Shown here: positions 1-64,000 of the stretch, one piece after another
Layout of the letters: each line of letters begins with the position of its first letter
Position numbering within the stretch: position 1 is the first letter of the stretch
Assembly (NCBI GenBank): GCA_020852965.1
Contig: JADYZV010000041.1
Span: forward strand, 1-64,000
Source: Pirellulaceae bacterium
GTDB taxonomy: Bacteria; Planctomycetota; Planctomycetia; Pirellulales; Pirellulaceae
Length of the DNA stretch: 64,000 nucleotides
Reading direction: 5' to 3'
Position numbers and translations under genes: made by a program
Notes under the pieces: generated by a model
Database searches by the model: none
Told to the model about the DNA's origin: nothing
The model's input: the letters and a program-made list of their open reading frames with translations, nothing else

Positions 1-177
1 GTTCTTAGTTCTTGGTTCTTGGTTCTTAGTTCTTGGTTCTTGGTTCTTGGTTCTTGGTTCTTGGTTCTTGGTTCTTGGTTCTTGGTTCTTGGTTCTTGGT
101 TCTTGGTTCTTGGTTCTTGGTTCTTGGTGCTTGGTGCTTGGTGCTTGGTGCTTGGTTCTTGGTTCTTGGTTCTTGGT
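1..177. repeat. Heptanucleotide tandem repeat (TTCTTGG)n
   Basis: About 25 head-to-tail copies of a 7-base unit, mostly GTTCTTG, with scattered GTTCTTA variants and a run of four GTGCTTG variants near 126-156. It continues to the left window edge, so its full length is unknown. It lies 56 bases beyond the carA stop codon. The same unit occurs at 56967-57008. A 7-base unit would shift frame if translated; nothing suggests it is coding here. Confidence 0.95.
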
Positions 178-232
178 GAACGGCTAAGTAGAGTATAAAT
201 GGAATGAGAAATCTACCGTCAGGTGCCGGTGG

Positions 233-1405
233 CTAGTTGAGATGTTGTTCGATCAATTCTTGGAACTGGTCAAACAGATAGGCGCTGTCGTGAGGGCCGG
301 CGGATGCCTCGGGGTGATACTGCACGCTGAAGGTCATTTGATTACTATGACGCATCCCAGCGATTGTATCGTCATTCAGATTGCGATGCGTGACCGTCAG
401 TTCTTTGGGAAGTGACGGCTCATCGACGGCGAATCCGTGGTTCTGCGAAGTGATCTCGACTCGGCCACTCTCCAGATTCATTACCGGTTGATTACTGCCA
501 CGATGCCCGAACTTGAGCTTAAACGTCTTGCCGCCGGCCGCCATGCTGAGCAGTTGATGTCCGAGACAGATGCCAAACATGGGGCGTTTGCCAATCAATT
601 CTCGGATGGTGTCGATGGCATACCCAAGCGGCTCGGGATCGCCTGGACCATTGGAGAGAAAGATTCCATCCGGCTTGTGGTCGAGTACCTCTTGCGCAGA
701 CGAAGAGCCTGGAAGGATGGTCACACGATTGCCACGCTCGAACAGATGTCGCGCGATATTCCACTTCATTCCGAAATCGAGGCAGACCACATGCGGGCGT
801 TTGTCACTTTTGGACGAATCGCTTGAAGTATTGGCCTGTGCGCTGGCAGTTGCGGCTTGCTGTTGATCGAGCTGATGCAGGGCTTCATTCCACTGGCGAG
901 CTCGCTCGGGAATGACTTCGCGGACCATGTCGCGACCTACGAGAGCCTGGCTGGAATTGACTTTGGCCAACAGGGATGCCGGATCGAGATCCTCGGTGGA
1001 AATGCCGCCCTTCATCGCCCCAGAATCGCGTATGCGTCGCACCAAGGCGCGTGTATCGATACCGGCAATGGCCACGATATTGTGTTTGCGCAAGTAATCG
1101 CTCAGCCCTTGCTGCGAACGATAATTGCTGGCCACACGACTCTCGGCCCGCACGATGAAACCTGCGACTTGCGGTTTGTCGCTCTCCAGGTCGTCGGAGT
1201 TGGTGCCATAATTGCCAATCTCGGTATACGTCATGGTAACGATCTGACCACAGTAGCTGGGGTCGGTTAGAATCTCTTGATAGCCGGTCATTGACGTATT
1301 GAACACGACTTCGCCGAAAGTTTCACCTTCGGCACCGATGGCTATACCGCGAAAACTGGTCCCATCTTCGAGCACCAGCAGGGCAGGTTTTCCAGAACGA
1401 CTCAC
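233..1405 (-). CDS. carA: Carbamoyl-phosphate synthase small (glutaminase) subunit
   Basis: Hydrolyses glutamine and passes ammonia to the large subunit CarB, giving carbamoyl phosphate for pyrimidine and arginine synthesis in the cytoplasm. The 390 residues match the usual CarA length. The N-terminal CarA domain covers about 1-170 (DGTSFRG, FNTSMTGYQEI). A class I glutamine amidotransferase domain follows from about 205, with the nucleophile Cys280 in GICLGHQ and the His364/Glu366 pair in YHPEA. A low-complexity Ser/Ala/Gln/Lys linker near 180-205 joins the two and looks slightly longer than usual. No carB is seen in the window; downstream (to the left) there is only the heptanucleotide repeat before the edge. 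Confidence 0.97.
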   Translation of the reverse strand: MSRSGKPALLVLEDGTSFRGIAIGAEGETFGEVVFNTSMTGYQEILTDPSYCGQIVTMTYTEIGNYGTNSDDLESDKPQVAGFIVRAESRVASNYRSQQGLSDYLRKHNIVAIAGIDTRALVRRIRDSGAMKGGISTEDLDPASLLAKVNSSQALVGRDMVREVIPERARQWNEALHQLDQQQAATASAQANTSSDSSKSDKRPHVVCLDFGMKWNIARHLFERGNRVTILPGSSSAQEVLDHKPDGIFLSNGPGDPEPLGYAIDTIRELIGKRPMFGICLGHQLLSMAAGGKTFKLKFGHRGSNQPVMNLESGRVEITSQNHGFAVDEPSLPKELTVTHRNLNDDTIAGMRHSNQMTFSVQYHPEASAGPHDSAYLFDQFQELIEQHLN

Positions 1406-1567
1406 GCGAAGCTCTCCGCTAGCAGGTCCAGGGCTGAAACGCGAATGGCCAGCCAGTGTCCTATGGACGGGCTACCATTTCAAAATTTCAGCCAGTATAG
1501 CGGCCAAGGCGAGTTTCGATAAGCGGCCCAAAACTCCGTAGCTATCGTCGCCTAACGTGAGACTCCT

Positions 1568-1870
1568 CTACTTGAAAGCACCCTCATCGAAGGCACCCGC
1601 TTCGGCGGGATCGCCAAAGCCGTCGAGCGGATCGGCTTGGCCAAAGCCATCCTCAGCGGAAACCAGCGGAGAAGCATCGCCGACTGGCAAGCTCTTGGGC
1701 TTCAATTTTTCCATGGCTGCGTCGCGAGCCTTCTTCTCACGCATGGCTACCACACTGGTAACAATGACCAATCCCAACATGCAGGCGATCCACAGATAGG
1801 GCCAAATAACCATTTTCAATATCTCGCAGGCTGAGGGAAGGAGTTGGGTACGAACGAATGACCAATCCAA
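1568..1870 (-). CDS. Small single-pass membrane protein, unknown function
   Basis: 100 residues with one clear membrane segment at about 20-42 (WPYLWIACMLGLVIVTSVV). A short basic stretch (MREKKARD) follows, then an acidic Gly/Asp/Phe-rich tail, which suggests N-out/C-in topology. A second possible ATG start at 1813 would begin right at the membrane segment. I do not recognise the family. It lies 160 bases upstream of carA on the same strand, so cotranscription is possible but not shown. Codon use resembles its neighbours, and the membrane segment and charge pattern argue that it is real. Confidence 0.55.
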   Translation of the reverse strand: MDWSFVRTQLLPSACEILKMVIWPYLWIACMLGLVIVTSVVAMREKKARDAAMEKLKPKSLPVGDASPLVSAEDGFGQADPLDGFGDPAEAGAFDEGAFK

Positions 1871-1966
1871 AAGTAGCAGGCACAGTCCCTGTGTCGTCCG
1901 CAGTTTATTAAAAAAGGTTGGCGTTGAACTACCACCCTTCAGCTTAGTTGACCAGCCGAGCGAAAG

Positions 1967-3355
1967 TCAAGCAAGTTGCTTGCAAAATCTCCCCTCGTTG
2001 ATCGTCGGACGTTCGGGACGCCCCTTGTGATCATACGTCAGACGCATATTATCCAGCCCCATGAGCCATAAAATCGAGGCATGGATATCGTGGACGTGCA
2101 GCTTGTTTTCTATGGCGTATAGGCCCAATTCATCGGTAGCGCCAATCGTCTGTCCGCCGCGCACACCACCTCCGGCCATCCACATCGAAAAACCGGTCGG
2201 GTTGTGATCACGGCCATCCCCTTTTTCGCTCATTGGCGTGCGACCAAACTCCCCTCCCCATACAACCAGCGTCTCGTCGAGCAAACCGCGACGTTTGAGG
2301 TCCTTCAATAGCGCGGCCACCGGCTGATCCATCGATCGACAAAGCTTGGAGTGATTGGCCTCGATCCCAGCATGCGCGTCCCACTTGCTTCCCGTGCCGC
2401 TATAGAGTTGTACAAACCGTACACCGCGTTCGACCAACCGTCGAGCCAACAAGCAATTGCGACCAAAGTCCTCGGTCTCCTTCTGGTCCAGTCCATACAG
2501 CGCATGAGTAGCCGCGCTCTCTTGCGATAGGTCGACGGCCTCGGGAGCTTGCGCTTGCATGCGAAAGGCCAATTCGTAGCTCTTGATGCGCGCTTCCAAT
2601 TCACTCTGTTGCGGGCGCGCATCGGCATACGAGCGGTTGAAACGCTGCAGCAACTCGAGCTTGTCCCGCTGCCGGTCTGCTGAAAGACTTTCCGGTGCAT
2701 TCAAATCAGCTATCGGTTCGGCTTTGTTGCCGTAGATGCGTACACCTTGATGCGAGGCGGGCATGAAGCCACTTCCCCAATTGCGCGGCCCATTGACGGG
2801 GCGTCCAGCGTTATCGCACATGACGACAAAGCTGGGGAGATTCTCGTTGGATGACCCAAGACCATAGTCGACCCAAGAACCCAAAGCGGGGCGGCCAGCC
2901 ACATTGGTACAAGTATTCATTTGGCAGACGCCACCGGCATGATTGATGCCATTGGTCCAGCACGATCGGAGCACAGCGATATCATCCATGCAATCGGCGA
3001 TGTGAGGTATCCAGTCCGACGCCCACATCCCGCTCTGCCCGTGCCGTTTCCACTTGCGCTGGCTGGCGAGCAGCGATGCGCCCTTCTCACCCATGGCGGT
3101 GATCGGTTCTTTGAAGCTCGACGGGAGTGCTTTTCCGGCCAGTTTTTGTAACAGCGGTTTGGGGTCGACCAGATCCAAATGGCTTGGTCCACCTTCCATA
3201 AACAACCAGATCACACTCTTGGCGCGCGGCCGATGGTGAACTACGCCAGCGTTACCGTCAGCCCGCGCTTGCTCAGCGTGCGTCAGCCAATCGAGCGCTA
3301 CCGCTCCGAAGCCAACACCGCTGGTCTGCAAAAAATCACGGCGGGAAGTATGCAT
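1967..3355 (-). CDS. DUF1501 domain-containing protein, Tat-exported
   Basis: 462 residues. The N-terminus (TSRRDFLQTSGVGFGAVALD) is a twin-arginine signal. The body is the DUF1501 family, an alkaline-phosphatase/sulfatase-like fold: FMEGGPSHLDLVDPKP near 50, VVWGGEFGRTPM near 360, GRDHNPTGFSMWMAGGG near 380, and DIHASILWLMGLD near 430. In planctomycetes such proteins are normally paired with a DUF1549/DUF1553 cytochrome-like protein, but none is adjacent here, so this is a solitary copy. The exact reaction of DUF1501 proteins is not established; a periplasmic hydrolase acting on sulfated or phosphorylated polysaccharide is a common guess. Confidence 0.93.
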   Translation of the reverse strand: MHTSRRDFLQTSGVGFGAVALDWLTHAEQARADGNAGVVHHRPRAKSVIWLFMEGGPSHLDLVDPKPLLQKLAGKALPSSFKEPITAMGEKGASLLASQRKWKRHGQSGMWASDWIPHIADCMDDIAVLRSCWTNGINHAGGVCQMNTCTNVAGRPALGSWVDYGLGSSNENLPSFVVMCDNAGRPVNGPRNWGSGFMPASHQGVRIYGNKAEPIADLNAPESLSADRQRDKLELLQRFNRSYADARPQQSELEARIKSYELAFRMQAQAPEAVDLSQESAATHALYGLDQKETEDFGRNCLLARRLVERGVRFVQLYSGTGSKWDAHAGIEANHSKLCRSMDQPVAALLKDLKRRGLLDETLVVWGGEFGRTPMSEKGDGRDHNPTGFSMWMAGGGVRGGQTIGATDELGLYAIENKLHVHDIHASILWLMGLDNMRLTYDHKGRPERPTINEGRFCKQLA

Positions 3356-3448
3356 AGGTCAGTACAACTGTATTGAATGGCGTGTCTAATTCCTTAGTCT
3401 GGACCTATCTCTAGCGCCCCAGACGCACTCTTTATTATAACCGCTGAT

Positions 3449-3677
3449 TCCTTGGAGTGCTTCGAGTTCTCGGAGCTTTGGTCTGGCGGGCGGTTCGCAG
3501 CGCAAAGGAGCTGATCGGTGAAAATCAAGTTGGTAGCGCTCAGGCAGTTGTGTTTGCGTGGAGGCGGTGCGTGGTGCAGGACACTCTTGGGTCGATCCGT
3601 ACTGGTGACCTGAAATTTCCAGTTGGTGTGGACTTTGGGGAGGGCCAAAGCGGTAATGAATTCCCGCACTCCAAGGA
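3449..3677. mobile_element. MITE-like element, ~228 bp family, copy 1
   Basis: This fills most of the gap between the DUF1501 and HTH genes. The ends form a perfect 12-base inverted repeat (TCCTTGGAGTGC at 3449-3460, GCACTCCAAGGA at 3666-3677). The whole segment is clearly homologous to 43039-43265 in inverted orientation. Blocks such as GTTCTCGGAGCTTTGG and GGGGAGGGCCAAAGCGGTAA are almost identical, and the middle has diverged. No transposase is present. It ends just before the 3' end of the HTH/NTF2-like gene at 3681. Calling it a miniature transposon is inference from the terminal repeats and the second copy. Confidence 0.7.
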
Positions 3678-3680
3678 TTG

Positions 3681-4358
3681 TCAGCGGGGATGGTGCGGTT
3701 TCGAGGAGTTTCTGCGACCACTTTCCAATTTAGCGGCCAGCGAGGTGTCGTACTCGTCGTCGATGCGTTGGATGAGTCCGTCGCCAGTGGTGAAGTGCAG
3801 ATTGACCCACATGACATGTTGGCTGTGGTCAGCCGCCACGAAGGTGTCGCAGTAGCGAGCCGTGACGCGATTCTCAGCGGTCATGTACAAAGGTTTTAGG
3901 CACTTGCGGTTAAGCCGAGATGTGATCGAAAAGAATTGGTCCAGCCACGCCTGAAAGCCCTCGGCACCGCACCAATCACCACCCAGGCTCGAGCCTGGCG
4001 CAGCGGCGCAGTGAAACACAAAGTCTTCGTCCAAGAGGTGCCCGCAATAATCGAGCATCCGCCGCTCGTGTTCGTCGTAACAATCGACGAAAGTGCGTGC
4101 GAGCGTCTCGGGCGACGAGCACAAATCGCTGGGAGTGACTTTGCTGTGTTGGCAACTCAGCGCATCGGCTAGATCTTCGATCGTAGTTTGACTCAGCGAG
4201 CCTCCCGCTTCCGCCTTGCGCACCAGCCGCTCCGAATACCCAGCCAGCTTGGCGAGCTCCGTTTGCGTCATGCCACGCAATATTCGCAAGTCCCGCACTC
4301 TGTTTCCGCAGACACACAGCCCTCTAACCCGATCATCCACACGTTGATTTTTCATCAC
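3681..4358 (-). CDS. HTH (XRE/Cro) regulator fused to an NTF2/SnoaL-like domain
   Basis: 225 residues. Residues about 17-72 form a Cro/C1-type helix-turn-helix (RVRDLRILRGMTQTELAKLA, then GYSERLVRKAEAGGSLS), a DNA-binding domain. Residues about 85-210 look like an NTF2/SnoaL-like fold (ALARTFVDCYDEH-type start, FHCAAAPGS, GAEGFQAWLDQFF, CDTFVAADHSQHVMWVNLHF). That fold commonly binds a small molecule or dimerises. By inference this is a one-component regulator sensing a ligand. The C-terminal 15 residues are polar and probably disordered. The gene is monocistronic, with a repeat element immediately downstream. No operator could be identified. Confidence 0.85.
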   Translation of the reverse strand: MMKNQRVDDRVRGLCVCGNRVRDLRILRGMTQTELAKLAGYSERLVRKAEAGGSLSQTTIEDLADALSCQHSKVTPSDLCSSPETLARTFVDCYDEHERRMLDYCGHLLDEDFVFHCAAAPGSSLGGDWCGAEGFQAWLDQFFSITSRLNRKCLKPLYMTAENRVTARYCDTFVAADHSQHVMWVNLHFTTGDGLIQRIDDEYDTSLAAKLESGRRNSSKPHHPR

Positions 4359-4559
4359 CAGTTCTCACTTCCTGAAAGTCGTAGTTCTGAAGACCTTTAC
4401 AAGGCCCAACGGCTAATTGCCAGACAAATGGGAAGAACTACTAGACAGCAGCAGTTGTGCATTGAACTGCTCGACTAGCTTAGTAGTTGTCTTTCGTGTT
4501 GGTCGGAATCTAATCTAACGAAGTGACCAGCACATAACTACCGGGTATAAGCCCAACCT

Positions 4560-4580
4560 TGGGGGGGTAGCTACCCCTAC
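4560..4580. terminator. Possible hairpin downstream of lnt
   Basis: A perfect 14-base palindrome, GGGGTAGCTACCCC at 4564-4577, sits about 20 bases past the lnt stop codon. There is no T-run on either side, so it is at best a factor-independent terminator without a tail or an RNA-stabilising hairpin. Confidence 0.3.
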
Positions 4581-4595
4581 GCACCGAAACGGCTG

Positions 4596-6143
4596 TCAAG
4601 CATTCACTTTTGTGTTATACGCGTTGGGAATGAGCTGTTCGCGACGAGTTGATAACTTGAGAACGACTAGTATCAATGCAAACCATGGAAACAAATATCC
4701 AATGTGTTGGTAGACCGTTGGCTGATCCAACAACGGTATGTCTTGTGCAAACGCGCCCTCTTCCAACGGTCCCAAACTCTTGATTTGCTTGCCGGTAGGG
4801 TCGATAACGCAGGAAATACCAGTACCGGCGCAGCGCACGAAGTATCGTCGGTTTTCAATAGCTCGAAACAGTGAAAGGCGACGGTGCTGCTCCAGTGCCG
4901 CTGGCGTTTCAAATGCGGATGCATTGATCATGCAAACCAAGAATTGCGCCCCTCCGATCACGGTTTTTCGCGCCGCATTCTCCACGAGATCCTCATAGCA
5001 AATCAAGACGCCAATCGCTGGCCCCCGAGGATCGACGATGGGAGCGTCGCTACTACCGAACGTCATATAGTCGGGCAACTGTGCCAACTCGTGCAGGAAG
5101 GGGAATTGATTTTCAAACGGAACGTATTCTCCAATGGGAATCAAGTGCCGTTTGTGGTAGCGTCCGCCAATCCCTCCATTCTTGTTAAATAGGAAAGCGG
5201 TTTGCCAATAGGGCCCCTCTTCAGGCGAGTCGGGGTTGAAGTTCCGTCCACCGACTAAGAGACTTGCTCCGAGCCTTTTGGCGGGTTCCACGTTGATAAA
5301 CGGAAGACGAACAACGGCAATATCTTGGACGATCTCCTCAAGGGAATTGATGCTCGTGGCCATCGACCCGAAACTCGATTCCGGCCAGATAAATAGATCG
5401 ATCCCGCTGCCAAGCGCATCCGATGCCTTACGCATCTTTTCGGTTGACTCGACCCAAGAAGGATCGATCTGGACAACTCCCACCCGTACCGTGTCAGGGG
5501 AACTGACCTCATGCAGTTGTCGAATCCTGAGGGCTCCGTAGGTCACCGTCCCTAGCAACAATGTCAAGCTGATGGCGGCCTCTATTCGATATTGTCGACG
5601 CTCAGTCCTAAATTGGCTGGCGAGGCCTAGGCAAGCGTAGAGAAAAATTGCGCTTACTAGGTACACACCTCCCAGTTCGCCGACTTGTAGAATTTCCAGG
5701 AACGCAGTTTGCGAATGCGCAAAGGACCATGGGAATACTTTGGGCCAAAAACGTTCGAGCGCGATCCAGCCCAGTGGTGCGAGCCAAAGTATGCCGAAAG
5801 ATTGGTGCTGTTTGGCGACCAACCAGCCCAAGCAAGCAAAGGGAACCGACTCCCATAAAATGAGCCCGGCGAATACCAGTCGCGGCCCCAGATCACTGCG
5901 TTCCATGTCAAGCGTGTAGGCCAACGAATCGATGGCCCAGTAGAAAGAACAGCAGAGTGCGATGGTACCGAAGACCCACGTCTGTACCGTAGACGCCACG
6001 CGCGAGTCTCTCGTGACGAAACTCATGTGCAAAACCATTGCGACCCAAATAGCACCGAACCATGCTTCATGAAGCCACGATATAGACATCACAAGACCAG
6101 CCACCAGTGCGACGACGACGGGGATAATTTGCAAGAATTTCAT
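4596..6143 (-). CDS. lnt: Apolipoprotein N-acyltransferase
   Basis: Transfers the third acyl chain to the N-terminal cysteine of lipoproteins in the inner membrane. Hydrophobic membrane segments fill roughly the first 200 residues, followed by a carbon-nitrogen hydrolase (nitrilase) domain and a last membrane helix near the C-terminus. The catalytic Glu-Lys-Cys triad is visible: IDLFIWPESSFG (Glu), GRYHKRHLIPIGEYVPFE (Lys), and IGVLICYEDL (Cys, about 134 residues from the end). The ATG at 6143 (MKFLQIIPVVV) is preferred; an in-frame TTG at 6173 would add ten residues and reach into the upstream terminator. Total length, 515-525 aa, is normal for Lnt. The window encodes lipoprotein substrates, such as the metal-binding and DUF4105 proteins. 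Confidence 0.93.
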   Translation of the reverse strand: MKFLQIIPVVVALVAGLVMSISWLHEAWFGAIWVAMVLHMSFVTRDSRVASTVQTWVFGTIALCCSFYWAIDSLAYTLDMERSDLGPRLVFAGLILWESVPFACLGWLVAKQHQSFGILWLAPLGWIALERFWPKVFPWSFAHSQTAFLEILQVGELGGVYLVSAIFLYACLGLASQFRTERRQYRIEAAISLTLLLGTVTYGALRIRQLHEVSSPDTVRVGVVQIDPSWVESTEKMRKASDALGSGIDLFIWPESSFGSMATSINSLEEIVQDIAVVRLPFINVEPAKRLGASLLVGGRNFNPDSPEEGPYWQTAFLFNKNGGIGGRYHKRHLIPIGEYVPFENQFPFLHELAQLPDYMTFGSSDAPIVDPRGPAIGVLICYEDLVENAARKTVIGGAQFLVCMINASAFETPAALEQHRRLSLFRAIENRRYFVRCAGTGISCVIDPTGKQIKSLGPLEEGAFAQDIPLLDQPTVYQHIGYLFPWFALILVVLKLSTRREQLIPNAYNTKVNA

Positions 6144-6175
6144 CGTTTTCAGACTCAGGACAAAGAACCGCAATA

Positions 6176-6212
6176 CTACAAAAAAAATGCTCGAGCGTTG
6201 AACGCTCGAGCA
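6176..6212 (-). terminator. Intrinsic terminator of the small secreted protein gene
   Basis: The inverted repeat TGCTCGAGCGT/ACGCTCGAGCA (6188-6212, 11 bp stem, 3-base loop) is followed in the minus-strand direction by a run of at least eight U. It lies 39 bases past the stop codon at 6251 and just before lnt. This is a textbook Rho-independent terminator and separates the secreted-protein unit from lnt. Confidence 0.9.
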
Positions 6213-6250
6213 ATTCTGTGGACTTTTAAAAACTACTGCGACAGCAACGC

Positions 6251-6628
6251 CTAGGGGCTCAAGCCGGCATCCGTTACCTTAACTTCCAACGTTTGGCTCT
6301 TGCCGACACCATACTGTTTGTTAACCAGAGCAGTAGGGTTGCCAGCAGCATCCAAGTAGACCACAAAAACATTGTGGTTGCCGGCAGACACATGAAACTT
6401 ACCTGGTTTGCCCATCGGCAGCACGACACCACCCTTCGACAAGAACTGGGCCGGCGTCATGCCCGTAGGGTTAATGTCGACGATGACTCCTACCTGCACT
6501 GTGCTGTTGTTTGTGACGTTAATCCAAGCTGTCTTCTTGGCACCGCCGCTCCCTCCAGCCAACACAGTATTCGGTGCTACTGCAACCGTAGCCAGCGCAA
6601 CGACCAACAAAAATAAACCTCTCATCAT
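6251..6628 (-). CDS. Small secreted protein, unknown function
   Basis: 125 residues with a signal peptide (FLLVVALATVAVAPNTVLAG, cleavage near 25). The mature part is a short beta-rich domain: KTAWINVTNNSTVQVGV, then PTGMTPAQFLSKGGVVLP, NHNVFVVYLDAAG and QTLEVKVTD. It contains no cysteines. I do not recognise a named family. It follows the DUF1559 gene by 63 bases on the same strand and has its own strong intrinsic terminator, so the two probably form one short transcription unit. By inference it may be a minor envelope component exported with or associated with the pilin-like DUF1559 protein. Confidence 0.75.
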   Translation of the reverse strand: MMRGLFLLVVALATVAVAPNTVLAGGSGGAKKTAWINVTNNSTVQVGVIVDINPTGMTPAQFLSKGGVVLPMGKPGKFHVSAGNHNVFVVYLDAAGNPTALVNKQYGVGKSQTLEVKVTDAGLSP

Positions 6629-6691
6629 AGCTCTCCTTTACATGAGAAACAAGCTGCAAACATCTCGAAGGCAATCACACTGACTACCTCA

Positions 6692-7516
6692 TTAAAACTT
6701 ATCGATCTCACCACCGGCGCGCGTACACAGCGCACCGATCACGGTAGGCTCCACCCCATTTGACAAAAGACTTACAGACCCATCCAATTTCGCGACCATA
6801 GCTCCAATGCGATGTTGGCTATAGATTCCATTGCGTTCCGAATTCACACTACCCTTATCATGGGAAATTGTGTTTAGCCCCGATATCCAAAAACCTGACT
6901 GCTCAGAAGAAATGTCAGCGCTCTCAGCAATACACAGGGTATGGCTGGTCCCATCCGTGACATCCGCCAAACGCACACTTCCAATTTCGCTACTACTGAG
7001 ACTAATCAAACTCCCGCGATTAAATAACCCGCTAGGTGGCCGCCCGGGAATCGTCTCCATAACCGTTCCCATAACCCCGAAATAATCGCTGTCACCGCCA
7101 AATTCTAGGATCGAGGATGGGCAGCGCATAATCGGTAATGCCGTGTGTGCCGCCGCTAGATTCTTCGCAGCGTGCCAGGGTACGCTCGTATCAACCTGTT
7201 TGTACAAATTCCCTTGTTCCAAATAGGGTAGGACGAAATACGTCCACGAATAGTCAAGTGGATTCGCCAAGTTCCGACCGTACAATCGACCGGCGGGTAA
7301 CTTCCGGTTCGAGTCGTGAAACAACAGCACCGCGTGAACTTGGTTGCGAAGATTGTTGGAGCACGACGCGCGCCGAGCCGTTTCGCGAGCAGATTGGACA
7401 GCGGGAAGCAGCAGGCCCATCAATATGCCGATAATGCTAATGACCACCAGCAGCTCGACCAGCGTAAAAGCCGTTCGGCTTCGGCAACTGTGCTTGAGAA
7501 ACGGCAGAGTCGTCAT
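6692..7516 (-). CDS. DUF1559 protein with type II/IV prepilin-like N-terminus
   Basis: About 274 residues from the ATG at 7516; a GTG at 7567 would add 17. The prepilin cleavage/methylation motif is clear (RTAFTLVELLVVISIIGIL), followed by a long hydrophobic helix and PAVQSARETARRASCSNNLRN. That start is typical of the large planctomycete DUF1559 family. The family's C-terminal H-x9-DG motif is present exactly (HRIGAMVAKLDG). Such proteins are expected to be processed by a prepilin peptidase (one is encoded at 10281-11522) and to become part of a pseudopilus or surface assembly. The partner downstream is the small secreted protein. Confidence 0.92.
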   Translation of the reverse strand: MTTLPFLKHSCRSRTAFTLVELLVVISIIGILMGLLLPAVQSARETARRASCSNNLRNQVHAVLLFHDSNRKLPAGRLYGRNLANPLDYSWTYFVLPYLEQGNLYKQVDTSVPWHAAKNLAAAHTALPIMRCPSSILEFGGDSDYFGVMGTVMETIPGRPPSGLFNRGSLISLSSSEIGSVRLADVTDGTSHTLCIAESADISSEQSGFWISGLNTISHDKGSVNSERNGIYSQHRIGAMVAKLDGSVSLLSNGVEPTVIGALCTRAGGEIDKF

Positions 7517-7933
7517 GGTGAAGTGCTCAGGATGGGTGAGAGTCGGCGTTGTATGTCTGACAGCCACAAGTGCTATGTTAGCGGTGTGTGCCGCCGTGTG
7601 CTAGGTTTGGAACCGGCACAGGACCGGCACTTTAAAGCTAGCGACCCTACCGCTGACCGCGCAATGGCCATTCGGGGCAGGCACCCTAAAATCTGTTGTT
7701 CTTAGAAGCCTCGATGTTACGGCAGGATGAAGCAGCCATTAGAGTGCAGAGTTTCCATGTCCCAACGAGTGTCGGCACCCGATGCGCAACGCTCAATGTC
7801 AAGGCTAACCCGACGGTGGCAACAAGAAGCTGCCCTTATGGCACGAACACGCGTGCGGTGCAATCCGAACTTGCAGCCCATGCCGCAACTGCGTTTTACT
7901 CGTTCCGAGCCTACTCCCGGGGCGCAAGGGTTT
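7517..7933. other. Gene-free stretch
   Basis: About 417 bases between the DUF1559 gene and the decayed glycoside hydrolase. It presumably holds the DUF1559 promoter. I see no convincing gene, hairpin or repeat in it; the short open frames overlap antisense to each other and lack family resemblance. Confidence 0.5.
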
Positions 7934-9540
7934 TTAGTTTGCTTTCGCATGCTGTTGCAGCTTAGTCGCAACGAGCGCAGTCCAGCCGGTTTGATGACTG
8001 GCCCCCAGGCCACGCCCCGTGTCGCCGTGAAAGTACTCGTGAAACAACACCGGCTCGCACCAGTCTTTGCTTTGCGCATAGGCGGCTTCGTCGCCGTGAC
8101 ACGGTCTGCGCCCTTGCTTATCAGGCAGAAATAGACCAATCAAACGCCGTTGGATCTCATCCGCGACTTGTCCTAGCGTGAGGTAGACGCCCGAACCGGT
8201 GGGGCACTGGACCTTAAACTCGTCACCGTAAAACTGATCGTAGGTGCGCAGGGATTCAATGATTAGATAGTTGATCGGAAACCAAATCGGCCCGCGCCAG
8301 TTGCTGTTCCCACCGAACATGTGTGAATCGCTCTCCCCCGGAACGTAGTGGACGGTGTTGGTGTAACCATCGCAGTGAAACACGAAAGGTTGATCACGGT
8401 GGATGGCGGACAAGGAGCGAATGCCAAACGGAGACAAGAACTCCGCTTCGTCGAGCATCTTAGATAGCAAGCGTCGGAGGCGATCTTCGTTGGGGATGGC
8501 CAACAAACGCAAACCATATTCTTGACCGTCGGAACGGGTGCGAGTCAGGTAGCTCATCTGCGCCGCCAAATCGCTGCGATGGTCTAAGAACCAATTGGTC
8601 CGCTTGCGGAATCCCGGCAGTTCAACCACCTTTCGCTCGTCGATCAAAACGGGGGTACACAGTGGAATCAGCCCGACCAGCGAGCGGACCTTGAGTGGCG
8701 TCGAGTTCGCGTCCGTCTGCAAGTGATCGTAGTAGAACCCATCCTCATCGTCCCACAATCCAGTGTCGTGCAGCGTATTAATCGCTTCGGCTATCGACAA
8801 ATAGTGCTCGAGGAACTTGCTCGCCATGTCGGAATAGGCATTGCTGTCGCGCGCAAGTTCGAGTGATATCTTGAGCATATTGCCGCAGAAGAATGCCATC
8901 CAAGCCGTCGCGTCGGCTTGTCGTAGTTGTCGTCTCCTTTGAGCCAAGTATCGACGGCGTAGTGGTAGAATTGTTTCGACCATAGCAGGCCTGCTAGCGC
9001 CTGTCGCGACACCTGCCGCTCATCCACGGTCAATTGGCTACTGATGCGCTCGGCATAGAACTGGTCAGTCTCCTCACGGCGCGTCGCGAAGACTTGATCA
9101 AAGTCAGCGCCAAACCACTCCACAGGAGCCGCTTCGGCCGCGCACATGCGTGAGCAGAGCACAACGCTTTGACCAGCCGCCAGTGTGTGCTCGGTCCATG
9201 CTGCGACTTTGGTGCCGGATTGCTTGGCGTTGATGGCCGCAGAATCTTGCTTGACCAGATATCGATGAAAGGCATCTTTGAAGTACTCACTCGTAGCCGG
9301 CACATGGGGATGCAAGTGGGTGTTGGTCTCGTTATCGGTAAAGAGATATCGCTGTTGGGTACCATCGGAGCTGTTGTCGCTGCGGATCAGCCACGACCCC
9401 AACGTCGTGTGCCGAGCTTGCACGATGCCCGCTGTCAGCTTCGTATTGGGCTTCGGCGTACAACCTTCGTGGGTGCAATCCCACGTCCAGGTGTTGCGAT
9501 ACCACCACTGCGGCTTGTAACATCAGTTGTTCGGCAGTCA
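7934..9540 (-). pseudogene. Decayed MGH1-like (GH63-type) glycoside hydrolase
   Basis: Two open frames encode parts of a protein family normally about 850-900 aa long. The 5' part (about 8920-9530) carries QWWYRNTWTWDC, LFTDNETNTHLHP, FKDAFHRYLV and LLWSKQFYHYAVDTWLKGDD. The 3' part (7934 to about 8920) carries QADATAWMAFFCGNM, FLEHYLSI, GLWDDEDGFYYDHL, GGNSNWRGPIWFPINYLIIESL, ECPTGSG-like KVQCPTGSG, and YFHGDTGRGLGASHQTGW. The start, roughly the first 250-300 residues, is missing. At about 8920 the frames change, and about 200 residues of the catalytic (alpha/alpha)6 region expected after WLKGD are absent. This is therefore a 5'-truncated, internally deleted and frameshifted relic, not a sequencing indel alone. 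Confidence 0.85.
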
Positions 9541-9642
9541 TGCTCCATCCCTGTCTGTGTTAATCCCAACTTATTCATGGTGCTGACTGCGCCTTCGTAG
9601 CCGGTATTCTCTCGCTGGTTCAACCCCCAGAGCTTCGTAGCA

Positions 9643-9766
9643 CTAGTGCTTCAACCAGATTTAAAAGTGGGGTAGTGGGCGAGGATACGAGTCCGTTTGA
9701 TTCGTAATACGTAGGGGACTCGTAACCTCGTCCACTACCCTAAATTAAATATGGACTGAGCACTAG
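9643..9766. mobile_element. MITE-like element A, copy 1 (CTAGTGCTT ends)
   Basis: 124 bases, almost a full palindrome. The ends read CTAGTGCTTCAACCA and, reversed, CTAGTGCTCAGTCCA. Inside them are GGGTAGTGG(G/A)CGAGG and ACGAGTCC arms in inverted orientation. Related full-length copies lie at 26811-26944 and 39517-39657. The right end supplies the TAG stop codon (9763-9765) of the adjacent gene. No transposase is encoded. Confidence 0.8.
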
Positions 9767-10329
9767 CAGCGATCGAGCGTCAATCGCTTGCGCCACTGTG
9801 GGGCGATGCTGGGGTAGTTTCCGTAAAAGCGTTTGATATAGTGCCGCCCCTTCCAATGCAAACAGTGGGCTTGCCAGCCCCAGCGCTCGAGCAAGCGATG
9901 GCTGATACGCGCGTTGGCGACGTGGCACACCATCGCGCTCGTCTGTTTCAATCTCGCGATCTCGTCGAGCACCAGGGTGGCCGCGTAGCAGGTCGTGGGC
10001 GACGTGCCTTTTCCCGAGCGCACGTACGACAACGTCAAGAAGCCACCTTCCGCGCCGGCTTGGTGATAGAACAGTTCGCAGCGATCGCTGGCCACGGGAC
10101 GCAGCAGCGCATCCCACTTGGCCTGGAGCACATTCCCAGTGTAGGGCCACCAGCGTCCGTAGACGGCCTGCAGTCGCCCAGCCTGCGTGACAATCCGCCC
10201 ACTTCGCCGAACGCGCAGTAGCTCGGCTGACGCGGCCACATCGGTCACCGGGGAAAGCCCCCAGCCGGCCAGTCCAGCGGCTAATGACCAGCGATTCCCA
10301 AGGCCTGTTTGATCAATCGCCAAATCCAT
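9763..10329 (-). CDS. GNAT-like conserved protein, 3' end cut by a repeat element
   Basis: 188 residues from the ATG at 10329, which overlaps the prepilin peptidase gene by 49 bases. A GTG at 10248 or 10239 would avoid the overlap and may be the true start. The C-terminal half resembles an N-acetyltransferase (GNAT) fold: LTLSYVRSGKGTSP, ATLVLDEIARLKQT, VCHVANARISHRLLERWGW, then GRHYIKRFYGNYP. The last codons read directly into the end of MITE-like element A, whose CTAG end gives the TAG stop, so the original C-terminus may be altered. The position just after the peptidase gene on the same strand suggests cotranscription. The substrate is unknown. Confidence 0.65.
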   Translation of the reverse strand: MDLAIDQTGLGNRWSLAAGLAGWGLSPVTDVAASAELLRVRRSGRIVTQAGRLQAVYGRWWPYTGNVLQAKWDALLRPVASDRCELFYHQAGAEGGFLTLSYVRSGKGTSPTTCYAATLVLDEIARLKQTSAMVCHVANARISHRLLERWGWQAHCLHWKGRHYIKRFYGNYPSIAPQWRKRLTLDRC

Positions 10330-11522
10330 AACATGGCTCCCATCAAGACAACGCAGCTTACCACGATGGCCACGATCAGGGCCGGCCCCAACGCAAACAT
10401 GTCAGCGGCCCAATGCGTCCACAGTCGGTCCCAATAAACCAATAGCAATACCGTCGCCGCACACAGGTAGGGACCATAGGGGGTGGCAGGGTCGCCGGTG
10501 ATCAACCAACGCACCACTACAAACGCAATCGCTACCAACGGGGCGATAAAGAAGATCAACAAGCTCGCTTGCCAACCCACATAGGTGCCAATCATGGCCA
10601 TCAAGGTAACGTCGCCAAAGCCCAGCGCTTCAACGCCCAAGCTCCACGAGGCGGACAAACGCACGGCCCAGGTTACTCCGCCCGCGAAGGCGAGCCCCAT
10701 CAAGCTGCTCAGCAAATAGGTCCATCTGCCTGGATTCATTTGCGTAGAACTCCACGCCAGGCTTACTCCCACGGCTAGCAGCCCAGTCACGAGCAGCACT
10801 ATTTTCCATAACCACGGGTGGCGAAACATGCGCGCGAAAAAATACTGGACGCCTTTGCCAAGTCCACGACGACTAATCCAACGGCGATCGAGCAGAGCAA
10901 ATCCCCACACAACAACGATGGTTAAGCCAATAGCCAGCCCCCAGGGGCCATTGAGAAACGCCGGCCACGGGTCGGGCACGTTGGCGTGTAATTCTTCCAC
11001 CTCAAGCGGTGCTTGATAAAACGGTAGCCAAGCCGGCGCGAAGGCTGCGCCTAGCAAGCCGATCACCGTACCAGGGATGGTGACGTAGTCGGGAATCGAC
11101 TGCTCGTCAAAGTCGATGAAGGTAGCAATCATCATCAGTACGAACAGGACGAAGTGACCGACGAACTGCCAGTGCAAAGCGCCCGCAACCTTGGCCACTT
11201 GGCCCAGTGGCAGCGTACCACCACTGACGTAAAAGTGGTAATACCACACCATCGCCAACGGGAACAGCAACTCAATCAAAACTGGCCGCAACCAAAACCA
11301 TTTCCCCAGCGCCGGAGCTTCGCGCCGCAACGCAAACCAGCCCAATATCGGCCAGTGATCGGAAAGTCTACGCGGCGGATACCCGTGCGGGGCGGCAGCC
11401 CAAGGGCCGGCTTGACGGCGAAAGTAGGCCCAATTGCACACCGCCCAGTTGATAAAACGAGCTGCCGCCAGCGCCAACACCGCGACGATGGCCATGCGTA
11501 GCGTTATCGGAAGTGCAATCAA
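10281..11522 (-). CDS. Prepilin peptidase (A24 family) without zinc cysteines
   Basis: 413 residues, polytopic membrane protein. Both aspartate motifs of the PilD/GspO/TadV aspartic peptidases are seen: FIDFDEQSIPDYVTIPG near 138-152 and ALGFGDVTLMAMIGTYVGW near 300. The segment before the first motif keeps the PilD framework (LSDHWPILGWFALR, then WLRP-like WFWLRPVLIELLFPLAM), but the four zinc-binding cysteines usual there are absent. An insertion of about 120 residues with two extra membrane helices separates the two catalytic motifs. It probably processes type IV-like prepilins such as the DUF1559 proteins; methylation of the new N-terminus is less certain. Confidence 0.9.
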   Translation of the reverse strand: MIALPITLRMAIVAVLALAAARFINWAVCNWAYFRRQAGPWAAAPHGYPPRRLSDHWPILGWFALRREAPALGKWFWLRPVLIELLFPLAMVWYYHFYVSGGTLPLGQVAKVAGALHWQFVGHFVLFVLMMIATFIDFDEQSIPDYVTIPGTVIGLLGAAFAPAWLPFYQAPLEVEELHANVPDPWPAFLNGPWGLAIGLTIVVVWGFALLDRRWISRRGLGKGVQYFFARMFRHPWLWKIVLLVTGLLAVGVSLAWSSTQMNPGRWTYLLSSLMGLAFAGGVTWAVRLSASWSLGVEALGFGDVTLMAMIGTYVGWQASLLIFFIAPLVAIAFVVVRWLITGDPATPYGPYLCAATVLLLVYWDRLWTHWAADMFALGPALIVAIVVSCVVLMGAMLWIWRLIKQALGIAGH

Positions 11523-11592
11523 TGCGCTCAGTACTAGGTTCCTTTGGAGGCAGGAAGCGCTACCAACGTCGTTTATTGACTGAACACTTTCA

Positions 11593-12117
11593 CTAACCGT
11601 GCTTCTCTAGCCAATCGACAATCTCTACCACTAGCTCATCGGGCGTCCGGCGGTCGGTATCGACAGTCCAATTGGCCAAACGTCGATAAATGGGTTCGCG
11701 GGCAGCCAGGATTTCGACAATTTCGTCATAATCGCCATGCGGCGACAGTGCGGGCCGGCGTTCGGCCGTGGTTTGGTCGGCCTGGATGCGGGCCAACAGC
11801 GATGTGGGAGAGCCCTGCAACCACACCACGCGACCGCTGCTGCCGATGATTCGTTGGTTCTCAGGTCGAAGAATGGCACCTCCCCCCAGGGCGATGACGC
11901 TGGGAGTGGCGTTAGCCGCCGCACGAGCGACCACCGAGGCTTCGCGCTGTCGAAAACCAGCTTCGCCTTCGATTGAAAAAATATCGCGGATCGACTGGCC
12001 CGCTTCCTTTTCAATGAGCGTGTCGGTATCGACAACCGGCAGCCCCAGACGCTCGGCCAGCCGCCGCCCGACCGACGATTTTCCCGACCCACGATAGCCC
12101 ATCAAGTAGATATGCAT
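11593..12117 (-). CDS. aroK: Shikimate kinase
   Basis: Phosphorylates shikimate in the chorismate pathway. The ATG at 12117 gives 174 residues and places the P-loop (MGYRGSGKSSVGRRLA) at the N-terminus as usual; the open frame continues upstream to 12198 but those 27 residues look non-homologous. The substrate-binding acidic pair is in VVDTDTLIEKEAG, followed by IRDIFSIEGEAGFRQRE (FRxxE motif) and the GGGA loop in VIALGGGAILRP. The lid/adenine region is RPALSP. The gene stands alone between the prepilin peptidase and the chaperone gene, with a 180-base leader that contains short direct repeats. Confidence 0.95.
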   Translation of the reverse strand: MHIYLMGYRGSGKSSVGRRLAERLGLPVVDTDTLIEKEAGQSIRDIFSIEGEAGFRQREASVVARAAANATPSVIALGGGAILRPENQRIIGSSGRVVWLQGSPTSLLARIQADQTTAERRPALSPHGDYDEIVEILAAREPIYRRLANWTVDTDRRTPDELVVEIVDWLEKHG

Positions 12118-12256
12118 CGACTTTCGATTCGTGTTGGAAACACAGAGGCAAAGAGATTTGTTGCTAAATCGCCACGCATCCGGTCGAACACGGGGCATTG
12201 TTCAGCGCGATATGTCGAAATTCACACGTTCATTCGCATTCATTCGCGTGATTCGC

Positions 12257-12290
12257 GGGCAAATCTTCGTGGGCAAATCTTCGTGGGCAA
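12257..12290. repeat. 14-base direct repeat in the leader of aroK
   Basis: GGGCAAATCTTCGT occurs twice head to tail (12257-12270, 12271-12284), followed by a partial third copy. It sits directly downstream of the chaperone gene's stop codon and upstream of aroK. No function is evident. Confidence 0.6.
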
Positions 12291-12300
12291 GACATGTGAG

Positions 12301-14769
12301 TTAAAGTTGGTTTAGCGGGATCTCGAACTTAACTCCCAATTCATCGTAGAGGTTCTGATACCAGTCTTGCACCAACTGGTTGCTTTCCTCTTGAGCGATC
12401 GACAGCGGACCACGTTTGTCGGCGTCGGCGTTGAAACGCTGTTGCAGCTCCGCTTCATCTGGGCTGTAGTCCACGATGCGGACCACGTAGTAGATGCTTT
12501 TGTTCTCAGTCGGCGCAACGGTTACGGAACCTGGTTGGGCAGAGAAAACCGCCTGCATGAATTCGTTTCCGACCTGCTCCAATTTGTTAACGTTGGTAGG
12601 CATATTGTAGTCCCCCATGCGTGTGATCCAACTGAATGGATCGGTTTCGACGACCAGCGATTGCTCCGCCGTACTGAGCGCATCTTTCCAGGGAGCGTCA
12701 GCGGTTGGGGAAACCTTCTTTGCCAACGCGGCAGCGGCTGCTTCCGCCAATTTGCGCGCTTGAAGTCGTTTCCAGTAATCGACGACTTGAGCGCGAACGT
12801 CGGACAGTTGCGGGATCTGTATTGGTCGCTCGGCAGTTTTCCAGAATATGTACTGGAAAAACTCCGGCATACGCCCTTGCTGCAACGATTCTTGATCAAA
12901 GTAGCTGCTTTGAATCGGTTGAAATAGCGGCAATTGTTGGCTCATGGCCGCGTTGGCTACGGCGCCATTGAGCCCCAATTCGTCTTGTCGAATAGCGCTT
13001 TTTCCGAACTGCGTCTGCACGAGCTTGAAGCCATCGGTCAAGCCGGTTTGCCCGTAGGCGAGCCCGACCTCTTCAGCCAATTTTTTTAGGTTCGGACGCT
13101 GTGGTTCGGCGACCTTTTTCGTCCCGGCGGCCAAGTCCGCGTCGCGGAAGGCCGCGTATTGACGATAGGCTCCATAGTAGGGCTTCATGACCTTTTCCGA
13201 AACATTCGTTAGGGCAGCCTCGTGTGCCGGGATAGCTTTCGCGCGCGCCAGGCTATCGGCGATCTGCTCGCGCGCCTCTTCAAATGTCTGGGTGCGCATC
13301 TCGCGCGTAGCTGCCTCGCCTGAACTGGCGGTTGCCGCGTCTTCCTCCGCGCTGTCGGTAGCCGTGCTGCCTGTCGTCGTAGCGGCTGCATTTTCGGTGG
13401 CTGCATTTTCGGTGGCTGCATTTTCGGTGGCTGGGGCAACATCGTCGGCATTCTCCGCAGACAATTGCGGTGGCTGCTCGACCGGCGGAGGAGCAGCGGA
13501 CTCGTCTTGAGGTGCCGAGACCAAACGCACTTTATTGGTCAAACGAGTCGCGGGCAGCGCCGAGCCATCACCGGAGGCTGGAGCAGGCGGGTCAAGATTC
13601 AATTCGCTGCCGCTGTTCGATTCGCTTGCCGGTGCTGGATCTGCAGCAGGAGTAGTCGCCGGTGTGGCCGGCTCTGCGCTGGCCGGCTCATTGTTCTCGC
13701 TCGCAGGTGCCGCAGGCTCGACTGCGGGTTCCGTTGCTGTGGGCACCGAGTTGGCATCCGCGTCTCCACTGGCTGGAGTTTCCGTGTCAGGAGTTTCCGT
13801 GTCAGGAGTATCTGCCGGCTTATTGGCGGCTGGCTTGGAATCGACGGGAACCTTTAATTGTTCCAGCTCAACCATGCGATCGTACTCGGCGCGCAGTTGA
13901 TCTTCCGTCAATTTGGACTTCTCTCGTTCGACCCATTGCTGGATGTTCGATTCGACATATTCGAAGTCGGCTTGGTAAGGTTGCACAAAGCCAGGATCGG
14001 CGGAATTGGGATTGGCGAGCTGCATGCTTCCCAGATCGAAGATCGTTTCGATTTCGAGTTCGCTCGGTTGGCCTTGGACCTTGTCCATATAATCAGCCAC
14101 GAACACGGGGAAGGCTTCGACCTTAGCGGTGCGATTGAGTTTGAGAAAGTCCTGATAGATTTCACCGGGAGCGGTGGCATAGAAACCGGACGCTGCGGTA
14201 CTGCGAACGACCATCGAGGCCAGTTCGTGTTTGAGCTGCTCGCGCACGTCGAAGTTGCTTAAGCGACCACCGCTGGATTCACGCAGGATCTCTGCGATGC
14301 GCGCGGTCGCTACACGGCCATCACAAAAGGCCAGAATGAACTCATCGACGGCATCGTCGCTGAATTCAATGCCCAGCCGCTTGGCTTTGTCGGACAAAAT
14401 TCGGGTGCGCGCGATGCTCTCTTCGTCGCTGTTGGTCTCAATGCCCAGACGCTGTACTTGCTTCGATTCGTGATCGTAGAAAAACCCTGGCACCCTAGGC
14501 TCACCACCCGCTTGTACTACTTCTTGGGCCAAGTCGTTCAGGAAGCGAACCAACGATCCATGCTTCTGCACCGCGTTTTGCATATCGGCGACCGTCAACT
14601 GCCCCCCATTCCAGCGGACGACGACGGCACCTCCTCCGCTGCCACCGGTAAGCGATTCTTGAATTTGCATGATGGCTGGAGCGACAACGAAGGCCAGGAT
14701 GGATAGCAAAACCAAGCCAGCCATCCAATAGTTTTGATTCTTACGAAATGTTGCAAACGGGTTCGACAT
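12301..14769 (-). CDS. SurA/PpiD-like periplasmic chaperone, membrane anchored
   Basis: 822 residues. One N-terminal membrane anchor (about 14-36, YWMAGLVLLSILAFVVAPAI) is followed by a large periplasmic part. The N-terminal helical region (WNGGQLTVADMQNAV, then DEFILAFCDGRVATARIAEILRE) resembles the SurA/PpiD chaperone domain. About residues 325-500 are a Pro/Ala/Glu/Thr-rich low-complexity linker with internal repeats (DTET, ATENA). The C-terminal region (FDQESLQQGRMPEFFQYIFW, VYYVVRIVDYSPD-like) looks like a parvulin-type or SurA C-terminal module. By inference it helps fold outer-membrane or secreted proteins. A 15-base unit is repeated three times within the linker coding region. It is divergent from topA with about 300 bases between. 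Confidence 0.75.
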   Translation of the reverse strand: MSNPFATFRKNQNYWMAGLVLLSILAFVVAPAIMQIQESLTGGSGGGAVVVRWNGGQLTVADMQNAVQKHGSLVRFLNDLAQEVVQAGGEPRVPGFFYDHESKQVQRLGIETNSDEESIARTRILSDKAKRLGIEFSDDAVDEFILAFCDGRVATARIAEILRESSGGRLSNFDVREQLKHELASMVVRSTAASGFYATAPGEIYQDFLKLNRTAKVEAFPVFVADYMDKVQGQPSELEIETIFDLGSMQLANPNSADPGFVQPYQADFEYVESNIQQWVEREKSKLTEDQLRAEYDRMVELEQLKVPVDSKPAANKPADTPDTETPDTETPASGDADANSVPTATEPAVEPAAPASENNEPASAEPATPATTPAADPAPASESNSGSELNLDPPAPASGDGSALPATRLTNKVRLVSAPQDESAAPPPVEQPPQLSAENADDVAPATENAATENAATENAAATTTGSTATDSAEEDAATASSGEAATREMRTQTFEEAREQIADSLARAKAIPAHEAALTNVSEKVMKPYYGAYRQYAAFRDADLAAGTKKVAEPQRPNLKKLAEEVGLAYGQTGLTDGFKLVQTQFGKSAIRQDELGLNGAVANAAMSQQLPLFQPIQSSYFDQESLQQGRMPEFFQYIFWKTAERPIQIPQLSDVRAQVVDYWKRLQARKLAEAAAAALAKKVSPTADAPWKDALSTAEQSLVVETDPFSWITRMGDYNMPTNVNKLEQVGNEFMQAVFSAQPGSVTVAPTENKSIYYVVRIVDYSPDEAELQQRFNADADKRGPLSIAQEESNQLVQDWYQNLYDELGVKFEIPLNQL
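13384..13437. repeat. 15-base tandem repeat inside the chaperone linker
   Basis: The unit GCTGCATTTTCGGTG is repeated three times and encodes the ATENA repeats on the minus strand. It keeps frame (15 bases), so expansion or contraction would only change linker length. Confidence 0.8.
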
Positions 14770-15071
14770 CCTGCTAAATCCTAACGAACTACACTACAAA
14801 CAGAGTTCAATGATCGATTGGGGGTGGTCCCTAGTGGCGGAAAATACGGTCCCCGCACACTTGCTCAAAAGCTCAGCCTAGGCTATCTACTGTTAACTGC
14901 TCGTACTGAGCAGGCGCTGGAAGTGGTAAGGATAGCAAGGATTCCAGTTTTTGCAGATACGAGATTGCCGTTTTCGCCCCTGAATCTGCTTTCTCCCCTA
15001 CGATCGTCCATCTAGTACCTTGTTTCCGACAAGAATTAGCATAGCCCCCAACCGAACTTCCCAAGGGAACG
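14770..15071. other. Divergent intergenic region chaperone/topA
   Basis: 302 bases between two divergent genes. It must carry both promoters. A plausible Shine-Dalgarno for topA (AAGGGA, 15062-15067) is seen; otherwise there are no repeats or hairpins that I would defend. Confidence 0.5.
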
Positions 15072-17840
15072 ATGAGTAAAGATAAATCATTAGTCATAGT
15101 TGAATCCCCAGCCAAAGCGCGGACCATCTCAAAATTCCTCGGTAAGGATTTTGTGGTCGAGGCGAGCATTGGTCATATTCGCGATTTACCCTCCGGCCGT
15201 AAGGAAATACCGGAGAAGTACAAGTCCGAGGAGTGGGCCTACCTGGGCGTCAACGTCGACGATGAATTCCAGCCGGTATATATCGTCCCACCCGAGAAAA
15301 AGAAGCAAGTCACCAAGCTCAAGGCCTTGCTCAAGGACGCCAAAGACCTCTATCTGGCGACGGACGAAGACCGCGAGGGAGAGGCCATTTCGTGGCACCT
15401 GCGGGAAGTGCTCAATCCCAAAGTTCCCGTCCACCGCCTGGTCTTCCACGAAATCACCAAAGAGGCCATTCAATCGGCGCTCGCATCGCCGCGAAAAATC
15501 GACGAAGCCATGGTCCGTGCTCAGGAGACACGCCGCATCCTCGATCGGTTGTATGGCTACGACGTGTCGCAGTTGCTGTGGAAGAAGGTTCGCCCCAAAT
15601 TGTCGGCTGGACGGGTACAGAGCGTGGCGGTACGACTGATCGTGTCGCGTGAACGCGAGCGAATGGCCTTCCATAGCGCCACCTACTCGGATCTGCTGGC
15701 CACATTGGCCCCGGCTGGCGGCAATCCATTTAATGCAGCGATGGTCAGCTATCAGGGCAAACGCATCCCTAGCGGAAAAGACTTCGACTCGACCAATGGT
15801 CGACTCAAGGACCCTGCTGCATTCCTGCTACTCGATGAAACGTCCGCCAAGGAATTGGCCGAAAAGCTCAAGAGCGTCCCCTTCCACGTCAGTTCGATCG
15901 ACAAAAAGCCATTCAAGGAGCGCCCCAAGCCGCCATTTACCACCAGCACACTGCAGCAAGAGGCCAACCGCAAACTTGGCTACACCGCGCGGAAAACCAT
16001 GCAGGTCGCGCAGAGCCTGTATGAGAATGGCTATATCACTTACATGCGAACCGATTCGACCTCGCTGGCCAAGGAGGCGGTACAAGCGGCGCGAGATTTG
16101 GTACGGCAAGAATATGGAAACGAATTCTTACATCCCGAAGAGCGGAACTACTCGACCAAAGTCAAGAACGCGCAGGAAGCTCACGAAGCGATTCGTCCCG
16201 CCGGTCATCCGTTCCAATTGCCACAAAATCTACGGTCTCAGCTCAATTCCGAACAATTCAAGCTGTTCGACATGATTTGGAAGCGCACCATCGCCTGCCA
16301 AATGGCCGACGCCAGCAAGGAACGAACCACGGTCACAGCCAATGCCGAAGAGGGAGTTTTCCAAGCCTCGGGGACCACGATCACTTTTGAAGGCTTCCTA
16401 CGCGCCTACGTGGAAGGTAGTGACTCGCCGTCTGACGAACTGGCGCAGCAAGAAGTGTTGCTCCCCGCCATGTCGGAACAGCAAACGCTCGATTGCCGCG
16501 CGCTCGAACCCAAATCGCACACCACTCAGCCTCCCGCGCGATTTACCGAAGCCTCGCTGACGCGCACTTTGGAAGAACGTGGCATCGGTCGCCCGAGTAC
16601 CTATGCATCGATTATCGATACGATCCAGCAACGCGACTACGTGTTCAAAAAAGGACAAGCGCTCGTGCCAAGCTGGATTGCCTTCTCGGTGATCCGCTTG
16701 CTGGAAGAGCACTTTGGTCCGCTCGTCGACTATGACTTTACCGCGCAGATGGAAGACTATTTGGATGAGATTAGTCGCGATGAAAAGGGCTTTCTCGAAT
16801 ATCTCAAGCAGTTCTATTTGGGGGCCGACACGGGACTGAAACCATTGCTCAAATCGAAAATCGAAGAGATCGACCCACGCGTTTCGAGCCGCTTCAGTTT
16901 GGGCTTTCCCGAACAGGGCGAGTTCAAAGAAGAAGTCTTCGTGCGCGTCGGTCGCTACGGCCCATTCATCGAGCAAGGGGATCGCAAGGCGAGTATCCAA
17001 GAAGATTCTCCGCCAGATGAAATCAACCTCGAGAACGCTCTGCAGCTTCTCGAAGAAGCGGCCAAAGGGGACGAACCGTTGGGGTATTGCCCCACCACCG
17101 GCAAGCCGGTGTACATCAAGTCGGGGCGCTTTGGACCCTACATTCAATTGGGACATCCCGAGGACGAAGAGAAGCCCAAGAACGCCGGCTTGCTCAAAGG
17201 TATGTCCGTCGAGGAGGTGACGCTGGAGTTGGCGCTGCAATTGCTGTCGTTACCTCGCGAGTTGGGCGAGCACCCCGAGCTCAAAGAGTCGATCGTGGCG
17301 GCCAATGGTCCCTACGGCCCCTACGTCAAATGTGGCAAGGAGACGCGCAGCCTGACTGCCGAAATGTCTCCGCTGAACGTGACGTTTGACCAAGCTGTCG
17401 AGTTGCTTTCCAAGCCCAAGACGGGTGGTCGTGGCCGCGCCAAGAAGGAGCCTCTAAAGACCTTTGATACTTCTCCGGTAACAGGCAACGCGGTCGAATT
17501 GCTCGATGGCAGCTACGGACCTTACGTCACCGACGGTGAGACCAACGCCAGCCTGCCACGCGACGCCAAGGTCGAAGAGCTGACCTTTGAAGCCGCGCTC
17601 GACTTGCTAGCCGTGCGCGCTGCAGCGGGTGGTAGCAAAAAGAAAAAGAAGAAGGCCGCCAAGAAGAGCGCTAGCTCGACTGCCGCTAAGAAGAAAACCC
17701 CAGCTAAAAAAGCGGCGACGAAAAAGGCGACCACCAAGAAGGCTGCTGCGAAGAAAAAGACCGCCAAGAAGGCCACTGTAAGGAAGGCGAGTGCTAGGAA
17801 TGTTGCCAGCGAAGCTGCTCCCGAGGATGACGCCTCGTAG
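15072..17840 (+). CDS. topA: DNA topoisomerase I with lysine-rich tail
   Basis: Type IA topoisomerase that relaxes negative supercoils through a transient 5'-phosphotyrosine bond. 922 residues. The Toprim domain is at about 1-120 (VIVESPAKARTI, ATDEDREGEAIS), and the catalytic Tyr324 is in GYITYMRTDS. The active-site clamp continues to about 600 (EERGIGRPSTYASII). The C-terminal part has several topoisomerase C-terminal repeats (GRYGPFIEQGD, SGRFGPYIQLG, NGPYGPYVKCG, DGSYGPYVTDG) instead of zinc-finger cysteines. From about 852 to 922 there is a histone-H1-like AKKA/KK tail, probably an extra DNA-binding arm. The gene is monocistronic. Confidence 0.98.
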   Translation: MSKDKSLVIVESPAKARTISKFLGKDFVVEASIGHIRDLPSGRKEIPEKYKSEEWAYLGVNVDDEFQPVYIVPPEKKKQVTKLKALLKDAKDLYLATDEDREGEAISWHLREVLNPKVPVHRLVFHEITKEAIQSALASPRKIDEAMVRAQETRRILDRLYGYDVSQLLWKKVRPKLSAGRVQSVAVRLIVSRERERMAFHSATYSDLLATLAPAGGNPFNAAMVSYQGKRIPSGKDFDSTNGRLKDPAAFLLLDETSAKELAEKLKSVPFHVSSIDKKPFKERPKPPFTTSTLQQEANRKLGYTARKTMQVAQSLYENGYITYMRTDSTSLAKEAVQAARDLVRQEYGNEFLHPEERNYSTKVKNAQEAHEAIRPAGHPFQLPQNLRSQLNSEQFKLFDMIWKRTIACQMADASKERTTVTANAEEGVFQASGTTITFEGFLRAYVEGSDSPSDELAQQEVLLPAMSEQQTLDCRALEPKSHTTQPPARFTEASLTRTLEERGIGRPSTYASIIDTIQQRDYVFKKGQALVPSWIAFSVIRLLEEHFGPLVDYDFTAQMEDYLDEISRDEKGFLEYLKQFYLGADTGLKPLLKSKIEEIDPRVSSRFSLGFPEQGEFKEEVFVRVGRYGPFIEQGDRKASIQEDSPPDEINLENALQLLEEAAKGDEPLGYCPTTGKPVYIKSGRFGPYIQLGHPEDEEKPKNAGLLKGMSVEEVTLELALQLLSLPRELGEHPELKESIVAANGPYGPYVKCGKETRSLTAEMSPLNVTFDQAVELLSKPKTGGRGRAKKEPLKTFDTSPVTGNAVELLDGSYGPYVTDGETNASLPRDAKVEELTFEAALDLLAVRAAAGGSKKKKKKAAKKSASSTAAKKKTPAKKAATKKATTKKAAAKKKTAKKATVRKASARNVASEAAPEDDAS

Positions 17841-17856
17841 CGTGTCGCGCCCTGGA

Positions 17857-18082
17857 GTAGGCTCGTAACGAGTACCGCGAGTTACGGCACGGGCAACGCG
17901 TGTGGAACGACCCGCCCCCATGTTCCATGGTGTTCTCATCAGCGCTTTCTCACCATCGCCGTGCCTGGCTAAATATCAACCGTTGCGCATTGTCAGGCCG
18001 GTATCCATTGGGACGTGATAGCGCGGCACAATGATCACTTGCTTCGGTCTGCCGTAACTCGCGGTACTCGTTACGAGCCTAC
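17857..18082. repeat. 33-base perfect inverted repeats around a 160-base spacer
   Basis: The left arm (17857-17889) begins GTAGGCTCGTAACGAGTACC, and the right arm (18050-18082) is its exact reverse complement. The arms are separated by 160 non-coding bases. The pair lies 16 bases past topA. Shorter relatives of the arm occur at 19709, 23039 and at the end of purN (52463-52476). It resembles the ends of a small non-autonomous element or a very large hairpin. The rest of the 518-base gap up to 18358 shows nothing recognisable. Confidence 0.85.
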
Positions 18083-18358
18083 AAAGTGACGACCGAGGAG
18101 GTAGTGCTTTGGTGCTTTAGCATTCTGCCAGCCATTGGTCTGCATCCGAGTCTTTTTCGGGGAGATCATGAGGGGAAGAATAATAAAACGTGTTCGGTGG
18201 CGACGTCCAGCGAATCGTGTCAGGTCTTCCAGTAAATTCTTTGTGAGCTCTGCGCCTTTGCCTGAGGTGCATTTTCCTGGCAATTAATGCTGACCGCCAC
18301 GCTCTCTTGACTTCAGTTCCCGTTTTACAGTAGCGTTAGGCCAAGCGAAAATCGGACG

Positions 18359-19702
18359 ATGCTTGCCAGCACTACCCGAAATCCTCTCACAATGAAAATC
18401 CCCCAACTCGGTCAAGGATGGCCATTCATGCTTGCTACTTCCCTACCAGCCTCCACGTCAGCGACAGTCCCTTTTCATGTGGCCCGAAGCTCCGCGTCGG
18501 ATGAAACGAACTCACCCACAGATGTAACTCACGCACCTCCAGTTCTACCCGTGCCACTGCTGGATGTTAGTCGAGGAAACAACCCGCTGCGCAACGAGAT
18601 CCTGCAGGCGCTAGCCGATGTTTATGATAGCGGACGTTTCTTGCACGGCCCCCAAGTTACTCTGCTGGAAGAACGAGTCGCGCGCATCAGCAATACCAAA
18701 CATGCGGTGGGCTGCGCTTCCGGGAGCGACGCCCTACTGCTCGCCTTGATGGCTCTGGGAATCGGACCTGGAGATGAAGTGATCGTCCCCAGCTTCACCT
18801 TCTTCGCCACCGCCAGTTGCGTGCATCGACTGGGCGCAAAGATCGTGTTTGCCGACATCGATCCGCGCACCTACAACATCGATCCGATCGAAATCCAAGC
18901 CAACATTACCGATCGCACGCGCGCGATCATCCCCGTTCACCTGTTCGGACAAGCGGCCGCGATGGACGCCATTTGCAATGTAGCCGATGGATGCGACATC
19001 CCGGTCATCGAAGATTGTGCACAAGCCATCGGGGGCGCATACCATGGTCGCCCGCTCGGGAGCTGGGGACAGATGAGCTGCACCAGCTTTTACCCAACCA
19101 AGAACCTGGGCGGCTTAGGTGATGGAGGTATGCTGACGCTCAGCAGCGACATCCTGGCTGATCGCCTACGACTGTTGGCCGGTCATGGCATGCGCCCGCG
19201 CTACCACCACTCCGCAGTTGGCATCAACAGCCGGCTCGATACACTGCAAGCCGCCGCGCTACTTGTCAAAATTCAGTACCTGCAGCAATATACCACCGCG
19301 CGACAAGAAAACGCGCAATGCTACTTCGAACTGTTTCAACAAGCAGGCCTGGCAGACGTGCGCGGCGATTGTGCGGTCGGCCTTCCCTATCACGATCCTG
19401 CCGCATTCCATGTTTGGAATCAGTTCAGTTTGCGCATTGGCAATGGTCAGCGCGATCATTTGCGCAGCTACCTTCAACAGCGCAATATCGGTTCGGAAAT
19501 CTATTACCCGATCCCCCTGCATCAACAAGTCTGTTTCCGCGATTGCGGCTACGCCGACGGCAGCCTGCCTCACACCGAACGAGCGGCGGCCGAAATACTG
19601 CATCTACCGATCTATCCAGAGCTGACCCGCATCGAGCAGGAGCAAGTCGTCGCAGCCATCGCCAGCTACTATCGCGAAGCCTACCGAAGCAAAGCCTCTT
19701 AG
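18359..19702 (+). CDS. DegT/DnrJ/EryC1/StrS family sugar aminotransferase
   Basis: PLP-dependent enzyme that usually aminates keto sugars for polysaccharides or glycans. The 447-residue frame includes about 60 N-terminal residues with no family resemblance; homology begins at VPLLDVSRGNNPLRNEI (about residue 65), where a GTG at 18551 could be an alternative start. Family motifs include HAVGCASGSDALLLAL, GDEVIVPSFTFFATA, IVFADIDPRTYNID, IIPVHLFGQAA, VIEDCAQAIG, and the PLP-lysine region SFYPTKNLGGLGDGG. C-terminal IGSEIYYPIPLHQQVCF is typical. It stands alone downstream of topA, so its pathway cannot be read from context. Confidence 0.92.
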   Translation: MLASTTRNPLTMKIPQLGQGWPFMLATSLPASTSATVPFHVARSSASDETNSPTDVTHAPPVLPVPLLDVSRGNNPLRNEILQALADVYDSGRFLHGPQVTLLEERVARISNTKHAVGCASGSDALLLALMALGIGPGDEVIVPSFTFFATASCVHRLGAKIVFADIDPRTYNIDPIEIQANITDRTRAIIPVHLFGQAAAMDAICNVADGCDIPVIEDCAQAIGGAYHGRPLGSWGQMSCTSFYPTKNLGGLGDGGMLTLSSDILADRLRLLAGHGMRPRYHHSAVGINSRLDTLQAAALLVKIQYLQQYTTARQENAQCYFELFQQAGLADVRGDCAVGLPYHDPAAFHVWNQFSLRIGNGQRDHLRSYLQQRNIGSEIYYPIPLHQQVCFRDCGYADGSLPHTERAAAEILHLPIYPELTRIEQEQVVAAIASYYREAYRSKAS

Positions 19703-19881
19703 TCCGCCTCCCGTAGGCTCGAATCCAGCACCGCGCATTTTCGGTGTGGACCGCGCGATTGGAACGCATTGAAGTTGTTTACAGGTTAGCCAAGGCATGG
19801 CCCGAACACTACACTATCCGTGCTCCGGCCTTGCCATCCGTGCTAGAATTCATGTCATCTGCTAGCGCGGATGACAGGAGA

Positions 19882-22800
19882 TTAGCGCGACCCACTACGC
19901 AGATAGGCAAATAGATCGCTGAGCTGCTGATCGTCCAAGTCCTGCAACACATCTTCGGGCATCAACGAAGTCCTCAGTGCGCGCAGCGCTTCTAAATCTT
20001 CCGCAGCAATGGTCGTCATGTGATTGTCCGCGCTGCGAATCGTTACCCCATGCGCGGTTTGCTCGGCCAGCATGCCTGTTACCAGACGGCCATCGACGGT
20101 TAGCGCGGCGTACGATTGAAAGCCCTCGCGAATCTCCGCGCTGGGCTCGACAATCGCCACCAACCAGAATCTCGGGTTCCCTCGCTCGTAAGCGTCCAGC
20201 GCCGGGCCGATCGTGTTGCCTTCGCCAAACAATTGATGACACACGCCACACTTTTTGGCAAACACCTCCTTACCCGCTGCAGGGTCGGCGGACTGCTGTT
20301 TCCAGAGCTGTTGCAAGTGTTCCATCTGTTGCAATTTCTCCTCCGATGAAATGACAACTGCCTTCCCCAATGCTCGCTCGGCCAACAACGCGACTTGCGG
20401 ATCGTCGTAGGCGCGCAGTTGCTGAGCCACGTCGACGGGGATATCTTTGGGCCGCAAACGCCACGCCAAGACTTCATCCAATAAGGACACCGCCCAGGCC
20501 TTGCGCGTCGCCAGGGTGCGACAAGCTGTGTCGCGTAGCGAGTGTTCGGCAGAAATCGATCCGCCCAATTGCCCTACCAATTGCCCGCCGATCGCATCGT
20601 CGTCGAACTGTCGCAAGGCAACCAGGGCCACGCGCTGCAAGGCCGGTTCGTTGGTTCCACCATTGGCCAATTGCAATAGCGGCGCCAGGGCGGCGCCCGG
20701 ATGAGATTCTCCCAAGCTGCGAACCAGAGCCGAGCGCAGCGCAAGTGGCTGCGCGGCATCGCGGACGAGGTCGATAGCGCGCGTCACAGCGTCGGGGTCT
20801 TGTTGTTGCAGTCCAATTACCAATCCAGCATCCCCCAAAGACTGCTGGTAGGTTGCGAGCTGCGTGGATAATGACTCGGGGAGCGGGGGGAGCGCGCGGC
20901 CTTCGAACGCGCGCAAAAGTCCTTCGAGCAATGCTTGTTTGGCCGCTTCGTCGGGTGCCAGTTCGACCAATTCACGGCAGTGGTCGAGCTCCAATGGATC
21001 GCTGGTGGTGGCATAGCGCTGCATCAATCGTCCGGCGATAAACCTTTGGACCAGTGGTAGTCGCCACAACTCGGGCTGACGAAATAGATCGCGCACCAGT
21101 GTCCAATTCTCAGCATGCGCTTCCAACCCCCACCAGATCATCAGTGGTAGATGCGGGTCTGCAATATCTTCGCTGTGGGTCAACAGCTTTGCGACGATGG
21201 CTAGACCAAGCGTCGGTGAAACGCGTTTGGCCGTGCTGGCCAGTTGACTGCGAACTTGAACGTCGGATTCTCGCATGGCCAAGTCGACGAGCGAGTCCAG
21301 ATCGCGGTGCTGATCCCCCAATAGTCTCACGACCCAACGCCGAATCGCCGGGCTGTCGCTGGACAACCAACGCGTTGCCCGTGGTGCATCGAGCTGCTCG
21401 AGCATCCCTAGCGTCCACAGTGCTTCCAGCGAATCTCGCTCGTCGACTAGCTTTACTAACTCTGCGACAATCGAGCGATCGCCGCGCCAGCCCAGCTCGA
21501 GCACCGACCGCTGACGGACCCATTTGTTCGTATCCTCGAACAGCGCCAACAGCTCACTACTCGAGCGTGTGTGCAGATCCCCTAGCCTGTAGTTGGGCTG
21601 GGTACCGTTCGGGAAAATCCGATAGATGCGACCACTCTCTTTGTGCCAATCGTCGATAGGGCTAACATGGCTTAGTCGCGTGTCGTACCAATCGGCCAAG
21701 TAAACGGCACCGTCTGGGCCAACACCCGCATAGACCGGCCGAAACCAACGATCCGGACTGCTGCACAGCTCCTGCTCGTCCTCGGTGCGACAGGTCGATC
21801 CGTTAGCGATGCGTTTCGAATTCCAAACTAGATTCTTCATGGCATTGGGGGCGATGATATTGCCCGTGAAGTCATCCGGAAACAATCCGCCTTCGTATAT
21901 CGTGAAGGCTTGCGGAAAACGTGCCGTGTCTCCTTTCGACTCCATGGCTTCGAAGTATCCAAAGGCATAGGGGTTTGTCAAAGGTCCGTGTTTGCCCCAA
22001 TTCTTCGAGGAATAACTCCCCTGCGGATAGTAGAAGCCACGCGTGCCGCCGCCATTGGTGCCGGAAAACACGCGACCTTGCGCATCGATATCGAGCGAAA
22101 AAGTATTGCCACCCCCCTCGGCATAAATCTCGAATATCTGACTATCGGGATGATAACGCCAGATACATTGACCTTCGAAGGCAATCCCTTTGGAGACCGC
22201 CGAGCTGACGACGCCCGCCGTGGTGCTACCATTGGCACCATACAGCCAACCATCGGGACCCCACAAAAGACTGTTGGCTACCGAGTGAGTGTCCTGCAGT
22301 CCGAAGCCCGACAAGCGAACTTGCGGCGGCCCATCGGGAACATCGTCGGCATCGGCGTCAGCGTAGTACAGCAGATAGGGTGGATTGAGAACCCAGATAC
22401 CTCCGTGGCCAACTTGAACCGACGTGGCGATATTCAATCCGCTAATGACATCGTGGTGTGTATCGTAACGACCATCGCCGTCGCTGTCTTCCGAAACCGT
22501 AATGACATCCTTGCCTGAGACGCCCAGCGGTGGAGGTTGCGGTACTTTGTCATACACGGCGCGCAAATGCTGATCGTAGCGCAAGATCTTCAAGCCGGCG
22601 GGGAATTGATACTGCCGATATTGGACCGTCCACAATCTCCCGCGCGAATCCCACGATAAGAACAGCGGTTGCGACACCTCCGGCTCGCTAGCCACTAGTT
22701 CCATTTCAAAACCTGGATGCATGCGGAACTGCTTCGCGCTTTCGGCAGCTGGAGTTGGCTGAGAGCCATCCGACATGACGCCTCGGCCAGCGTAGTTCTT

Positions 22801-22995
22801 CATGAACTCGGCAACTTCTTCGTTTCCCGCGACCGATTCAATACTAGTCGCTTCGGTCTGAGCGAAGCAGCGAGAAGCAATTCCAGTCGAGGCGCACGTA
22901 GCGATAAGAAACAGCAGAACGTTGAGTACCAACCAGCGTTGCATAAGGTAGGGCCTACAGAGAGGTGAGGAAGCGGGCAAGTGGGCTTTCATCAT
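19882..22995 (-). CDS. PVC-type membrane-bound dehydrogenase with HEAT repeats and haem c site
   Basis: 1037 residues. A signal peptide is present (LVLNVLLFLIATCASTG); the start may be 22995 or the ATG at 22944. The N-terminal half is a beta-propeller dehydrogenase-like domain (FEMELVASEPEVSQPLFLSW, DSDGDGRYD, LLWGPDGWLYGANG, YLADWYDTRLSHV). The middle (about 500-880) consists of HEAT-like helical repeats. The C-terminal cytochrome c module has the haem motif CGVCHQLFG and the distal region EPSAEIREGFQSY. Such giant proteins are a hallmark of planctomycetes and are thought to oxidise sugars or alcohols in the periplasm. No partner gene is adjacent. Confidence 0.95.
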   Translation of the reverse strand: MMKAHLPASSPLCRPYLMQRWLVLNVLLFLIATCASTGIASRCFAQTEATSIESVAGNEEVAEFMKNYAGRGVMSDGSQPTPAAESAKQFRMHPGFEMELVASEPEVSQPLFLSWDSRGRLWTVQYRQYQFPAGLKILRYDQHLRAVYDKVPQPPPLGVSGKDVITVSEDSDGDGRYDTHHDVISGLNIATSVQVGHGGIWVLNPPYLLYYADADADDVPDGPPQVRLSGFGLQDTHSVANSLLWGPDGWLYGANGSTTAGVVSSAVSKGIAFEGQCIWRYHPDSQIFEIYAEGGGNTFSLDIDAQGRVFSGTNGGGTRGFYYPQGSYSSKNWGKHGPLTNPYAFGYFEAMESKGDTARFPQAFTIYEGGLFPDDFTGNIIAPNAMKNLVWNSKRIANGSTCRTEDEQELCSSPDRWFRPVYAGVGPDGAVYLADWYDTRLSHVSPIDDWHKESGRIYRIFPNGTQPNYRLGDLHTRSSSELLALFEDTNKWVRQRSVLELGWRGDRSIVAELVKLVDERDSLEALWTLGMLEQLDAPRATRWLSSDSPAIRRWVVRLLGDQHRDLDSLVDLAMRESDVQVRSQLASTAKRVSPTLGLAIVAKLLTHSEDIADPHLPLMIWWGLEAHAENWTLVRDLFRQPELWRLPLVQRFIAGRLMQRYATTSDPLELDHCRELVELAPDEAAKQALLEGLLRAFEGRALPPLPESLSTQLATYQQSLGDAGLVIGLQQQDPDAVTRAIDLVRDAAQPLALRSALVRSLGESHPGAALAPLLQLANGGTNEPALQRVALVALRQFDDDAIGGQLVGQLGGSISAEHSLRDTACRTLATRKAWAVSLLDEVLAWRLRPKDIPVDVAQQLRAYDDPQVALLAERALGKAVVISSEEKLQQMEHLQQLWKQQSADPAAGKEVFAKKCGVCHQLFGEGNTIGPALDAYERGNPRFWLVAIVEPSAEIREGFQSYAALTVDGRLVTGMLAEQTAHGVTIRSADNHMTTIAAEDLEALRALRTSLMPEDVLQDLDDQQLSDLFAYLRSGSR

Positions 22996-23222
22996 TCTAA
23001 CACAGATAGATTTTGAGAAGTTGCGACAAATGCGCGCAAGTAGGCTCGCAACCTTCTAGTTCGAACATTGCATCGCGTTTTTAATTTCTTGAGCATCGAG
23101 TTTCTGGGAACACTAATCTTCGCTAAACGAACACTAATCGCCAGAAAGTCAGGTTACCTGGCATATCAATCAACCCTGGCTAACGAGTGGATAAGTGGGG
23201 GCATTGGTGAGGCCCTCGATCT

Positions 23223-23377
23223 ATATTCAAAACTCGTTCACCTGTGAGACAAGCTCACAGGGGCCCTACAGCCATATTCAAAACTCGTTCACCTGTGAGA
23301 CAAACTCACAGGGGTCCTACAGCTATATTCAAAACTCGTTCACCTGTGAGACAAGCTCACAGGGGCCCTACAGCTAT
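23223..23377. repeat. Three tandem 51-base REP-like units
   Basis: Units begin at 23223, 23274 and 23325 and are nearly identical. Each contains the hairpin CCTGTGAG-ACAAG-CTCACAGG followed by GGCCCTAC. Read on the minus strand the unit is GTAGGGCC, stem, CTTGTCTC loop, stem, GTGAACGAGTTTTG, which matches the units after metK (28405-28542). It lies in the 486-base gap between the cytochrome gene and the metal transporter permease, downstream of the latter. The rest of the gap shows only a short GTAGGCTCG remnant near 23039. Confidence 0.93.
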
Positions 23378-23481
23378 ATCTCTCCGGTCACGCGAAATGG
23401 CTGCCGAAGAATATTTCAGTTTTACCGCGTCCACGACGACCAACCCAAAAATCTAATATGGGCAGAGCGCTCGTTGCCTGC

Positions 23482-24879
23482 CTACTTGGAATCGGCAGTT
23501 GGCTCGATGTCGTGCGGGTGCGGATTGGGAGGAAGCTGGGGGACTTTTTCATGTAGCGCGTCGGAGAGTTCAGCCAAGTGTTCTGGGAGCAGACCATGCT
23601 CCAAGTAGTCGGCTTCGCGATCGGCCTGGGACACGTGCGCGCTGGCCCGCTCCATCAGATAGCGTTCAAGCAAGCGGTGTTCGCGTACGTACTCGACAGC
23701 CCGCAGTAGTCCGCGAGGTGTCAACTGCAGCCTGCCGTCGCCAGAGAAAACCACTAGATTCTTTTGGCTCAAGCGAATGGCCCAACGGCGTACTTTGTGC
23801 AATGGCCAATTCCGTTCTTGGATCAAGCTCGCCAGCTCGACCGGCTCGGACGACTTCAGTTCGCCAGTCAAACTTGGGAGCGCCGCGCGGGCTTCCAGAT
23901 GTTCGACCATAGCGCGCAGTAGGTGCTGCTCGTCTTGTTCTCGCCGCAGCTCCCACATGCGGGTCAAACGCCACCACACACCACGTTGTGTGCCGAAAGC
24001 AAAGCTGACCATGAACAGCGCACAAGCCGCTAGGACGATCGCCGCGCCACTGGGTAGCTTGTCAACCGTCGCACTAGCGATTGTCCCCGCCGTGCAACTG
24101 ATAGCGCCCAGCACCGCGCTCAACGGCAACATCAATCGCAGGTCATGAGTCCAAAAGCGGGCGCTCGAGGCGGGGGTAACGAGCAGTGCGATAATCAGGA
24201 TTAGCCCGACGGCTTGTAGCCCCACCACGGTCACCACCACGACTAGGCCAATCAGTAGAGCATCGAGCAGGAGTACCGGCCAACCTTGGCTGCGCGCTAG
24301 CTCGGAATCGAAACAGAGAATTCGCAATTCCTTGCCGAGCAGTCCCGTGGTCAGGAACACTACGGCTGCCGCTGCGCCGCACAGCCAAACATCTTCGCTG
24401 GTCATGGCGGCTGCCTTGCCATAGATAAAGCTCTCCAGGCCAGCGGCATTGCCCCCCGACTGCTGCGCGATCGAAAGGAGTACTACTCCGGCGCCAAAGA
24501 AGACGCTGAGCACGATTCCCAGCGCGGCGTCTTCGCGAATCTTGGCTGCGTGACGTAGGAAAAGTACTGCCATACCACCCAGCGAACCGCTCACAGCGGC
24601 ACCGAACAACAACAACCCCAGCGATTTTTCTTGGCCAAGACTGACGCTCCAAAGGAAGGCGATGGCCACTCCCGGCAAAGTCGCGTGGCTGATCGCATCG
24701 CCAATCAACACGCGGCGGCGGAGCAAGAGATAAACGCCCAACTGCCCAGCGGCGAGCCCCAGAAGCACGGTTCCTAACAGCACGATGCGCGTGTTGTAGT
24801 CGCGCAGCCAGACGATCCGCCATAGCGCTTCACTGAGAGCCAATTCCGCGACCACGGCCGAGAGTCCACTGGCCATCAT
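23482..24879 (-). CDS. Zn/Mn ABC transporter permease fused to a DtxR-like domain
   Basis: 465 residues. Residues about 1-290 form the ABC-3 family permease with eight or nine membrane helices (LGVYLLLRRRVLIGDAISHATLPGVA, SFIYGKAAAMTSEDV, RSQGWPVLLLDALLIGLVVV, LLVTPASSARFW). Residues about 300-465 are soluble and resemble iron-dependent repressors of the DtxR/MntR type: a winged helix (LASLIQERNWPLHKVRRWAIRLSQKNLV) and the dimerisation part (REHRLLERYLMERA, DREADYLEHGL). The fusion suggests that metal status is sensed on the transporter itself. It overlaps the ATPase gene by four bases (ATGA), showing translational coupling. Confidence 0.93.
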   Translation of the reverse strand: MMASGLSAVVAELALSEALWRIVWLRDYNTRIVLLGTVLLGLAAGQLGVYLLLRRRVLIGDAISHATLPGVAIAFLWSVSLGQEKSLGLLLFGAAVSGSLGGMAVLFLRHAAKIREDAALGIVLSVFFGAGVVLLSIAQQSGGNAAGLESFIYGKAAAMTSEDVWLCGAAAAVVFLTTGLLGKELRILCFDSELARSQGWPVLLLDALLIGLVVVVTVVGLQAVGLILIIALLVTPASSARFWTHDLRLMLPLSAVLGAISCTAGTIASATVDKLPSGAAIVLAACALFMVSFAFGTQRGVWWRLTRMWELRREQDEQHLLRAMVEHLEARAALPSLTGELKSSEPVELASLIQERNWPLHKVRRWAIRLSQKNLVVFSGDGRLQLTPRGLLRAVEYVREHRLLERYLMERASAHVSQADREADYLEHGLLPEHLAELSDALHEKVPQLPPNPHPHDIEPTADSK

Positions 24880-25706
24880 GGTGATCCCCCATCGCGAAGA
24901 CGCATCGCCTCGCCAACCTCTTCCAGCAGCGTGAGCTTACCGCCGTAGGTCTTCTGCAAGTTGTCTTCGGTGAATACTTCGCTCGTCGGCCCGGCTGCTA
25001 CCAAGCGTGTATTGAGCAATACTAAATAGTCAAAATAGCTGGGGACGGTGTGTAGATCGTGATGCACGACGAGAATCGTTTTGCCTTGCGTTTGCAGGAC
25101 GCGCATCAGAGTCACGATGGCGCGCTCGGTCGAGGCGTCGACGGCGGCAAACGGCTCGTCCATCAAATACAAGTCGGCGCGCTGAACTAATGCGCGAGCC
25201 AGAAAGGTGCGTTGCTGCTGGCCACCGGAAAGCTGGCTGATTTGTCGCGTGGCCAAATGTTCGATTTCCATCTGCCGCAGCGCTTCCAGCGCTCGCTGTC
25301 GCTCCGCCTGACCGGCTCGGCGAAACCATCCCAATTGACCATAGGTTCCCATCTGCACCACGTCCAGCGCCGTGGCTGGGAAGTCCCAGTCGACCGTCTC
25401 GCGCTGCGGCACATAGGCAACTCGGGAACGCGCCTTGGAATAGCGCTGCCCAAACACCTGCACCTCTCCAGAAATCCGCGGAACCATGTCGACCACCGTC
25501 TTGAGCAACGTGCTCTTGCCTGCTCCATTGGGACCCACTATCCCAACCAGGCTCCGGGCAGGAATGTCGAGCGACAAATTCCACAATACGGGTTTGCGAT
25601 GATAGGCCACCGTCACATCGCGCACCGATAGCGGTCGTTCAACCAGCAACTCGCAGGCAGGCGTTTCGATTGCAGCAGCAGTGGAAGAGGTTTGGTTGAA
25701 TAACAT
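24876..25706 (-). CDS. Zn/Mn ABC transporter ATP-binding protein
   Basis: Powers metal uptake with the adjacent permease and binding protein. 276 residues. Walker A is GPNGAGKSTLLK (about 60), Q-loop is in YVPQRETVDWDFP (typical of the MntB/ZnuC branch), the signature is LSGGQQQRTFLARAL, Walker B is LYLMDEPFAAVD, and the switch His is in ILVVHHDLHTV. About 28 extra residues precede the nucleotide-binding fold. It lies 21 bases after the binding-protein gene and overlaps the permease gene by four bases, so it is the middle gene of a three-gene operon. Confidence 0.96.
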   Translation of the reverse strand: MLFNQTSSTAAAIETPACELLVERPLSVRDVTVAYHRKPVLWNLSLDIPARSLVGIVGPNGAGKSTLLKTVVDMVPRISGEVQVFGQRYSKARSRVAYVPQRETVDWDFPATALDVVQMGTYGQLGWFRRAGQAERQRALEALRQMEIEHLATRQISQLSGGQQQRTFLARALVQRADLYLMDEPFAAVDASTERAIVTLMRVLQTQGKTILVVHHDLHTVPSYFDYLVLLNTRLVAAGPTSEVFTEDNLQKTYGGKLTLLEEVGEAMRLRDGGSP

Positions 25707-25727
25707 GGTGAGACTAATGCTAGATGG

Positions 25728-26783
25728 TTATTGTTTCAATTGCAGCTCGCGAAAGCCACCGGCGGGTACGCGAGGACAACCCAGTTCGCGCGCAATCGTG
25801 GTGAAGTTGTGATCCATCATGCCAATATAAGTTCCTGAGTAGGTGCCAGCATCGCCCATCGCATCCGAATAGAGGGGCGTATCGGGTATGCGTACTTGGT
25901 GCCCTTTGGACTCGGCCCCGCGCAGCAAGGCGCGAATACTGTCTTGAGGAACACTGCTCTCAGTAAAGATCGCACCTACTTTGCGTGCGACTAACATGTC
26001 GACCAGTTCATTGATGCGACTGAGGCCCGCCTCCGACTCGGTGCTGATCCCCTGCACGGCCTGAACCTCGACATCGTACGCCTCACCAAAGTAGCGAAAG
26101 GCGTCGTGCGACGTGACCAACACGCGCTGCTCGGCAGGGATGCAACCGACGATCTGTTGTCCATAGGCGTGCAGCGCTGCCAGCTCGTTGCGCAACTGCT
26201 CGGTGGCCCGCGCGTAGTCCTCCGCATGAGGCGGATCAAACTCGGCGAGCTCCTTACCGACTCCCTCAGCGACTTGGCTCCACAAGCTGACGTTCATCCA
26301 CACGTGCGGGTCGGGGTGTCCCGAGTGCGGATCGTCCCCGCCAACGATATCGCCGGTCAATGTGTCGCCTGCAGCAAACGTGCGATGGGTGCGCCCATGC
26401 TGGGCTAATAGTTCGGACATTTTGCCTTCCAGCAACAAGCCATTATAGAAAACGATATCTGCGCTGCGGATCGCCAAGACCGCATCCCGCAGCGGTTTGT
26501 AAAGGTGCGGGTCTACTCCGGCTCCCATCAATTGCGTCACGCGGACATGTTCGCCGCCAATCTGCCGGACCAAGTCGCCCAACATGCCGATGGTAACCGT
26601 CGCCTCAATGGGGTACTCTCCCGAAAATGGCTCGTGTGGGGAGCTAACTCGACTTGCAGTAGAGCTGGCATTGGGCCTACAGCCCGTTGAGACCAACAGC
26701 CAAGTGGCCGAGCACAGTCCGACTAACAGTGCGCCGCGGTACGCCTGCCAAAGCAGCGAATTGGTTGGGGCGAGCGTATTCAT
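25728..26783 (-). CDS. Zn/Mn ABC transporter substrate-binding lipoprotein
   Basis: First gene of the metal uptake operon. 351 residues. The N-terminus has a hydrophobic signal ending in a lipobox (LVSTGC, Cys35), so it is probably lipid anchored. The body is the cluster A-I (TroA/ZnuA) fold: VTIGMLGDLVRQIGGE, VDPHLYKP (metal His), a short His/Asp loop DDPHSGHPDPHVWMN, VLVTSHDAFRYFG, and the C-terminal ligand region DTPLYSDAMGDAG. The short His loop and sequence suit either zinc or manganese; I cannot decide. A Shine-Dalgarno GGAG is eight bases before the ATG, and a MITE-like element lies 28 bases upstream of the start. Confidence 0.94.
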   Translation of the reverse strand: MNTLAPTNSLLWQAYRGALLVGLCSATWLLVSTGCRPNASSTASRVSSPHEPFSGEYPIEATVTIGMLGDLVRQIGGEHVRVTQLMGAGVDPHLYKPLRDAVLAIRSADIVFYNGLLLEGKMSELLAQHGRTHRTFAAGDTLTGDIVGGDDPHSGHPDPHVWMNVSLWSQVAEGVGKELAEFDPPHAEDYARATEQLRNELAALHAYGQQIVGCIPAEQRVLVTSHDAFRYFGEAYDVEVQAVQGISTESEAGLSRINELVDMLVARKVGAIFTESSVPQDSIRALLRGAESKGHQVRIPDTPLYSDAMGDAGTYSGTYIGMMDHNFTTIARELGCPRVPAGGFRELQLKQ

Positions 26784-26810
26784 GAGATGGCTCCAAACGG
26801 GGCTCAGCGA

Positions 26811-26944
26811 CTAGTGCTTCGACCATTTTTAATCTTAGGGTTTGGTGTAGTGGACGAGGCCCGCGAGTCCCTGGCACCTACTAAGACGAAAGGACTCGCG
26901 GGCCTCGTCCACTACCCCAAGTTCGAGTGTGGGCAAAGCACTCG
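26811..26944. mobile_element. MITE-like element A, copy 2
   Basis: 134 bases. The left end is CTAGTGCTTCGACCA; the right end, reversed, is CGAGTGCTTTGCCCA. Inside is a perfect inner inverted repeat GTAGTGGACGAGGCCCGCGA with GTCC/GGAC ends. It sits 28 bases upstream of the metal-binding lipoprotein start codon, so it probably lies within or just upstream of that operon's promoter or leader. Confidence 0.85.
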
Positions 26945-26982
26945 TGTCTTAAAACACGGCTTTTTGGCTGGTCGAAAACATT

Positions 26983-27000
26983 TTTTTGGCTAGCCAAAAA
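26983..27000. promoter_or_regulatory. 18-base perfect palindrome between the metal operon and metK
   Basis: TTTTTGGCTAGCCAAAAA is exactly self-complementary and lies in the 420-base divergent region. A related imperfect half (CTTTTTGGCTGG) precedes it at 26969-26980. It could be an operator or a bidirectional terminator-like hairpin; no target regulator can be named. Confidence 0.4.
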
Positions 27001-27203
27001 CTTGATCTTCTCTGAGTGTAGCCGGCCCGTAGCGCGCGGGGAAGCAGTTAGTTCAAGAAATGACTTCCGCCAACGGGCGACGGCATATACAATTGTTAGC
27101 TTCGTGTAATGCTCGCAACGTGATCTGCAAAGCCGAGCAGCTAAACCAACTAGCCCATTCTAACGATCACAATACTTAACCCCCATATGGGAGGGTCCAA
27201 TTA

Positions 27204-28397
27204 GTGGCTTCAGGAAAATATCTGTTTACTAGTGAATCGGTCAGCATGGGACACCCAGACAAGCTGGCAGACCGAATTTCGGACGGCGTATTAGACGCGA
27301 TCTTAGAGCAAGATCCTGCCAGCCGAGTCGCTTGTGAAACGCTAGTTACAACCGGCTTGGCCATGATCGCGGGTGAGATTACCACTAGTGCCAATGTCAA
27401 CTATGCGCGCGTTATTCGGGATGTCATCCGCGAAGTGGGTTACACCGACGACATGATGGGGCTATGTGCCGATACGTGTAACGTCATGATTGCCCTCGAC
27501 GAGCAGAGCGCTGACATCGCGCAAGGGGTCAACGAGAACGAGACCAACGGCAAAGAGATTGGTGCTGGTGATCAAGGTCTGATGTTTGGCTATGCGTGCA
27601 ACGATACTCCCGAGATGATGCCGATGCCAATTGCGTTGTCGCACCGCATCACCAATCGCTTGACCGAAGCCCGCTTTGAGAAGGAAGTGGATTGGTTGCG
27701 TCCGGATAGCAAGAGTCAAGTAACGATCGAGTACGATGGTTACAAGCCCGTTCGCATCGACACGGTTGTCGTTTCGACGCAGCATGGGCCCGACGTCGAC
27801 CATGCCACCATCGAGAAATTTGTCATTGAAAAAGTGATCAAACCTTGCCTTCCGCCAGCACTGGTCAAGGGTGAGATCAAGTATCACATCAACCCGACGG
27901 GCCGCTTTGTAGTCGGAGGTCCACACGGTGACTGTGGATTGACGGGTCGTAAGATCATCGTGGACACCTACGGTGGCTGGGGACGCCATGGCGGTGGTGC
28001 GTTCAGCGGCAAGGATCCAACGAAGGTCGATCGCAGCGCAGCTTACATGGCGCGACACATAGCCAAGTGCATCGTAGTCGCCGGCTTGGCCGATCGCTGT
28101 GAAGTCCAACTGGCCTACGCCATCGGTGTCACCGAGCCTGTCAGCGTGCATGTTGACACGGAGGGTTCCGGCAAAGTGGATGACGCTGATATCTGCGCCG
28201 CGGTGCGTGAACTGTTCCCACTTTCGCCTGGTGGAATCATCAAGTACCTCGACCTGCGTCGCCCGATTTTCCGCAAGACGTCCGCCGGCGGCCACTTCGG
28301 TCGCTCGGAACCGGAGTTCAGTTGGGAGAACACCGACAAGGCCAAGGAATTGGCAGCCATGTTGAAGGGTAAGCAGGCTGTAGCCGCCGCTGTATAA
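27204..28397 (+). CDS. metK: S-adenosylmethionine synthetase
   Basis: Makes AdoMet from methionine and ATP. 397 residues, normal length. The start is GTG at 27204, preceded by a strong GGGAGGG Shine-Dalgarno at 27189-27195. Motifs include [20 protein letters not shown] (ATP/methionine site), [13 protein letters not shown] (the conserved loop), [21 protein letters not shown] (split here as [13 protein letters not shown]) and [16 protein letters not shown] (P-loop-like). The C-terminus [13 protein letters not shown] is typical. No recognisable SAM riboswitch precedes it. Three REP-like units begin eight bases after the stop codon. Confidence 0.98.
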
Positions 28398-28404
28398 CTC
28401 CTGG

Positions 28405-28542
28405 AACCCCGGCGAGCTAGTCTCACCGGCGAGAAAGTTTTGCAATTAGAAACCCCGGCGAGCTTGCCTCGCCGGTGAATAAGTTTTGCAAGTAGAGACC
28501 CCGGTGAGCTTGTCTCGCCGGTGAATAAGTTTTGTGAGTAGA
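28405..28542. repeat. Three tandem 46-base REP-like units after metK
   Basis: Units begin at 28405, 28451 and 28497. Each has the hairpin CCCCGGCGAG-CTTGTCTC-GCCGG (with small changes) followed by TGAATAAGTTTTG. They match the 51-base units at 23223-23377 in inverted orientation. The T-run after each hairpin could act as a terminator for metK on the plus strand. Confidence 0.92.
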
Positions 28543-28685
28543 GCAGGCTCGCCGAGCGCTCACCTTCCTCCCGAATCGTCTGGACGACGAGCGAGCTGGC
28601 TTGGTGAGTCGAGCTAATCGAGATACTTTTGCTTCCGGCCGGACAAGCAGGCGGGAGAGGGGGGGGCGAGCGAAATAGACGCATT

Positions 28686-29534
28686 ATGCCTGCACCGCGC
28701 TTTGTAAACGAATTGCAAGAACACGCTTTATGGCTCAGTCTGTCGAGCCTGTGGGCCATCGGCGGCACTGTGGCCTGGCTGTTCTCCCTAGGTGGTTCAA
28801 CAGGCTGGAACGGATCGGGCAGCGAGCTGACGATGCTGGCGATATTCGCCGCTGCGACGACGCTGGCCTTGCGACTGCCGATCCTTACTTCGCCGCCGAG
28901 CACAAGCCTGCGCAATGATCATATCGTGTGGCTACTTACTTCGTTCGCCGCCATCAATTGGCTCGGCTTCTTTGTCCTGCAAACGCATTCGTGGTCCGAC
29001 GCTATTCCTGTCGTACTACTATTTGGATTGGCCGAAACTTGGTTTCACACCCAAGTAGGGCGATGTGCTGCACTCCCTTGGCTTCGCGAAAGCTGCGAGA
29101 TTCTTTTTCGAAGCTTAGGTGCTTTGGGACGCGAGCCGACCGTCGAGCGTCGGTTTGAAATGGCCGATACCGACCCGCACGGCTCGGTGGAACGAACTAC
29201 GGTGCAGGGCCTCGACGAACAAGGTCGACGCTACTTGTCAGGAACCATCAGGGCTAGCTTGGCTGCCGAGCAATCTACACGAACCCTGTCCATTGCTTTC
29301 TCACCTCCTTTTGCCGGTGAGCCCGATGTCGATTTCGAATTCGAAGGGCCGGAATGCGAGGAGTCGGGAGACGACGTCAGCGTCTACTTGATTCACACTA
29401 CCCCAGCCGGAATGCGCCTTGGATTGCGGCGCACTTTGAGCACCGAAGCGGTCGATTTTCCGTTACAGTGGTACGCAGTCGAAGTAGAATTAGGTGAAGT
29501 ACCCAGCCCGTTTGCTGCCGGTGCGTTGCCGTAA
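28686..29534 (+). CDS. Membrane protein of unknown function with soluble C-terminal domain
   Basis: 282 residues from the ATG at 28686. Three or four membrane helices lie in the first 125 residues (LSSLWAIGGTVAWLFSL, LTMLAIFAAATTLALRL, IVWLLTSFAAINWLGFFVL, SDAIPVVLLFGLAETWF). The C-terminal 150 residues form a soluble domain (FEMADTDPHGSVERT, GRRYLSGTIRASLAAEQSTR, HIAFSPPF-like SIAFSPPFAGEPDVDFEFEG). I do not recognise a named family; it looks like a planctomycete-specific protein. The next gene starts eight bases later, so they are probably cotranscribed. Confidence 0.75.
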   Translation: MPAPRFVNELQEHALWLSLSSLWAIGGTVAWLFSLGGSTGWNGSGSELTMLAIFAAATTLALRLPILTSPPSTSLRNDHIVWLLTSFAAINWLGFFVLQTHSWSDAIPVVLLFGLAETWFHTQVGRCAALPWLRESCEILFRSLGALGREPTVERRFEMADTDPHGSVERTTVQGLDEQGRRYLSGTIRASLAAEQSTRTLSIAFSPPFAGEPDVDFEFEGPECEESGDDVSVYLIHTTPAGMRLGLRRTLSTEAVDFPLQWYAVEVELGEVPSPFAAGALP

Positions 29535-29542
29535 CCGACCGT

Positions 29543-30850
29543 TTGCTCCAGTTAAAGTTGAATGTCATCGTGATTTCCAAAATTTCAGATTGGTCTTTGC
29601 GCTATGCACGGGCCTCGTTTGCCTTATGGATTGCGTCCAGCCTGGTTGTGTCCTCATTGTTAGCTCAAGACGCAGCCAACTCGACTGCTGCTATCGAGCC
29701 CGCTCCGACGAGTTGGACCAATGACAAGGGGGTTGTCATTGAAGCTGAGTTTGTGAGCATGACCGATGATGCAGTCGTCCTCCGCTTGTCTCGCGACGGA
29801 CGCGAAGCAGCCGTTCCATTGACGAAGCTGAGCATCGAGAGCATCTACCAAGCGGTGCGTTTAGCGAATCCCAAAGAGTTCTCTAAGCCCGTGCCCAAAG
29901 CGGTGGTGAAACCCGAAGGCCCCGAACTGCCAGACCTGCACCTGACCATCGAAGATCTGTTGCAGAATCCCTACAAGGATGGAACTACGATCGAGCAATT
30001 CTTCGAGACCTATGCGCGATTGCCGCAAGAAGGAAATTTCTTCAGCCTGTGGCACTCCCTCCCACCCAAAATGCAAGACGATATCGAAGATTTAATTATC
30101 GCGGGATATAAGCAGTTGGGGCCATCGACGATCAAGCAGATCCGAATCCTGCTCGGCGACGTTAACACCATCGCGATCGACAAGAAGAAGTTCGTGTTGA
30201 GCTTGCCGGAGATTGCAGACAATCCCGCACTACTCATGGGACTCGATCAGGCTTGGCCACTTGTTAGTAGTCTAACCAATGCACTTGCCAAGGACGAGCA
30301 TTGGCAGGCCAGCAACTTCGAAAAGGGGCATGTCACTCGTTGGCTGGCCAACCTCAATTTGGATCTCGCACCGATACTCCTCGCGGCGGATCAAACGATG
30401 AATGATAGCTCAGGGCCCAGTGCTAACCCGCTACTAGCGCCACCGAAATACAACATCATCAGCCAAACGGCCGATTCGGCCGAAGTGGAAGTCACTCGTT
30501 TCCCATCCCCACCGGTCAAGACCGCCTATCAAAAAATAGGCAATATCTGGATCGATGTGAAAGCTATGAATGCGTTGCGCCATGCCGTGGACGACGCCAA
30601 AGAGCAAATGGCACAAGGCGGCGAACAAGCAGTAGCTGCCATTCGCGGCAGCTTGAGCGGAATTATCGCCGCCGTTGGTGGCTTGGCTCGCGCTGAAACC
30701 CAAGAGGATTTCACACAACAGGTCAATCTGCTGCGAACGATGACCACTGGCATGGCACAGTCCATGGGAGGCAATGCGATCCCCGGCGACGCGGGCAACC
30801 TGCCTGCAAGCGGTGGCATGAAAAGCCCCCGTGGTAGCCGCCGCGATTGA
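29543..30850 (+). CDS. Secreted SHD1 (SLA1 homology 1-like) domain protein
   Basis: 435 residues. There is no ATG near the start; TTG at 29543 or GTG at 29570 must be used. A signal sequence follows (FALWIASSLVVSSLLAQ). Residues about 57-105 match the SHD1 module common in planctomycete secreted proteins (WTNDKGVVIEAEFVSMTDDAVVL, VPLTKLS). The rest has no recognised domain but repeats the pattern of helical segments (ENFFSLWHSLPPKMQDDIEDL), and its C-terminus is Gly/Ala/Met-rich. Probably an extracytoplasmic protein of unknown role, cotranscribed with the membrane protein upstream. Confidence 0.8.
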   Translation: MLQLKLNVIVISKISDWSLRYARASFALWIASSLVVSSLLAQDAANSTAAIEPAPTSWTNDKGVVIEAEFVSMTDDAVVLRLSRDGREAAVPLTKLSIESIYQAVRLANPKEFSKPVPKAVVKPEGPELPDLHLTIEDLLQNPYKDGTTIEQFFETYARLPQEGNFFSLWHSLPPKMQDDIEDLIIAGYKQLGPSTIKQIRILLGDVNTIAIDKKKFVLSLPEIADNPALLMGLDQAWPLVSSLTNALAKDEHWQASNFEKGHVTRWLANLNLDLAPILLAADQTMNDSSGPSANPLLAPPKYNIISQTADSAEVEVTRFPSPPVKTAYQKIGNIWIDVKAMNALRHAVDDAKEQMAQGGEQAVAAIRGSLSGIIAAVGGLARAETQEDFTQQVNLLRTMTTGMAQSMGGNAIPGDAGNLPASGGMKSPRGSRRD

Positions 30851-30853
30851 TGA

Positions 30854-30976
30854 GTAGAACAATTGTCCCCAATTGTTTGGGATTTTAACGTGGCTAAGCA
30901 AGCCGAAGCGGTGAACCATTGAGACAAAGGTTCACCACGGCTTCAATTCCCCAAACCATTGAGACAATGGTCCTAC
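30854..30976. repeat. Cluster of three REP-like hairpins
   Basis: Hairpins lie at 30854-30880 (GTAGAACAATTGTCCCC...), 30911-30935 (GTGAACC-ATTGAGACAAA-GGTTCAC) and 30953-30976 (AACCATTGAGACAATGG then TCCTAC). They share the GAGACAA/TTGTCTC loop core with other repeats in the window. The last one supplies the TAG stop codon of the convergent yggS gene. The cluster sits between converging genes and may act as a two-way terminator. Confidence 0.85.
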
Positions 30977-31749
30977 AAAATTCCTTGCCACAATTTGGTA
31001 CCGATGCGGACCAACGTGGCACCGGCGGCGATGGCTTCGCGAAAGTCACCGCTCATCCCCATCGATAGTTCGGGCAGGTTGACATGGCCCGCGTACTCCC
31101 GCTGTAATTGATCGCGCAGCTCGCGCACTTGTTCGAACTCGCGCCGCGCGCCCTCTGGGCTAGCCTGCAAACTCGACATGGCCATCAAACCGCGTATTTC
31201 GAGTCCTGGTAGTTCGTCCGCGCGATCGAGCAGCCTGCGTACGGCTTCGATCGCCATGCCCGTTTTGCTGGCGTCTTGCGTGACGTTGACTTCTAGCAAC
31301 ACGCAGTGCTTCGTGTTCTGACTCTCTCCATCGGCGCTGATCGCTTCGGCCAGTCGCGGGCTATCGAGCGAATGGAGCAGTGAGATCAAAGGCAGCGTTC
31401 GCCGCAGCTTATTGCGCTGCAAATGTCCGATCAAGTGCCACTGCGGAATGCTTGTTCCCTCTCGGCCGCTGTGCGTGTCGCTCGCGAGGGGGCTGTCCAT
31501 TTCAACAGCTTGCTGCGCAAAGTATTCCGCTTTATCCCACAGTAGCTGCGGGCGATTCTCAGCTAGAATTTCACAGCCGGCTTGCCCGAGCTGCCAGGCC
31601 AGTTCGGGACCGACGTATTTACTGACACCAACAATCTGCACTTCGCCTGCCTCGCGCCCTGCAGCATGGCACGCCTCGAAGATTTCCCCCGTGACGCTTT
31701 GCCAATTATCGCGTAGCCGCTCGGCTGTCTTGTCCGATGCTTCGAGCAT
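30973..31749 (-). CDS. YggS/PLPBP family pyridoxal-phosphate homeostasis protein
   Basis: Binds PLP and takes part in vitamin B6 and amino-acid homeostasis in the cytoplasm. 258 residues. The PLP lysine lies in IVGVSKYVGPELA; other family motifs are EILAENRPQLLWDKAEYF, WHLIGHLQRNKLRRTLP, LHSLDSPRLAEAI, VLLEVNVTQDASKTG, GLMAMSS and LSMGMSGDFREAIAAGATLVRIGT. The stop codon TAG is the GTAG end of a REP-like hairpin, so the last codons may have been altered. The start codon is three bases after the stop of the upstream gene, indicating an operon. Confidence 0.95.
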   Translation of the reverse strand: MLEASDKTAERLRDNWQSVTGEIFEACHAAGREAGEVQIVGVSKYVGPELAWQLGQAGCEILAENRPQLLWDKAEYFAQQAVEMDSPLASDTHSGREGTSIPQWHLIGHLQRNKLRRTLPLISLLHSLDSPRLAEAISADGESQNTKHCVLLEVNVTQDASKTGMAIEAVRRLLDRADELPGLEIRGLMAMSSLQASPEGARREFEQVRELRDQLQREYAGHVNLPELSMGMSGDFREAIAAGATLVRIGTKLWQGIL

Positions 31750-31752
31750 GCT

Positions 31753-33672
31753 TTAGCTATTCGCCTCAACTACTAATAGCGGCTCGAAGTCGCCAGCGTC
31801 TGCGTCGAAACGGCCCGCCAGGAATTCGGAGAGCGTGTGCATCCCCAGAGCGGTTCTGCGCACGGGGCGTGCCAACGAGCGATAGATGACCCACTGTTTT
31901 TTGCCAATTTGTATGCGGAAGGCCAGGGCCTCGTCCGCTCCCACAATGCGCAGTTCCTCGCCGACGGTCAAATGCCTCCAGGTGACTGGCTTCTTCGCAT
32001 GCCCACCACGCAGGCTGATCAAGGTTGCCGTATACAGCCGCTCTCCACTACCACGCAGATGAGAGATCAGCGTTTCTTCATCGACGTCCAAGCTGCCGTT
32101 GGGGGCCTGCCGTCGCCATTCGGGAAGATGAAGTGGGAGCGTCAAACAACGTGTACCAGCGGCAGTGACAATCACTCCCTCCGTCGTTTTCTGCGCCGGC
32201 TCAAAGCTCGCATCGCCAGCCAGTGGAATGCGCGAGCTCAGTGACCACTGGCCTGAGGAATCGCTCAATAGCGCGTCGGCCAATAACAACATGCGGTCTT
32301 GACGAAAAAACAGAGCCTGTCTTTGCACGCGAGCGTGTTGACCAAACTTGGCTTCCAATTCGAGATAGTCGACATCCTCATCGCTGAACCAACAGACCTC
32401 GCCCCATTCGTCGAGCTGCAATTGGGCTTGCTGCTCGAGTTCGACTTGCACGGTCCACTCCCCCGCCAACACGGGCGTCCCTTTTTTGGTGAGCGCCTCG
32501 ATGCAAATTTCACTGTCGGAAAAGTCGAGGGCAAAGCGGCTTCCTTTTTTCCGCCAATCGCTCTGCATGACGACACAGGCCGCGTCGGCGCAGTAGTGGG
32601 TTAGCTTGGGGACTTTTGAATTGGAATAGCCTTGCTCTAGAACATCGCCCGCCGGCAATAGCCCAGCATACTGCATAGCCGCTTGCAAGGCCTTGGGGTT
32701 GCGGGTCTGCTTGACCAACGCCTCCCAAAGCGCCTGTGTCCTAGGGGCGTTGTGACCAGCGGCAAGCAACTGGGTTCCATCGGGACGCGCCCATCGTGCC
32801 GCGTGCTTGAGCAATTGGCTCAATGCCCGTTGCTGTGGTGGATACCACTTGCGCAATCCAAGCGTATTGGCTAAGGCGCGACAGCGGATCACCGACGCCA
32901 ACGCAGCCCGCAAGTACGTGGCGCCATGGGCCAGCCAAGGAGCAGGGTTCTCTTCGCAACGTTCGAGATACTCGGCCAAATGGTCCATCGCTTCACTAGC
33001 AGTGCTCAATACCGAGCGTTGCGAACCCGCCGTAGCCACGGCGATCAGCAATGGCAGTTCGCATTGCAGCACCAAATGACAGATCACCGACTCGTCCAAG
33101 TCGGGCGTATAGGCGACAATGCGCTCGACGACCGACTGCACCCATTGGGTCAGCCATTCGTTACCGGGCCGGCGAGCATGTTCGGGTAGGTGCCAAGCCA
33201 ATGCCGCGATGCCCAACGCCGACTTAGGGAAAGCGTCGGCTGTCTGCAGCCAACTGAAAGCGACCGACTCGAGCGGTTGGTCCATCAGACCGATGACTGC
33301 GGATAGCTGCTCGACTCGGTCTTCTTTGCTACGTGCCGCTTTTTCCGCGACGATCGACGCTAGCTTTTTAGCCGACAGGCCAGCCCGAACCAACACCTCA
33401 GCTTGTTCTTGCATCAAAGCCGACCAGAGGAACGTGTTTTCTGGCGTAACACCGTGGGGCCATTTCAGACGCGATAAGCCATGGTCGTAGGCGGACGTCC
33501 AAACCTCGAGCGGTTGCGACAGGGCGGCCGTCACCTGTTTGGTCATGATTTTGTTTTTCTCTGGCAATTTGCCTTTTCGCGGTTTTCCCTTGGGGCGTTT
33601 ACCCAGCGCCTCGGTCTCCGCCAATTCCAACTGCGCCGCTGTGGCAACATGACGAGGGTCAATCCAATCCAT
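31753..33672 (-). CDS. Heparinase II/III-like conserved protein
   Basis: 639 residues without a signal peptide. The N-terminus is basic and Lys/Pro-rich (GKRPKGKPRKGKLPEKNK). The middle (about 60-350) is all-helical. The C-terminal 270 residues look like the beta-sandwich of heparinase II/III-type lyases (ACVVMQSDWRKKGSRFALDFSD, VQVELEQQAQLQLDEWGEVCWF, DVDYLELEAKFGQHARVQRQALFF). The catalytic residues are not clear, and an intracellular location would be odd for a polysaccharide lyase, so the enzyme function is uncertain. It is the first gene of a pair with yggS (3-base gap). Confidence 0.6.
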   Translation of the reverse strand: MDWIDPRHVATAAQLELAETEALGKRPKGKPRKGKLPEKNKIMTKQVTAALSQPLEVWTSAYDHGLSRLKWPHGVTPENTFLWSALMQEQAEVLVRAGLSAKKLASIVAEKAARSKEDRVEQLSAVIGLMDQPLESVAFSWLQTADAFPKSALGIAALAWHLPEHARRPGNEWLTQWVQSVVERIVAYTPDLDESVICHLVLQCELPLLIAVATAGSQRSVLSTASEAMDHLAEYLERCEENPAPWLAHGATYLRAALASVIRCRALANTLGLRKWYPPQQRALSQLLKHAARWARPDGTQLLAAGHNAPRTQALWEALVKQTRNPKALQAAMQYAGLLPAGDVLEQGYSNSKVPKLTHYCADAACVVMQSDWRKKGSRFALDFSDSEICIEALTKKGTPVLAGEWTVQVELEQQAQLQLDEWGEVCWFSDEDVDYLELEAKFGQHARVQRQALFFRQDRMLLLADALLSDSSGQWSLSSRIPLAGDASFEPAQKTTEGVIVTAAGTRCLTLPLHLPEWRRQAPNGSLDVDEETLISHLRGSGERLYTATLISLRGGHAKKPVTWRHLTVGEELRIVGADEALAFRIQIGKKQWVIYRSLARPVRRTALGMHTLSEFLAGRFDADAGDFEPLLVVEANS

Positions 33673-33812
33673 TCCAGCACTCGTTTCTATTGTTAGGTTC
33701 GTACCATAATCTGGATAAGTGGTATACTATGCCGTCCCTCATTGTGCTTCCTCGATCGGGCTTGTCAAAGTCTACCAGCCAACTTTAGATCACGCAGGAT
33801 AGGCGAACCGCC

Positions 33813-34709
33813 ATGAAAAAGAATATGAGTCCAATCGCTGCTTTGATGGCATTTGTCGCCTGTTGGGGATACTTTTCTCCAGTCCACGCCCAGTGGTCCG
33901 GCCGAGAAGATGTCTTGCGAGAGGTGGAAAAATTGTTCGGCGATCCACCTGGCATGGTGCGGCTCGATCCCCGTGATCGCGTATGGGTCGACAAAACCAA
34001 GAAACGGGTGGTTGTCGATGGCTACATCGCGTTGCGCGACGGTGCCTTGGAAATGTTGGCATGCCTGGTCGGCACCAAAGAACACGAATCGATCGTGGCT
34101 ACGTTCTGCAAGGCCCAAACCGTACACGCGGCCCTCTTAGCCGTCGGTGCAGAACAGGGAAAGCCGGTTCAGTGGGAGCCATTTTCACCACCAACGGGAA
34201 GTGAAATTCAAATATCAGCACTGTGGTTCGGTGCCAATGGCGAAAAAAAGCATATCGATGTTCGGCAGTGGTTGCGAGTGATCGGAACCAAAGATGAAAT
34301 CCTCAAACCGAACTGGGTTTTTGCAGGTAGCATTTTGTGGGAAGATCCCGACACCGGCGACAAGCTATATCAAGCCGAAGGTGGTGACTTGGTTTGCGTT
34401 TCCAACTTTAGCACCGCTACGCTCGACATCCCGCTCGAAAGCTCTCAAGTCAACAGTGGCTTGATGTTCGCCTCCTTCTCAGAGCGCATCCCGCCACTGC
34501 GCACCCCCGTTCGATTGGTGTTACAAGTCGTCTCCAAAGAGAACGCAACCAATTCGTCCACAAATCCAGAATCAGCGCAAGGTAACGCGGATTCCACAGC
34601 AACTCAGGCATCTCCGCCAGCAAAGATAAATGCGCCGGCGGAGGACAATCAATCAACTGGCGAGAGTCCAACGACTACAGTTCCGAAAGACTTGAAGTCC
34701 CCGGCTTAG
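33813..34709 (+). CDS. Secreted YdjY domain protein
   Basis: 298 residues with a signal peptide (SPIAALMAFVACWGYFSPVHAQ). The YdjY domain fills about 45-240: RVWVDKTKKRVVVDGYIALRDGALEMLAC, GTKEHESIVATFCKAQTVHAALLAVGA, NWVFAGSILWEDPDTGDKLYQAEGGDLVCVSNFSTA (split), DIPLESSQVNSGLMFA. The tail from about 245 is Ser/Thr/Asn-rich and likely disordered. YdjY is found in putative periplasmic proteins, sometimes next to electron-transfer genes; its function is not known. The gene is monocistronic. Confidence 0.88.
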   Translation: MKKNMSPIAALMAFVACWGYFSPVHAQWSGREDVLREVEKLFGDPPGMVRLDPRDRVWVDKTKKRVVVDGYIALRDGALEMLACLVGTKEHESIVATFCKAQTVHAALLAVGAEQGKPVQWEPFSPPTGSEIQISALWFGANGEKKHIDVRQWLRVIGTKDEILKPNWVFAGSILWEDPDTGDKLYQAEGGDLVCVSNFSTATLDIPLESSQVNSGLMFASFSERIPPLRTPVRLVLQVVSKENATNSSTNPESAQGNADSTATQASPPAKINAPAEDNQSTGESPTTTVPKDLKSPA

Positions 34710-34762
34710 TGTTGCTGATTCAGCAATTCAGACCCTGAGCTGCAGAGTGGTTCGATGCGGCG

Positions 34763-35059
34763 CTAACGACGACGAATTCTCTTGCGCCAATGCTCGACAT
34801 CCATTTCGTTCATGGCTTGCCCATCCAAGCAAACCGCGATGCGTTCTGTCGCATCGTTGACGTCCTCGAGCTGCTTCGCGGCTGCGTCACTACTGACCGC
34901 TTCCACTGCGAGCTCGGATACAATGCTTCCGCCAGAATCAATTTGGCGGATTTCGTAGGTTTTCGTCCCCATAGGGTTGGTTTCTGGATACAAAACGTCT
35001 CCTTCGACTGATGAAAGTGGATTTGTCGCGTGCGCCATGGCCCAAAGTAGCCGACACAT
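34763..35059 (-). CDS. Small conserved-looking protein, unknown
   Basis: 98 residues from an ATG at 35059 with GAAGG four bases before it; a second ATG at 35038 (MAHATNPLSS) is possible. The core reads KTYEIRQIDSGGSIVSELAVEAVSSDAAAKQLEDV, a small alpha/beta pattern, followed by a Asp/Glu region and a basic end (WRKRIRRR). No signal, no membrane segment, one or two cysteines. It is convergent to the YdjY gene and 200 bases downstream of ribBA. I do not recognise it; codon use and amphipathic pattern support a real gene. Confidence 0.5.
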   Translation of the reverse strand: MCRLLWAMAHATNPLSSVEGDVLYPETNPMGTKTYEIRQIDSGGSIVSELAVEAVSSDAAAKQLEDVNDATERIAVCLDGQAMNEMDVEHWRKRIRRR

Positions 35060-35259
35060 CCCACCTTCTATGTAAGACTATCTGCGCATGAGTGTCAACC
35101 TCAATCCGTAGTATACCGCCGATTCCTGCTCAGTTAGACGCCCTGCCGTCGGCAAGTAGCAGGCACAACCCTAGTGCCGCTTCGATTCTCCCGCGCCCGA
35201 GGGTACCATGCCGCTTGATGGAGGTGCTCTTGAATAATTTTGGTTTACCGCAATGGCTG

Positions 35260-36474
35260 CTATTCGGCAGGCAGTTGGTGTCCTAACTTTTCGCGTTTGG
35301 TGGCGAGGTAGGCCACGTTGTGGGGGTTGGAAAGGGACACGATCGGGACTTGATCCACCACTTTTAGATCGAAGCCTCGCAAATTAAAGGCTTCCGTCTT
35401 TTTGGGATTGTTGGTCAACAAGCGAATTTCCGTCAGCCCCAGATCTTTGAGAATTTGAATGCCAACGCCGTAATCGCGGAGATCGGCTTTGAATCCGAGC
35501 GCGTGATTGGCTTCAACCGTATCCATTCCTTGTTCTTGCAATTCATAGGCGCGAATCTTTTGGGCTAAACCAATTCCGCGTCCCTCCTGGGGAAGGTAGA
35601 CGAGTACGCCACGCCCTTCGTCAGCAATCATCTGCAAGGCCATCTCCAATTGGTCACCGCAGTCGCAGCGCAGGGAATGTAGCAAGTCACCGGTAAAGCA
35701 ACTGCTGTGCATGCGGACCAGTGGTGCGGGACTGTGGCGGTCAAGCAAATCTCCCATGAAGATCGCCAGCGGTTCTTGACTCTCGAACTGCACACCGTAG
35801 GCCGCGATCTCGAATTGCCCCAATCGAGTCGGCAATTTGGCTTGGGCGGTGCGGCTGACCAGTTTTTCGTTGACTCGCCGATGCGCGATCAATTCTTCGA
35901 TGGAGATAATCTCTAGATTATGTTCAGCGGCGATGCGCATCAGTTCGTCGCGTGTGGCACGGTCGCCGCTATCATCCAAGATTTCCGTCAGCACCCCGGC
36001 GGGCTTGAGCCCCGCCATGCGCGGCAAATCGACAGCCGCTTCGGTATGCCCCGCGCGGCGCAACACGCCACCTTCCATAGCGAGCAAAGGATAGACGTGG
36101 CCGGGGCGGACAAAATCGTCGGCTGTCGTCGTGTCGCTGGCAAGTCGCCGAATCGTCTCGGCACGCTCGGCAGCGGTGATACCCGTTTTGCTCCCAGCAT
36201 GGTCGACCGGAGTCAGGAAGGCGGTTCGCAGCGGAGCATTGTTGCTTTCGACGATCGGTCGCAAACCGAGTCGCTCGCTGGTGCTAGGGAGAATGGGGCA
36301 GCAGAGCTGGCCGCGCCCACACAGCATGAAATTGATCTTTTCAGCCGTCACCAACTCGGCCGCACAGATATAATCCCCTTCGTTCTCGCGATCCTCAGCG
36401 TCCATCACGATGACCACTTCGCCACGGCGAATGGCATCCACGGCCGCTTGTACCGAACTAAATTTCTTCGACAT
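35260..36474 (-). CDS. ribBA: Bifunctional DHBP synthase / GTP cyclohydrolase II
   Basis: Makes two riboflavin precursors: 3,4-dihydroxy-2-butanone 4-phosphate from ribulose 5-phosphate, and the pyrimidine from GTP. 404 residues. RibB domain 1-200: VVIMDAEDRENEGDYICAAE, the acidic loop, SKTGITAAERAETIR, and RPGHVYPLLA. RibA domain 205-404: HSSCFTGDLLHSLRCDCGDQL with the three zinc cysteines, then YLPQEGRGIGLAQKI and LTNNPKK. All key residues are present, so both activities are expected. No FMN riboswitch could be recognised in the 180 bases upstream. The gene is monocistronic and divergent from the esterase gene. Confidence 0.97.
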   Translation of the reverse strand: MSKKFSSVQAAVDAIRRGEVVIVMDAEDRENEGDYICAAELVTAEKINFMLCGRGQLCCPILPSTSERLGLRPIVESNNAPLRTAFLTPVDHAGSKTGITAAERAETIRRLASDTTTADDFVRPGHVYPLLAMEGGVLRRAGHTEAAVDLPRMAGLKPAGVLTEILDDSGDRATRDELMRIAAEHNLEIISIEELIAHRRVNEKLVSRTAQAKLPTRLGQFEIAAYGVQFESQEPLAIFMGDLLDRHSPAPLVRMHSSCFTGDLLHSLRCDCGDQLEMALQMIADEGRGVLVYLPQEGRGIGLAQKIRAYELQEQGMDTVEANHALGFKADLRDYGVGIQILKDLGLTEIRLLTNNPKKTEAFNLRGFDLKVVDQVPIVSLSNPHNVAYLATKREKLGHQLPAE

Positions 36475-36655
36475 GTTAGAATGTTATCTGTTAAACGATT
36501 TCGAAAACGTTATGAAACGATTGCAACTCCTACGCAGCTCGACGCCGGACGAGTGGCAACTGCCTCCGTTTGATGAACGGTTTATTATAGTGCAATTGAA
36601 AACTTCGTCTTGGGTGGAAGCTCGCGATTGCCTCATATACTAGGGCTTTTTGTAC

Positions 36656-37549
36656 ATGCATCATTGGACTCGAATCCTGGCCCACTTGGCCCTATTGGTG
36701 GTCGCTCGCGGGCTCGACATCGCAACACCGCTGGCGATTTGCGAGGCCCAGAGCATTTCCCAAAGCGTTGCCCAAGAGCTAGCTAGCGAAATTGCGCGTC
36801 CCATTCGTGCGGAGCGGGATTTGACCTTTCGACGGGTGGCTGGCGAATCGATAACCGCCGATATGTTCCGGCCCGACGACGATGCCAGCTACCCCTTGGT
36901 GATTGTGATCCACGGCGGTGCCTGGTCAGCAGGCAATAAGTGGCAAGTTCGCGATCACGCCCGCGAGCTGGCCCAAGCTGGATTTGTCGCGGTGGCGATC
37001 AACTATCGTTTGGCTCCCGCTCATCCGCTCTCCGAACAAGTGGACGATTGTCGAGCGGGGTTGGTGTGGGCGGCCTCCCAAGCGGATCAGTGGAAGGCAG
37101 ATGCCACGCGAGTCTGTTTGTGGGGCTACTCGGCCGGTGGGCATCTAGCGAGCTTGTTAGCGACAGACCCGCAGCCTGGCGAGCCGCCTATTTGTGCTGT
37201 GGTCGCTGGCGGGGCACCATGCGACTTTGAATTCCTAGCGCTCGACAGCCCCGGCTTGGTACACGTCTTCGGTGGAACTCGCGCGCAGATCCCCGACGTT
37301 TATTTGCAAGCTTCCCCCATCGAACATGTGACCGCAAAGACACCGCCGTTCTTCTTGTTTCACGGCGAAAGCGACGCATTGGTCCCCCCGTCATGCAGCC
37401 AGCGGATGCACGAGCGACTGCGCGAAATGCACGTTGAAAGCGACTACCACCTGGTTCCCAAACGCGGCCATCTACTGACCTTCATCGATCCCCAGTCCCG
37501 ACGGCTGGCCATCGAATTCCTGCGCGCTCACACCTCGGAAGCTCCCTAA
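36656..37549 (+). CDS. Secreted alpha/beta hydrolase (HSL-type esterase)
   Basis: 297 residues from the ATG at 36656, with a signal-like N-terminus (ILAHLALLVVARGLDIATPLA). The fold and active site are those of hormone-sensitive-lipase-type carboxylesterases: oxyanion hole VIHGGAWSAGNKW, nucleophile Ser in LWGYSAGGHLAS, acid in LFHGESDALVPP-like FLFHGESDALVPP, His in PKRGHLLTF. Likely hydrolyses short acyl esters, perhaps acetyl groups on polysaccharides. Its stop codon TAA is directly followed by the ATG of the next gene, so the two are translationally close. Confidence 0.9.
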   Translation: MHHWTRILAHLALLVVARGLDIATPLAICEAQSISQSVAQELASEIARPIRAERDLTFRRVAGESITADMFRPDDDASYPLVIVIHGGAWSAGNKWQVRDHARELAQAGFVAVAINYRLAPAHPLSEQVDDCRAGLVWAASQADQWKADATRVCLWGYSAGGHLASLLATDPQPGEPPICAVVAGGAPCDFEFLALDSPGLVHVFGGTRAQIPDVYLQASPIEHVTAKTPPFFLFHGESDALVPPSCSQRMHERLREMHVESDYHLVPKRGHLLTFIDPQSRRLAIEFLRAHTSEAP

Positions 37550-38401
37550 ATGCTCGATCGCGAAGAGTACGTTGAACAAGCCTATTTCTTTCGTACCCTG
37601 CTCGAACGCATCGGTCAAAACGTTCCCTTGCAAGAGCTGATGGCGCAGGCCAAATTCGAACTGCTCGCGTCGACCAAACTGCCGCTGGCCATCGATCATT
37701 TGCTCGGCGAACTCAAGCACTCGGGGAAAATGAGCGGCGGGATGGCGATGCTCAAGCATTACTTCGTGCCGTTTCAGACGTTTTTGATCGCCGAAGCCGA
37801 AACGGATCGAGGACGTTTCGACTACCGAACTGCCCTGCAAATCCTGGCCGCCGAATCCAACTACCGCACCGCAGAGCAATTCACTTCGGCAGGTTTGTTC
37901 TTCTTCCAGTTCGAAGCCATTTGTCGCAATCGTCTCAATTACGATCGCGGACTAACGGCCATGAGCGAGGACCCCGCTTACCCACCCGCGTGGCAAGAGT
38001 GGTTGTTGATCCTGCGACGGCAGTTGGGGTTGGTCGATTTGGCCGATATGATCTTCGTTCGCAGCCAACTCTACTTCGATCGTCGCCAGCGCTTTGGCGA
38101 CGAGCCGCCCGAAGCACCGATCCTGTTCGGTTTGCCCGAAGGTAAAATTGCCAACTCGAACCGCCGCAAAGATCCGCTCTTCCTGTTTTCTGCCATGCAA
38201 CGGCACTTGGGATTTCCAGCCGTCCCCAAGCTCGAAGCCATCGACCCGCTGCCTTCACTGGTGCCACAGTTGCAACGCCGAATCGAACGCCTCGAATTGC
38301 GCATCAAATTAATGGAAGAAGAGCAGCGCGGTAGCTTGGATATCACCAAGTACTATCGCCAGGGCAAAGCGGTAGCTCCCGGCGATGATCTGCTCGAGTA
38401 A
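37550..38401 (+). CDS. Conserved protein of unknown function
   Basis: 283 residues starting at the base after the esterase stop codon. Mostly helical, without signal or membrane segments. Notable stretches are EEYVEQAYFFRTLLERI, MAMLKHYFVPFQTFLIAEAE, RFDYRTALQILAAESNYR, QFTSAGLFFFQFEAICRNRL, DLADMIFVRSQLY and a C-terminal coiled-coil-like RRIERLELRIKLMEEEQRG. I think this is a planctomycete-conserved family, but no function is known to me. The tight junction with the esterase suggests cotranscription. A hairpin with a T-run 62 bases past the stop probably ends the unit. Confidence 0.8.
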   Translation: MLDREEYVEQAYFFRTLLERIGQNVPLQELMAQAKFELLASTKLPLAIDHLLGELKHSGKMSGGMAMLKHYFVPFQTFLIAEAETDRGRFDYRTALQILAAESNYRTAEQFTSAGLFFFQFEAICRNRLNYDRGLTAMSEDPAYPPAWQEWLLILRRQLGLVDLADMIFVRSQLYFDRRQRFGDEPPEAPILFGLPEGKIANSNRRKDPLFLFSAMQRHLGFPAVPKLEAIDPLPSLVPQLQRRIERLELRIKLMEEEQRGSLDITKYYRQGKAVAPGDDLLE

Positions 38402-38463
38402 ACTCTGCTCAAAATGAATAACCAGAGCCGTCGTCGCCGTTTACAGTAAACGTGGGATTCATT

Positions 38464-38494
38464 GTAGAACCATTGTCTCAATGGTTCTACTTTT
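38464..38494 (+). terminator. REP-like hairpin acting as likely terminator
   Basis: GTAGAACCATT-GTCTC-AATGGTTCTAC (11 bp perfect stem) is followed by TTTT. It lies 62 bases beyond the end of the esterase unit. The same sequence family occurs at 30854-30976, so this is a repeat that also looks like an intrinsic terminator. Confidence 0.75.
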
Positions 38495-38668
38495 CAATCC
38501 AGCGCAAACGGTTACGAATCTTCAAGGCAGGTCTCAATACTGTTTCCCCAGGCCAACCTAAGTTAGAATGACGGATACGCACTATTCGCTCTCAGTTCCA
38601 AGAAAGGGACGACAGGTGATAGCGTCCGGTTACCCAACTTTGGATCTACTTCGATAGAAAGAACCATC

Positions 38669-39484
38669 ATGTTCAAATTCCAAACCTCAACCTCTTCACA
38701 CCCGAGTATTTTGCTACTCGCTTGGCTTGCGCTGCCCGCTGTGGGCCTATTCTGCACTTCACTCGCTCGAGCTCAAGAAGAAGGCTCGGCGCCTGCAGTG
38801 GTTGCTGCACAAGCTGCTCCGCCCGAATCGTCCGAATTGAAATCGATCTTCGACGGGGAGAGCTTGGAGGGCTGGGATGGCGACCCGCGACTGTGGAGTG
38901 TGCGCGATGGTGTGATCCACGGCGAAACCACTGCAGGCGAAGCGGCCAATCGCAATACTTTTCTGATTTGGCAGGGGGGGGCCACCGAGGATTTTGAATT
39001 GCGACTTTCCTTCCGCTGCAATGCGACCAACAACTCGGGCATTCAGTACCGATCGCAACACGTGGCCGACAAAGACGCCCCCAACGCTTGGGTATTGCGA
39101 GGCTACCAGCACGAATTGCGCAACGAGGTCGATTTCCCTAACGTGTCGGGCTTTATCTATGGTGAAGGCTTAAGTGGCCGAGGACGCATTTGTTTGGTGG
39201 GTGAAAAGGCTCACATGGTAGATGGGAAAAAGGTAGTCACGGCCAGCTTGATCAACCAAGACGAGTTCCGCAAGCTATTTCGACTCGACGACTGGAACGA
39301 TGTCGTTATCATCGCCCAAGGTCGCCACCTGCGTCACTACATGAATGGTCGACTGATCTTGGATTTTACCGACGCCGAAGACTTGGCATTGTCGTCCGGT
39401 GTGCTTGGGCTGCAATTGCACGCTGGCAAGCCGATGTGGGCTGAGTTCAAAGACATTCGCATAGCCGCAATTCCCGCGCGTTGA
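38669..39484 (+). CDS. DUF1080 (3-keto-disaccharide hydrolase) family protein, secreted
   Basis: 271 residues with a signal sequence (ILLLAWLALPAVGLFCTSLARAQ). The DUF1080 jelly-roll domain covers about 55-268: LKSIFDGESLEGWDGDPRLW, VRDGVIHGETTAGEAANRNTF (split), DFELRLSFRCN, NSGIQYRSQ, DEFRKLFRLDDWNDVVIIAQG, HYMNGRLILDFTD, GVLGLQLHAGKPMWAEFKDIRI. Members are periplasmic and some hydrolyse 3-keto-glycosides. The gene stands alone but lies near a TIM-barrel isomerase, the usual company for such proteins. Confidence 0.93.
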   Translation: MFKFQTSTSSHPSILLLAWLALPAVGLFCTSLARAQEEGSAPAVVAAQAAPPESSELKSIFDGESLEGWDGDPRLWSVRDGVIHGETTAGEAANRNTFLIWQGGATEDFELRLSFRCNATNNSGIQYRSQHVADKDAPNAWVLRGYQHELRNEVDFPNVSGFIYGEGLSGRGRICLVGEKAHMVDGKKVVTASLINQDEFRKLFRLDDWNDVVIIAQGRHLRHYMNGRLILDFTDAEDLALSSGVLGLQLHAGKPMWAEFKDIRIAAIPAR

Positions 39485-39516
39485 TCCAATGTGGCTCGAC
39501 GCTCCGCGTCGCTAAT

Positions 39517-39657
39517 CTAGTGGTTTGTCAATGTTAAGACTTAGTGTTGATAGTAGTCGACGAGGCCCGCGAGTCTCTAATGCCTAGCGCCTAACGAATC
39601 GCACCGACTCACGCGACTCGTCCACTACCCTAAAATGATTCCTTGACAAAGCACTAG
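39517..39657. mobile_element. MITE-like element A, copy 3
   Basis: 141 bases with the best terminal repeats of the family: CTAGTGGTTTGTCAA on the left and, reversed, CTAGTGCTTTGTCAA on the right (14 of 15 identical). The inner arms are GTAGTCGACGAGGCCCGCGAGTC and, reversed, GTAGTGGACGAGTCGCG. It lies between the DUF1080 and isomerase genes, 33 bases past the former. Confidence 0.85.
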
Positions 39658-39735
39658 GAGCATTAGCACAAGTCGACGCAACCGTTTGTGGTTGGTCTCA
39701 AGCTCGTTCATTCCACGTTATTAAGGTGTTTTTCC

Positions 39736-40653
39736 ATGATTCCATTGGGTTTCGCTACCGCGATCGTTCCCGAGTTGCTGCTGTCGGAAGTGTTGCGGCT
39801 CGCAGCAGACATTGGCTACGACTGCGTCGAAGTCATGTGTTGGCCAGTTAGCAAAGCTGAGCGGCGCTATGCTGGAGTGACGCACATCGATGTCAACCAC
39901 CTGGATGCTGACAAACGTCGTGAAATTAATGAATTGACGTCGGAGACCGGCGTGCGGTTGAGCGCCCTGGGCTACTATCCCAATTGCCTCTCCGCCGATC
40001 GCGACGAGGCGCAGCGGTCGGTCGAGCACTTGAAGAAAGTGATGCAAGCCGCTGCCGAGTTGGAAGTCAATTGCGTCAACAGCTTCATCGGTCGCGACTT
40101 CAGCCTGAGCGTCGACGACAACTGGCCGCGACTGCTCGATACCTGGGGGCCGCTGGTTGAATTGGCTGATCAGTTGAACCTACGCATCGGCATCGAGAAT
40201 TGTCCCATGTTGTTTTCTGCGGATGAATGGCCCGGCGGCAAGAATATCGCAACCACTCCAGCGATTTGGCGACGGCTGTTCCATGATTTGCCGAGCCCCA
40301 ACTTGGGATTGAACTATGACCCATCGCATATGGTGTGGCAGCAAATGGACTACCTCAAACCGATACGCGATTTCATCGATCGCATTTCGCACGCTCACGC
40401 CAAGGACGTGCGGTTGGATCGTTTTCGTTTGGATGAGGTGGGGATTTTGGCCCATCCGCTCGAATACCATACGCCTAAACTGCCAGGTTTGGGGGACATC
40501 AACTGGGGGCAGTTCTTTTCCACGCTACTCGATGCGGGCTATCGTGGCGCAGTCTGCGTCGAAGTCGAAGATCGCGCCTATGAAGGCTCGCTGGCCACGC
40601 GTGAAGCATCGCTACGTCAAAGCTATCGATACTTGAAGAATTTCATTCCCTAG
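39736..40653 (+). CDS. Sugar phosphate isomerase/epimerase (TIM barrel)
   Basis: 305 residues from the ATG at 39736, which has AAGGTG seven bases upstream; the open frame runs back to 39688. Xylose-isomerase-like TIM barrel with the metal-binding set visible: Glu in [10 protein letters not shown], Asp in [10 protein letters not shown], His in [10 protein letters not shown], Glu in AVCVEVEDR. The N-terminal [13 protein letters not shown] and [11 protein letters not shown] are typical of the family. No signal peptide, so it is cytoplasmic. The substrate is unknown; nearby DUF1080 and esterase genes suggest carbohydrate use. Confidence 0.93.
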
Positions 40654-40670
40654 GTTTGCGACGCTTCTGC

Positions 40671-41159
40671 CTACCGTTTGCAGTCAAGCGCTAGCAACTG
40701 AGCGACATCGGTTTCGCTAAGACTCACCGACTGCGCAATCTTGGCTGGTGGCCAGCCAAGATCCGATAGGCGGCGGACTTCGGCCAAGGGGCTGGTCGCT
40801 GGCAATTGGACTTGCTCAGCCAAGCGGATCATCTCAGCCAAACGCCGCGTGGCTTGATCGTAAGAGTTGGTCATCGCACGAACGGCTAACAGCTTCGAAT
40901 CGAGCTCCGCCTTGAGCTCGCGGGCTAATTCGTGCAACTCGACTTGCCAACGCAGCACCTCAGCCGGCGCGCCAAGGGACTTCGTTCCGGAAAACGAAGT
41001 CGCGCTGGCTTGGGCGTTGCTATTATGTCCCAGTGAAAATGTGGTGGGCAATTGAAGTTGCTTGCGACGGCGCATCTTGCCGCGCAACAGCAACCAACAA
41101 ATGAGCCCTAGTCCGGCGATCATCATGAGTTGTTGCAAGTGCTCTTGGGACATATCCAT
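40671..41159 (-). CDS. Small membrane-anchored protein with C-terminal HTH-like motif
   Basis: 162 residues. A membrane helix lies at about 9-25 (LMMIAGLGLICWLLLRG), followed by a basic stop-transfer (KMRRRKQ). About residues 65-120 are a coiled-coil-like helix (WQVELHELARELKAELDSKL, QATRRLAEMIRLAEQ). The end (EVRRLSDLGWPPAKIAQSVSLSETDVAQLLAL) resembles a short helix-turn-helix, as in DUF2802-type proteins. Function unknown. It converges with the isomerase gene 17 bases away. Confidence 0.7.
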   Translation of the reverse strand: MDMSQEHLQQLMMIAGLGLICWLLLRGKMRRRKQLQLPTTFSLGHNSNAQASATSFSGTKSLGAPAEVLRWQVELHELARELKAELDSKLLAVRAMTNSYDQATRRLAEMIRLAEQVQLPATSPLAEVRRLSDLGWPPAKIAQSVSLSETDVAQLLALDCKR

Positions 41160-41629
41160 GATCTCGCGCGTTAGACTCGGTCTGCACCTCTTCGATTGCT
41201 GGTCGGCTATTGGCGTTTCCTAACATCAGCCCTTGTCATGACTACCCTAGCACTCTCTCCCAAACCGACCTGAATACAACGATTCTATTGACAATACCGT
41301 CCGCAAAGTACCACTCATACACGGCCTCAAGGGTAGTCGACTCGGTGAATTCGTTTAACGCCGAGCCGCAGCAGACCGCGATGCGCCAGGCGATCTGATC
41401 AACAGGTGAGTTACTGACGAACCACAGCACATGCCAACCCACACGCTAGCGGTCTGCGCAGGCGACGGCCCCTGCGTCTGCCAAACGTTCTGGCCAACGC
41501 TGCGGACTATGTACAATCCGAGTTTAACCGCGCCAGCGCTGGCGCGGTCAAACAGAAACTCTTTCCAACTGTCGCTTGCGCACTGCCGTAGTACTACACC
41601 CGCTATCTTGCCGAAAAAATGCAACGACT
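41160..41629. other. Gene-free stretch between larC and the anchored protein gene
   Basis: 470 bases. The only structure I find is a perfect 22-base palindrome at 41527-41548 (ACCGCGCCAGC/GCTGGCGCGGT), about 80 bases past the larC stop, which could be a weak terminator hairpin. Short open frames here (for example 41242-41442 minus) have no family resemblance. Confidence 0.45.
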
Positions 41630-42925
41630 CTAATGGTGATGATGATCGTGAGAGTGGTCGTGAGAGTGAGACCGATCGCTTGTTGGACTTGGTGACTCGG
41701 TCGCTGTGTTGGCGGTCGATCGCGAGCTGGGGAGGCTGCGTTGGTCGAGTTCCTGTTGCGCGGTGTGACGGACCAACTGCATCACGGATTCGAGCGTCTG
41801 TCCGCTCGCTTGAGCCATCCGTCGGCAATCCTCGTACTCGGGAGCGATGCGCATTTCGTGCTGCGAATCACCACCTGGTAGCGATGAAACTTTTACGTGC
41901 GCCATTCCCAACGGTGTTGTGATCTCGAACGATTCGCGTGGTACAACGCATCGAGTCAACTGCGATCGTCGAATACCGAGCGAGCCGGTGTGCCGCAACA
42001 TGTCCTGCTCGATGGCTCGACGTTGTTCCGGGCGACAAAGGACCGACAGCATGGTGCCGGGTCGATTCTTTTTCATGGCAATGGCCGTTGTATAGACATC
42101 GAGCGGAGCGGCCGCCCAAATCTGCTCGATGGCATACCCGAGTTGTTGACCGTTGGCATCGTCTATATTTGTCTCCAGCAGTACGACTTCATCGCTGGTC
42201 TGCTGCGCGGCACTACCGACCATCACTCGCAGAATGTTGGCTTGTTCTTTCAATTCTCGATGTCCGGCGCCGCAGCCGATGCGATCGATTTGCATATCGG
42301 GCATGGGGCCGAAGCCGTCGACCAGTGTTGCCAAGAAAGCCGCACCAGTAGGTGTTGTCAACTCGGCGGCAATCGAAGAACCTCGCAGCGGAATTCCGCG
42401 CAATAGCTCTGCGGTCGCTGGGGCAGGCACGCTGACCAAACCGTGTGCAATGCGAATGGTCCCAGTGCCGGTCGGAGGTGGCGCGGCCACGATGCGTCGA
42501 ATCTGCAATTGGCTCAAGGCGATCGCCACACCCACGATGTCAACGATCGAATCGATCGCGCCAACTTCATGAAAGTGGACTTGTTCGACCGTCGTTCCGT
42601 GAACTTTGGCTTCCGCGTCTCCCAAGCGACGAAAGACGCGCAGAGCCAAGTCGCGTTGCTGATCGGTCAAGCGGCTGCTGGCGATCATGGCCTCGATATC
42701 GCTCAAATGCCGATGGACTGGGTCGTGTGGCTGCTTGACGTCCAAACGCAGCGCGCGAAAGTCATGTCGAGTCGTCGCGCTGAACTCCAGTTCAACCTGT
42801 TCCAAGCCAGGCAGAGAGCGGAGTTGGTCGACGATGTAATCCGGGTCAGCTCCCGCATCGACCAAGGCGGCCAGCAGCATGTCGCCAGCGATACCGCTGA
42901 GCGTGTCGAAATAGGCAAGAGACAT
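41630..42925 (-). CDS. larC: Nickel-pincer cofactor biosynthesis protein LarC
   Basis: Inserts nickel into the pincer cofactor used by lactate racemase and related enzymes. 431 residues in one uninterrupted frame; in some bacteria larC needs a ribosomal frameshift, here it does not. Motifs: YFDTLSGIAGDMLLAALVDAG, VHFHEVGAIDSIVDIVG, PTGTGTIRIAHGLVSVPAPAT (split), ELTTPTGAAFLATL, GCGAGHRELKEQANILRV, LLETNIDDANGQQLGYAIE, TAIAMKKNRPGTMLSVLC. The tail is His-rich (SHSHDHSHDHHHH), a probable metal store or delivery site. No larA, larB or larE is nearby in the window. Confidence 0.95.
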   Translation of the reverse strand: MSLAYFDTLSGIAGDMLLAALVDAGADPDYIVDQLRSLPGLEQVELEFSATTRHDFRALRLDVKQPHDPVHRHLSDIEAMIASSRLTDQQRDLALRVFRRLGDAEAKVHGTTVEQVHFHEVGAIDSIVDIVGVAIALSQLQIRRIVAAPPPTGTGTIRIAHGLVSVPAPATAELLRGIPLRGSSIAAELTTPTGAAFLATLVDGFGPMPDMQIDRIGCGAGHRELKEQANILRVMVGSAAQQTSDEVVLLETNIDDANGQQLGYAIEQIWAAAPLDVYTTAIAMKKNRPGTMLSVLCRPEQRRAIEQDMLRHTGSLGIRRSQLTRCVVPRESFEITTPLGMAHVKVSSLPGGDSQHEMRIAPEYEDCRRMAQASGQTLESVMQLVRHTAQQELDQRSLPSSRSTANTATESPSPTSDRSHSHDHSHDHHHH

Positions 42926-43038
42926 ATATATGCATTAACTTCGTCTAAGGCGGTGGGATAAAAATTCGTGTATCAACTTCATGGCTAGCATATTCTATCG
43001 AACATCTTCCGGCGAGCATCAGCGTGGTGCTGGCAAAT

Positions 43039-43265
43039 CTTGGAGTGCGGGAATTTATTACCGCTTTGGCCCTCCCCAGAGCCCACACTAACCGATAGTT
43101 TTCGGTTACCTGTGCCGCTGGAAGAAGTGACGTCACCACCAAGCACCGATCCCATCCATCCACAGTCGCCCTGAGCGTTGCCAACTTGGTTCTCACCACA
43201 CTTTTGCCGTGTGCTATGGGCTGTGTTCAAGGCCAAAGCTCCGAGAACTCGCAGCACTCCCCAAA
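43039..43265. mobile_element. MITE-like element, ~228 bp family, copy 2
   Basis: Inverted relative to copy 1 at 3449-3677. The left end is CTTGGAGTGC (43039-43048); the right end is GCACTCC followed by CCAAA. Long blocks are nearly identical between the copies (GAATTTATTACCGCTTTGGC versus the copy 1 reverse complement, and CCAAAGCTCCGAGAACTCG). It fills the middle of the 556-base divergent region between larC and the histidine kinase gene. The remaining flanks hold no recognised feature beyond the two promoters. Confidence 0.7.
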
Positions 43266-43481
43266 TGTCGTCGCTGTCGCGCGCCCAATGTTAATGAAGC
43301 GCTTGAATTTGAAAACTGCCCGTAGTAATCGGTAAAGTCCGCATGTTGGGCGTTTCAATCCTTAAGCAAGCTCCTTTATAGCCAAATTGCCCAACGTGAA
43401 AATGTTGCCTGGTCGATAGTCTCGATGGATGGCTTGCCGCTTGCAAGTTTTTAGTAATCGAAGAAATGGAGTGTTTTGCCC

Positions 43482-45380
43482 ATGTCAGCTCAACTGAGTT
43501 ACACCAGTACCGGCTTGGCCCATGGGCGCGGGTTGGGGATGAAAATGACCGATGCTGAACTCGCTCAAGATGCCGCCGTTCGAACACAGTATGTCTGGCA
43601 GACACTCGTCCTGCGTAGTGGAACCCAAAACGAATCCCCCAGCAACGCATCCGAGTGTGGCTCGACAGTGAGTAGTGATGGGGGGACTTACGTGCGTTTT
43701 GACACCCCCCACAAGGCCGCTCCGAGTCCATGGATGCTAGCACAGTGGAGCGAGGACTTCGGTTGGCATCGTAGTTTGGAACCAATTGCCGCTTGCCAAT
43801 CACCATGGGCGGCTCAGGAGGTCCTTCACGGCTCCGCTGCAGCGCAAATTAATCTGCATACGCAACCGGCTAGCGACCGCCCCGGCTCTTTCACCACCGC
43901 AAGTGACTCGCTGGCCGCCGAGCATGCTCACTTGAGCCAAATGTTGGCGGAGGCGGCACACGATATTCGCTCACCAATTGCCGTGGCGCAGCAAATTCTC
44001 TCCACCGTTTCGCAGCGAGTTCGCCGTGATGGGCAGATGACGAAGGCGGAGACCGAATTGCTTGATGAAGCCCAATTGCGGTTGACGCAAGCCAACCGTT
44101 GGGCCGAAGGCATCCTAGTCGAACAGAGCTTGGTGCATGGTCAGCCGGTCAACGTACGTCGCAGGTTTTACCCGCTTCAGTGGCTACGCGGAATTCAGCC
44201 TCTGTTGAACTCACTGGCCATTCAACATGGCGTGAAATTGGCCTGGGTTGGCTGGGACCGCTCCCTGCCACGACTGTATTTGGATGCGAACCATCTATCG
44301 CGAGCTGTACTGAACTTGGCCAGCAATGCGATTCAAGCCAGCCGGCCTGGGAGCCAGATTCGTATAGAAGTCGCTTGGCAAACTCATGTCACCCAGCGTT
44401 TGATCATCACCATCGATGACCAAGGGAGAGGGTTGCCGGCTGGACTGCTGCAGCAGATCAATTCCCTTACAGCGGTGTCGCACGAAAAGTCGCTTGAATC
44501 GTGTGCCGGCGTTGGACTGAGGACCGCGACCACACTTATCGCCGCTCTGGGGGGCTCGATTACTGCGCAGAACAAGCCCACCGGTGGAACGCGGCTGCGC
44601 GCGATGCTTCCCGTCGATAACTACCATTCGCTAATCCACAGTTGGTTGCAGCAAAACGGAGTTGGCGCACCCTCGCAAATCGCGCGATCCGGCTCACGCA
44701 TTACGATCAACGCCCTGCGGAGCTCAGCGGGCGAGAATGCCGCATCGAAGTGGCAAACGATTGACGCGCGATTGCAACAAGCTGCCAGTAGCAACGAATT
44801 CGTTTATCGCGTCGCCGCCGACCGTTGGTTGTGGCTGTCGCTTCAATCCACCACTTCTCCCGAGAAGTTTCCACACTCGTTGTCTGAAGTACTTCGCGAG
44901 CTACGCGAGCGCGATAACGCCTGGAATCGACCGCTAGATTGTCGACATCAGCAAGTCTTTCAATGGCAGTCAGTAGCCAACGACAGAAGGGGACGCAGTC
45001 CACGCGACCATAGTTATCTGATGAGCCTTACATCCAAACTGGCGGAGAAGCTGGCCGAGTTTGTGGGGGAACATGTACCACCGCTCGACGAGCTGCAGAG
45101 GTCCGATGCACCGATTGTCATTCGTCCTCAGAGTGGCGGACCCGCGCGATTGATTCGCAGCGACCGAGCGCAGGCGACTCGTCCCGCCGCTCATGGAGGC
45201 CAGCAACTTGCGTCAGCGCCGGCGAAGGGTGTGGTTAAGGGCTCGGTTGCGGGTACGTCTCTGGCCGATACTCCCTGTGAATCGTTCTCGGGGTCTTTGG
45301 CAGAGCTCACTCAAATATGGCATGCGCGACAACAGCAGCTCGATCAAACCAGCTTGGCTCTTGGTCGGCGAAAGATATGA
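43482..45380 (+). CDS. Soluble sensor histidine kinase
   Basis: 632 residues from the ATG at 43482. No membrane segment, so it is cytoplasmic. Residues about 1-150 have no recognised domain. The dimerisation/phosphoacceptor motif is AEAAHDIRSPIAVAQQIL (H-box), and the ATPase part has the N-box AVLNLASNAIQAS, G1 in TIDDQGRGLPAG, a VGLRTA G2-like loop and GGSITAQNKPTGGTRLRAMLP. About 240 residues follow the kinase core and end with a low-complexity tail; their role is unknown. No response regulator lies nearby, so the partner must be elsewhere. Confidence 0.88.
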   Translation: MSAQLSYTSTGLAHGRGLGMKMTDAELAQDAAVRTQYVWQTLVLRSGTQNESPSNASECGSTVSSDGGTYVRFDTPHKAAPSPWMLAQWSEDFGWHRSLEPIAACQSPWAAQEVLHGSAAAQINLHTQPASDRPGSFTTASDSLAAEHAHLSQMLAEAAHDIRSPIAVAQQILSTVSQRVRRDGQMTKAETELLDEAQLRLTQANRWAEGILVEQSLVHGQPVNVRRRFYPLQWLRGIQPLLNSLAIQHGVKLAWVGWDRSLPRLYLDANHLSRAVLNLASNAIQASRPGSQIRIEVAWQTHVTQRLIITIDDQGRGLPAGLLQQINSLTAVSHEKSLESCAGVGLRTATTLIAALGGSITAQNKPTGGTRLRAMLPVDNYHSLIHSWLQQNGVGAPSQIARSGSRITINALRSSAGENAASKWQTIDARLQQAASSNEFVYRVAADRWLWLSLQSTTSPEKFPHSLSEVLRELRERDNAWNRPLDCRHQQVFQWQSVANDRRGRSPRDHSYLMSLTSKLAEKLAEFVGEHVPPLDELQRSDAPIVIRPQSGGPARLIRSDRAQATRPAAHGGQQLASAPAKGVVKGSVAGTSLADTPCESFSGSLAELTQIWHARQQQLDQTSLALGRRKI

Positions 45381-45431
45381 TTTGAGGAGCATTCCGACGG
45401 CGGAGCGTCGGGCCACATTTTGGCTTGGACG

Positions 45432-46373
45432 CTAGTGAAGCTGCCGAATGGCTTGCGAGAAGTTGGGATCGTTGGCATATAGTTGTGCGGCCAAGTTGAT
45501 CTTACTGGCCGATTTGATCTGATCAAACGGCCCTTCGGCAGCCAGTAAGCCCAGATCGTAGGCCATGCGATCCGAATGGCCTGGGAGTAAGACGCGAATG
45601 TCTCGCGGAACCGATCCCGGTCGAAGCTCGTTGACCAAGTCGACGATGTTGGTGGTGCAGTTGTTGCTGACCAGATCATAGAATTCGGGCTGCCGAGCTA
45701 TCTGGTTGACTCGGGCAACAGCAGCTAAAAATACTCGCTGTACTTGTTCCGGTGTGGCCCGAGTGCGGTACAAATACACATCGACTTGGCGGACTTCCGT
45801 GCGCAGGCGAATCAAATCGCGCTCCGTACCAACTACCCACATCAGCTCGTAATCACGGTTCGTTCCAGCCACCAACGCGTAGTTTTCACCCTGTTCCAAA
45901 CGCGCCTCGACCGAAAATACAATCTGCTCGCCGCTGGCCAGGCCGAAGCTAAGCATGGTGTGCGCGATCAGCGGAGCGTTGACAAACGGCACTACGATGA
46001 AGTCGACCGTGCGCAGGTCACCCAACCTGACTTGGCGGTCAAAATGCCGCACATCGTAATCATTCTCCGTGCGATATTCGCAGTCGCGAATGTTTCTCAA
46101 CTGCACCCGATCGTTTTCAATCTCTGCGTAAGGAAGTACGGCCAGATCGGGACGCCACAAGCGGTCGTGGCTCGGTTGCTTTTTCTTGGGAACTCCCACG
46201 AAGCTCGCCAACCGCCCAAGGCGGCTCGGAGAGGCCTGCCCTGAAGTTGCCAGCTCCGTTGGCGCTGAGGTGACGATGGAACTGCAGCCATTTCCCACCG
46301 AAAGAAATGCTAGCAAAAGCGCTGCGTGCCATAAATAAAATGGCTCAACGGTTTGTAATTGGAAGTTCCGCAT
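45432..46373 (-). CDS. DUF4105 lipoprotein
   Basis: 313 residues. The N-terminal hydrophobic signal ends in a lipobox-like site (LSVGNGC, Cys30), so it is probably an envelope lipoprotein. The DUF4105 domain spans about 100-270: RTVDFIVVPFVNAPLIAHTM, FGLASGEQIVFSVEAR, NRDYELMWVVGTERDLIRLR (split), and the signature YDLVSNNCTTNIVDLVNEL. The conserved Asn-Asn-Cys resembles a cysteine-peptidase-like site, but activity is not established. It is convergent with the histidine kinase gene (52-base gap). Confidence 0.88.
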   Translation of the reverse strand: MRNFQLQTVEPFYLWHAALLLAFLSVGNGCSSIVTSAPTELATSGQASPSRLGRLASFVGVPKKKQPSHDRLWRPDLAVLPYAEIENDRVQLRNIRDCEYRTENDYDVRHFDRQVRLGDLRTVDFIVVPFVNAPLIAHTMLSFGLASGEQIVFSVEARLEQGENYALVAGTNRDYELMWVVGTERDLIRLRTEVRQVDVYLYRTRATPEQVQRVFLAAVARVNQIARQPEFYDLVSNNCTTNIVDLVNELRPGSVPRDIRVLLPGHSDRMAYDLGLLAAEGPFDQIKSASKINLAAQLYANDPNFSQAIRQLH

Positions 46374-46464
46374 GACTTCCTATAGCACGTTCCATGACGG
46401 CGAGCCAAGCCCTGCTCCGACGAAAATATAGTGCTTCCAATGAAGTGGACGAGCTTACGAGTCG

Positions 46465-48537
46465 CTAGCGAGTGCGCCTACGTTCTGCCTCGAGCTCCAG
46501 TGCGGAAGTGGTACTGTATAACGAGACCAGTGCCCAATCGTGGCTTTCGGCAGTCGTCTTGGGAGCTGTCGTGCGATGGACGGATGTTTCAGCCGTTTCC
46601 TGTTCCTGTGTCAATGCAACGATGCGGGGCCCCTCCCCGTTCGGTTCGAATACAACTTCCTGGCCGATAGCTTTGTGGGGTGACACCGCGTTGAGCGCGT
46701 TGATGACGGTCAAGGCATCTTGCGGCGTCAGGAGCCCGTCAGGAAACGCATCCAAAAAACCAAACATGTTGAATAAATTATCACCAGCTTTAGGCAGAGG
46801 GCGGGCATGACGTAGGTTGATCTCGTTAATGATTGTCAATACGTCTTGGGGAGTGATGAGCCCATCGTCGTTGACATCGACGGCTTTGGAAGTATTGTGC
46901 CACGGACGCTCGGCGGCTAAGTTGAGTACGAAAATTTCGATTTTACCGGGTGCCGAAGTGAGCCCCTGATCGTCGGTGACTGTGTATTGCGCACCTTGAA
47001 CTCCCGAATAACCTGCTGGGGCGACATAGGTCAGCGTATTGCCACTCAACGCAAAGGAAGCAGGCGCACCACTTAATAACTTGGCCGTTAATTTGCTAGC
47101 AGTTCCATCGGGATCGCGATCGTTGGCGATCAAGTTGATGGTCGTACTCGGTTTTTGCGAGCTAACAATGCCGAAATCGCGCTCGGCGATAGGGGCAGCC
47201 GGAGCGGGCGGGGTGACTTTCAAGCTGTAGGTGTCGTTCTTGGCACCAGCACTTCCCAGGACTTGTACATAATACGTGGTATCGCGCTTTAAACTCGCGA
47301 TGATCGTCTCGTTATCCGTTGCCGACGTCGACTTGGCCAACTCCGTACCGCTGGAATTCAACAGTCGCAAATCCAGATTTCCGGCCGCATTGCTAAAAGT
47401 GAGCTCGATGGTAGCCGTCCCGGTACCAAGCGAGTTGAGTCGAAAATAATCGACGTCACCCGTGTTGTGGATCGATAGAGCCGCAAGCGTTTGCGTGGTA
47501 CCATTCAACAAGGACGCGGTCGCCAACGTATTGTTGGGTTCGAGCCGATCAGGTGGAGGCTTGGTCGAGTCGTAAATTATGTTTTTCCAAACGTTCGTCA
47601 CTCCTACCACGATGTTGCTCTCGACTACGGCAAACTTCAAACCACCCCCTGTAGCGGTCGCGGTATAGGTTCCGGCCGGCAGTTCCACTTGATAGCCCCC
47701 AGCCCCAAGCGACTTGGTGGTAAACGTACCAGCAGTACTGCTAAAGACTATCTGCACGTTCCCAAGACCCTCGCCCGCTTCGTACCACGTGCTGGCATTA
47801 CGATCCTCGAAGACGGCCCCGACCACCATCACTGGTGCTTTCTCGATATTGGCCAACACTTGCGTGTTCACCTGGGGGCCGAAACCGGTCCCGGTAAACG
47901 GAGTAATGGCCGAGCCGATTTGCTCAAAGTCGGCATTGGCAATCGCCAAGCGGTGTCCTAAGTCGGCGCGCATTCCATTGGGACCACCCTTTTCCCAGTC
48001 GATCACATACGCAGCAAACAGGTGATTCACCGACTTGCCAAAACCAAATACATTTTCCGACGTGATTTTCTCACCTGCGGCAATACGAAGATCGACACCT
48101 GCCTTGAGTAGCGCATTGCGCCTGGCGAGTGAATCGGAGTGGAATTGTTGCGGTGGCTTGGAAGCAATCATCTCTGCATTGTGCGCCGCGGAAAAATTAT
48201 AAATGGCTTCGTTCCAAGCCACTGGCGGGACAGCTTTGAGGCTATCTAGCTGTGTCTTGAGCACGCTGCCATTGACTTGGGCGTAGTCCAAGTCGACTTG
48301 CAGCACTGGATCGCGAGCCTTCAGGGGAGAAGTGGTCGCGATCAAGCGCGAGAACTCGCCGCGCGGATCGGTGCGAAAGCGATTGACCAATTGCAATAGC
48401 TCTTGTTCGCCACCAGTTGGATTGAAGGCCAACAATCGGCGCGACTCTAACGACTCGAACATCATCGGGCGCGAGCGAAGATGAGCTAGCGGCATGAGCA
48501 GATCCTGTTGAAAGGGCGATAGCGTTCCATCGTTCAA
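46465..48537 (-). CDS. Large secreted protein: CAP, PPC, cadherin-like and dockerin domains
   Basis: 690 residues. The N-terminus lacks a classical signal but has the planctomycete sorting motif FESLESRRLLAF near residue 26-38. Residues about 45-235 form a CAP/SCP-like domain (LLQLVNRFRTDPRGEF, VAWNEAIYNFSAAHNAEM, ITSENVFGFG, GHRLAIANADFEQIG). A carboxypeptidase-regulatory-like segment follows (about 240-330), then a PPC domain (DRLEPNNTLATASLL, GDVDYFRLNSLGTGTATIEL). Next is a cadherin-like Ig repeat (LIANDRDPDG, YVAPAGYSGVQGAQYTVTDD). The end is a dockerin type I pair (VDVNDDGLITPQDVLTIINE and FPDGLLTPQDALTVINAL). Likely a cell-surface protein held by dockerin-type or other contacts. Confidence 0.92.
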   Translation of the reverse strand: MNDGTLSPFQQDLLMPLAHLRSRPMMFESLESRRLLAFNPTGGEQELLQLVNRFRTDPRGEFSRLIATTSPLKARDPVLQVDLDYAQVNGSVLKTQLDSLKAVPPVAWNEAIYNFSAAHNAEMIASKPPQQFHSDSLARRNALLKAGVDLRIAAGEKITSENVFGFGKSVNHLFAAYVIDWEKGGPNGMRADLGHRLAIANADFEQIGSAITPFTGTGFGPQVNTQVLANIEKAPVMVVGAVFEDRNASTWYEAGEGLGNVQIVFSSTAGTFTTKSLGAGGYQVELPAGTYTATATGGGLKFAVVESNIVVGVTNVWKNIIYDSTKPPPDRLEPNNTLATASLLNGTTQTLAALSIHNTGDVDYFRLNSLGTGTATIELTFSNAAGNLDLRLLNSSGTELAKSTSATDNETIIASLKRDTTYYVQVLGSAGAKNDTYSLKVTPPAPAAPIAERDFGIVSSQKPSTTINLIANDRDPDGTASKLTAKLLSGAPASFALSGNTLTYVAPAGYSGVQGAQYTVTDDQGLTSAPGKIEIFVLNLAAERPWHNTSKAVDVNDDGLITPQDVLTIINEINLRHARPLPKAGDNLFNMFGFLDAFPDGLLTPQDALTVINALNAVSPHKAIGQEVVFEPNGEGPRIVALTQEQETAETSVHRTTAPKTTAESHDWALVSLYSTTSALELEAERRRTR

Positions 48538-48641
48538 AGCTTGCTAGGCCTCGGACGGAAAGTATCCCATTCTAGCTACCATAACGCCAGTGGAATGCCT
48601 TGATGCGGGCAAAATGGAGTCGACATTTTCCGCCCCCCACC

Positions 48642-48790
48642 ACCCCTGCGAGCTCGATTCGCAGGTGAATCAGTCTTGGTGTTAGCCGGCCCCGATCCAG
48701 CCCCCCGACCTTTACCGCTTCTCGCATCACCAGACCCCTGCGAGCTCGATTCGCAGGTGAATCAGTCTTGGTGTTAGCCGGCCCCGATCC
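48642..48790. repeat. Two identical 57-base REP-like units
   Basis: Copies at 48642-48698 and 48734-48790 are identical over 57 bases. Each contains ACCCCTGCGAGCTCGATTCG, then CAGGTGAATCAGTCTTGG. The hairpin CCTGCGAG/TTCGCAGG and the GTGAATCAGTCTTGG tail follow the layout of the 46- and 51-base units elsewhere, but the loop is GCTCGA. Immediately upstream of the secreted protein gene. Confidence 0.9.
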
Positions 48791-48956
48791 CCCCGACCCA
48801 CCGCCTTTCACGCCACCTACGTTCTGGTGGAAAGAGGCGGCTCGACGCCCTCTACTTTCTCGACCGGCGCAACGGGCTTCGGAGCTACCTCGGGCGCGGA
48901 GTCCGTCTCAGGCAATGGTGCATCCGGAGCTTTGGCCACGTTCAACTGTTCTTCAC

Positions 48957-49071
48957 GTGACAACTGCGTTTGACAATATTGGGGACTTGATCGTACTGAC
49001 ACGTCGACAACGTGGACGGTGCAACCGGACCGTTTCACACCATACTCGATGGATGCCGTGTGAACTCGCAA
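48957..49071 (-). pseudogene. purN fragment 1 (middle part)
   Basis: The minus strand reads RVHTASIEYGVKRSGCTVHV, then after a frame change QYDQVPNIVKRSCHVK. The intact purN at 52463-53083 has [20 protein letters not shown] and [15 protein letters not shown]. The DNA aligns with 52607-52715 almost without gaps. A frameshift after VVD and loss of both flanks make it a relic. Beyond it (48817-48957) the frame continues into an unrelated Pro/Glu/Ala-rich tail. The rest of the 712-base gap from 48538 to 49249 holds only the 57-base repeats and the sigma gene promoter. Confidence 0.85.
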
Positions 49072-49249
49072 TTTATAGAGCCAAAGTGTGACTAGTCGGC
49101 TCGATAGTCAAGCCCTCATTCTGTTGTGAAGTGACAATGCGACTTAATTCGATCCATTTTCGGAATATCTTGCAGCAACCACGCATTTGCGGTCACTATA
49201 AGAATAGAGACCTGAATCCGTTTACAACAGTGCTTTTTAGAGGGTGGTG

Positions 49250-49822
49250 ATGGGCAGTACTGACGACCAGTGTGTACGACTCTGTCTGGATGGCCACCCA
49301 GAGAAATTTCGTCACTTAGTGCTTCGTTACGAGAGGCCATTGCTAAAGCACCTTGTCGGACGGCTAGGCAATGAAGTCGACGCGACTGACGCGGCGCAGG
49401 AAGCCATGGTCCGCGCGTATTTTAATCTGAAAGCCCTCAAAAAAACTGAATCGTTCTACGCATGGCTACTGGGCATCGCAAACCGAGTTGCCAAGGAAAA
49501 CCATCGCAAAAACCAACGCCATGTCAAATCAATAGATTTCTCAATAGACATTGAAGCTGTTGCTGACAAAACCGACGCCCGTGACGGTCAGAGCTACTGC
49601 ACAGATCAGGAACTGGCTCAGGCAATTGGCGAATTGCCCGACTTGTACAAGCAAGTAGTTTTGCTGCGGTTTTACGGCGACCAGTCTTGTGCAGATATTA
49701 GTCGTAGTTTGAACGTGTCATTGGGAACAGTGACGAGCCAGCTTTCGCGGGCCTACTCGCTGCTTCGCAAGTCTCTGAGAAAGCCTACTGCTTACGAACA
49801 GAATCCGGAGGTGGAGCTATGA
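49250..49822 (+). CDS. ECF-type RNA polymerase sigma factor
   Basis: 190 residues from the ATG at 49250 (AGAGGG just upstream); GTG codons at 49244 and 49247 are in frame. Region 2 is visible as NEVDATDAAQEAMVRAYFNL and FYAWLLGIANRVAKENHRK. Region 4 is ELPDLYKQVVLLRFYGDQSC followed by the helix-turn-helix DISRSLNVSLGTVTSQLSRA. It has no region 3, as usual for ECF factors. The stop overlaps the next gene's ATG (ATGA), so the pair is coupled and the next protein is expected to be its anti-sigma factor. Confidence 0.95.
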   Translation: MGSTDDQCVRLCLDGHPEKFRHLVLRYERPLLKHLVGRLGNEVDATDAAQEAMVRAYFNLKALKKTESFYAWLLGIANRVAKENHRKNQRHVKSIDFSIDIEAVADKTDARDGQSYCTDQELAQAIGELPDLYKQVVLLRFYGDQSCADISRSLNVSLGTVTSQLSRAYSLLRKSLRKPTAYEQNPEVEL

Positions 49823-51243
49823 ATTGCCTGCAATGCGAAGATCTATATGCGTCCTATTTCGAAGGCCTCTTGAACGATGAGCAAGTAGGCGAGTTCGAAA
49901 AACACATCGCCGATTGTAGGACTTGCTCGACCTCACTTGAAGAAACTCGCCAGACTATTGATCGCCTAACGGAAGACGGTAAAGAGAGTTCTACTTTTTC
50001 GATGAGCACCGCCGTCATGGATCAGATTCTTCAACGACAATCTCGCCAACTGAGGAGAACCCCAATTGTCCGATTCGTAAAACTCGCCATTGCTGCTAGC
50101 CTGCTGGTCACCGCGTGCGCCGGAATTGCGTATCTCGTCTCTGTTATCGGTGGCAGCAATGTATACGCCGACGTTCCAGAAGCTGTTAAGCAAATCGAAC
50201 AGGCGAAGACCGTAACCTGGAAGCAAAAGTTCTACGAAAGGCGGAGTCGCAATGACACCAAAGAGCAGACTCTCAGCAACGACCACGTCGAACACCAAAC
50301 GCGTGAGTGCGCTTATAAAGCTCCCGGTCTCTATCGTCAAGTTACACTCGACGAGAATGGACGAGTGGGATCGATTGATATCAACGATTCCATTGGACTG
50401 AAAAGGCTCTTACTAAATCCCACAGAAATGAAGGCGACTTTATTTCATCTCACCCAACCCATGTTTCCCGCGAACGGACTTTTTGCAGATGTAAAGGAGC
50501 GTCTTAGAAGCGATAATCTTGAGTGGTTGGGAGAGAAGGAGATGGTAGGGAGCAAGGCCAACGGATTTCGGCATACATCCTGGTTCGAAAGGGGCAATAA
50601 GAACGTGAGCTATGACTTTTGGATTGACGCAGAGACTAAACATTTGGTCGCGGAACAGATTCCAGGGGTGAACATTCTTGACCCCAATAAAATTTACGAT
50701 GAACCTGCGTCCAACCAGGTAAGAGTTGGTTCCCTGAAATATGACATCAGATTCGGTGTGGAGCTGGATGACTCACTCTTCAGTCTTGATGTGCCAGAAG
50801 GGTATACATTGACGGTGGTAGACGCTGTTAAGGTTACAGAGCAAGAGGTGATTGAGTTTCTCGGCATGGTGGCCGAATACTTCGACAACACCTTCCCGGA
50901 CCGAATGCCGCAATTTGATTACGGAGCCGAGCATATCAGGCTTAAGCAGGTGCAGGCGAAATCAAAAGAGGAACGGACACTCGTCGAAAACCGGCTAGTG
51001 GAGACCATTGACAAGTACATGCAGATGTCCCTTGGGGGCCCAGGACCGACTTACGAATTCATGCAGGCGAATATCGTTGAGGGAAGCTGGAGGTACATTG
51101 GAAAAGGAGTCAAGCTGGGCGACGGGGAAAGAATTGTTTGCTGGTACCGGCCGAAAGACTCCCAGGGTTTCCGCGTCGTCTATGGTGACCTTAGTGTGAA
51201 AAGCATGGCGGCCGACGACTTGCCATTGCAAGTTGAGCCGTAG
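49819..51243 (+). CDS. Anti-sigma factor with large extracytoplasmic domain
   Basis: 474 residues. Residues 1-45 form a zinc-finger anti-sigma (ZAS, zf-HC2-like) domain with MNCLQCEDLY and FEKHIADCRTC (H-x3-C-x2-C). A membrane helix is at about 87-108 (LAIAASLLVTACAGIAYLVS). The outside part first resembles a LolA-like sensor domain (YADVPEAVKQIEQAKTVTWK, YKAPGLYRQVTLDENG, FDFWID-like YDFWIDAETKHLVAEQIPG, GVELDDSLFSLDVPEGYTL). A second domain follows from about 345 (TEQEVIEFLGMVAEYFDNTFP, ERIVCWYRPKDSQGFRVVYGDL). It probably binds the sigma factor until an envelope signal arrives; the signal is unknown. Confidence 0.9.
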   Translation: MNCLQCEDLYASYFEGLLNDEQVGEFEKHIADCRTCSTSLEETRQTIDRLTEDGKESSTFSMSTAVMDQILQRQSRQLRRTPIVRFVKLAIAASLLVTACAGIAYLVSVIGGSNVYADVPEAVKQIEQAKTVTWKQKFYERRSRNDTKEQTLSNDHVEHQTRECAYKAPGLYRQVTLDENGRVGSIDINDSIGLKRLLLNPTEMKATLFHLTQPMFPANGLFADVKERLRSDNLEWLGEKEMVGSKANGFRHTSWFERGNKNVSYDFWIDAETKHLVAEQIPGVNILDPNKIYDEPASNQVRVGSLKYDIRFGVELDDSLFSLDVPEGYTLTVVDAVKVTEQEVIEFLGMVAEYFDNTFPDRMPQFDYGAEHIRLKQVQAKSKEERTLVENRLVETIDKYMQMSLGGPGPTYEFMQANIVEGSWRYIGKGVKLGDGERIVCWYRPKDSQGFRVVYGDLSVKSMAADDLPLQVEP

Positions 51244-51286
51244 CGGAAGGTTGGTTGGTTGGTTCGATGAACGATGAATGGGAAGT

Positions 51287-51308
51287 GACTCGTTACCTCG
51301 TCCACTAC
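51287..51308. repeat. Half copy of element A (GACTCG...GTCCACTAC)
   Basis: GACTCGTTACCTCGTCCACT then AC matches the right arm of the CTAGTGCTT elements. Similar half copies occur at 60643-60666 and 58547-58556. It lies 44 bases past the anti-sigma stop codon. Confidence 0.75.
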
Positions 51309-51415
51309 GGTGCGGAACTGTGTAAAATGGGAACTGTGAGGCATCAAAATCTAACACCAGAACTTACCGTTGCCCCAACTTCCCCAACCACGATTGACAG
51401 AGTGACGAGAACCAC

Positions 51416-51865
51416 GTGAGAATCTATCTTGACCTTTGTTGCTTCAACCGACCTTTTGACGATCAGTCGCAAGCTTTGGTTCGACTTCAAACGGAAGCAA
51501 AGCTCGTTGTTCAAAACTGGATACGCGAAGGGCACCACTCGTTGGTCTGGTCAGGGATTCTGGATCTCGAAAACATGAACAACCCTGACGAAGAGCGGGG
51601 CACCGCAATTTCGGCTTGGAAAGCGACCGCTGAGTTAGACGTTGACACTACCGCATCGGTGGAATAGACCGCGCATCAGTTCAAAGTCCTAGGACTAAAA
51701 ACTATGGATGCGCTTCACCTCGCGAGTGCTATCGAAGCAAAAGCCGACAGGTTCCTTACGACAGACAAGGGAATCTTAAGTAAGATGAGATTGGAGCCAC
51801 GCATCAGCGTGCTCGATCCGATCGATTTTATTCGCGAAATGGACGAGGGTTCCGATGAAGAGTGA
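51416..51865 (+). pseudogene. PIN-domain toxin-like gene interrupted by an in-frame TAG
   Basis: From a GTG at 51416 the frame reads RIYLDLCCFNRPFDDQSQ (PIN motif, first Asp), then WSGILDLENMNNPDEERG. After DTTASVE there is TAG at 51665-51667, and the same frame goes on with TAHQFKVLGLKTMDALHLAS and DRFLTTDKGILSKM (the later acidic residues) to a TGA at 51863. Read through the stop, it is a normal ~150-residue PIN domain ribonuclease with nothing else missing. It is either a recent nonsense mutation or readthrough. Its 3' end overlaps the following small gene by 11 bases, the layout of a toxin-antitoxin pair. Confidence 0.85.
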
Positions 51866-52085
51866 TATTCAACTACGCAGTGACGCGATGCAGCTCCTAC
51901 GCAAGCAACTCGGACTGGTGGAATCCGAGCGATTCATTGCCTTAATCGCTCGTGAAACGTTTGACTATACACGCTGGCGCCAAAACCAGTGGACAGACGC
52001 GACAGTTGCCGAGCTCGCTGAACAATCACGCCAGTTGCGTCGAAAAGCCATCGACGAAGGCAAACAAGAGGATCGTCGGAGGTAA
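51855..52085 (+). CDS. Small partner of the PIN gene (possible antitoxin)
   Basis: 76 residues, ATG inside the end of the PIN frame. The core is LLRKQLGLVESERFIALIAR followed by ETFDYTRWRQNQWTDATV, then VAELAEQSRQLRRKA. I recall similar short proteins next to PIN-domain genes in several bacterial phyla, where they are hypothetical. Highly charged and helical, without a recognised DNA-binding fold. By position it is the likely antitoxin or accessory protein. Still intact while the PIN gene has a stop, which fits a toxin inactivated under selection. Confidence 0.75.
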   Translation: MKSDIQLRSDAMQLLRKQLGLVESERFIALIARETFDYTRWRQNQWTDATVAELAEQSRQLRRKAIDEGKQEDRRR

Positions 52086-52338
52086 CTGAACCAGCCGGAG
52101 TGGATGGTGGCTTGGGAGTGATTCTGCTACGGAGAGTTGGCTCGATGCGGTAGCGACATGGGCAGCGCGGCTGTACCGGCCAAGTAGGCGCAGGCAGGAG
52201 CGGAGTTGATTGCACCTTGCCACGACACTATGCGCATAAGGTTTGGGGAGTGTGGTTGGCTGCCGCAAGTGAGCTTATCCGTTGGCTGCCGCAGGTGCCG
52301 TCGCCTGCTCCGTCTCGGCGTTAAACCCGGATTATTCA

Positions 52339-52458
52339 TAACCCGCAGCGTCAGCAAGGACGTTTGAGTCAGAGTCAAAAATTAAAAGCATGAACTACCT
52401 TGGTTTTTCGCAACCCACTTGCAGTTGCGTCAAACGTCCTTGCTGACGCTGCGGGTTA
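52339..52458. repeat. 29-base perfect inverted repeats, 62-base loop
   Basis: The left arm TAACCCGCAGCGTCAGCAAG plus 9 bases (52339-52367) is exactly matched by the right arm (52430-52458). The right arm lies four bases beyond the purN stop codon, next to a GTAGGCTCGTAA remnant. It lies in a 377-base gene-free stretch (52086-52462), which also has the short direct repeat TTGGCTGCCGCA near 52255 and 52284. Likely a large 3' hairpin or element ends. Confidence 0.85.
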
Positions 52459-52462
52459 CGGT

Positions 52463-53083
52463 TTACGAGCCTACAAACACTCGGCGGTCGGTGACGGTGA
52501 CTCGGCCGGTGGCGATGGCGGCGATGACTTCGGGGTAGAGCTGGCGTTCCAGTTCGCCGATACGCTGCTGCAAATCTTGTGGTGAGTCGCTATCTAAAAC
52601 CGGGCAACTGCGCTGGGCGATGATGGGGCCGTGATCGTACTGGTTATCGACAAAGTGGACGGTGCAGCCGGATAACTTTACACCATATTCAATAGCTGCC
52701 GTGTGAACTCGTAGACCGTAGTAGCCCTGGCCACTGAAGGCAGGGATCAAGGCGGGGTGGATGTTGATGACGCGATTGGCAAAGTCGTCGGGGATGCCCA
52801 GATGTTCTAAGTAGCCTCCCATCACTACCAACTGCACATCGTGCTTGCGGCACAATCCGAAGATCTGCTGGCTGTGAGCCTGCTGATCGGTGAAGTTCTT
52901 ACGGGCGACGACTTCGGTCGGGATCGAGGCTTGTTCGGCATGGCGCAAGCCGCCGGCTTTGGGATTGCTGCTGATCACCAGTGCAAAGTCAATTAGCAAT
53001 TCGCCACGTCGCTGGTACTCGATCAAATTTGCCAACGTGGAACCCGAGCCGGAGATGAGTACGGCTACGCGCAGTCGCGTCAT
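52463..53083 (-). CDS. purN: Phosphoribosylglycinamide formyltransferase 1
   Basis: Third step of purine synthesis, transferring formyl from 10-formyl-THF to GAR. 206 residues. The motifs are [20 protein letters not shown] (substrate loop), [28 protein letters not shown] (catalytic Asn and His), and the catalytic Asp region [20 protein letters not shown] (split). The last codons and stop (GTA GGC TCG TAA) are identical to the start of the GTAGGCTCGTAA repeat family, so the C-terminus appears to have been replaced by a repeat. The start overlaps the ileS stop by four bases (ATGA), so the genes are coupled. Confidence 0.96.
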
Positions 53084-56000
53084 GCTGGACCTCCGCTGCT
53101 CGCTACCGCAGCTACCTTTTCTATTCCGAGCTGAAGTGTTTGTCCAGAGATTTCGAACGAATGCGTATCAATTGGACTGGCGGGCGGGCTGAACAGGATC
53201 TCAGTCGCCAAGGTTTCACCGATAATGGTGGCGTGATTTTCTTCGATGGCCAAAGTGAGTTCTGCATTGTCAAACTCGAAATAGACTCGAATGCGATCGG
53301 TGAATTGACAGTCGCGCTGCTTCCGCAAGTCCTGAATCAAGCGCACGACGTCGCGGGCCATCCCCTCGCGAATCAGTTCAGGGGTCAAGTCGGTTGACAG
53401 GACCACCACGCATTCGCGCCCTTGTGCAGCCGCCCAGCCACTCTTGGCCTTGAGACGGACTTCCAATTCATCTCCGGTCAATCGTAGGGGCTGTTCGCCC
53501 AGTTCGATTTCGACAAAGCCTTGGCTCTGCAATTCTGCCAATAGTCGGGCACCATCGAGCGCGGCGAGCTGCTTCTTCAACTCGGGAAGTTGCTTACCGA
53601 CGCGCGGCCCGAGCAATTTGAAATTGGGTAGGATTTGGTACTCGATGTAGGGACTATTCCCTGCGTTGTAGGCGATCTGTTTGACGTTCAACTCTTCGCG
53701 AATGATCTGATCGTGCTCGGTGAGCCAAGCCATGTGGGTATCGCTGGCCAAACTGACTTCGACACTGGCTAGGGGCTGGCGAACTTTCAATTTAGCGTCC
53801 ATCCGCGCGGAGCGGCCCAGTGAAGCGATCTCGCGCAACACGCGCATGCGCTCACTCAGCAGGCTATCGCAACGCTGGCTGGCGACGGTGGGATAGTCGC
53901 ACAAGTGGACGCTGGTACGCACTCGCTCGCGCACCGACTCGGTCAACGTCTGCCACATCGACTCGGCCACAAACGGTACGAAAGGTGCAACCAACTTGCT
54001 CAGTTCGAGCAGCACTTCATAGAGCGTCCAATAGGCGTCCGACTTGTCGCGACTCTCTGCCGCTTTGGCCTTGCCCCAGTAGCGGTCGCGACAGCGGCGC
54101 ACGTACCAATTGCTCAGGCCGTCGACTAGGGCCGAGATCTGCTGGCAGGCTCCAAAGCTGTCGTAGCGATCCATCCGCTCGATCACCTCGGCAGTCGTCG
54201 TGGCGAGCTCACCTAGTATCCAGCGATCGAGTTCTGCGCGCTCGGCCACGGGCGAATAGCTAGGGGCAGTGGCCAGTTCGTCTCGGCCGAGCTGATCCAA
54301 CTGGCCGGGCGCTTCCGTGGCACCGGCAAAGCCATCGATCTCGGCGTAGATAGTGAAAAAGCTCAGCACGTTCCACATCCGCAACAGAAACTCGGGGATG
54401 CTATCGCGAATAGCCCGCTCCGAGTAGATGATCGAGCTCCACGGTGGTTGGTTAGCAAAGAAGTACCAACGCAGGGCATCCGCGCCATGATTGTCAAAGA
54501 TTTCTTGCGGGCTGCGATAATTGCGCAGTTGCTTGGACATCTTGCCCGTCTTGGAGATGTAGCTGGTCCCCAAGGCAGTGCGGGCTTCCTCTTCGGTCAA
54601 ATAGCGTTGCTTGCCATCCTTGCTCTCGTACCATTCGGCCAGCATCAGCCCCAGCACGATGCAGTTCTTAAACGGATGCGGATAGGCGACCGGCGCAATG
54701 TCGTGAGTGGGTTTCGGTGCAGCGAGCTTTGCAGATTTTTGCGTAGCTTCCTTAGCTTCCGCGTCGGCTTGACCAAACAGCATCGTGCTGATGGCCAGTT
54801 GGCTGTAGAACCAACCTCGAGTTTGATCGATGGCTTCGCTTATGAAGTCGGCGGGAAACGCTTTGGCGAATTCGTCGGTACCTTGGTGCGGGTAGCCCCA
54901 CTGGGCGAAGGGCATCGCGCCGGAATCGTACCAGCAATCGATCACTTCGCTCACGCGGCGCATGCGCTCACCGGCGGCAAAGGGAGAATCGTAGGTTACG
55001 GAATCGATGTAGGGCTTGTGGACTTTGAGATCTTCGGGCAACTCGGGATTGGCCGCTTTGGCTTGATCCCATCGGTCGGTTCCCGCCACGCCGGGCTTGC
55101 TCAGCACTTCTTCGTAGCTGCCAACCGCTTCACGCTTGCCCGTCTTTTCGCATTCCCAGATCGGCAGCGGCGTTCCCCAATAGCGTTCGCGTGACAACGC
55201 CCAATCGACATTATTTTGCAGGAAATTGCCAAAGCGACCATCGCGAATATTCTCGGGGAGCCAGCCAATTTGCGCGTTGTTGGTCAACATCGCATCGCGA
55301 AAGTCGGTCGTGCGGATAAACCAACTCTCGCGTGGGTATTGAATCAGCGGGTCCTGGTCAGCTCGCCAACAAAACGGATAGTCGTGCAAGACTTGATCGA
55401 GCAGCAGCAAACTTCCTGCCTCCTTCAATTGTCTGGCAATCGCCTTGTCGGCATCCTTGACCCACACGCCTTGGTGATCAGGCACATCGGAAGTGAATTT
55501 TCCGTCGGGGCCAACCGCGCACAGCAACTGCGGTTTGTCTCCGCTGGGATCGAACCGCGATTGCTCTTCCTGCAACAGTTCGTAGTCGATCTCTCCGAAG
55601 GCCGGGGCGATGTGGACCAATCCCGTACCGCTGTCGAGCGTCACAAAGTCGGCACCTACAACGCGCCAATAGAGTCGTTCTGCTTTTCCGTCGCGCAGTT
55701 GTCCGCTTGCCTGCTCGAATTTCGAAAAGTAAGTATCCATCGGCGGGACATAGCACTGGCCGACTAGCTCACTCCCTTTTAGTGTGCGCTCGACGGTCCA
55801 AGTTCGCTTTGCTTTTTCGGCCAACGCGTCGGCCAAGCTGGCAGCCACAATCAAGCGTTCGTCACTTTCCGCGTCAAGACAAATAGCGTAGTCGATGTCG
55901 GGATGGACGGCTGCGAACGTATTGCTGGGCAGCGTCCAAGGGGTTGTGGTCCATACGACCAGCGACGTGTTTGGATCGTCGACCAGGCGGAACTTGACAT

Positions 56001-56619
56001 ACACGCTCGGGTCGGCCACTTCGCGGTAGCCCTGGCCAACTTCACCGGCGGAGAGAGCGGTGCCGCCTTGGGCCCACCACCACACGATTTTATGGCCGCG
56101 ATACAGCAGACCTTGGTCGAATAGCTTCTTCAGCGACCACCACACGCTTTCGACGTAGCTCTGGTGATAGGTCACGTAGGCCTCGCTGAGGTCGATCCAG
56201 AAACCGATGCGCTCGGTCAATCGCTCCCATTCTTGCATGTAGCGCCACACGCTTTGTTGACACTTTTGGATGAACGGTTCGATACCGTATTCTTCGATCT
56301 CTTCCTTACTGTGAATCCCCAGTTGCTTGCACACCTCGACCTCGACAGGCAGGCCGTGGGTGTCCCAGCCCGCTTTGCGCTCGCACAGATAGCCGCGCAT
56401 GGTTTTGTAACGCGGGAACAGATCCTTGATCGCTCGCGTCAAGCAATGCCCTGGGTGAGGCAGACCGTTGGCGGTTGGCGGCCCTTCGTAAAAAACGAAC
56501 GTTGGGGCCCCAGCCCGTTGGCGCAGGCTCTGCGCATAGATCGCGTTCTCCTTCCAAAAGGCGAGAATCTGCTCTTCTTGCTTGGGGAAACTGACCTGCG
56601 TACTGACGGCTTTGAACAT
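53080..56619 (-). CDS. ileS: Isoleucyl-tRNA synthetase (eukaryote-like, type 2)
   Basis: Charges tRNA-Ile. 1179 residues, longer than the usual bacterial enzyme. Class I motifs: HPGH in [19 protein letters not shown] near 57 (HIGH equivalent) and KMSKQ in [13 protein letters not shown] near 690. The editing domain (CP1) has [19 protein letters not shown] and [14 protein letters not shown]. The layout and sequence ([38 protein letters not shown]) fit the type 2 branch shared with eukaryotic cytosolic enzymes, and the C-terminus lacks the zinc finger of type 1. By family knowledge type 2 enzymes resist mupirocin. First gene of an operon with purN. Confidence 0.96.
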
Positions 56620-56718
56620 GGGGGATCGAGCTATAGTGGCAAAGTGGTGTGAGATCTAATTGAACCGGCCCCAATTTTCACCGCTGAAGCTGTTTGGATA
56701 AAGGCCACTTGAGCTACT

Positions 56719-56850
56719 TTAGGCTGAATTTGCCTATGCATGCGCGGTCGATGAGGGTGACGCAGTGGGTGGCGATGGCGGCGATCACTTCGGGATGTAG
56801 CTTGAGTTCCAACTCGCCGACGCGCGGCTGCAAGTCTTGCGTCGGGATTC
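56719..56850 (-). pseudogene. purN fragment 2 (C-terminal part)
   Basis: The minus strand reads [20 protein letters not shown] then CVTLIDRACIGKFSLK and a stop. The intact purN has [20 protein letters not shown] then [13 protein letters not shown]. The DNA aligns without gaps to 52480-52590 at a constant offset of 4260 bases. The match ends just where the repeat-derived end of purN begins, so this copy may show the original C-terminus. It lies 100 bases upstream of the ileS start. Confidence 0.88.
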
Positions 56851-56851
56851 A

Positions 56852-56921
56852 GGCAGAAAAATGGAGGCAGAAAAATGGAGGCAGAAAAATGGAGGCAGAA
56901 GAATGGAGACAGAAAAACTCC
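56852..56921. repeat. 14-base tandem repeat upstream of ileS
   Basis: Four copies of GGCAGAAAAATGGA (the last with one change) followed by a diverged fifth. Directly adjoins purN fragment 2. The further stretch to 56966 has no other feature. Confidence 0.9.
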
Positions 56922-56966
56922 CGATTTCCCCATTTTTTTGTCTGTATGTTTCTGTCTCAGGGCATT

Positions 56967-57008
56967 GTTCTTAGTTCTTAGTTCTTAGTTCTTAGTTCTT
57001 AGTTCTTA
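56967..57008. repeat. Heptanucleotide repeat (GTTCTTA)6
   Basis: Six perfect copies of the same 7-base class as the repeat at 1-177. The MFS gene's stop codon (56999-57001, minus strand TAA) lies inside it. The repeat directly adjoins a copy of the GTAGTGGACGAGG palindrome at 57007-57070. Confidence 0.92.
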
Positions 57009-58339
57009 GTGGACGAAGTTCGGAGTCCGTTTGGTGGGATGCGCTCGGGACTCGGTACCTCGTCCACTACGGGAAGTTCGCGCCACAGCAACATAAATAG
57101 CAGCAAACCGACCATCGGAGACCAACCGACCAGCATGATCCCCATATCAAACGAACCGGTGCGATCGACGGCCTCGCCAAACACGGGTTGCATGGGGGAC
57201 GAGGCCATCCAACCGATGAATGCCAGCACCCCCGTCAGCTTGCCCATGTGCCGCTGACTCAATTCTTGCGTGAATGAGTAGTAGCAGGGAAATACCCCGA
57301 GCGTTCCGGCCGCCACCAACAACAGCACTCCCAGCAGCGGCCAGCCCGCCGGCAACGCAGAGGCCACGGTGGTCAGGGCGGCCAATACTGAGCATCCGAA
57401 GAACACCATTAAGCGACTGCGATGCACGTCCCAACCTCGCCTGACTAGCCATAGCCCCACAATGCCAGCCAGAATGCAACCCACGTCGGTGGCGATAAAG
57501 TAGACCGAATTGAAGTACAGCGCATACGTTTCACTGTAGCCGCGGCCCGACTGTAGGAACTTTGGCAGCCAGTGCCGAATTAGTTGCCACGAGGTGTTGA
57601 TCGAGATGACCATCATGGCCAGCGCCCAAAAGCGACGGTCAGTGATGAAGTTCGACAGCCACTGCCATGGTCGCTCGTAGGCCTCGTTCGAACGGTCGAT
57701 ATCTAAATCACCACGTCGAATGATCGAAAACCACACTACGGCCCAGACCAATCCCACACCACCGATTACAAAGAAAGGTGAGCGCCAAGCATCGTCTGCT
57801 TCATTGCCAGTCACGATCACGCGGATGATGAGCGGCGTGAGAATAGCTCCCAAGGAAGCGCCGCTTTGCAATACGCTGTTGCCCATCACGCGACCGCCGC
57901 GCGTCATGATCGCCTGCGTCACGATCAATGCACACGGCCAGTGTCCCGACTCGAAGAACCCCAGCAGTCCACGGCAAACTAGCAGCGAAATGTAGCCGTG
58001 AGTCAAGCCAGTGGCGATGCCGACGGCCGACCATGCGATCAGCACCGCTGGATAGAGCAGGCGTACAGACATACGATCCGCCAACATACCGAAAAATAGC
58101 GAGCCGACGGCGAAGGCGATCCCAAATACGAGCTCCAGGTAACCATACTGAGCGTTGCTCATGTCGAACTGCTCTGTGATCCGCACCGACAGATTCGACA
58201 GCGTCTGCCGATCCATGTAGTTGATCATCGTTGCCAGCAGCAATAGGATACTGACCCAACTCTTCCACGCTGTCGAGCGTTGCCTGCTACCTGTCACTAG
58301 GGATACTTTCAGAGAGTTCGATTGTAGTGGACCAAGCAA
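56999..58339 (-). CDS. Major facilitator (ACS-type) transporter with repeat-derived C-terminus
   Basis: 446 residues with 12 membrane helices. The N-terminal half has MINYMDRQTLSNL, FGMLADRMSVR (the MFS loop 2-3 motif) and GFFESGHWPCALIV, as in hexuronate/sialate-type anion:cation symporters. It probably imports a sugar acid or similar organic anion. After the last helix (LLLFMLLWRELPVV) the final ~22 residues (DEVPSPERIPPNGLRTSSTK) are encoded by a palindromic element and the stop lies in a heptanucleotide repeat, so this tail is not ancestral. It is the last gene of a cluster with a Tat protein, creatininase and isomerase. Confidence 0.9.
   Translation of the reverse strand: MLGPLQSNSLKVSLVTGSRQRSTAWKSWVSILLLLATMINYMDRQTLSNLSVRITEQFDMSNAQYGYLELVFGIAFAVGSLFFGMLADRMSVRLLYPAVLIAWSAVGIATGLTHGYISLLVCRGLLGFFESGHWPCALIVTQAIMTRGGRVMGNSVLQSGASLGAILTPLIIRVIVTGNEADDAWRSPFFVIGGVGLVWAVVWFSIIRRGDLDIDRSNEAYERPWQWLSNFITDRRFWALAMMVISINTSWQLIRHWLPKFLQSGRGYSETYALYFNSVYFIATDVGCILAGIVGLWLVRRGWDVHRSRLMVFFGCSVLAALTTVASALPAGWPLLGVLLLVAAGTLGVFPCYYSFTQELSQRHMGKLTGVLAFIGWMASSPMQPVFGEAVDRTGSFDMGIMLVGWSPMVGLLLFMLLWRELPVVDEVPSPERIPPNGLRTSSTKN
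57007..57070. repeat. Core palindrome of element A inside the MFS gene end
   Basis: TAGTGGACGAAGTTCGGAGTCC at the left and, reversed, GTAGTGGACGAGGTACCGAGTCC at the right, with a 20-base centre. It matches the inner arms of the CTAGTGCTT elements but lacks the outer ends. It encodes the last residues of the MFS protein. Confidence 0.85.
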
Positions 58340-58398
58340 CGAGTCCGTTTGTAGTGGACGAGGTTACGAGTCCGTTGGATTCGGTAGTGGACGAATTG
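58324..58398. repeat. Three tandem half copies of element A core
   Basis: GTAGTGGACCAAGCAACGAG at 58324, GTAGTGGACGAGGTTACGAG at 58351 and GTAGTGGACGAATTG at 58384. They lie in the 200-base gap between the Tat protein and MFS genes, at the very start of the MFS gene (start 58339), so the first copy overlaps its first codons. A reverse half copy (CGTCCACTAC) is at 58547-58556. Confidence 0.85.
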
Positions 58399-58552
58399 TA
58401 TTAACCACGAAGCACACGAAAAAACACTGCTGGCGTTCTGGGTGGTCCAGCAATGCGGCAATGAGCAATGCGGAACTGTTCAAAAGTGAAAAGTGCAAAT
58501 CTATGGAAGTGAAATCCGAGGTTTGTAACGAGCGATACAACCGAATCGTCCA

Positions 58553-59818
58553 CTACCCCTCGGGCCAGAACATCGATTCTTCAGCCGGAGCATAAGAGAT
58601 GTTCATATCGGGCGTAGCATAAGGCGTTTCATCGGCAAACAACGATTCGACGCCACCGATGACCATGCCCGACGTGAGCAGCGTGCGTTCTATGGGATAG
58701 TTGGTCTGTCCCTGGAGAATCATCTGCTCGATGTGGTAAGTCAGCGGGTTGAAGAAATCGGCGGTGGTGGCGCTTGAGCCTGGCATAGGAAGATACATCT
58801 GGCAACCGACCGTCTGCCCGTTTTTCAAGCGACCGGCGTAGTTGAAATCGCGAATACCGGTCATGAAGACAGCGGTATGAAAACCGTCCAAATGCTCAAT
58901 CAAGTAGCCGGTCGTCTCGGGCAGCACCTGCTTAGCCCACTCGTACGTCACGGGCGCGGACGGGTAGCCTGTATCGACGGGCAAATTGTGGCTGCGGCAC
59001 AAGGCGGAGACGAACAACTCTCGCGTAGTTTGTCGCTCGGGTTGTTCGAGCAGTGCAAACAGCTTCTCGTTGCGAGCGGCATGGACGGAGCGAATGCCCA
59101 CTTCGCCTCCCTGCCGACGTTCCGACATGCACTGAGCCGTTTCGAGGGCATGGAAGTCATAACTATCCACGCCACCATAAGCTACGCAAACGCTCTCTTT
59201 CATTGGAGTTCCCAGTGGCAATTCGTAATCGGGCAATCGCCAGGTGACCGGTAGCGAAGAACCGGCATAGAACGGGAATTTGAGTCGTCGAGAATCGTCG
59301 ACCATCTCGCGGCATTCTTGCCAACTGGTCGACAAGTGCTTGTCGTTAAAGACGGGCACGGAGCGACCGCTAGCTTCGAAGACCTTCACCACTTCCTTGA
59401 ACCAGCGGTAGCGTGGATAGAGTGTCTGTCCACGATCGTTCTTGGGGTAGTTGCCATGTTCGCCGATGATGACCACGCCATCGACGGCCAATTCGGAACC
59501 GCCCAGAGTCAAGGCATCGGCCACGCTAGAATAGAGTTGATGTCCGTAGCGTTCGATTCGTGGTCGCCCCAAATCTTGTTCATGGAACTGCTCGATATAC
59601 ACTCCAGCCACATCGAGCGCCGGTGCGTGCCAGTGGCCCCCCATGGAATACCCCATCGAGAAGCGATCGAGGAAATGCTGTGCGTGCGAATGCAGGTGTA
59701 CCTCGGTCCCGATGAAGGCGATTCGCTTGCGCGGCTCGGCGGCTCGAGCCAGTTTAGACATCGAAGTTAGCGCTAGGCCGGCGGCCAGCGATTGAGTAAA
59801 GCGGCGGCGTGTGATCAA
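58553..59818 (-). CDS. Tat-exported planctomycete protein of unknown function
   Basis: 421 residues from a TTG at 59818 with GGGAGGG just upstream; the frame extends to 59848, into the creatininase gene. The N-terminus ITRRRFTQSLAAGLALTSMS is a twin-arginine signal. The body has KRIAFIGTEVHLHSHAQHFL, GGHWHAPALDVAGVYIEQFH, VDGVVIIGEHGNYPKND, VFNDKHLSTSWQECREMV and YLIEHLDGFHTAVFMTGI. I do not recognise a named family, though it seems recurrent near creatininase-type genes in planctomycetes. The TAG stop codon is the GTAG end of a reverse half copy of element A. Middle gene of the cluster. Confidence 0.8.
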   Translation of the reverse strand: MITRRRFTQSLAAGLALTSMSKLARAAEPRKRIAFIGTEVHLHSHAQHFLDRFSMGYSMGGHWHAPALDVAGVYIEQFHEQDLGRPRIERYGHQLYSSVADALTLGGSELAVDGVVIIGEHGNYPKNDRGQTLYPRYRWFKEVVKVFEASGRSVPVFNDKHLSTSWQECREMVDDSRRLKFPFYAGSSLPVTWRLPDYELPLGTPMKESVCVAYGGVDSYDFHALETAQCMSERRQGGEVGIRSVHAARNEKLFALLEQPERQTTRELFVSALCRSHNLPVDTGYPSAPVTYEWAKQVLPETTGYLIEHLDGFHTAVFMTGIRDFNYAGRLKNGQTVGCQMYLPMPGSSATTADFFNPLTYHIEQMILQGQTNYPIERTLLTSGMVIGGVESLFADETPYATPDMNISYAPAEESMFWPEG

Positions 59819-59820
59819 AA

Positions 59821-60579
59821 TTAACCCTCCCAAGAATTGCCATCCCAAGCCAGTATGCGCTCGAGCATTTTTTCGACATCGTGACTAAAAGTTTTCAACA
59901 GGGCTTCCCCTTTTTCGGTTGTCGCCAACTGGGGGCTACCGATGTGCCCCGGCTGTGATCGCTCTTGGGTAATCCAACCGCGCGTGGCCGGTAGGAATGG
60001 ATTGCCAAACTCAACCGTCTCCGCGTTCAGGTAGTCTCCCACCAGCTCTGGAGCGATGCGCAGTAGCATCGAAGTCTCCCATTCGCAGGCGTGCCCCATT
60101 TCGCGTTGTACCATCTCCGGCGACCGTTCCCAGGGGCGGCCCCCGAGCGACCAATAGGTGCTGAATAGCAGCAACAAATCATCGCGCTGGCGATACTTTT
60201 GTCGCACTTCAAACAACGCCTGCTTGCCCGGTACATCATTGCCACCGTGCCCATTGAGAATATATAGACGCCGAAAGCCATGTGTGATCCAGTTGTCCAT
60301 CAACCCCACCAACATATCCAAATACGTCCGAGGTGAGGCGGAGAGCGTTCCCGGAAAATCGAGATGGTGATCGGAGTTTCCCAGCCACATCAACGGTGTG
60401 ACCAAAATCGAGGCGGTCATGGCAGACTCCACGCGACGCACTATCTCCGCCAGTAGCATGCTATCGGTTGCCAAAGGCAGATGATGCCCATGTTGTTCGA
60501 TCGCCGCTATGGGAATCACCACGGGCGTTTCCTTCGGCAATTTTTCGATAGCTGGCCAAGTCAAATTCGTTAGCAGCAT
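59821..60579 (-). CDS. Creatininase family amidohydrolase
   Basis: 252 residues, no signal, so cytoplasmic. Metal-binding motifs of the creatininase fold are present: VVIPIAAIEQHGHHLPLATD (Glu, His, Asp), LYILNGHGGNDV, and GHACEWETSMLLRIAPELV. Family members open cyclic amides or act on formamide and related bonds; the real substrate here is unknown. Its stop codon lies two bases before the likely TTG start of the Tat protein gene, so the two are coupled. Located between an isomerase and the Tat protein in a four-gene cluster. Confidence 0.93.
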   Translation of the reverse strand: MLLTNLTWPAIEKLPKETPVVIPIAAIEQHGHHLPLATDSMLLAEIVRRVESAMTASILVTPLMWLGNSDHHLDFPGTLSASPRTYLDMLVGLMDNWITHGFRRLYILNGHGGNDVPGKQALFEVRQKYRQRDDLLLLFSTYWSLGGRPWERSPEMVQREMGHACEWETSMLLRIAPELVGDYLNAETVEFGNPFLPATRGWITQERSQPGHIGSPQLATTEKGEALLKTFSHDVEKMLERILAWDGNSWEG

Positions 60580-60642
60580 ACTTCCTCTTTGATTGCTAAT
60601 TGCTAGTCAACGGTAGCTATCTCTCAAGCTAAATCTCTCCAT

Positions 60643-60666
60643 GACTCTGTGAACCTCGTCCACTAC
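60643..60666. repeat. Half copy of element A
   Basis: GACTCTGTGAACCTCGTCCA then CTAC, the right arm of the element A core. It lies between the isomerase stop and the creatininase start. Confidence 0.7.
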
Positions 60667-60686
60667 GGCCACCCCCGCGAATTAAC

Positions 60687-61622
60687 TCAGCCGATATTCA
60701 GCGCCCGATCGATTTGTTGAGCAATTTTCTTGAGTCGCTCCTCATCGCCGCCGCCGACTTCTGCCGCGACCCAGCCGTTGAAGTGTATGTCATCGAGCGC
60801 GCGTCGGACGTCGGCCCAGGGAAGGTCGTCTTCGGTGATATCGGTAAATGTATTCTCCTGGCGGGAAAAACCCTTGATATCCAACTTGACGACACGTTTT
60901 CCGAGAGTGCGAATCCAATCGGCAGGATTGCCGTACTTCCAATGATTTCCGATGTCGAATTGCATGCCGACCCAGGGCGAGTCAAATTGGTCGACATACT
61001 TCACGAAGGCATCTGCGGTTTGATCCTGGGGACCGTCGTGTTGATAGAGGAATTGGTTCCAGACGTTTTCAATGGCGATCGTCATTCCCAACTCGGCGCA
61101 CAGCGGCAAAGCCTGCTTGATATTGTCGATCGAACGCGACCAGACCTCTTCTTGCGTGCCATCCTTGCCATGCCCGACGACTAGCAAAACGGTGTGCCCC
61201 CCGACCGCCTTGGTCTGTTGCAAGGCGGTTTTCAAATCGGCCAAGGCTTGCGCGCGCTGGGTCGCATCGGGACTGGAATGGCGAATGTCCCAGTGGGTCG
61301 AGCAGACAGAGCCATCCACGACCAAACCACTTGCGGCGATGGCGGCCAAGGTCTGTTCCACGTCGATACCTGGGCTATTGAGTTCGATCCCTTCGTATCC
61401 AGCCGCCTTGACCGCCTTGAATTTGGCCGTCAGATCTCCGGGAATCTTCACCATACCAATCTTGAGTGTTTTGAGCAGCCTGCGCGGCGGTGCGGAGTGC
61501 TCGATAGCGGTGCCTTGGGCGGCGTGAGTCGAACGGGCGGCGACGGTTGCGGTCGCAGCAGCAACAGCCGAGGCGGCCAGAAAATGACGACGCGGTACAT
61601 CGCGTTTATTGGTTGATGACAT
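60687..61622 (-). CDS. Tat-exported sugar phosphate isomerase/epimerase-like protein
   Basis: 311 residues from the ATG at 61622; the frame runs up to 61679. The start KRDVPRRHFLAASAVAAAT is a twin-arginine signal. The mature part is a xylose-isomerase-like TIM barrel: LKIGMVKIPGDLTAKFKAVK, GYEGIELNSPGIDVEQT, TIAIENVWNQF (metal Glu), GMQFDIGNHWKYG (Asp), RVVKLDIKGFS, and WVAAEVGGGDEERL (Glu). Export of such a barrel is typical of planctomycetes. First gene of the cluster with creatininase, Tat protein and MFS transporter, suggesting periplasmic conversion and uptake of a sugar-related compound. Confidence 0.93.
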   Translation of the reverse strand: MSSTNKRDVPRRHFLAASAVAAATATVAARSTHAAQGTAIEHSAPPRRLLKTLKIGMVKIPGDLTAKFKAVKAAGYEGIELNSPGIDVEQTLAAIAASGLVVDGSVCSTHWDIRHSSPDATQRAQALADLKTALQQTKAVGGHTVLLVVGHGKDGTQEEVWSRSIDNIKQALPLCAELGMTIAIENVWNQFLYQHDGPQDQTADAFVKYVDQFDSPWVGMQFDIGNHWKYGNPADWIRTLGKRVVKLDIKGFSRQENTFTDITEDDLPWADVRRALDDIHFNGWVAAEVGGGDEERLKKIAQQIDRALNIG

Positions 61623-61972
61623 GTTGAAGCCCCTGGGTAGAAGTCTGAGTACGGTAGGCGGCATGGAATCGCCGCCCAAAATGTATCTCGGCCTGATACG
61701 TACTCAGTCCGAAACATCGGCCAATAGTCTAGCACATGCCATGCTGTCCTGGGGTGGATGAAGAAGATTTCGACCCACGGCCTTGGCAAGGGAATTCGAT
61801 CTTGCCTCAAGACAAATCCACGTCACGCAGTAGGCAGTTTTTTCTTCGGACCTGTTTTTAGCCCACCCAAGCCATTTCTACCGGTCCAGCAATTAGCAGT
61901 GGTGGAGGGGGGCATTAAAAACTACAATACCCCCGCAGGAATTTAGAAATATCTATATGCTGGAGACAAATT
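61623..61972. other. Divergent intergenic region
   Basis: 350 bases between the isomerase gene (minus) and manC (plus). It must hold both promoters. I see no hairpin, repeat or small gene in it; manC has a GGAG at 61962-61965. Confidence 0.5.
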
Positions 61973-63052
61973 GTGTTGCACGCCGTAATTATGGCTGGTG
62001 GGTCAGGAACGCGATTTTGGCCCGCTAGTCGCGAGAAGTATCCTAAGCAACTTCTCAAGCTAGTGGGTGAGAACACGATGCTGCAAGCCACCTTTGAGCG
62101 ACTCGGTGATCTGATCTCTCCCGAACACACGCTGGTGATGACCAATCAGCATTTAGTCGATCCGGTTCGCAAGCAGTTGCCGAGCGTGCCGCCCGAGCAG
62201 ATTATCGGCGAGCCGATGAAACGCGATACGGCGGCCTGCATCGCCCTGGCCGCTTCCTTGATCGCGGTGGCTGACCCCGAAGCGATCATGCTGGTCCTTC
62301 CCGCCGACCACGTGATCAGTACACACCAACAATTCCAAGATTGCATGCGCCAAGGGGTGCAGTTGATTCAACAATCTCCTGAGCGACTCGTCACCTTTGG
62401 AATTCGTCCCAGCTATGCGGCTGAATCATTCGGCTACGTGCAACGCGGTGACGCGCTGAGCGACTCGAAGGTAGCTGGCGCCTATCGAGTCAAGGCATTC
62501 CGCGAAAAGCCCGATCGTCAAACTGCTGAGCTCTACCTACAAGCTGGTACGTACGATTGGAACAGCGGTATTTTCATGTGGCGGGCTTCCACGATTCTCG
62601 ATGCGCTGCGCCAATTCGAACCCGAAATGATGAAACACATCGACGCCATCTCCGCCACCATGGGGACGCCCGCTTTTGCCAACAAACTACAACGCGAATT
62701 CGAACAAATCATTGGACGCTCGATCGACTACGCCGTCATGGAACGCTATCACGATGTGGCCGTTATCGAAGCGCCGTTTCGATGGGATGATGTGGGAAGC
62801 TGGCAATCGATCGGACGGCTGACCGAGCCCGACGAACAGGGCAATTGTGTCCGCGGCCGTTATCTGCCGATCCAATCGCAACGCATGATCGTGTATGGCG
62901 ACGAAGGACATCTATTGGTGACCATCGGTATGCAAGACACCATCGTCGTACATACCCCCAACGCTACCCTGGTCGCCCCCAAGGAAGCTGAGGAACAAGT
63001 TCGCGAGGTGGTCAAGCAACTACAATCTCGCCGTTGGGAAGATTTCCTTTAG
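61973..63052 (+). CDS. manC: Mannose-1-phosphate guanylyltransferase
   Basis: Makes GDP-mannose from mannose 1-phosphate and GTP for glycans and polysaccharides. 359 residues. The start is GTG at 61973 with GGAG seven bases before; TTG at 61976 is also possible. Motifs: VIMAGGSGTRFWPASREKYPKQ (nucleotide loop), VLPADHVI, FGYVQRGDAL, FREKPDRQTA, YDWNSGIFMWR, APFRWDDVGSW. It has only the pyrophosphorylase domain, not the C-terminal isomerase part of bifunctional enzymes. The ABC ATPase gene begins 13 bases later. Confidence 0.95.
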   Translation: MLHAVIMAGGSGTRFWPASREKYPKQLLKLVGENTMLQATFERLGDLISPEHTLVMTNQHLVDPVRKQLPSVPPEQIIGEPMKRDTAACIALAASLIAVADPEAIMLVLPADHVISTHQQFQDCMRQGVQLIQQSPERLVTFGIRPSYAAESFGYVQRGDALSDSKVAGAYRVKAFREKPDRQTAELYLQAGTYDWNSGIFMWRASTILDALRQFEPEMMKHIDAISATMGTPAFANKLQREFEQIIGRSIDYAVMERYHDVAVIEAPFRWDDVGSWQSIGRLTEPDEQGNCVRGRYLPIQSQRMIVYGDEGHLLVTIGMQDTIVVHTPNATLVAPKEAEEQVREVVKQLQSRRWEDFL

Positions 63053-63065
63053 GTTAGGCGCTGGC

Positions 63066-63980
63066 ATGTGGGCTGTCGAAACACAGGGATTGAGCAAGAG
63101 CTACGGCGACATCCACTCCTTAATCGATTGCGACCTCCAAATCGCCGCCGGCTCCGTCTTCGGGCTGCTGGGGCCCAATGGGGCCGGTAAGACCACACTG
63201 CTGCGGACGCTGCTCGGATTCTTGCATCCCACCCGTGGATCGGGCAGCATTGCTGGCTTTGATATTCTGCGCGATAACCTGCGCGCTCGACGTCAAGTTG
63301 CCTATCTACCGGGGGACGCAAGGCTGATGCGCTCGATGCGCGGTGATCGTCTGCTGAAGTGGTTCAGCGGATTGCACCCCTACGGCTCATGGGATGCTGC
63401 CCAAGAAGTGGCCCAACAACTCGATCTCGAGCTGCAGCGACGCGTGATGTTTATGTCGACCGGCATGCGCCAAAAGCTGGCTCTGTCGATTGTGCTCGGC
63501 TGCCAAGCTCCAGTCGTGATGCTCGATGAACCGACTGCAAATCTCGACCCCAATGTACGGCAAACTGTACTGCGTCTAATCGGGGAGATTCGCTCCCAGG
63601 GGCGAACTGTCATCTTGTCATCGCATATTTTCGGCGACATCGACGAGACCTGTGATCAAGTTGCTATTCTCAAGTCGGGTGAGCTGGTCGAGCACGTCCA
63701 TATGGCTGAGCTGCAGCACACGCACTGGGTCAGCGCCCACGTGGCCAGCGGTGTTTCGCGTTCTCCACAGCAATGGCAGGAGCTGGTAGATCGACAGCCA
63801 CTGATCGTTTCGCATCACCGTCATCGCAGTGCAGCCCATAGTGAGCGAATCGAGCTACAGCTCAAAGGCGAACCGCAGCAGTGGTTTCAATGGCTTAGCG
63901 AATTGCAGCTAACCAATATGCAGATCCAACGTGGTGGGATTCGAGCGATCTATGAGCGATATCATCATCCAACATTATAG
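63066..63980 (+). CDS. ABC transporter ATP-binding protein
   Basis: 304 residues. Walker A GPNGAGKTTLLRTLLGF at about 40, Q-loop region VAYLPGDARLMRSM, signature FMSTGMRQKLALSIVLG (a divergent LSGGQ, here STGMRQ), Walker B VVMLDEPTANLDP, and switch His in VILSSHIFGDID. The last 80 residues are an extra domain seen in ABC-2-type export ATPases. The permease gene is presumably just beyond the right edge. It follows manC by 13 bases, so export of a mannose-containing or other product is possible but not shown. Confidence 0.93.
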   Translation: MWAVETQGLSKSYGDIHSLIDCDLQIAAGSVFGLLGPNGAGKTTLLRTLLGFLHPTRGSGSIAGFDILRDNLRARRQVAYLPGDARLMRSMRGDRLLKWFSGLHPYGSWDAAQEVAQQLDLELQRRVMFMSTGMRQKLALSIVLGCQAPVVMLDEPTANLDPNVRQTVLRLIGEIRSQGRTVILSSHIFGDIDETCDQVAILKSGELVEHVHMAELQHTHWVSAHVASGVSRSPQQWQELVDRQPLIVSHHRHRSAAHSERIELQLKGEPQQWFQWLSELQLTNMQIQRGGIRAIYERYHHPTL

Positions 63981-64000
63981 GTAGCCGTTCAGCGACTATC

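Follow-up and report, generated by a model that had tools for sequence, protein, structure and literature searches.

Stop codons within repeats of a Pirellulaceae bacterium: the clearest excess is at the CTAG ends of a MITE-like element

Introduction

The locus shown above, a palindromic REP array in which the gene yggS comes to its end, raises the question of why a bacterial gene should take its stop codon from repetitive DNA. The situation is not confined to yggS: in the window, that is, the whole stretch of 64,000 nucleotides that was analyzed, four further genes were described as ending in repeats, namely, purN, a "Tat" gene, a "GNAT-like" gene with its stop at 9763, and an MFS gene. The initial annotation assigned these cases to four unrelated repeat types, considered them more than chance, and proposed that such repeats evolved to bring a stop near their edge and thereby to be harmless at gene ends.

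That GTAG termini provide stops is already in print. In the available part of their study, Di Nocera et al. (2013, PMC3733652) report that the termini of GTAG REPs often provide the TAG to flanking open reading frames. For the pneumococcal BOX repeats, the available text of Croucher et al. (2011, PMC3049150) counts 58 genes that overlap BOX, with the repeat encoding the stop in 36, and finds no strong evidence of truncation in these overlaps. The issue is what kind of repeat is involved in the present case, and whether the coincidence of repeat and stop reflects a property of the repeat or of the site where it lies.

Results

Five stop codons in the window

All five stop codons are found in the window sequence where the initial annotation had placed them, but they have no single cause in common (Table 1). 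The yggS stop (TAG, 30973-30975, minus strand) belongs to the right head of the REP array (30973-30976; head sequence GTAGGACC), and the left head (30854-30857) begins 3 nt past the TGA (30848-30850) of the convergent neighbor. The repeats that hold the stops of yggS, purN, and the Tat gene are all GTAG-headed, so that the types are not all unrelated, as had been supposed. The stop of the gene at 9763-10329 (9763-9765, minus strand) does lie in repeat DNA, but its source is the right-hand CTAG of a MITE-like element rather than a REP head, the REP heads being located further in. The designations "GNAT-like" (the 9763 gene) and "Tat" come from the initial annotation; no Pfam or NCBIfam family matches either protein. 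Two purN-like fragments that flank the intact purN are, perhaps, decayed duplicates.

Table 1. Repeats and related features of the window
Feature	Positions	Strand	Remarks
Heptamer array (GTTCTTG/GTTCTTA)	1..175		
MITE-like element	9643..9766	.	CTAG to CTAG; inner GTAG REP dimer
Family B repeats (AATGTGGCCCGACGCTCCGCCGTCGG)	18475..18502; 39487..39514; 45393..45420		
MITE-like element	26811..26944	.	in a divergent gap; CTAG on the left, decayed to CTCG on the right
REP array, outward GTAG heads	30854..30976	.	palindromic; fills the gap between two convergent genes
MITE-like element	39517..39657	.	CTAG at both ends; between same-strand genes
purN-like fragments	48961..49080; 56741..56842		DNA repeats; protein identity 62% and 68%
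Family C repeat (GTAGGCTCGTAA...)	52457..52474	-	inner TAA 52463-52465 is the purN stop
Heptamer array (GTTCTTA on the plus strand; GTTCTTG/GTTCTTA type)	56967..57008	.	holds the MFS stop, TAA 56999-57001, minus strand
Family A dimer (GTAG)	57006..57072	.	MFS gene reads through
Family A GTAG head (GTAGTGGACGA)	58534..58556	-	TAG 58553-58555 is the stop of the Tat gene

Relatives of the five genes were searched in 15 genomes of the genus, the source genome included, and were left uncounted when cut by a contig end or lacking a match above 45% identity. The length differences are 0 to +4 residues for yggS (13 relatives compared), -1 to +7 for purN (13 relatives), and -1 to +1 for the Tat gene (7 usable relatives); of 12 relatives of the 9763 gene, nine end no more than 3 residues away, and the other three are longer by 8, 19, and 26 residues. 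The MFS protein, 11 to 21 residues longer than five close relatives with a usable end, is the only case in the window where the repeat altered the protein. Because four of the five window proteins end where most of their relatives end, insertion at gene ends looks harmless, these four repeats being located at or near a native end.

Gene ends compared with random placement

For a broader view, we analyzed 2,237,003 of the 8,366,829 bases of the genome (27%; 46 contigs), in which a purpose-made Markov-type gene caller identified 1356 genes; the 9763 gene escaped this simple caller. Repeat copies that overlapped coding sequence by more than 6 bases (strict rule) or more than 15 bases (loose rule) were dropped. 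Altogether, 33 (strict) or 39 (loose) gene ends lie inside copies of eight repeat sets, against summed random-placement means of about 10 and 21 (Table 2). Thus, the coincidence is more than chance overall in this sample, as had been claimed, but not for sets D, E, and F, which show no excess of stop codons over random placement in the 2.24 Mb. The excess is found in the MITE set and set B, in sets A and C under one overlap rule each, and, slightly, in the heptamer set under both. The yggS-type repeat, of which the sample holds 8 stems, 7 with GTAG, is absent from the eight sets.

Table 2. Gene ends inside repeat copies, out of all copies retained, in the 2.24-Mb sample
Repeat set	Strict	Random mean	Loose	Random mean	Simulations reaching the count
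MITE	13/69	1.5	13/70	3.5	
A outside MITEs	4/73	1.4	4/73	3.1	1/100 (strict); 36/100 (loose)
B	9/110	2.4	9/110	4.5	
C	1/33	0.8	6/38	1.6	1/100 (loose)
D	1/33	0.7	1/33	1.6	
E	0/44	0.9	0/44	1.9	
F	2/73	1.6	2/73	3.1	
Heptamer	3/32	0.7	4/34	1.3	

The families also differ in arrangement. Family B forms mostly head-to-tail repeats with a spacing of about 30-50 nt, and of 46 classified family C copies, 23 are located between convergent genes, though gaps of this kind make up 15% of the intergenic length.

GTAG heads are not an enriched source of stops

Family A was sought without its head, and each base of the GTAG is nevertheless kept in at least 94 of 100 copies; in a looser search, 158 of 296 cores begin with GTAGT. 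A count over the entire genome gives 555 occurrences of the family A sequence GTAGTGGACGAG and 3 when the sequence is read backward. Family A consists of ordinary GTAG REPs, with the GTAG head, palindrome, hundreds of copies, and outward-headed dimers that the available part of PMC3733652 describes for such elements. The genome has 7 matches to Y1-type transposases, and a family A remnant adjoins one of these seven loci; at one locus (L002, 1875-1940), a MITE remnant with a GTAG head is located just upstream of an IS200/IS605-type transposase gene.

If repeats carried an edge stop as an evolved feature, the TAG contained in both GTAG heads and CTAG ends would be its vehicle, and the excess of the MITE set, set B and, under one rule each, sets A or C over random placement would be its trace. 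For REP heads, however, this idea of the initial annotation fails the comparison with the same motif outside repeats: of 173 intergenic GTAG sites with a hairpin behind them, 7 are stop codons, and of 3218 without a hairpin, 187 are. Hairpin GTAG being no more often a stop than hairpin-free GTAG, we rejected GTAG heads as an enriched source of stops, even though the count for family A outside MITEs is nominally raised under one of the two overlap rules. It seems, rather, that single GTAG REPs would supply stops mostly by lying close behind genes and starting with GTAG. Furthermore, according to the available part of PMC3733652, the GTAG has another role, as the conserved REP head and the motif cleaved by RAYT in E. 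coli. Considering also the lack of excess in sets D, E, and F and the TAG already present in joined flanks (see below), it is very improbable that unrelated repeats generally bring a stop as an evolved feature.

A MITE-like element with some of its ends on stop codons

Measured from the heads of family A, gene ends pile up elsewhere than on the head itself: the TAG of the head ends 3 genes, whereas 9 genes end 36 nt before the head and 4 end 29 nt before it. From this displaced peak and the sequences found there, a longer element was recognized, with inverted ends CTAGTGCTTCGACC or CTAGTGGTCTGTCA. It is a MITE-like shell about 130 bp in length, bounded by inverted CTAGTGCTTC(A/G)ACC sequences, that encloses a REP dimer. 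In the 2.24-Mb sample, a profile of these ends recovered 121 outer ends and a looser profile 134, of which 67 read CTAG and the remainder are mostly one base off. The elements with both ends (n=36) span 50-171 bp, most of them 129-139. The presence of TA or CTAG at both ends fits a target duplication, with nothing duplicated outside the CTAG in these 36 elements; alternatively, the CTAG may belong to the inverted repeat and not be a duplicated target.

In 17 of the 134 MITE ends, the terminal TA doubles as the TA of the stop codon in the gene that reads inward, and at every other offset from -40 to +40, there are between 0 and 2 gene ends. The four letters of the end at these 17 stops are CTAG in 11 cases, GTAG in 4, ATAG in 1, and CTAA in 1. 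An unguided count over 1355 stops yielded, as the commonest 9-mer, CTAGTGCTT, at 9 stops. The clearest excess of stops in repeats is that of this element with CTAG ends, and its sample counts do not include the 9763 gene, which the gene caller missed.

Noncoding MITE ends that keep the TA lie on stops in 17 of 84 cases, against 112 of 2560 element-free intergenic CTAG (4.4%), a 4.6-fold difference (p=1.2e-7), in a post hoc test whose hypothesis was made and tested on the same sample. Ends placed on stops may keep their TA through selection on the stop, which would inflate the 17/84; when all noncoding MITE ends are taken, 17 of 130 (13%) are on stops (p=6e-5 against the same free CTAG). Within 60 nt of gene ends, the figures become 17/30 and 112/297 (odds ratio 2.2, p=0.035), so that the excess is only about two-fold. 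This last comparison brings out what chance and motif could achieve together: an intergenic CTAG is often a stop, more than a third of the free CTAG 0-60 nt past a stop being the stop itself, and TAG is the commonest stop of the sample (540, against 417 TGA and 399 TAA), so that any CTAG element near gene ends would look alike. The excess that remains, both close to gene ends and overall, makes such an explanation unlikely.

Another possibility is that the elements are retained behind genes for an effect of the hairpin on mRNA 3' ends, in termination or stability, with the stop overlap following from closeness. The head of family B is indeed turned towards the upstream gene (within 60 nt, 61 gene ends on the 5' side against 21 on the 3' side), REPs are mostly downstream of genes according to the available part of PMC3733652, and 1-60 nt past the stop, MITE ends are about twice as frequent as free CTAG (13/84 against 185/2560). 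The gap types occupied by MITEs, however, are convergent in 11 cases, divergent in 17, and same-strand in 37 (7 of 72 unclassified), which matches the expectation from gap length; since gap types follow gap length, there is no general preference of MITEs for the regions behind genes, and the 17 of 65 classified elements that lie between divergent genes are as many as gap length predicts. Moreover, the spike of gene ends is at one exact position, and a hairpin immediately follows a CTAG stop in only 1 of 127 cases. An effect at the mRNA 3' end is, accordingly, an unlikely account of the overlap.

Native stops as probable landing sites

We consider it fairly probable, albeit well short of certain, that the MITE-like element targets CTAG, or another nTAn, and duplicates TA or CTAG, native stops being harmless landing sites. 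Under this scenario, the element would insert at a CTAG or another nTAn site, the insertion would duplicate TA or CTAG, and a ribosome arriving from either side would meet a TAG at the junction. Where the target happened to be the gene's own TAG or TAA, the stop would survive and the protein would be unchanged; because of this, such insertions would persist, even behind rpsB, rplU, ruvA, and nqrF.

Of the stop cases in the sample, 8 have both ends, and joining their flanks yields TAG in 7 and TAT in 1; the 9763 case of the window also yields TAG. The stop, then, probably predates the MITE, and the terminal CTAG is better read as the target. The proteins themselves are consistent with this order of events: three proteins of the sample (RuvA, NqrF, and a member of the RluA family) as well as L21 and RpsB outside it reach the end of the family model or fall 1-2 positions short, although RpsB continues past the model for 48 residues, on which the family-model match is silent. 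In a PcrA-like helicase, the model is matched to position 669 of 725, below the cut-off of the model. No near-identical empty site was found for the MITE.

As for what might move the element, IS630 prefers the TA in CTAG and duplicates TA, and this preference and duplication would explain the ends; the difference is that the present genome has no match to the IS630-type transposase (DDE_3, PF13358) at E<=0.001, and IS630 was, for now, rejected as the mover. There is no transposase between such MITE ends in the 2.24-Mb sample (27% of the genome) or in L370. Two candidate autonomous copies were discarded. One, bounded by inverted ends 1.08 kb apart in L370, is really made up of half a MITE behind rplU, a further gene, and a second MITE. 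The other, a 3180-bp pair on contig C33, contains three genes, of which two have hydrolase-type Pfam matches and the third has none, and no transposase.

The same ends in other loci and genomes

The sequence CTAGTGCTTCRACCA is present in 14 of the 241 family genomes and in 9 of 68 genera, with 36 occurrences in the source genome; by eye, MITE-like copies are found in 8 of these 14 genomes, from 5 genera. Among the further source-genome loci listed, 3 of 4 have a Pfam-matched ORF that ends on the TAG (SCO1-like, RpsB, and L21), and the same is the case for 3 of the 13 MITE-like sites considered in other genomes (SASA, HXXSHH, and Ppnp). Combined, 6/17 compares with 4.4% (p=6e-5) in a replicate that is small and partly sorted by eye. 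Excluded from it were matches judged by eye not to be MITE-like (L341, L343, L344, L345, L349, and L350), loci inside the discovery sample (L342, L355, L358, L361, L367, and L369), and three source-genome places outside the sample that were listed without a locus (C40, C42, and C48); L353 and L354 were treated as one site. That ORF length alone is no proof is illustrated by L343, which is not a MITE and where a 233-codon ORF also ends on its TAG; ORFs of 235 codons (L351) and 334 codons (L365) lack a Pfam match over the cut-off and, hence, did not enter the gene count.

In both Stieleria sedimenti and Rhodopirellula sp. SM50, the CTAG of a MITE remnant coincides with the end of one gene. The nearest remnant-free relative of the Stieleria gene (81% identity) has the same end codon, TAG; of the other relatives compared, one distant protein is 36 residues longer and one is cut. 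Judging from these kinships, the source bacterium is a planctomycete of the family to which Stieleria belongs. The matches listed from a search of genome contigs with a 14-mer of the end were mostly chance-like and from unrelated bacteria, the useful ones being L236 and L259.

The contents of the shell vary. Related CTAGTGCTTC(A/G)ACC ends enclose palindromes of the GTAGTGGACGAG, GTAGAGCGATTGTC, GTAGGCTTCCAGCC, or ACGTGGCTCGACGG kind at a roughly constant length. In the source genome, some shells hold a family A core, as in L361 (134 bp), whereas L355 (134 bp) has the yggS-type palindrome, and the observation extends to the places C11:69265 and C13:37815. In genome G256, a shell of 131 bp (L359) encloses GTAGGCTTCCAGCC, and in G481, shells of 131 bp (L360) and 132 bp (L363) enclose ACGTGGCTCGACGG. 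Short shells without a palindromic core measure 50 bp in the source genome and 92 bp in G508, and two copies are longer (L347, 237 bp; L348, 233 bp) because the palindrome is repeated. In the family A copies of G256, the right end is poor or missing.

Discussion

The element described here resembles several known systems without coinciding with any of them, as far as the available parts of the respective papers allow comparison. Unlike the GTAG REPs of PMC3733652, where the termini themselves supply stops, the excess of stops is found mainly in the longer shell around the dimer, and the hairpin GTAG heads show none. The Pseudomonas composites of TIR and REP that flank transposase genes (PMC3733652) likewise join degenerate GTAG units to unrelated stem-loops in hundreds of copies, whereas here the outer repeats end in CTAG, a comparison made by description only. 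BOX has a different sequence, and a CTAG target is absent from its description in the available text of PMC3049150. MITEPsy1, a 100-bp MITE, inserts after CTAG or YTAA and duplicates the target, but its inverted repeats differ, it has no REP core, and stop-codon sites are not described in the available part of PMC3189936. A literature search turned up no published account of a CTAG MITE at stop codons, which is weak evidence of absence.

More tentatively, we submit that the MITE shell, which measures about 130 bp and is found in several genera of the family, could be a carrier for interchangeable REP dimers whose CTAG target makes native stops a safe harbor; the odds of this extended proposal seem to us slightly unfavorable. 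Should it nevertheless be true, REPs would spread partly as cargo, and the overlap with stops would be a by-product of target choice.

The idea that repeats evolved to bring a stop thus gives way to a simpler rule, whereby a target that contains the stop and is duplicated would allow a damage-free landing. More generally, no function should be claimed for stops in repeats until occurrences of the motif outside repeats have served as a control, given that the effect of GTAG REPs vanishes here under such a comparison. Finally, a shell that encloses different REP dimers offers a clue to the possible movement of REP families in these bacteria.
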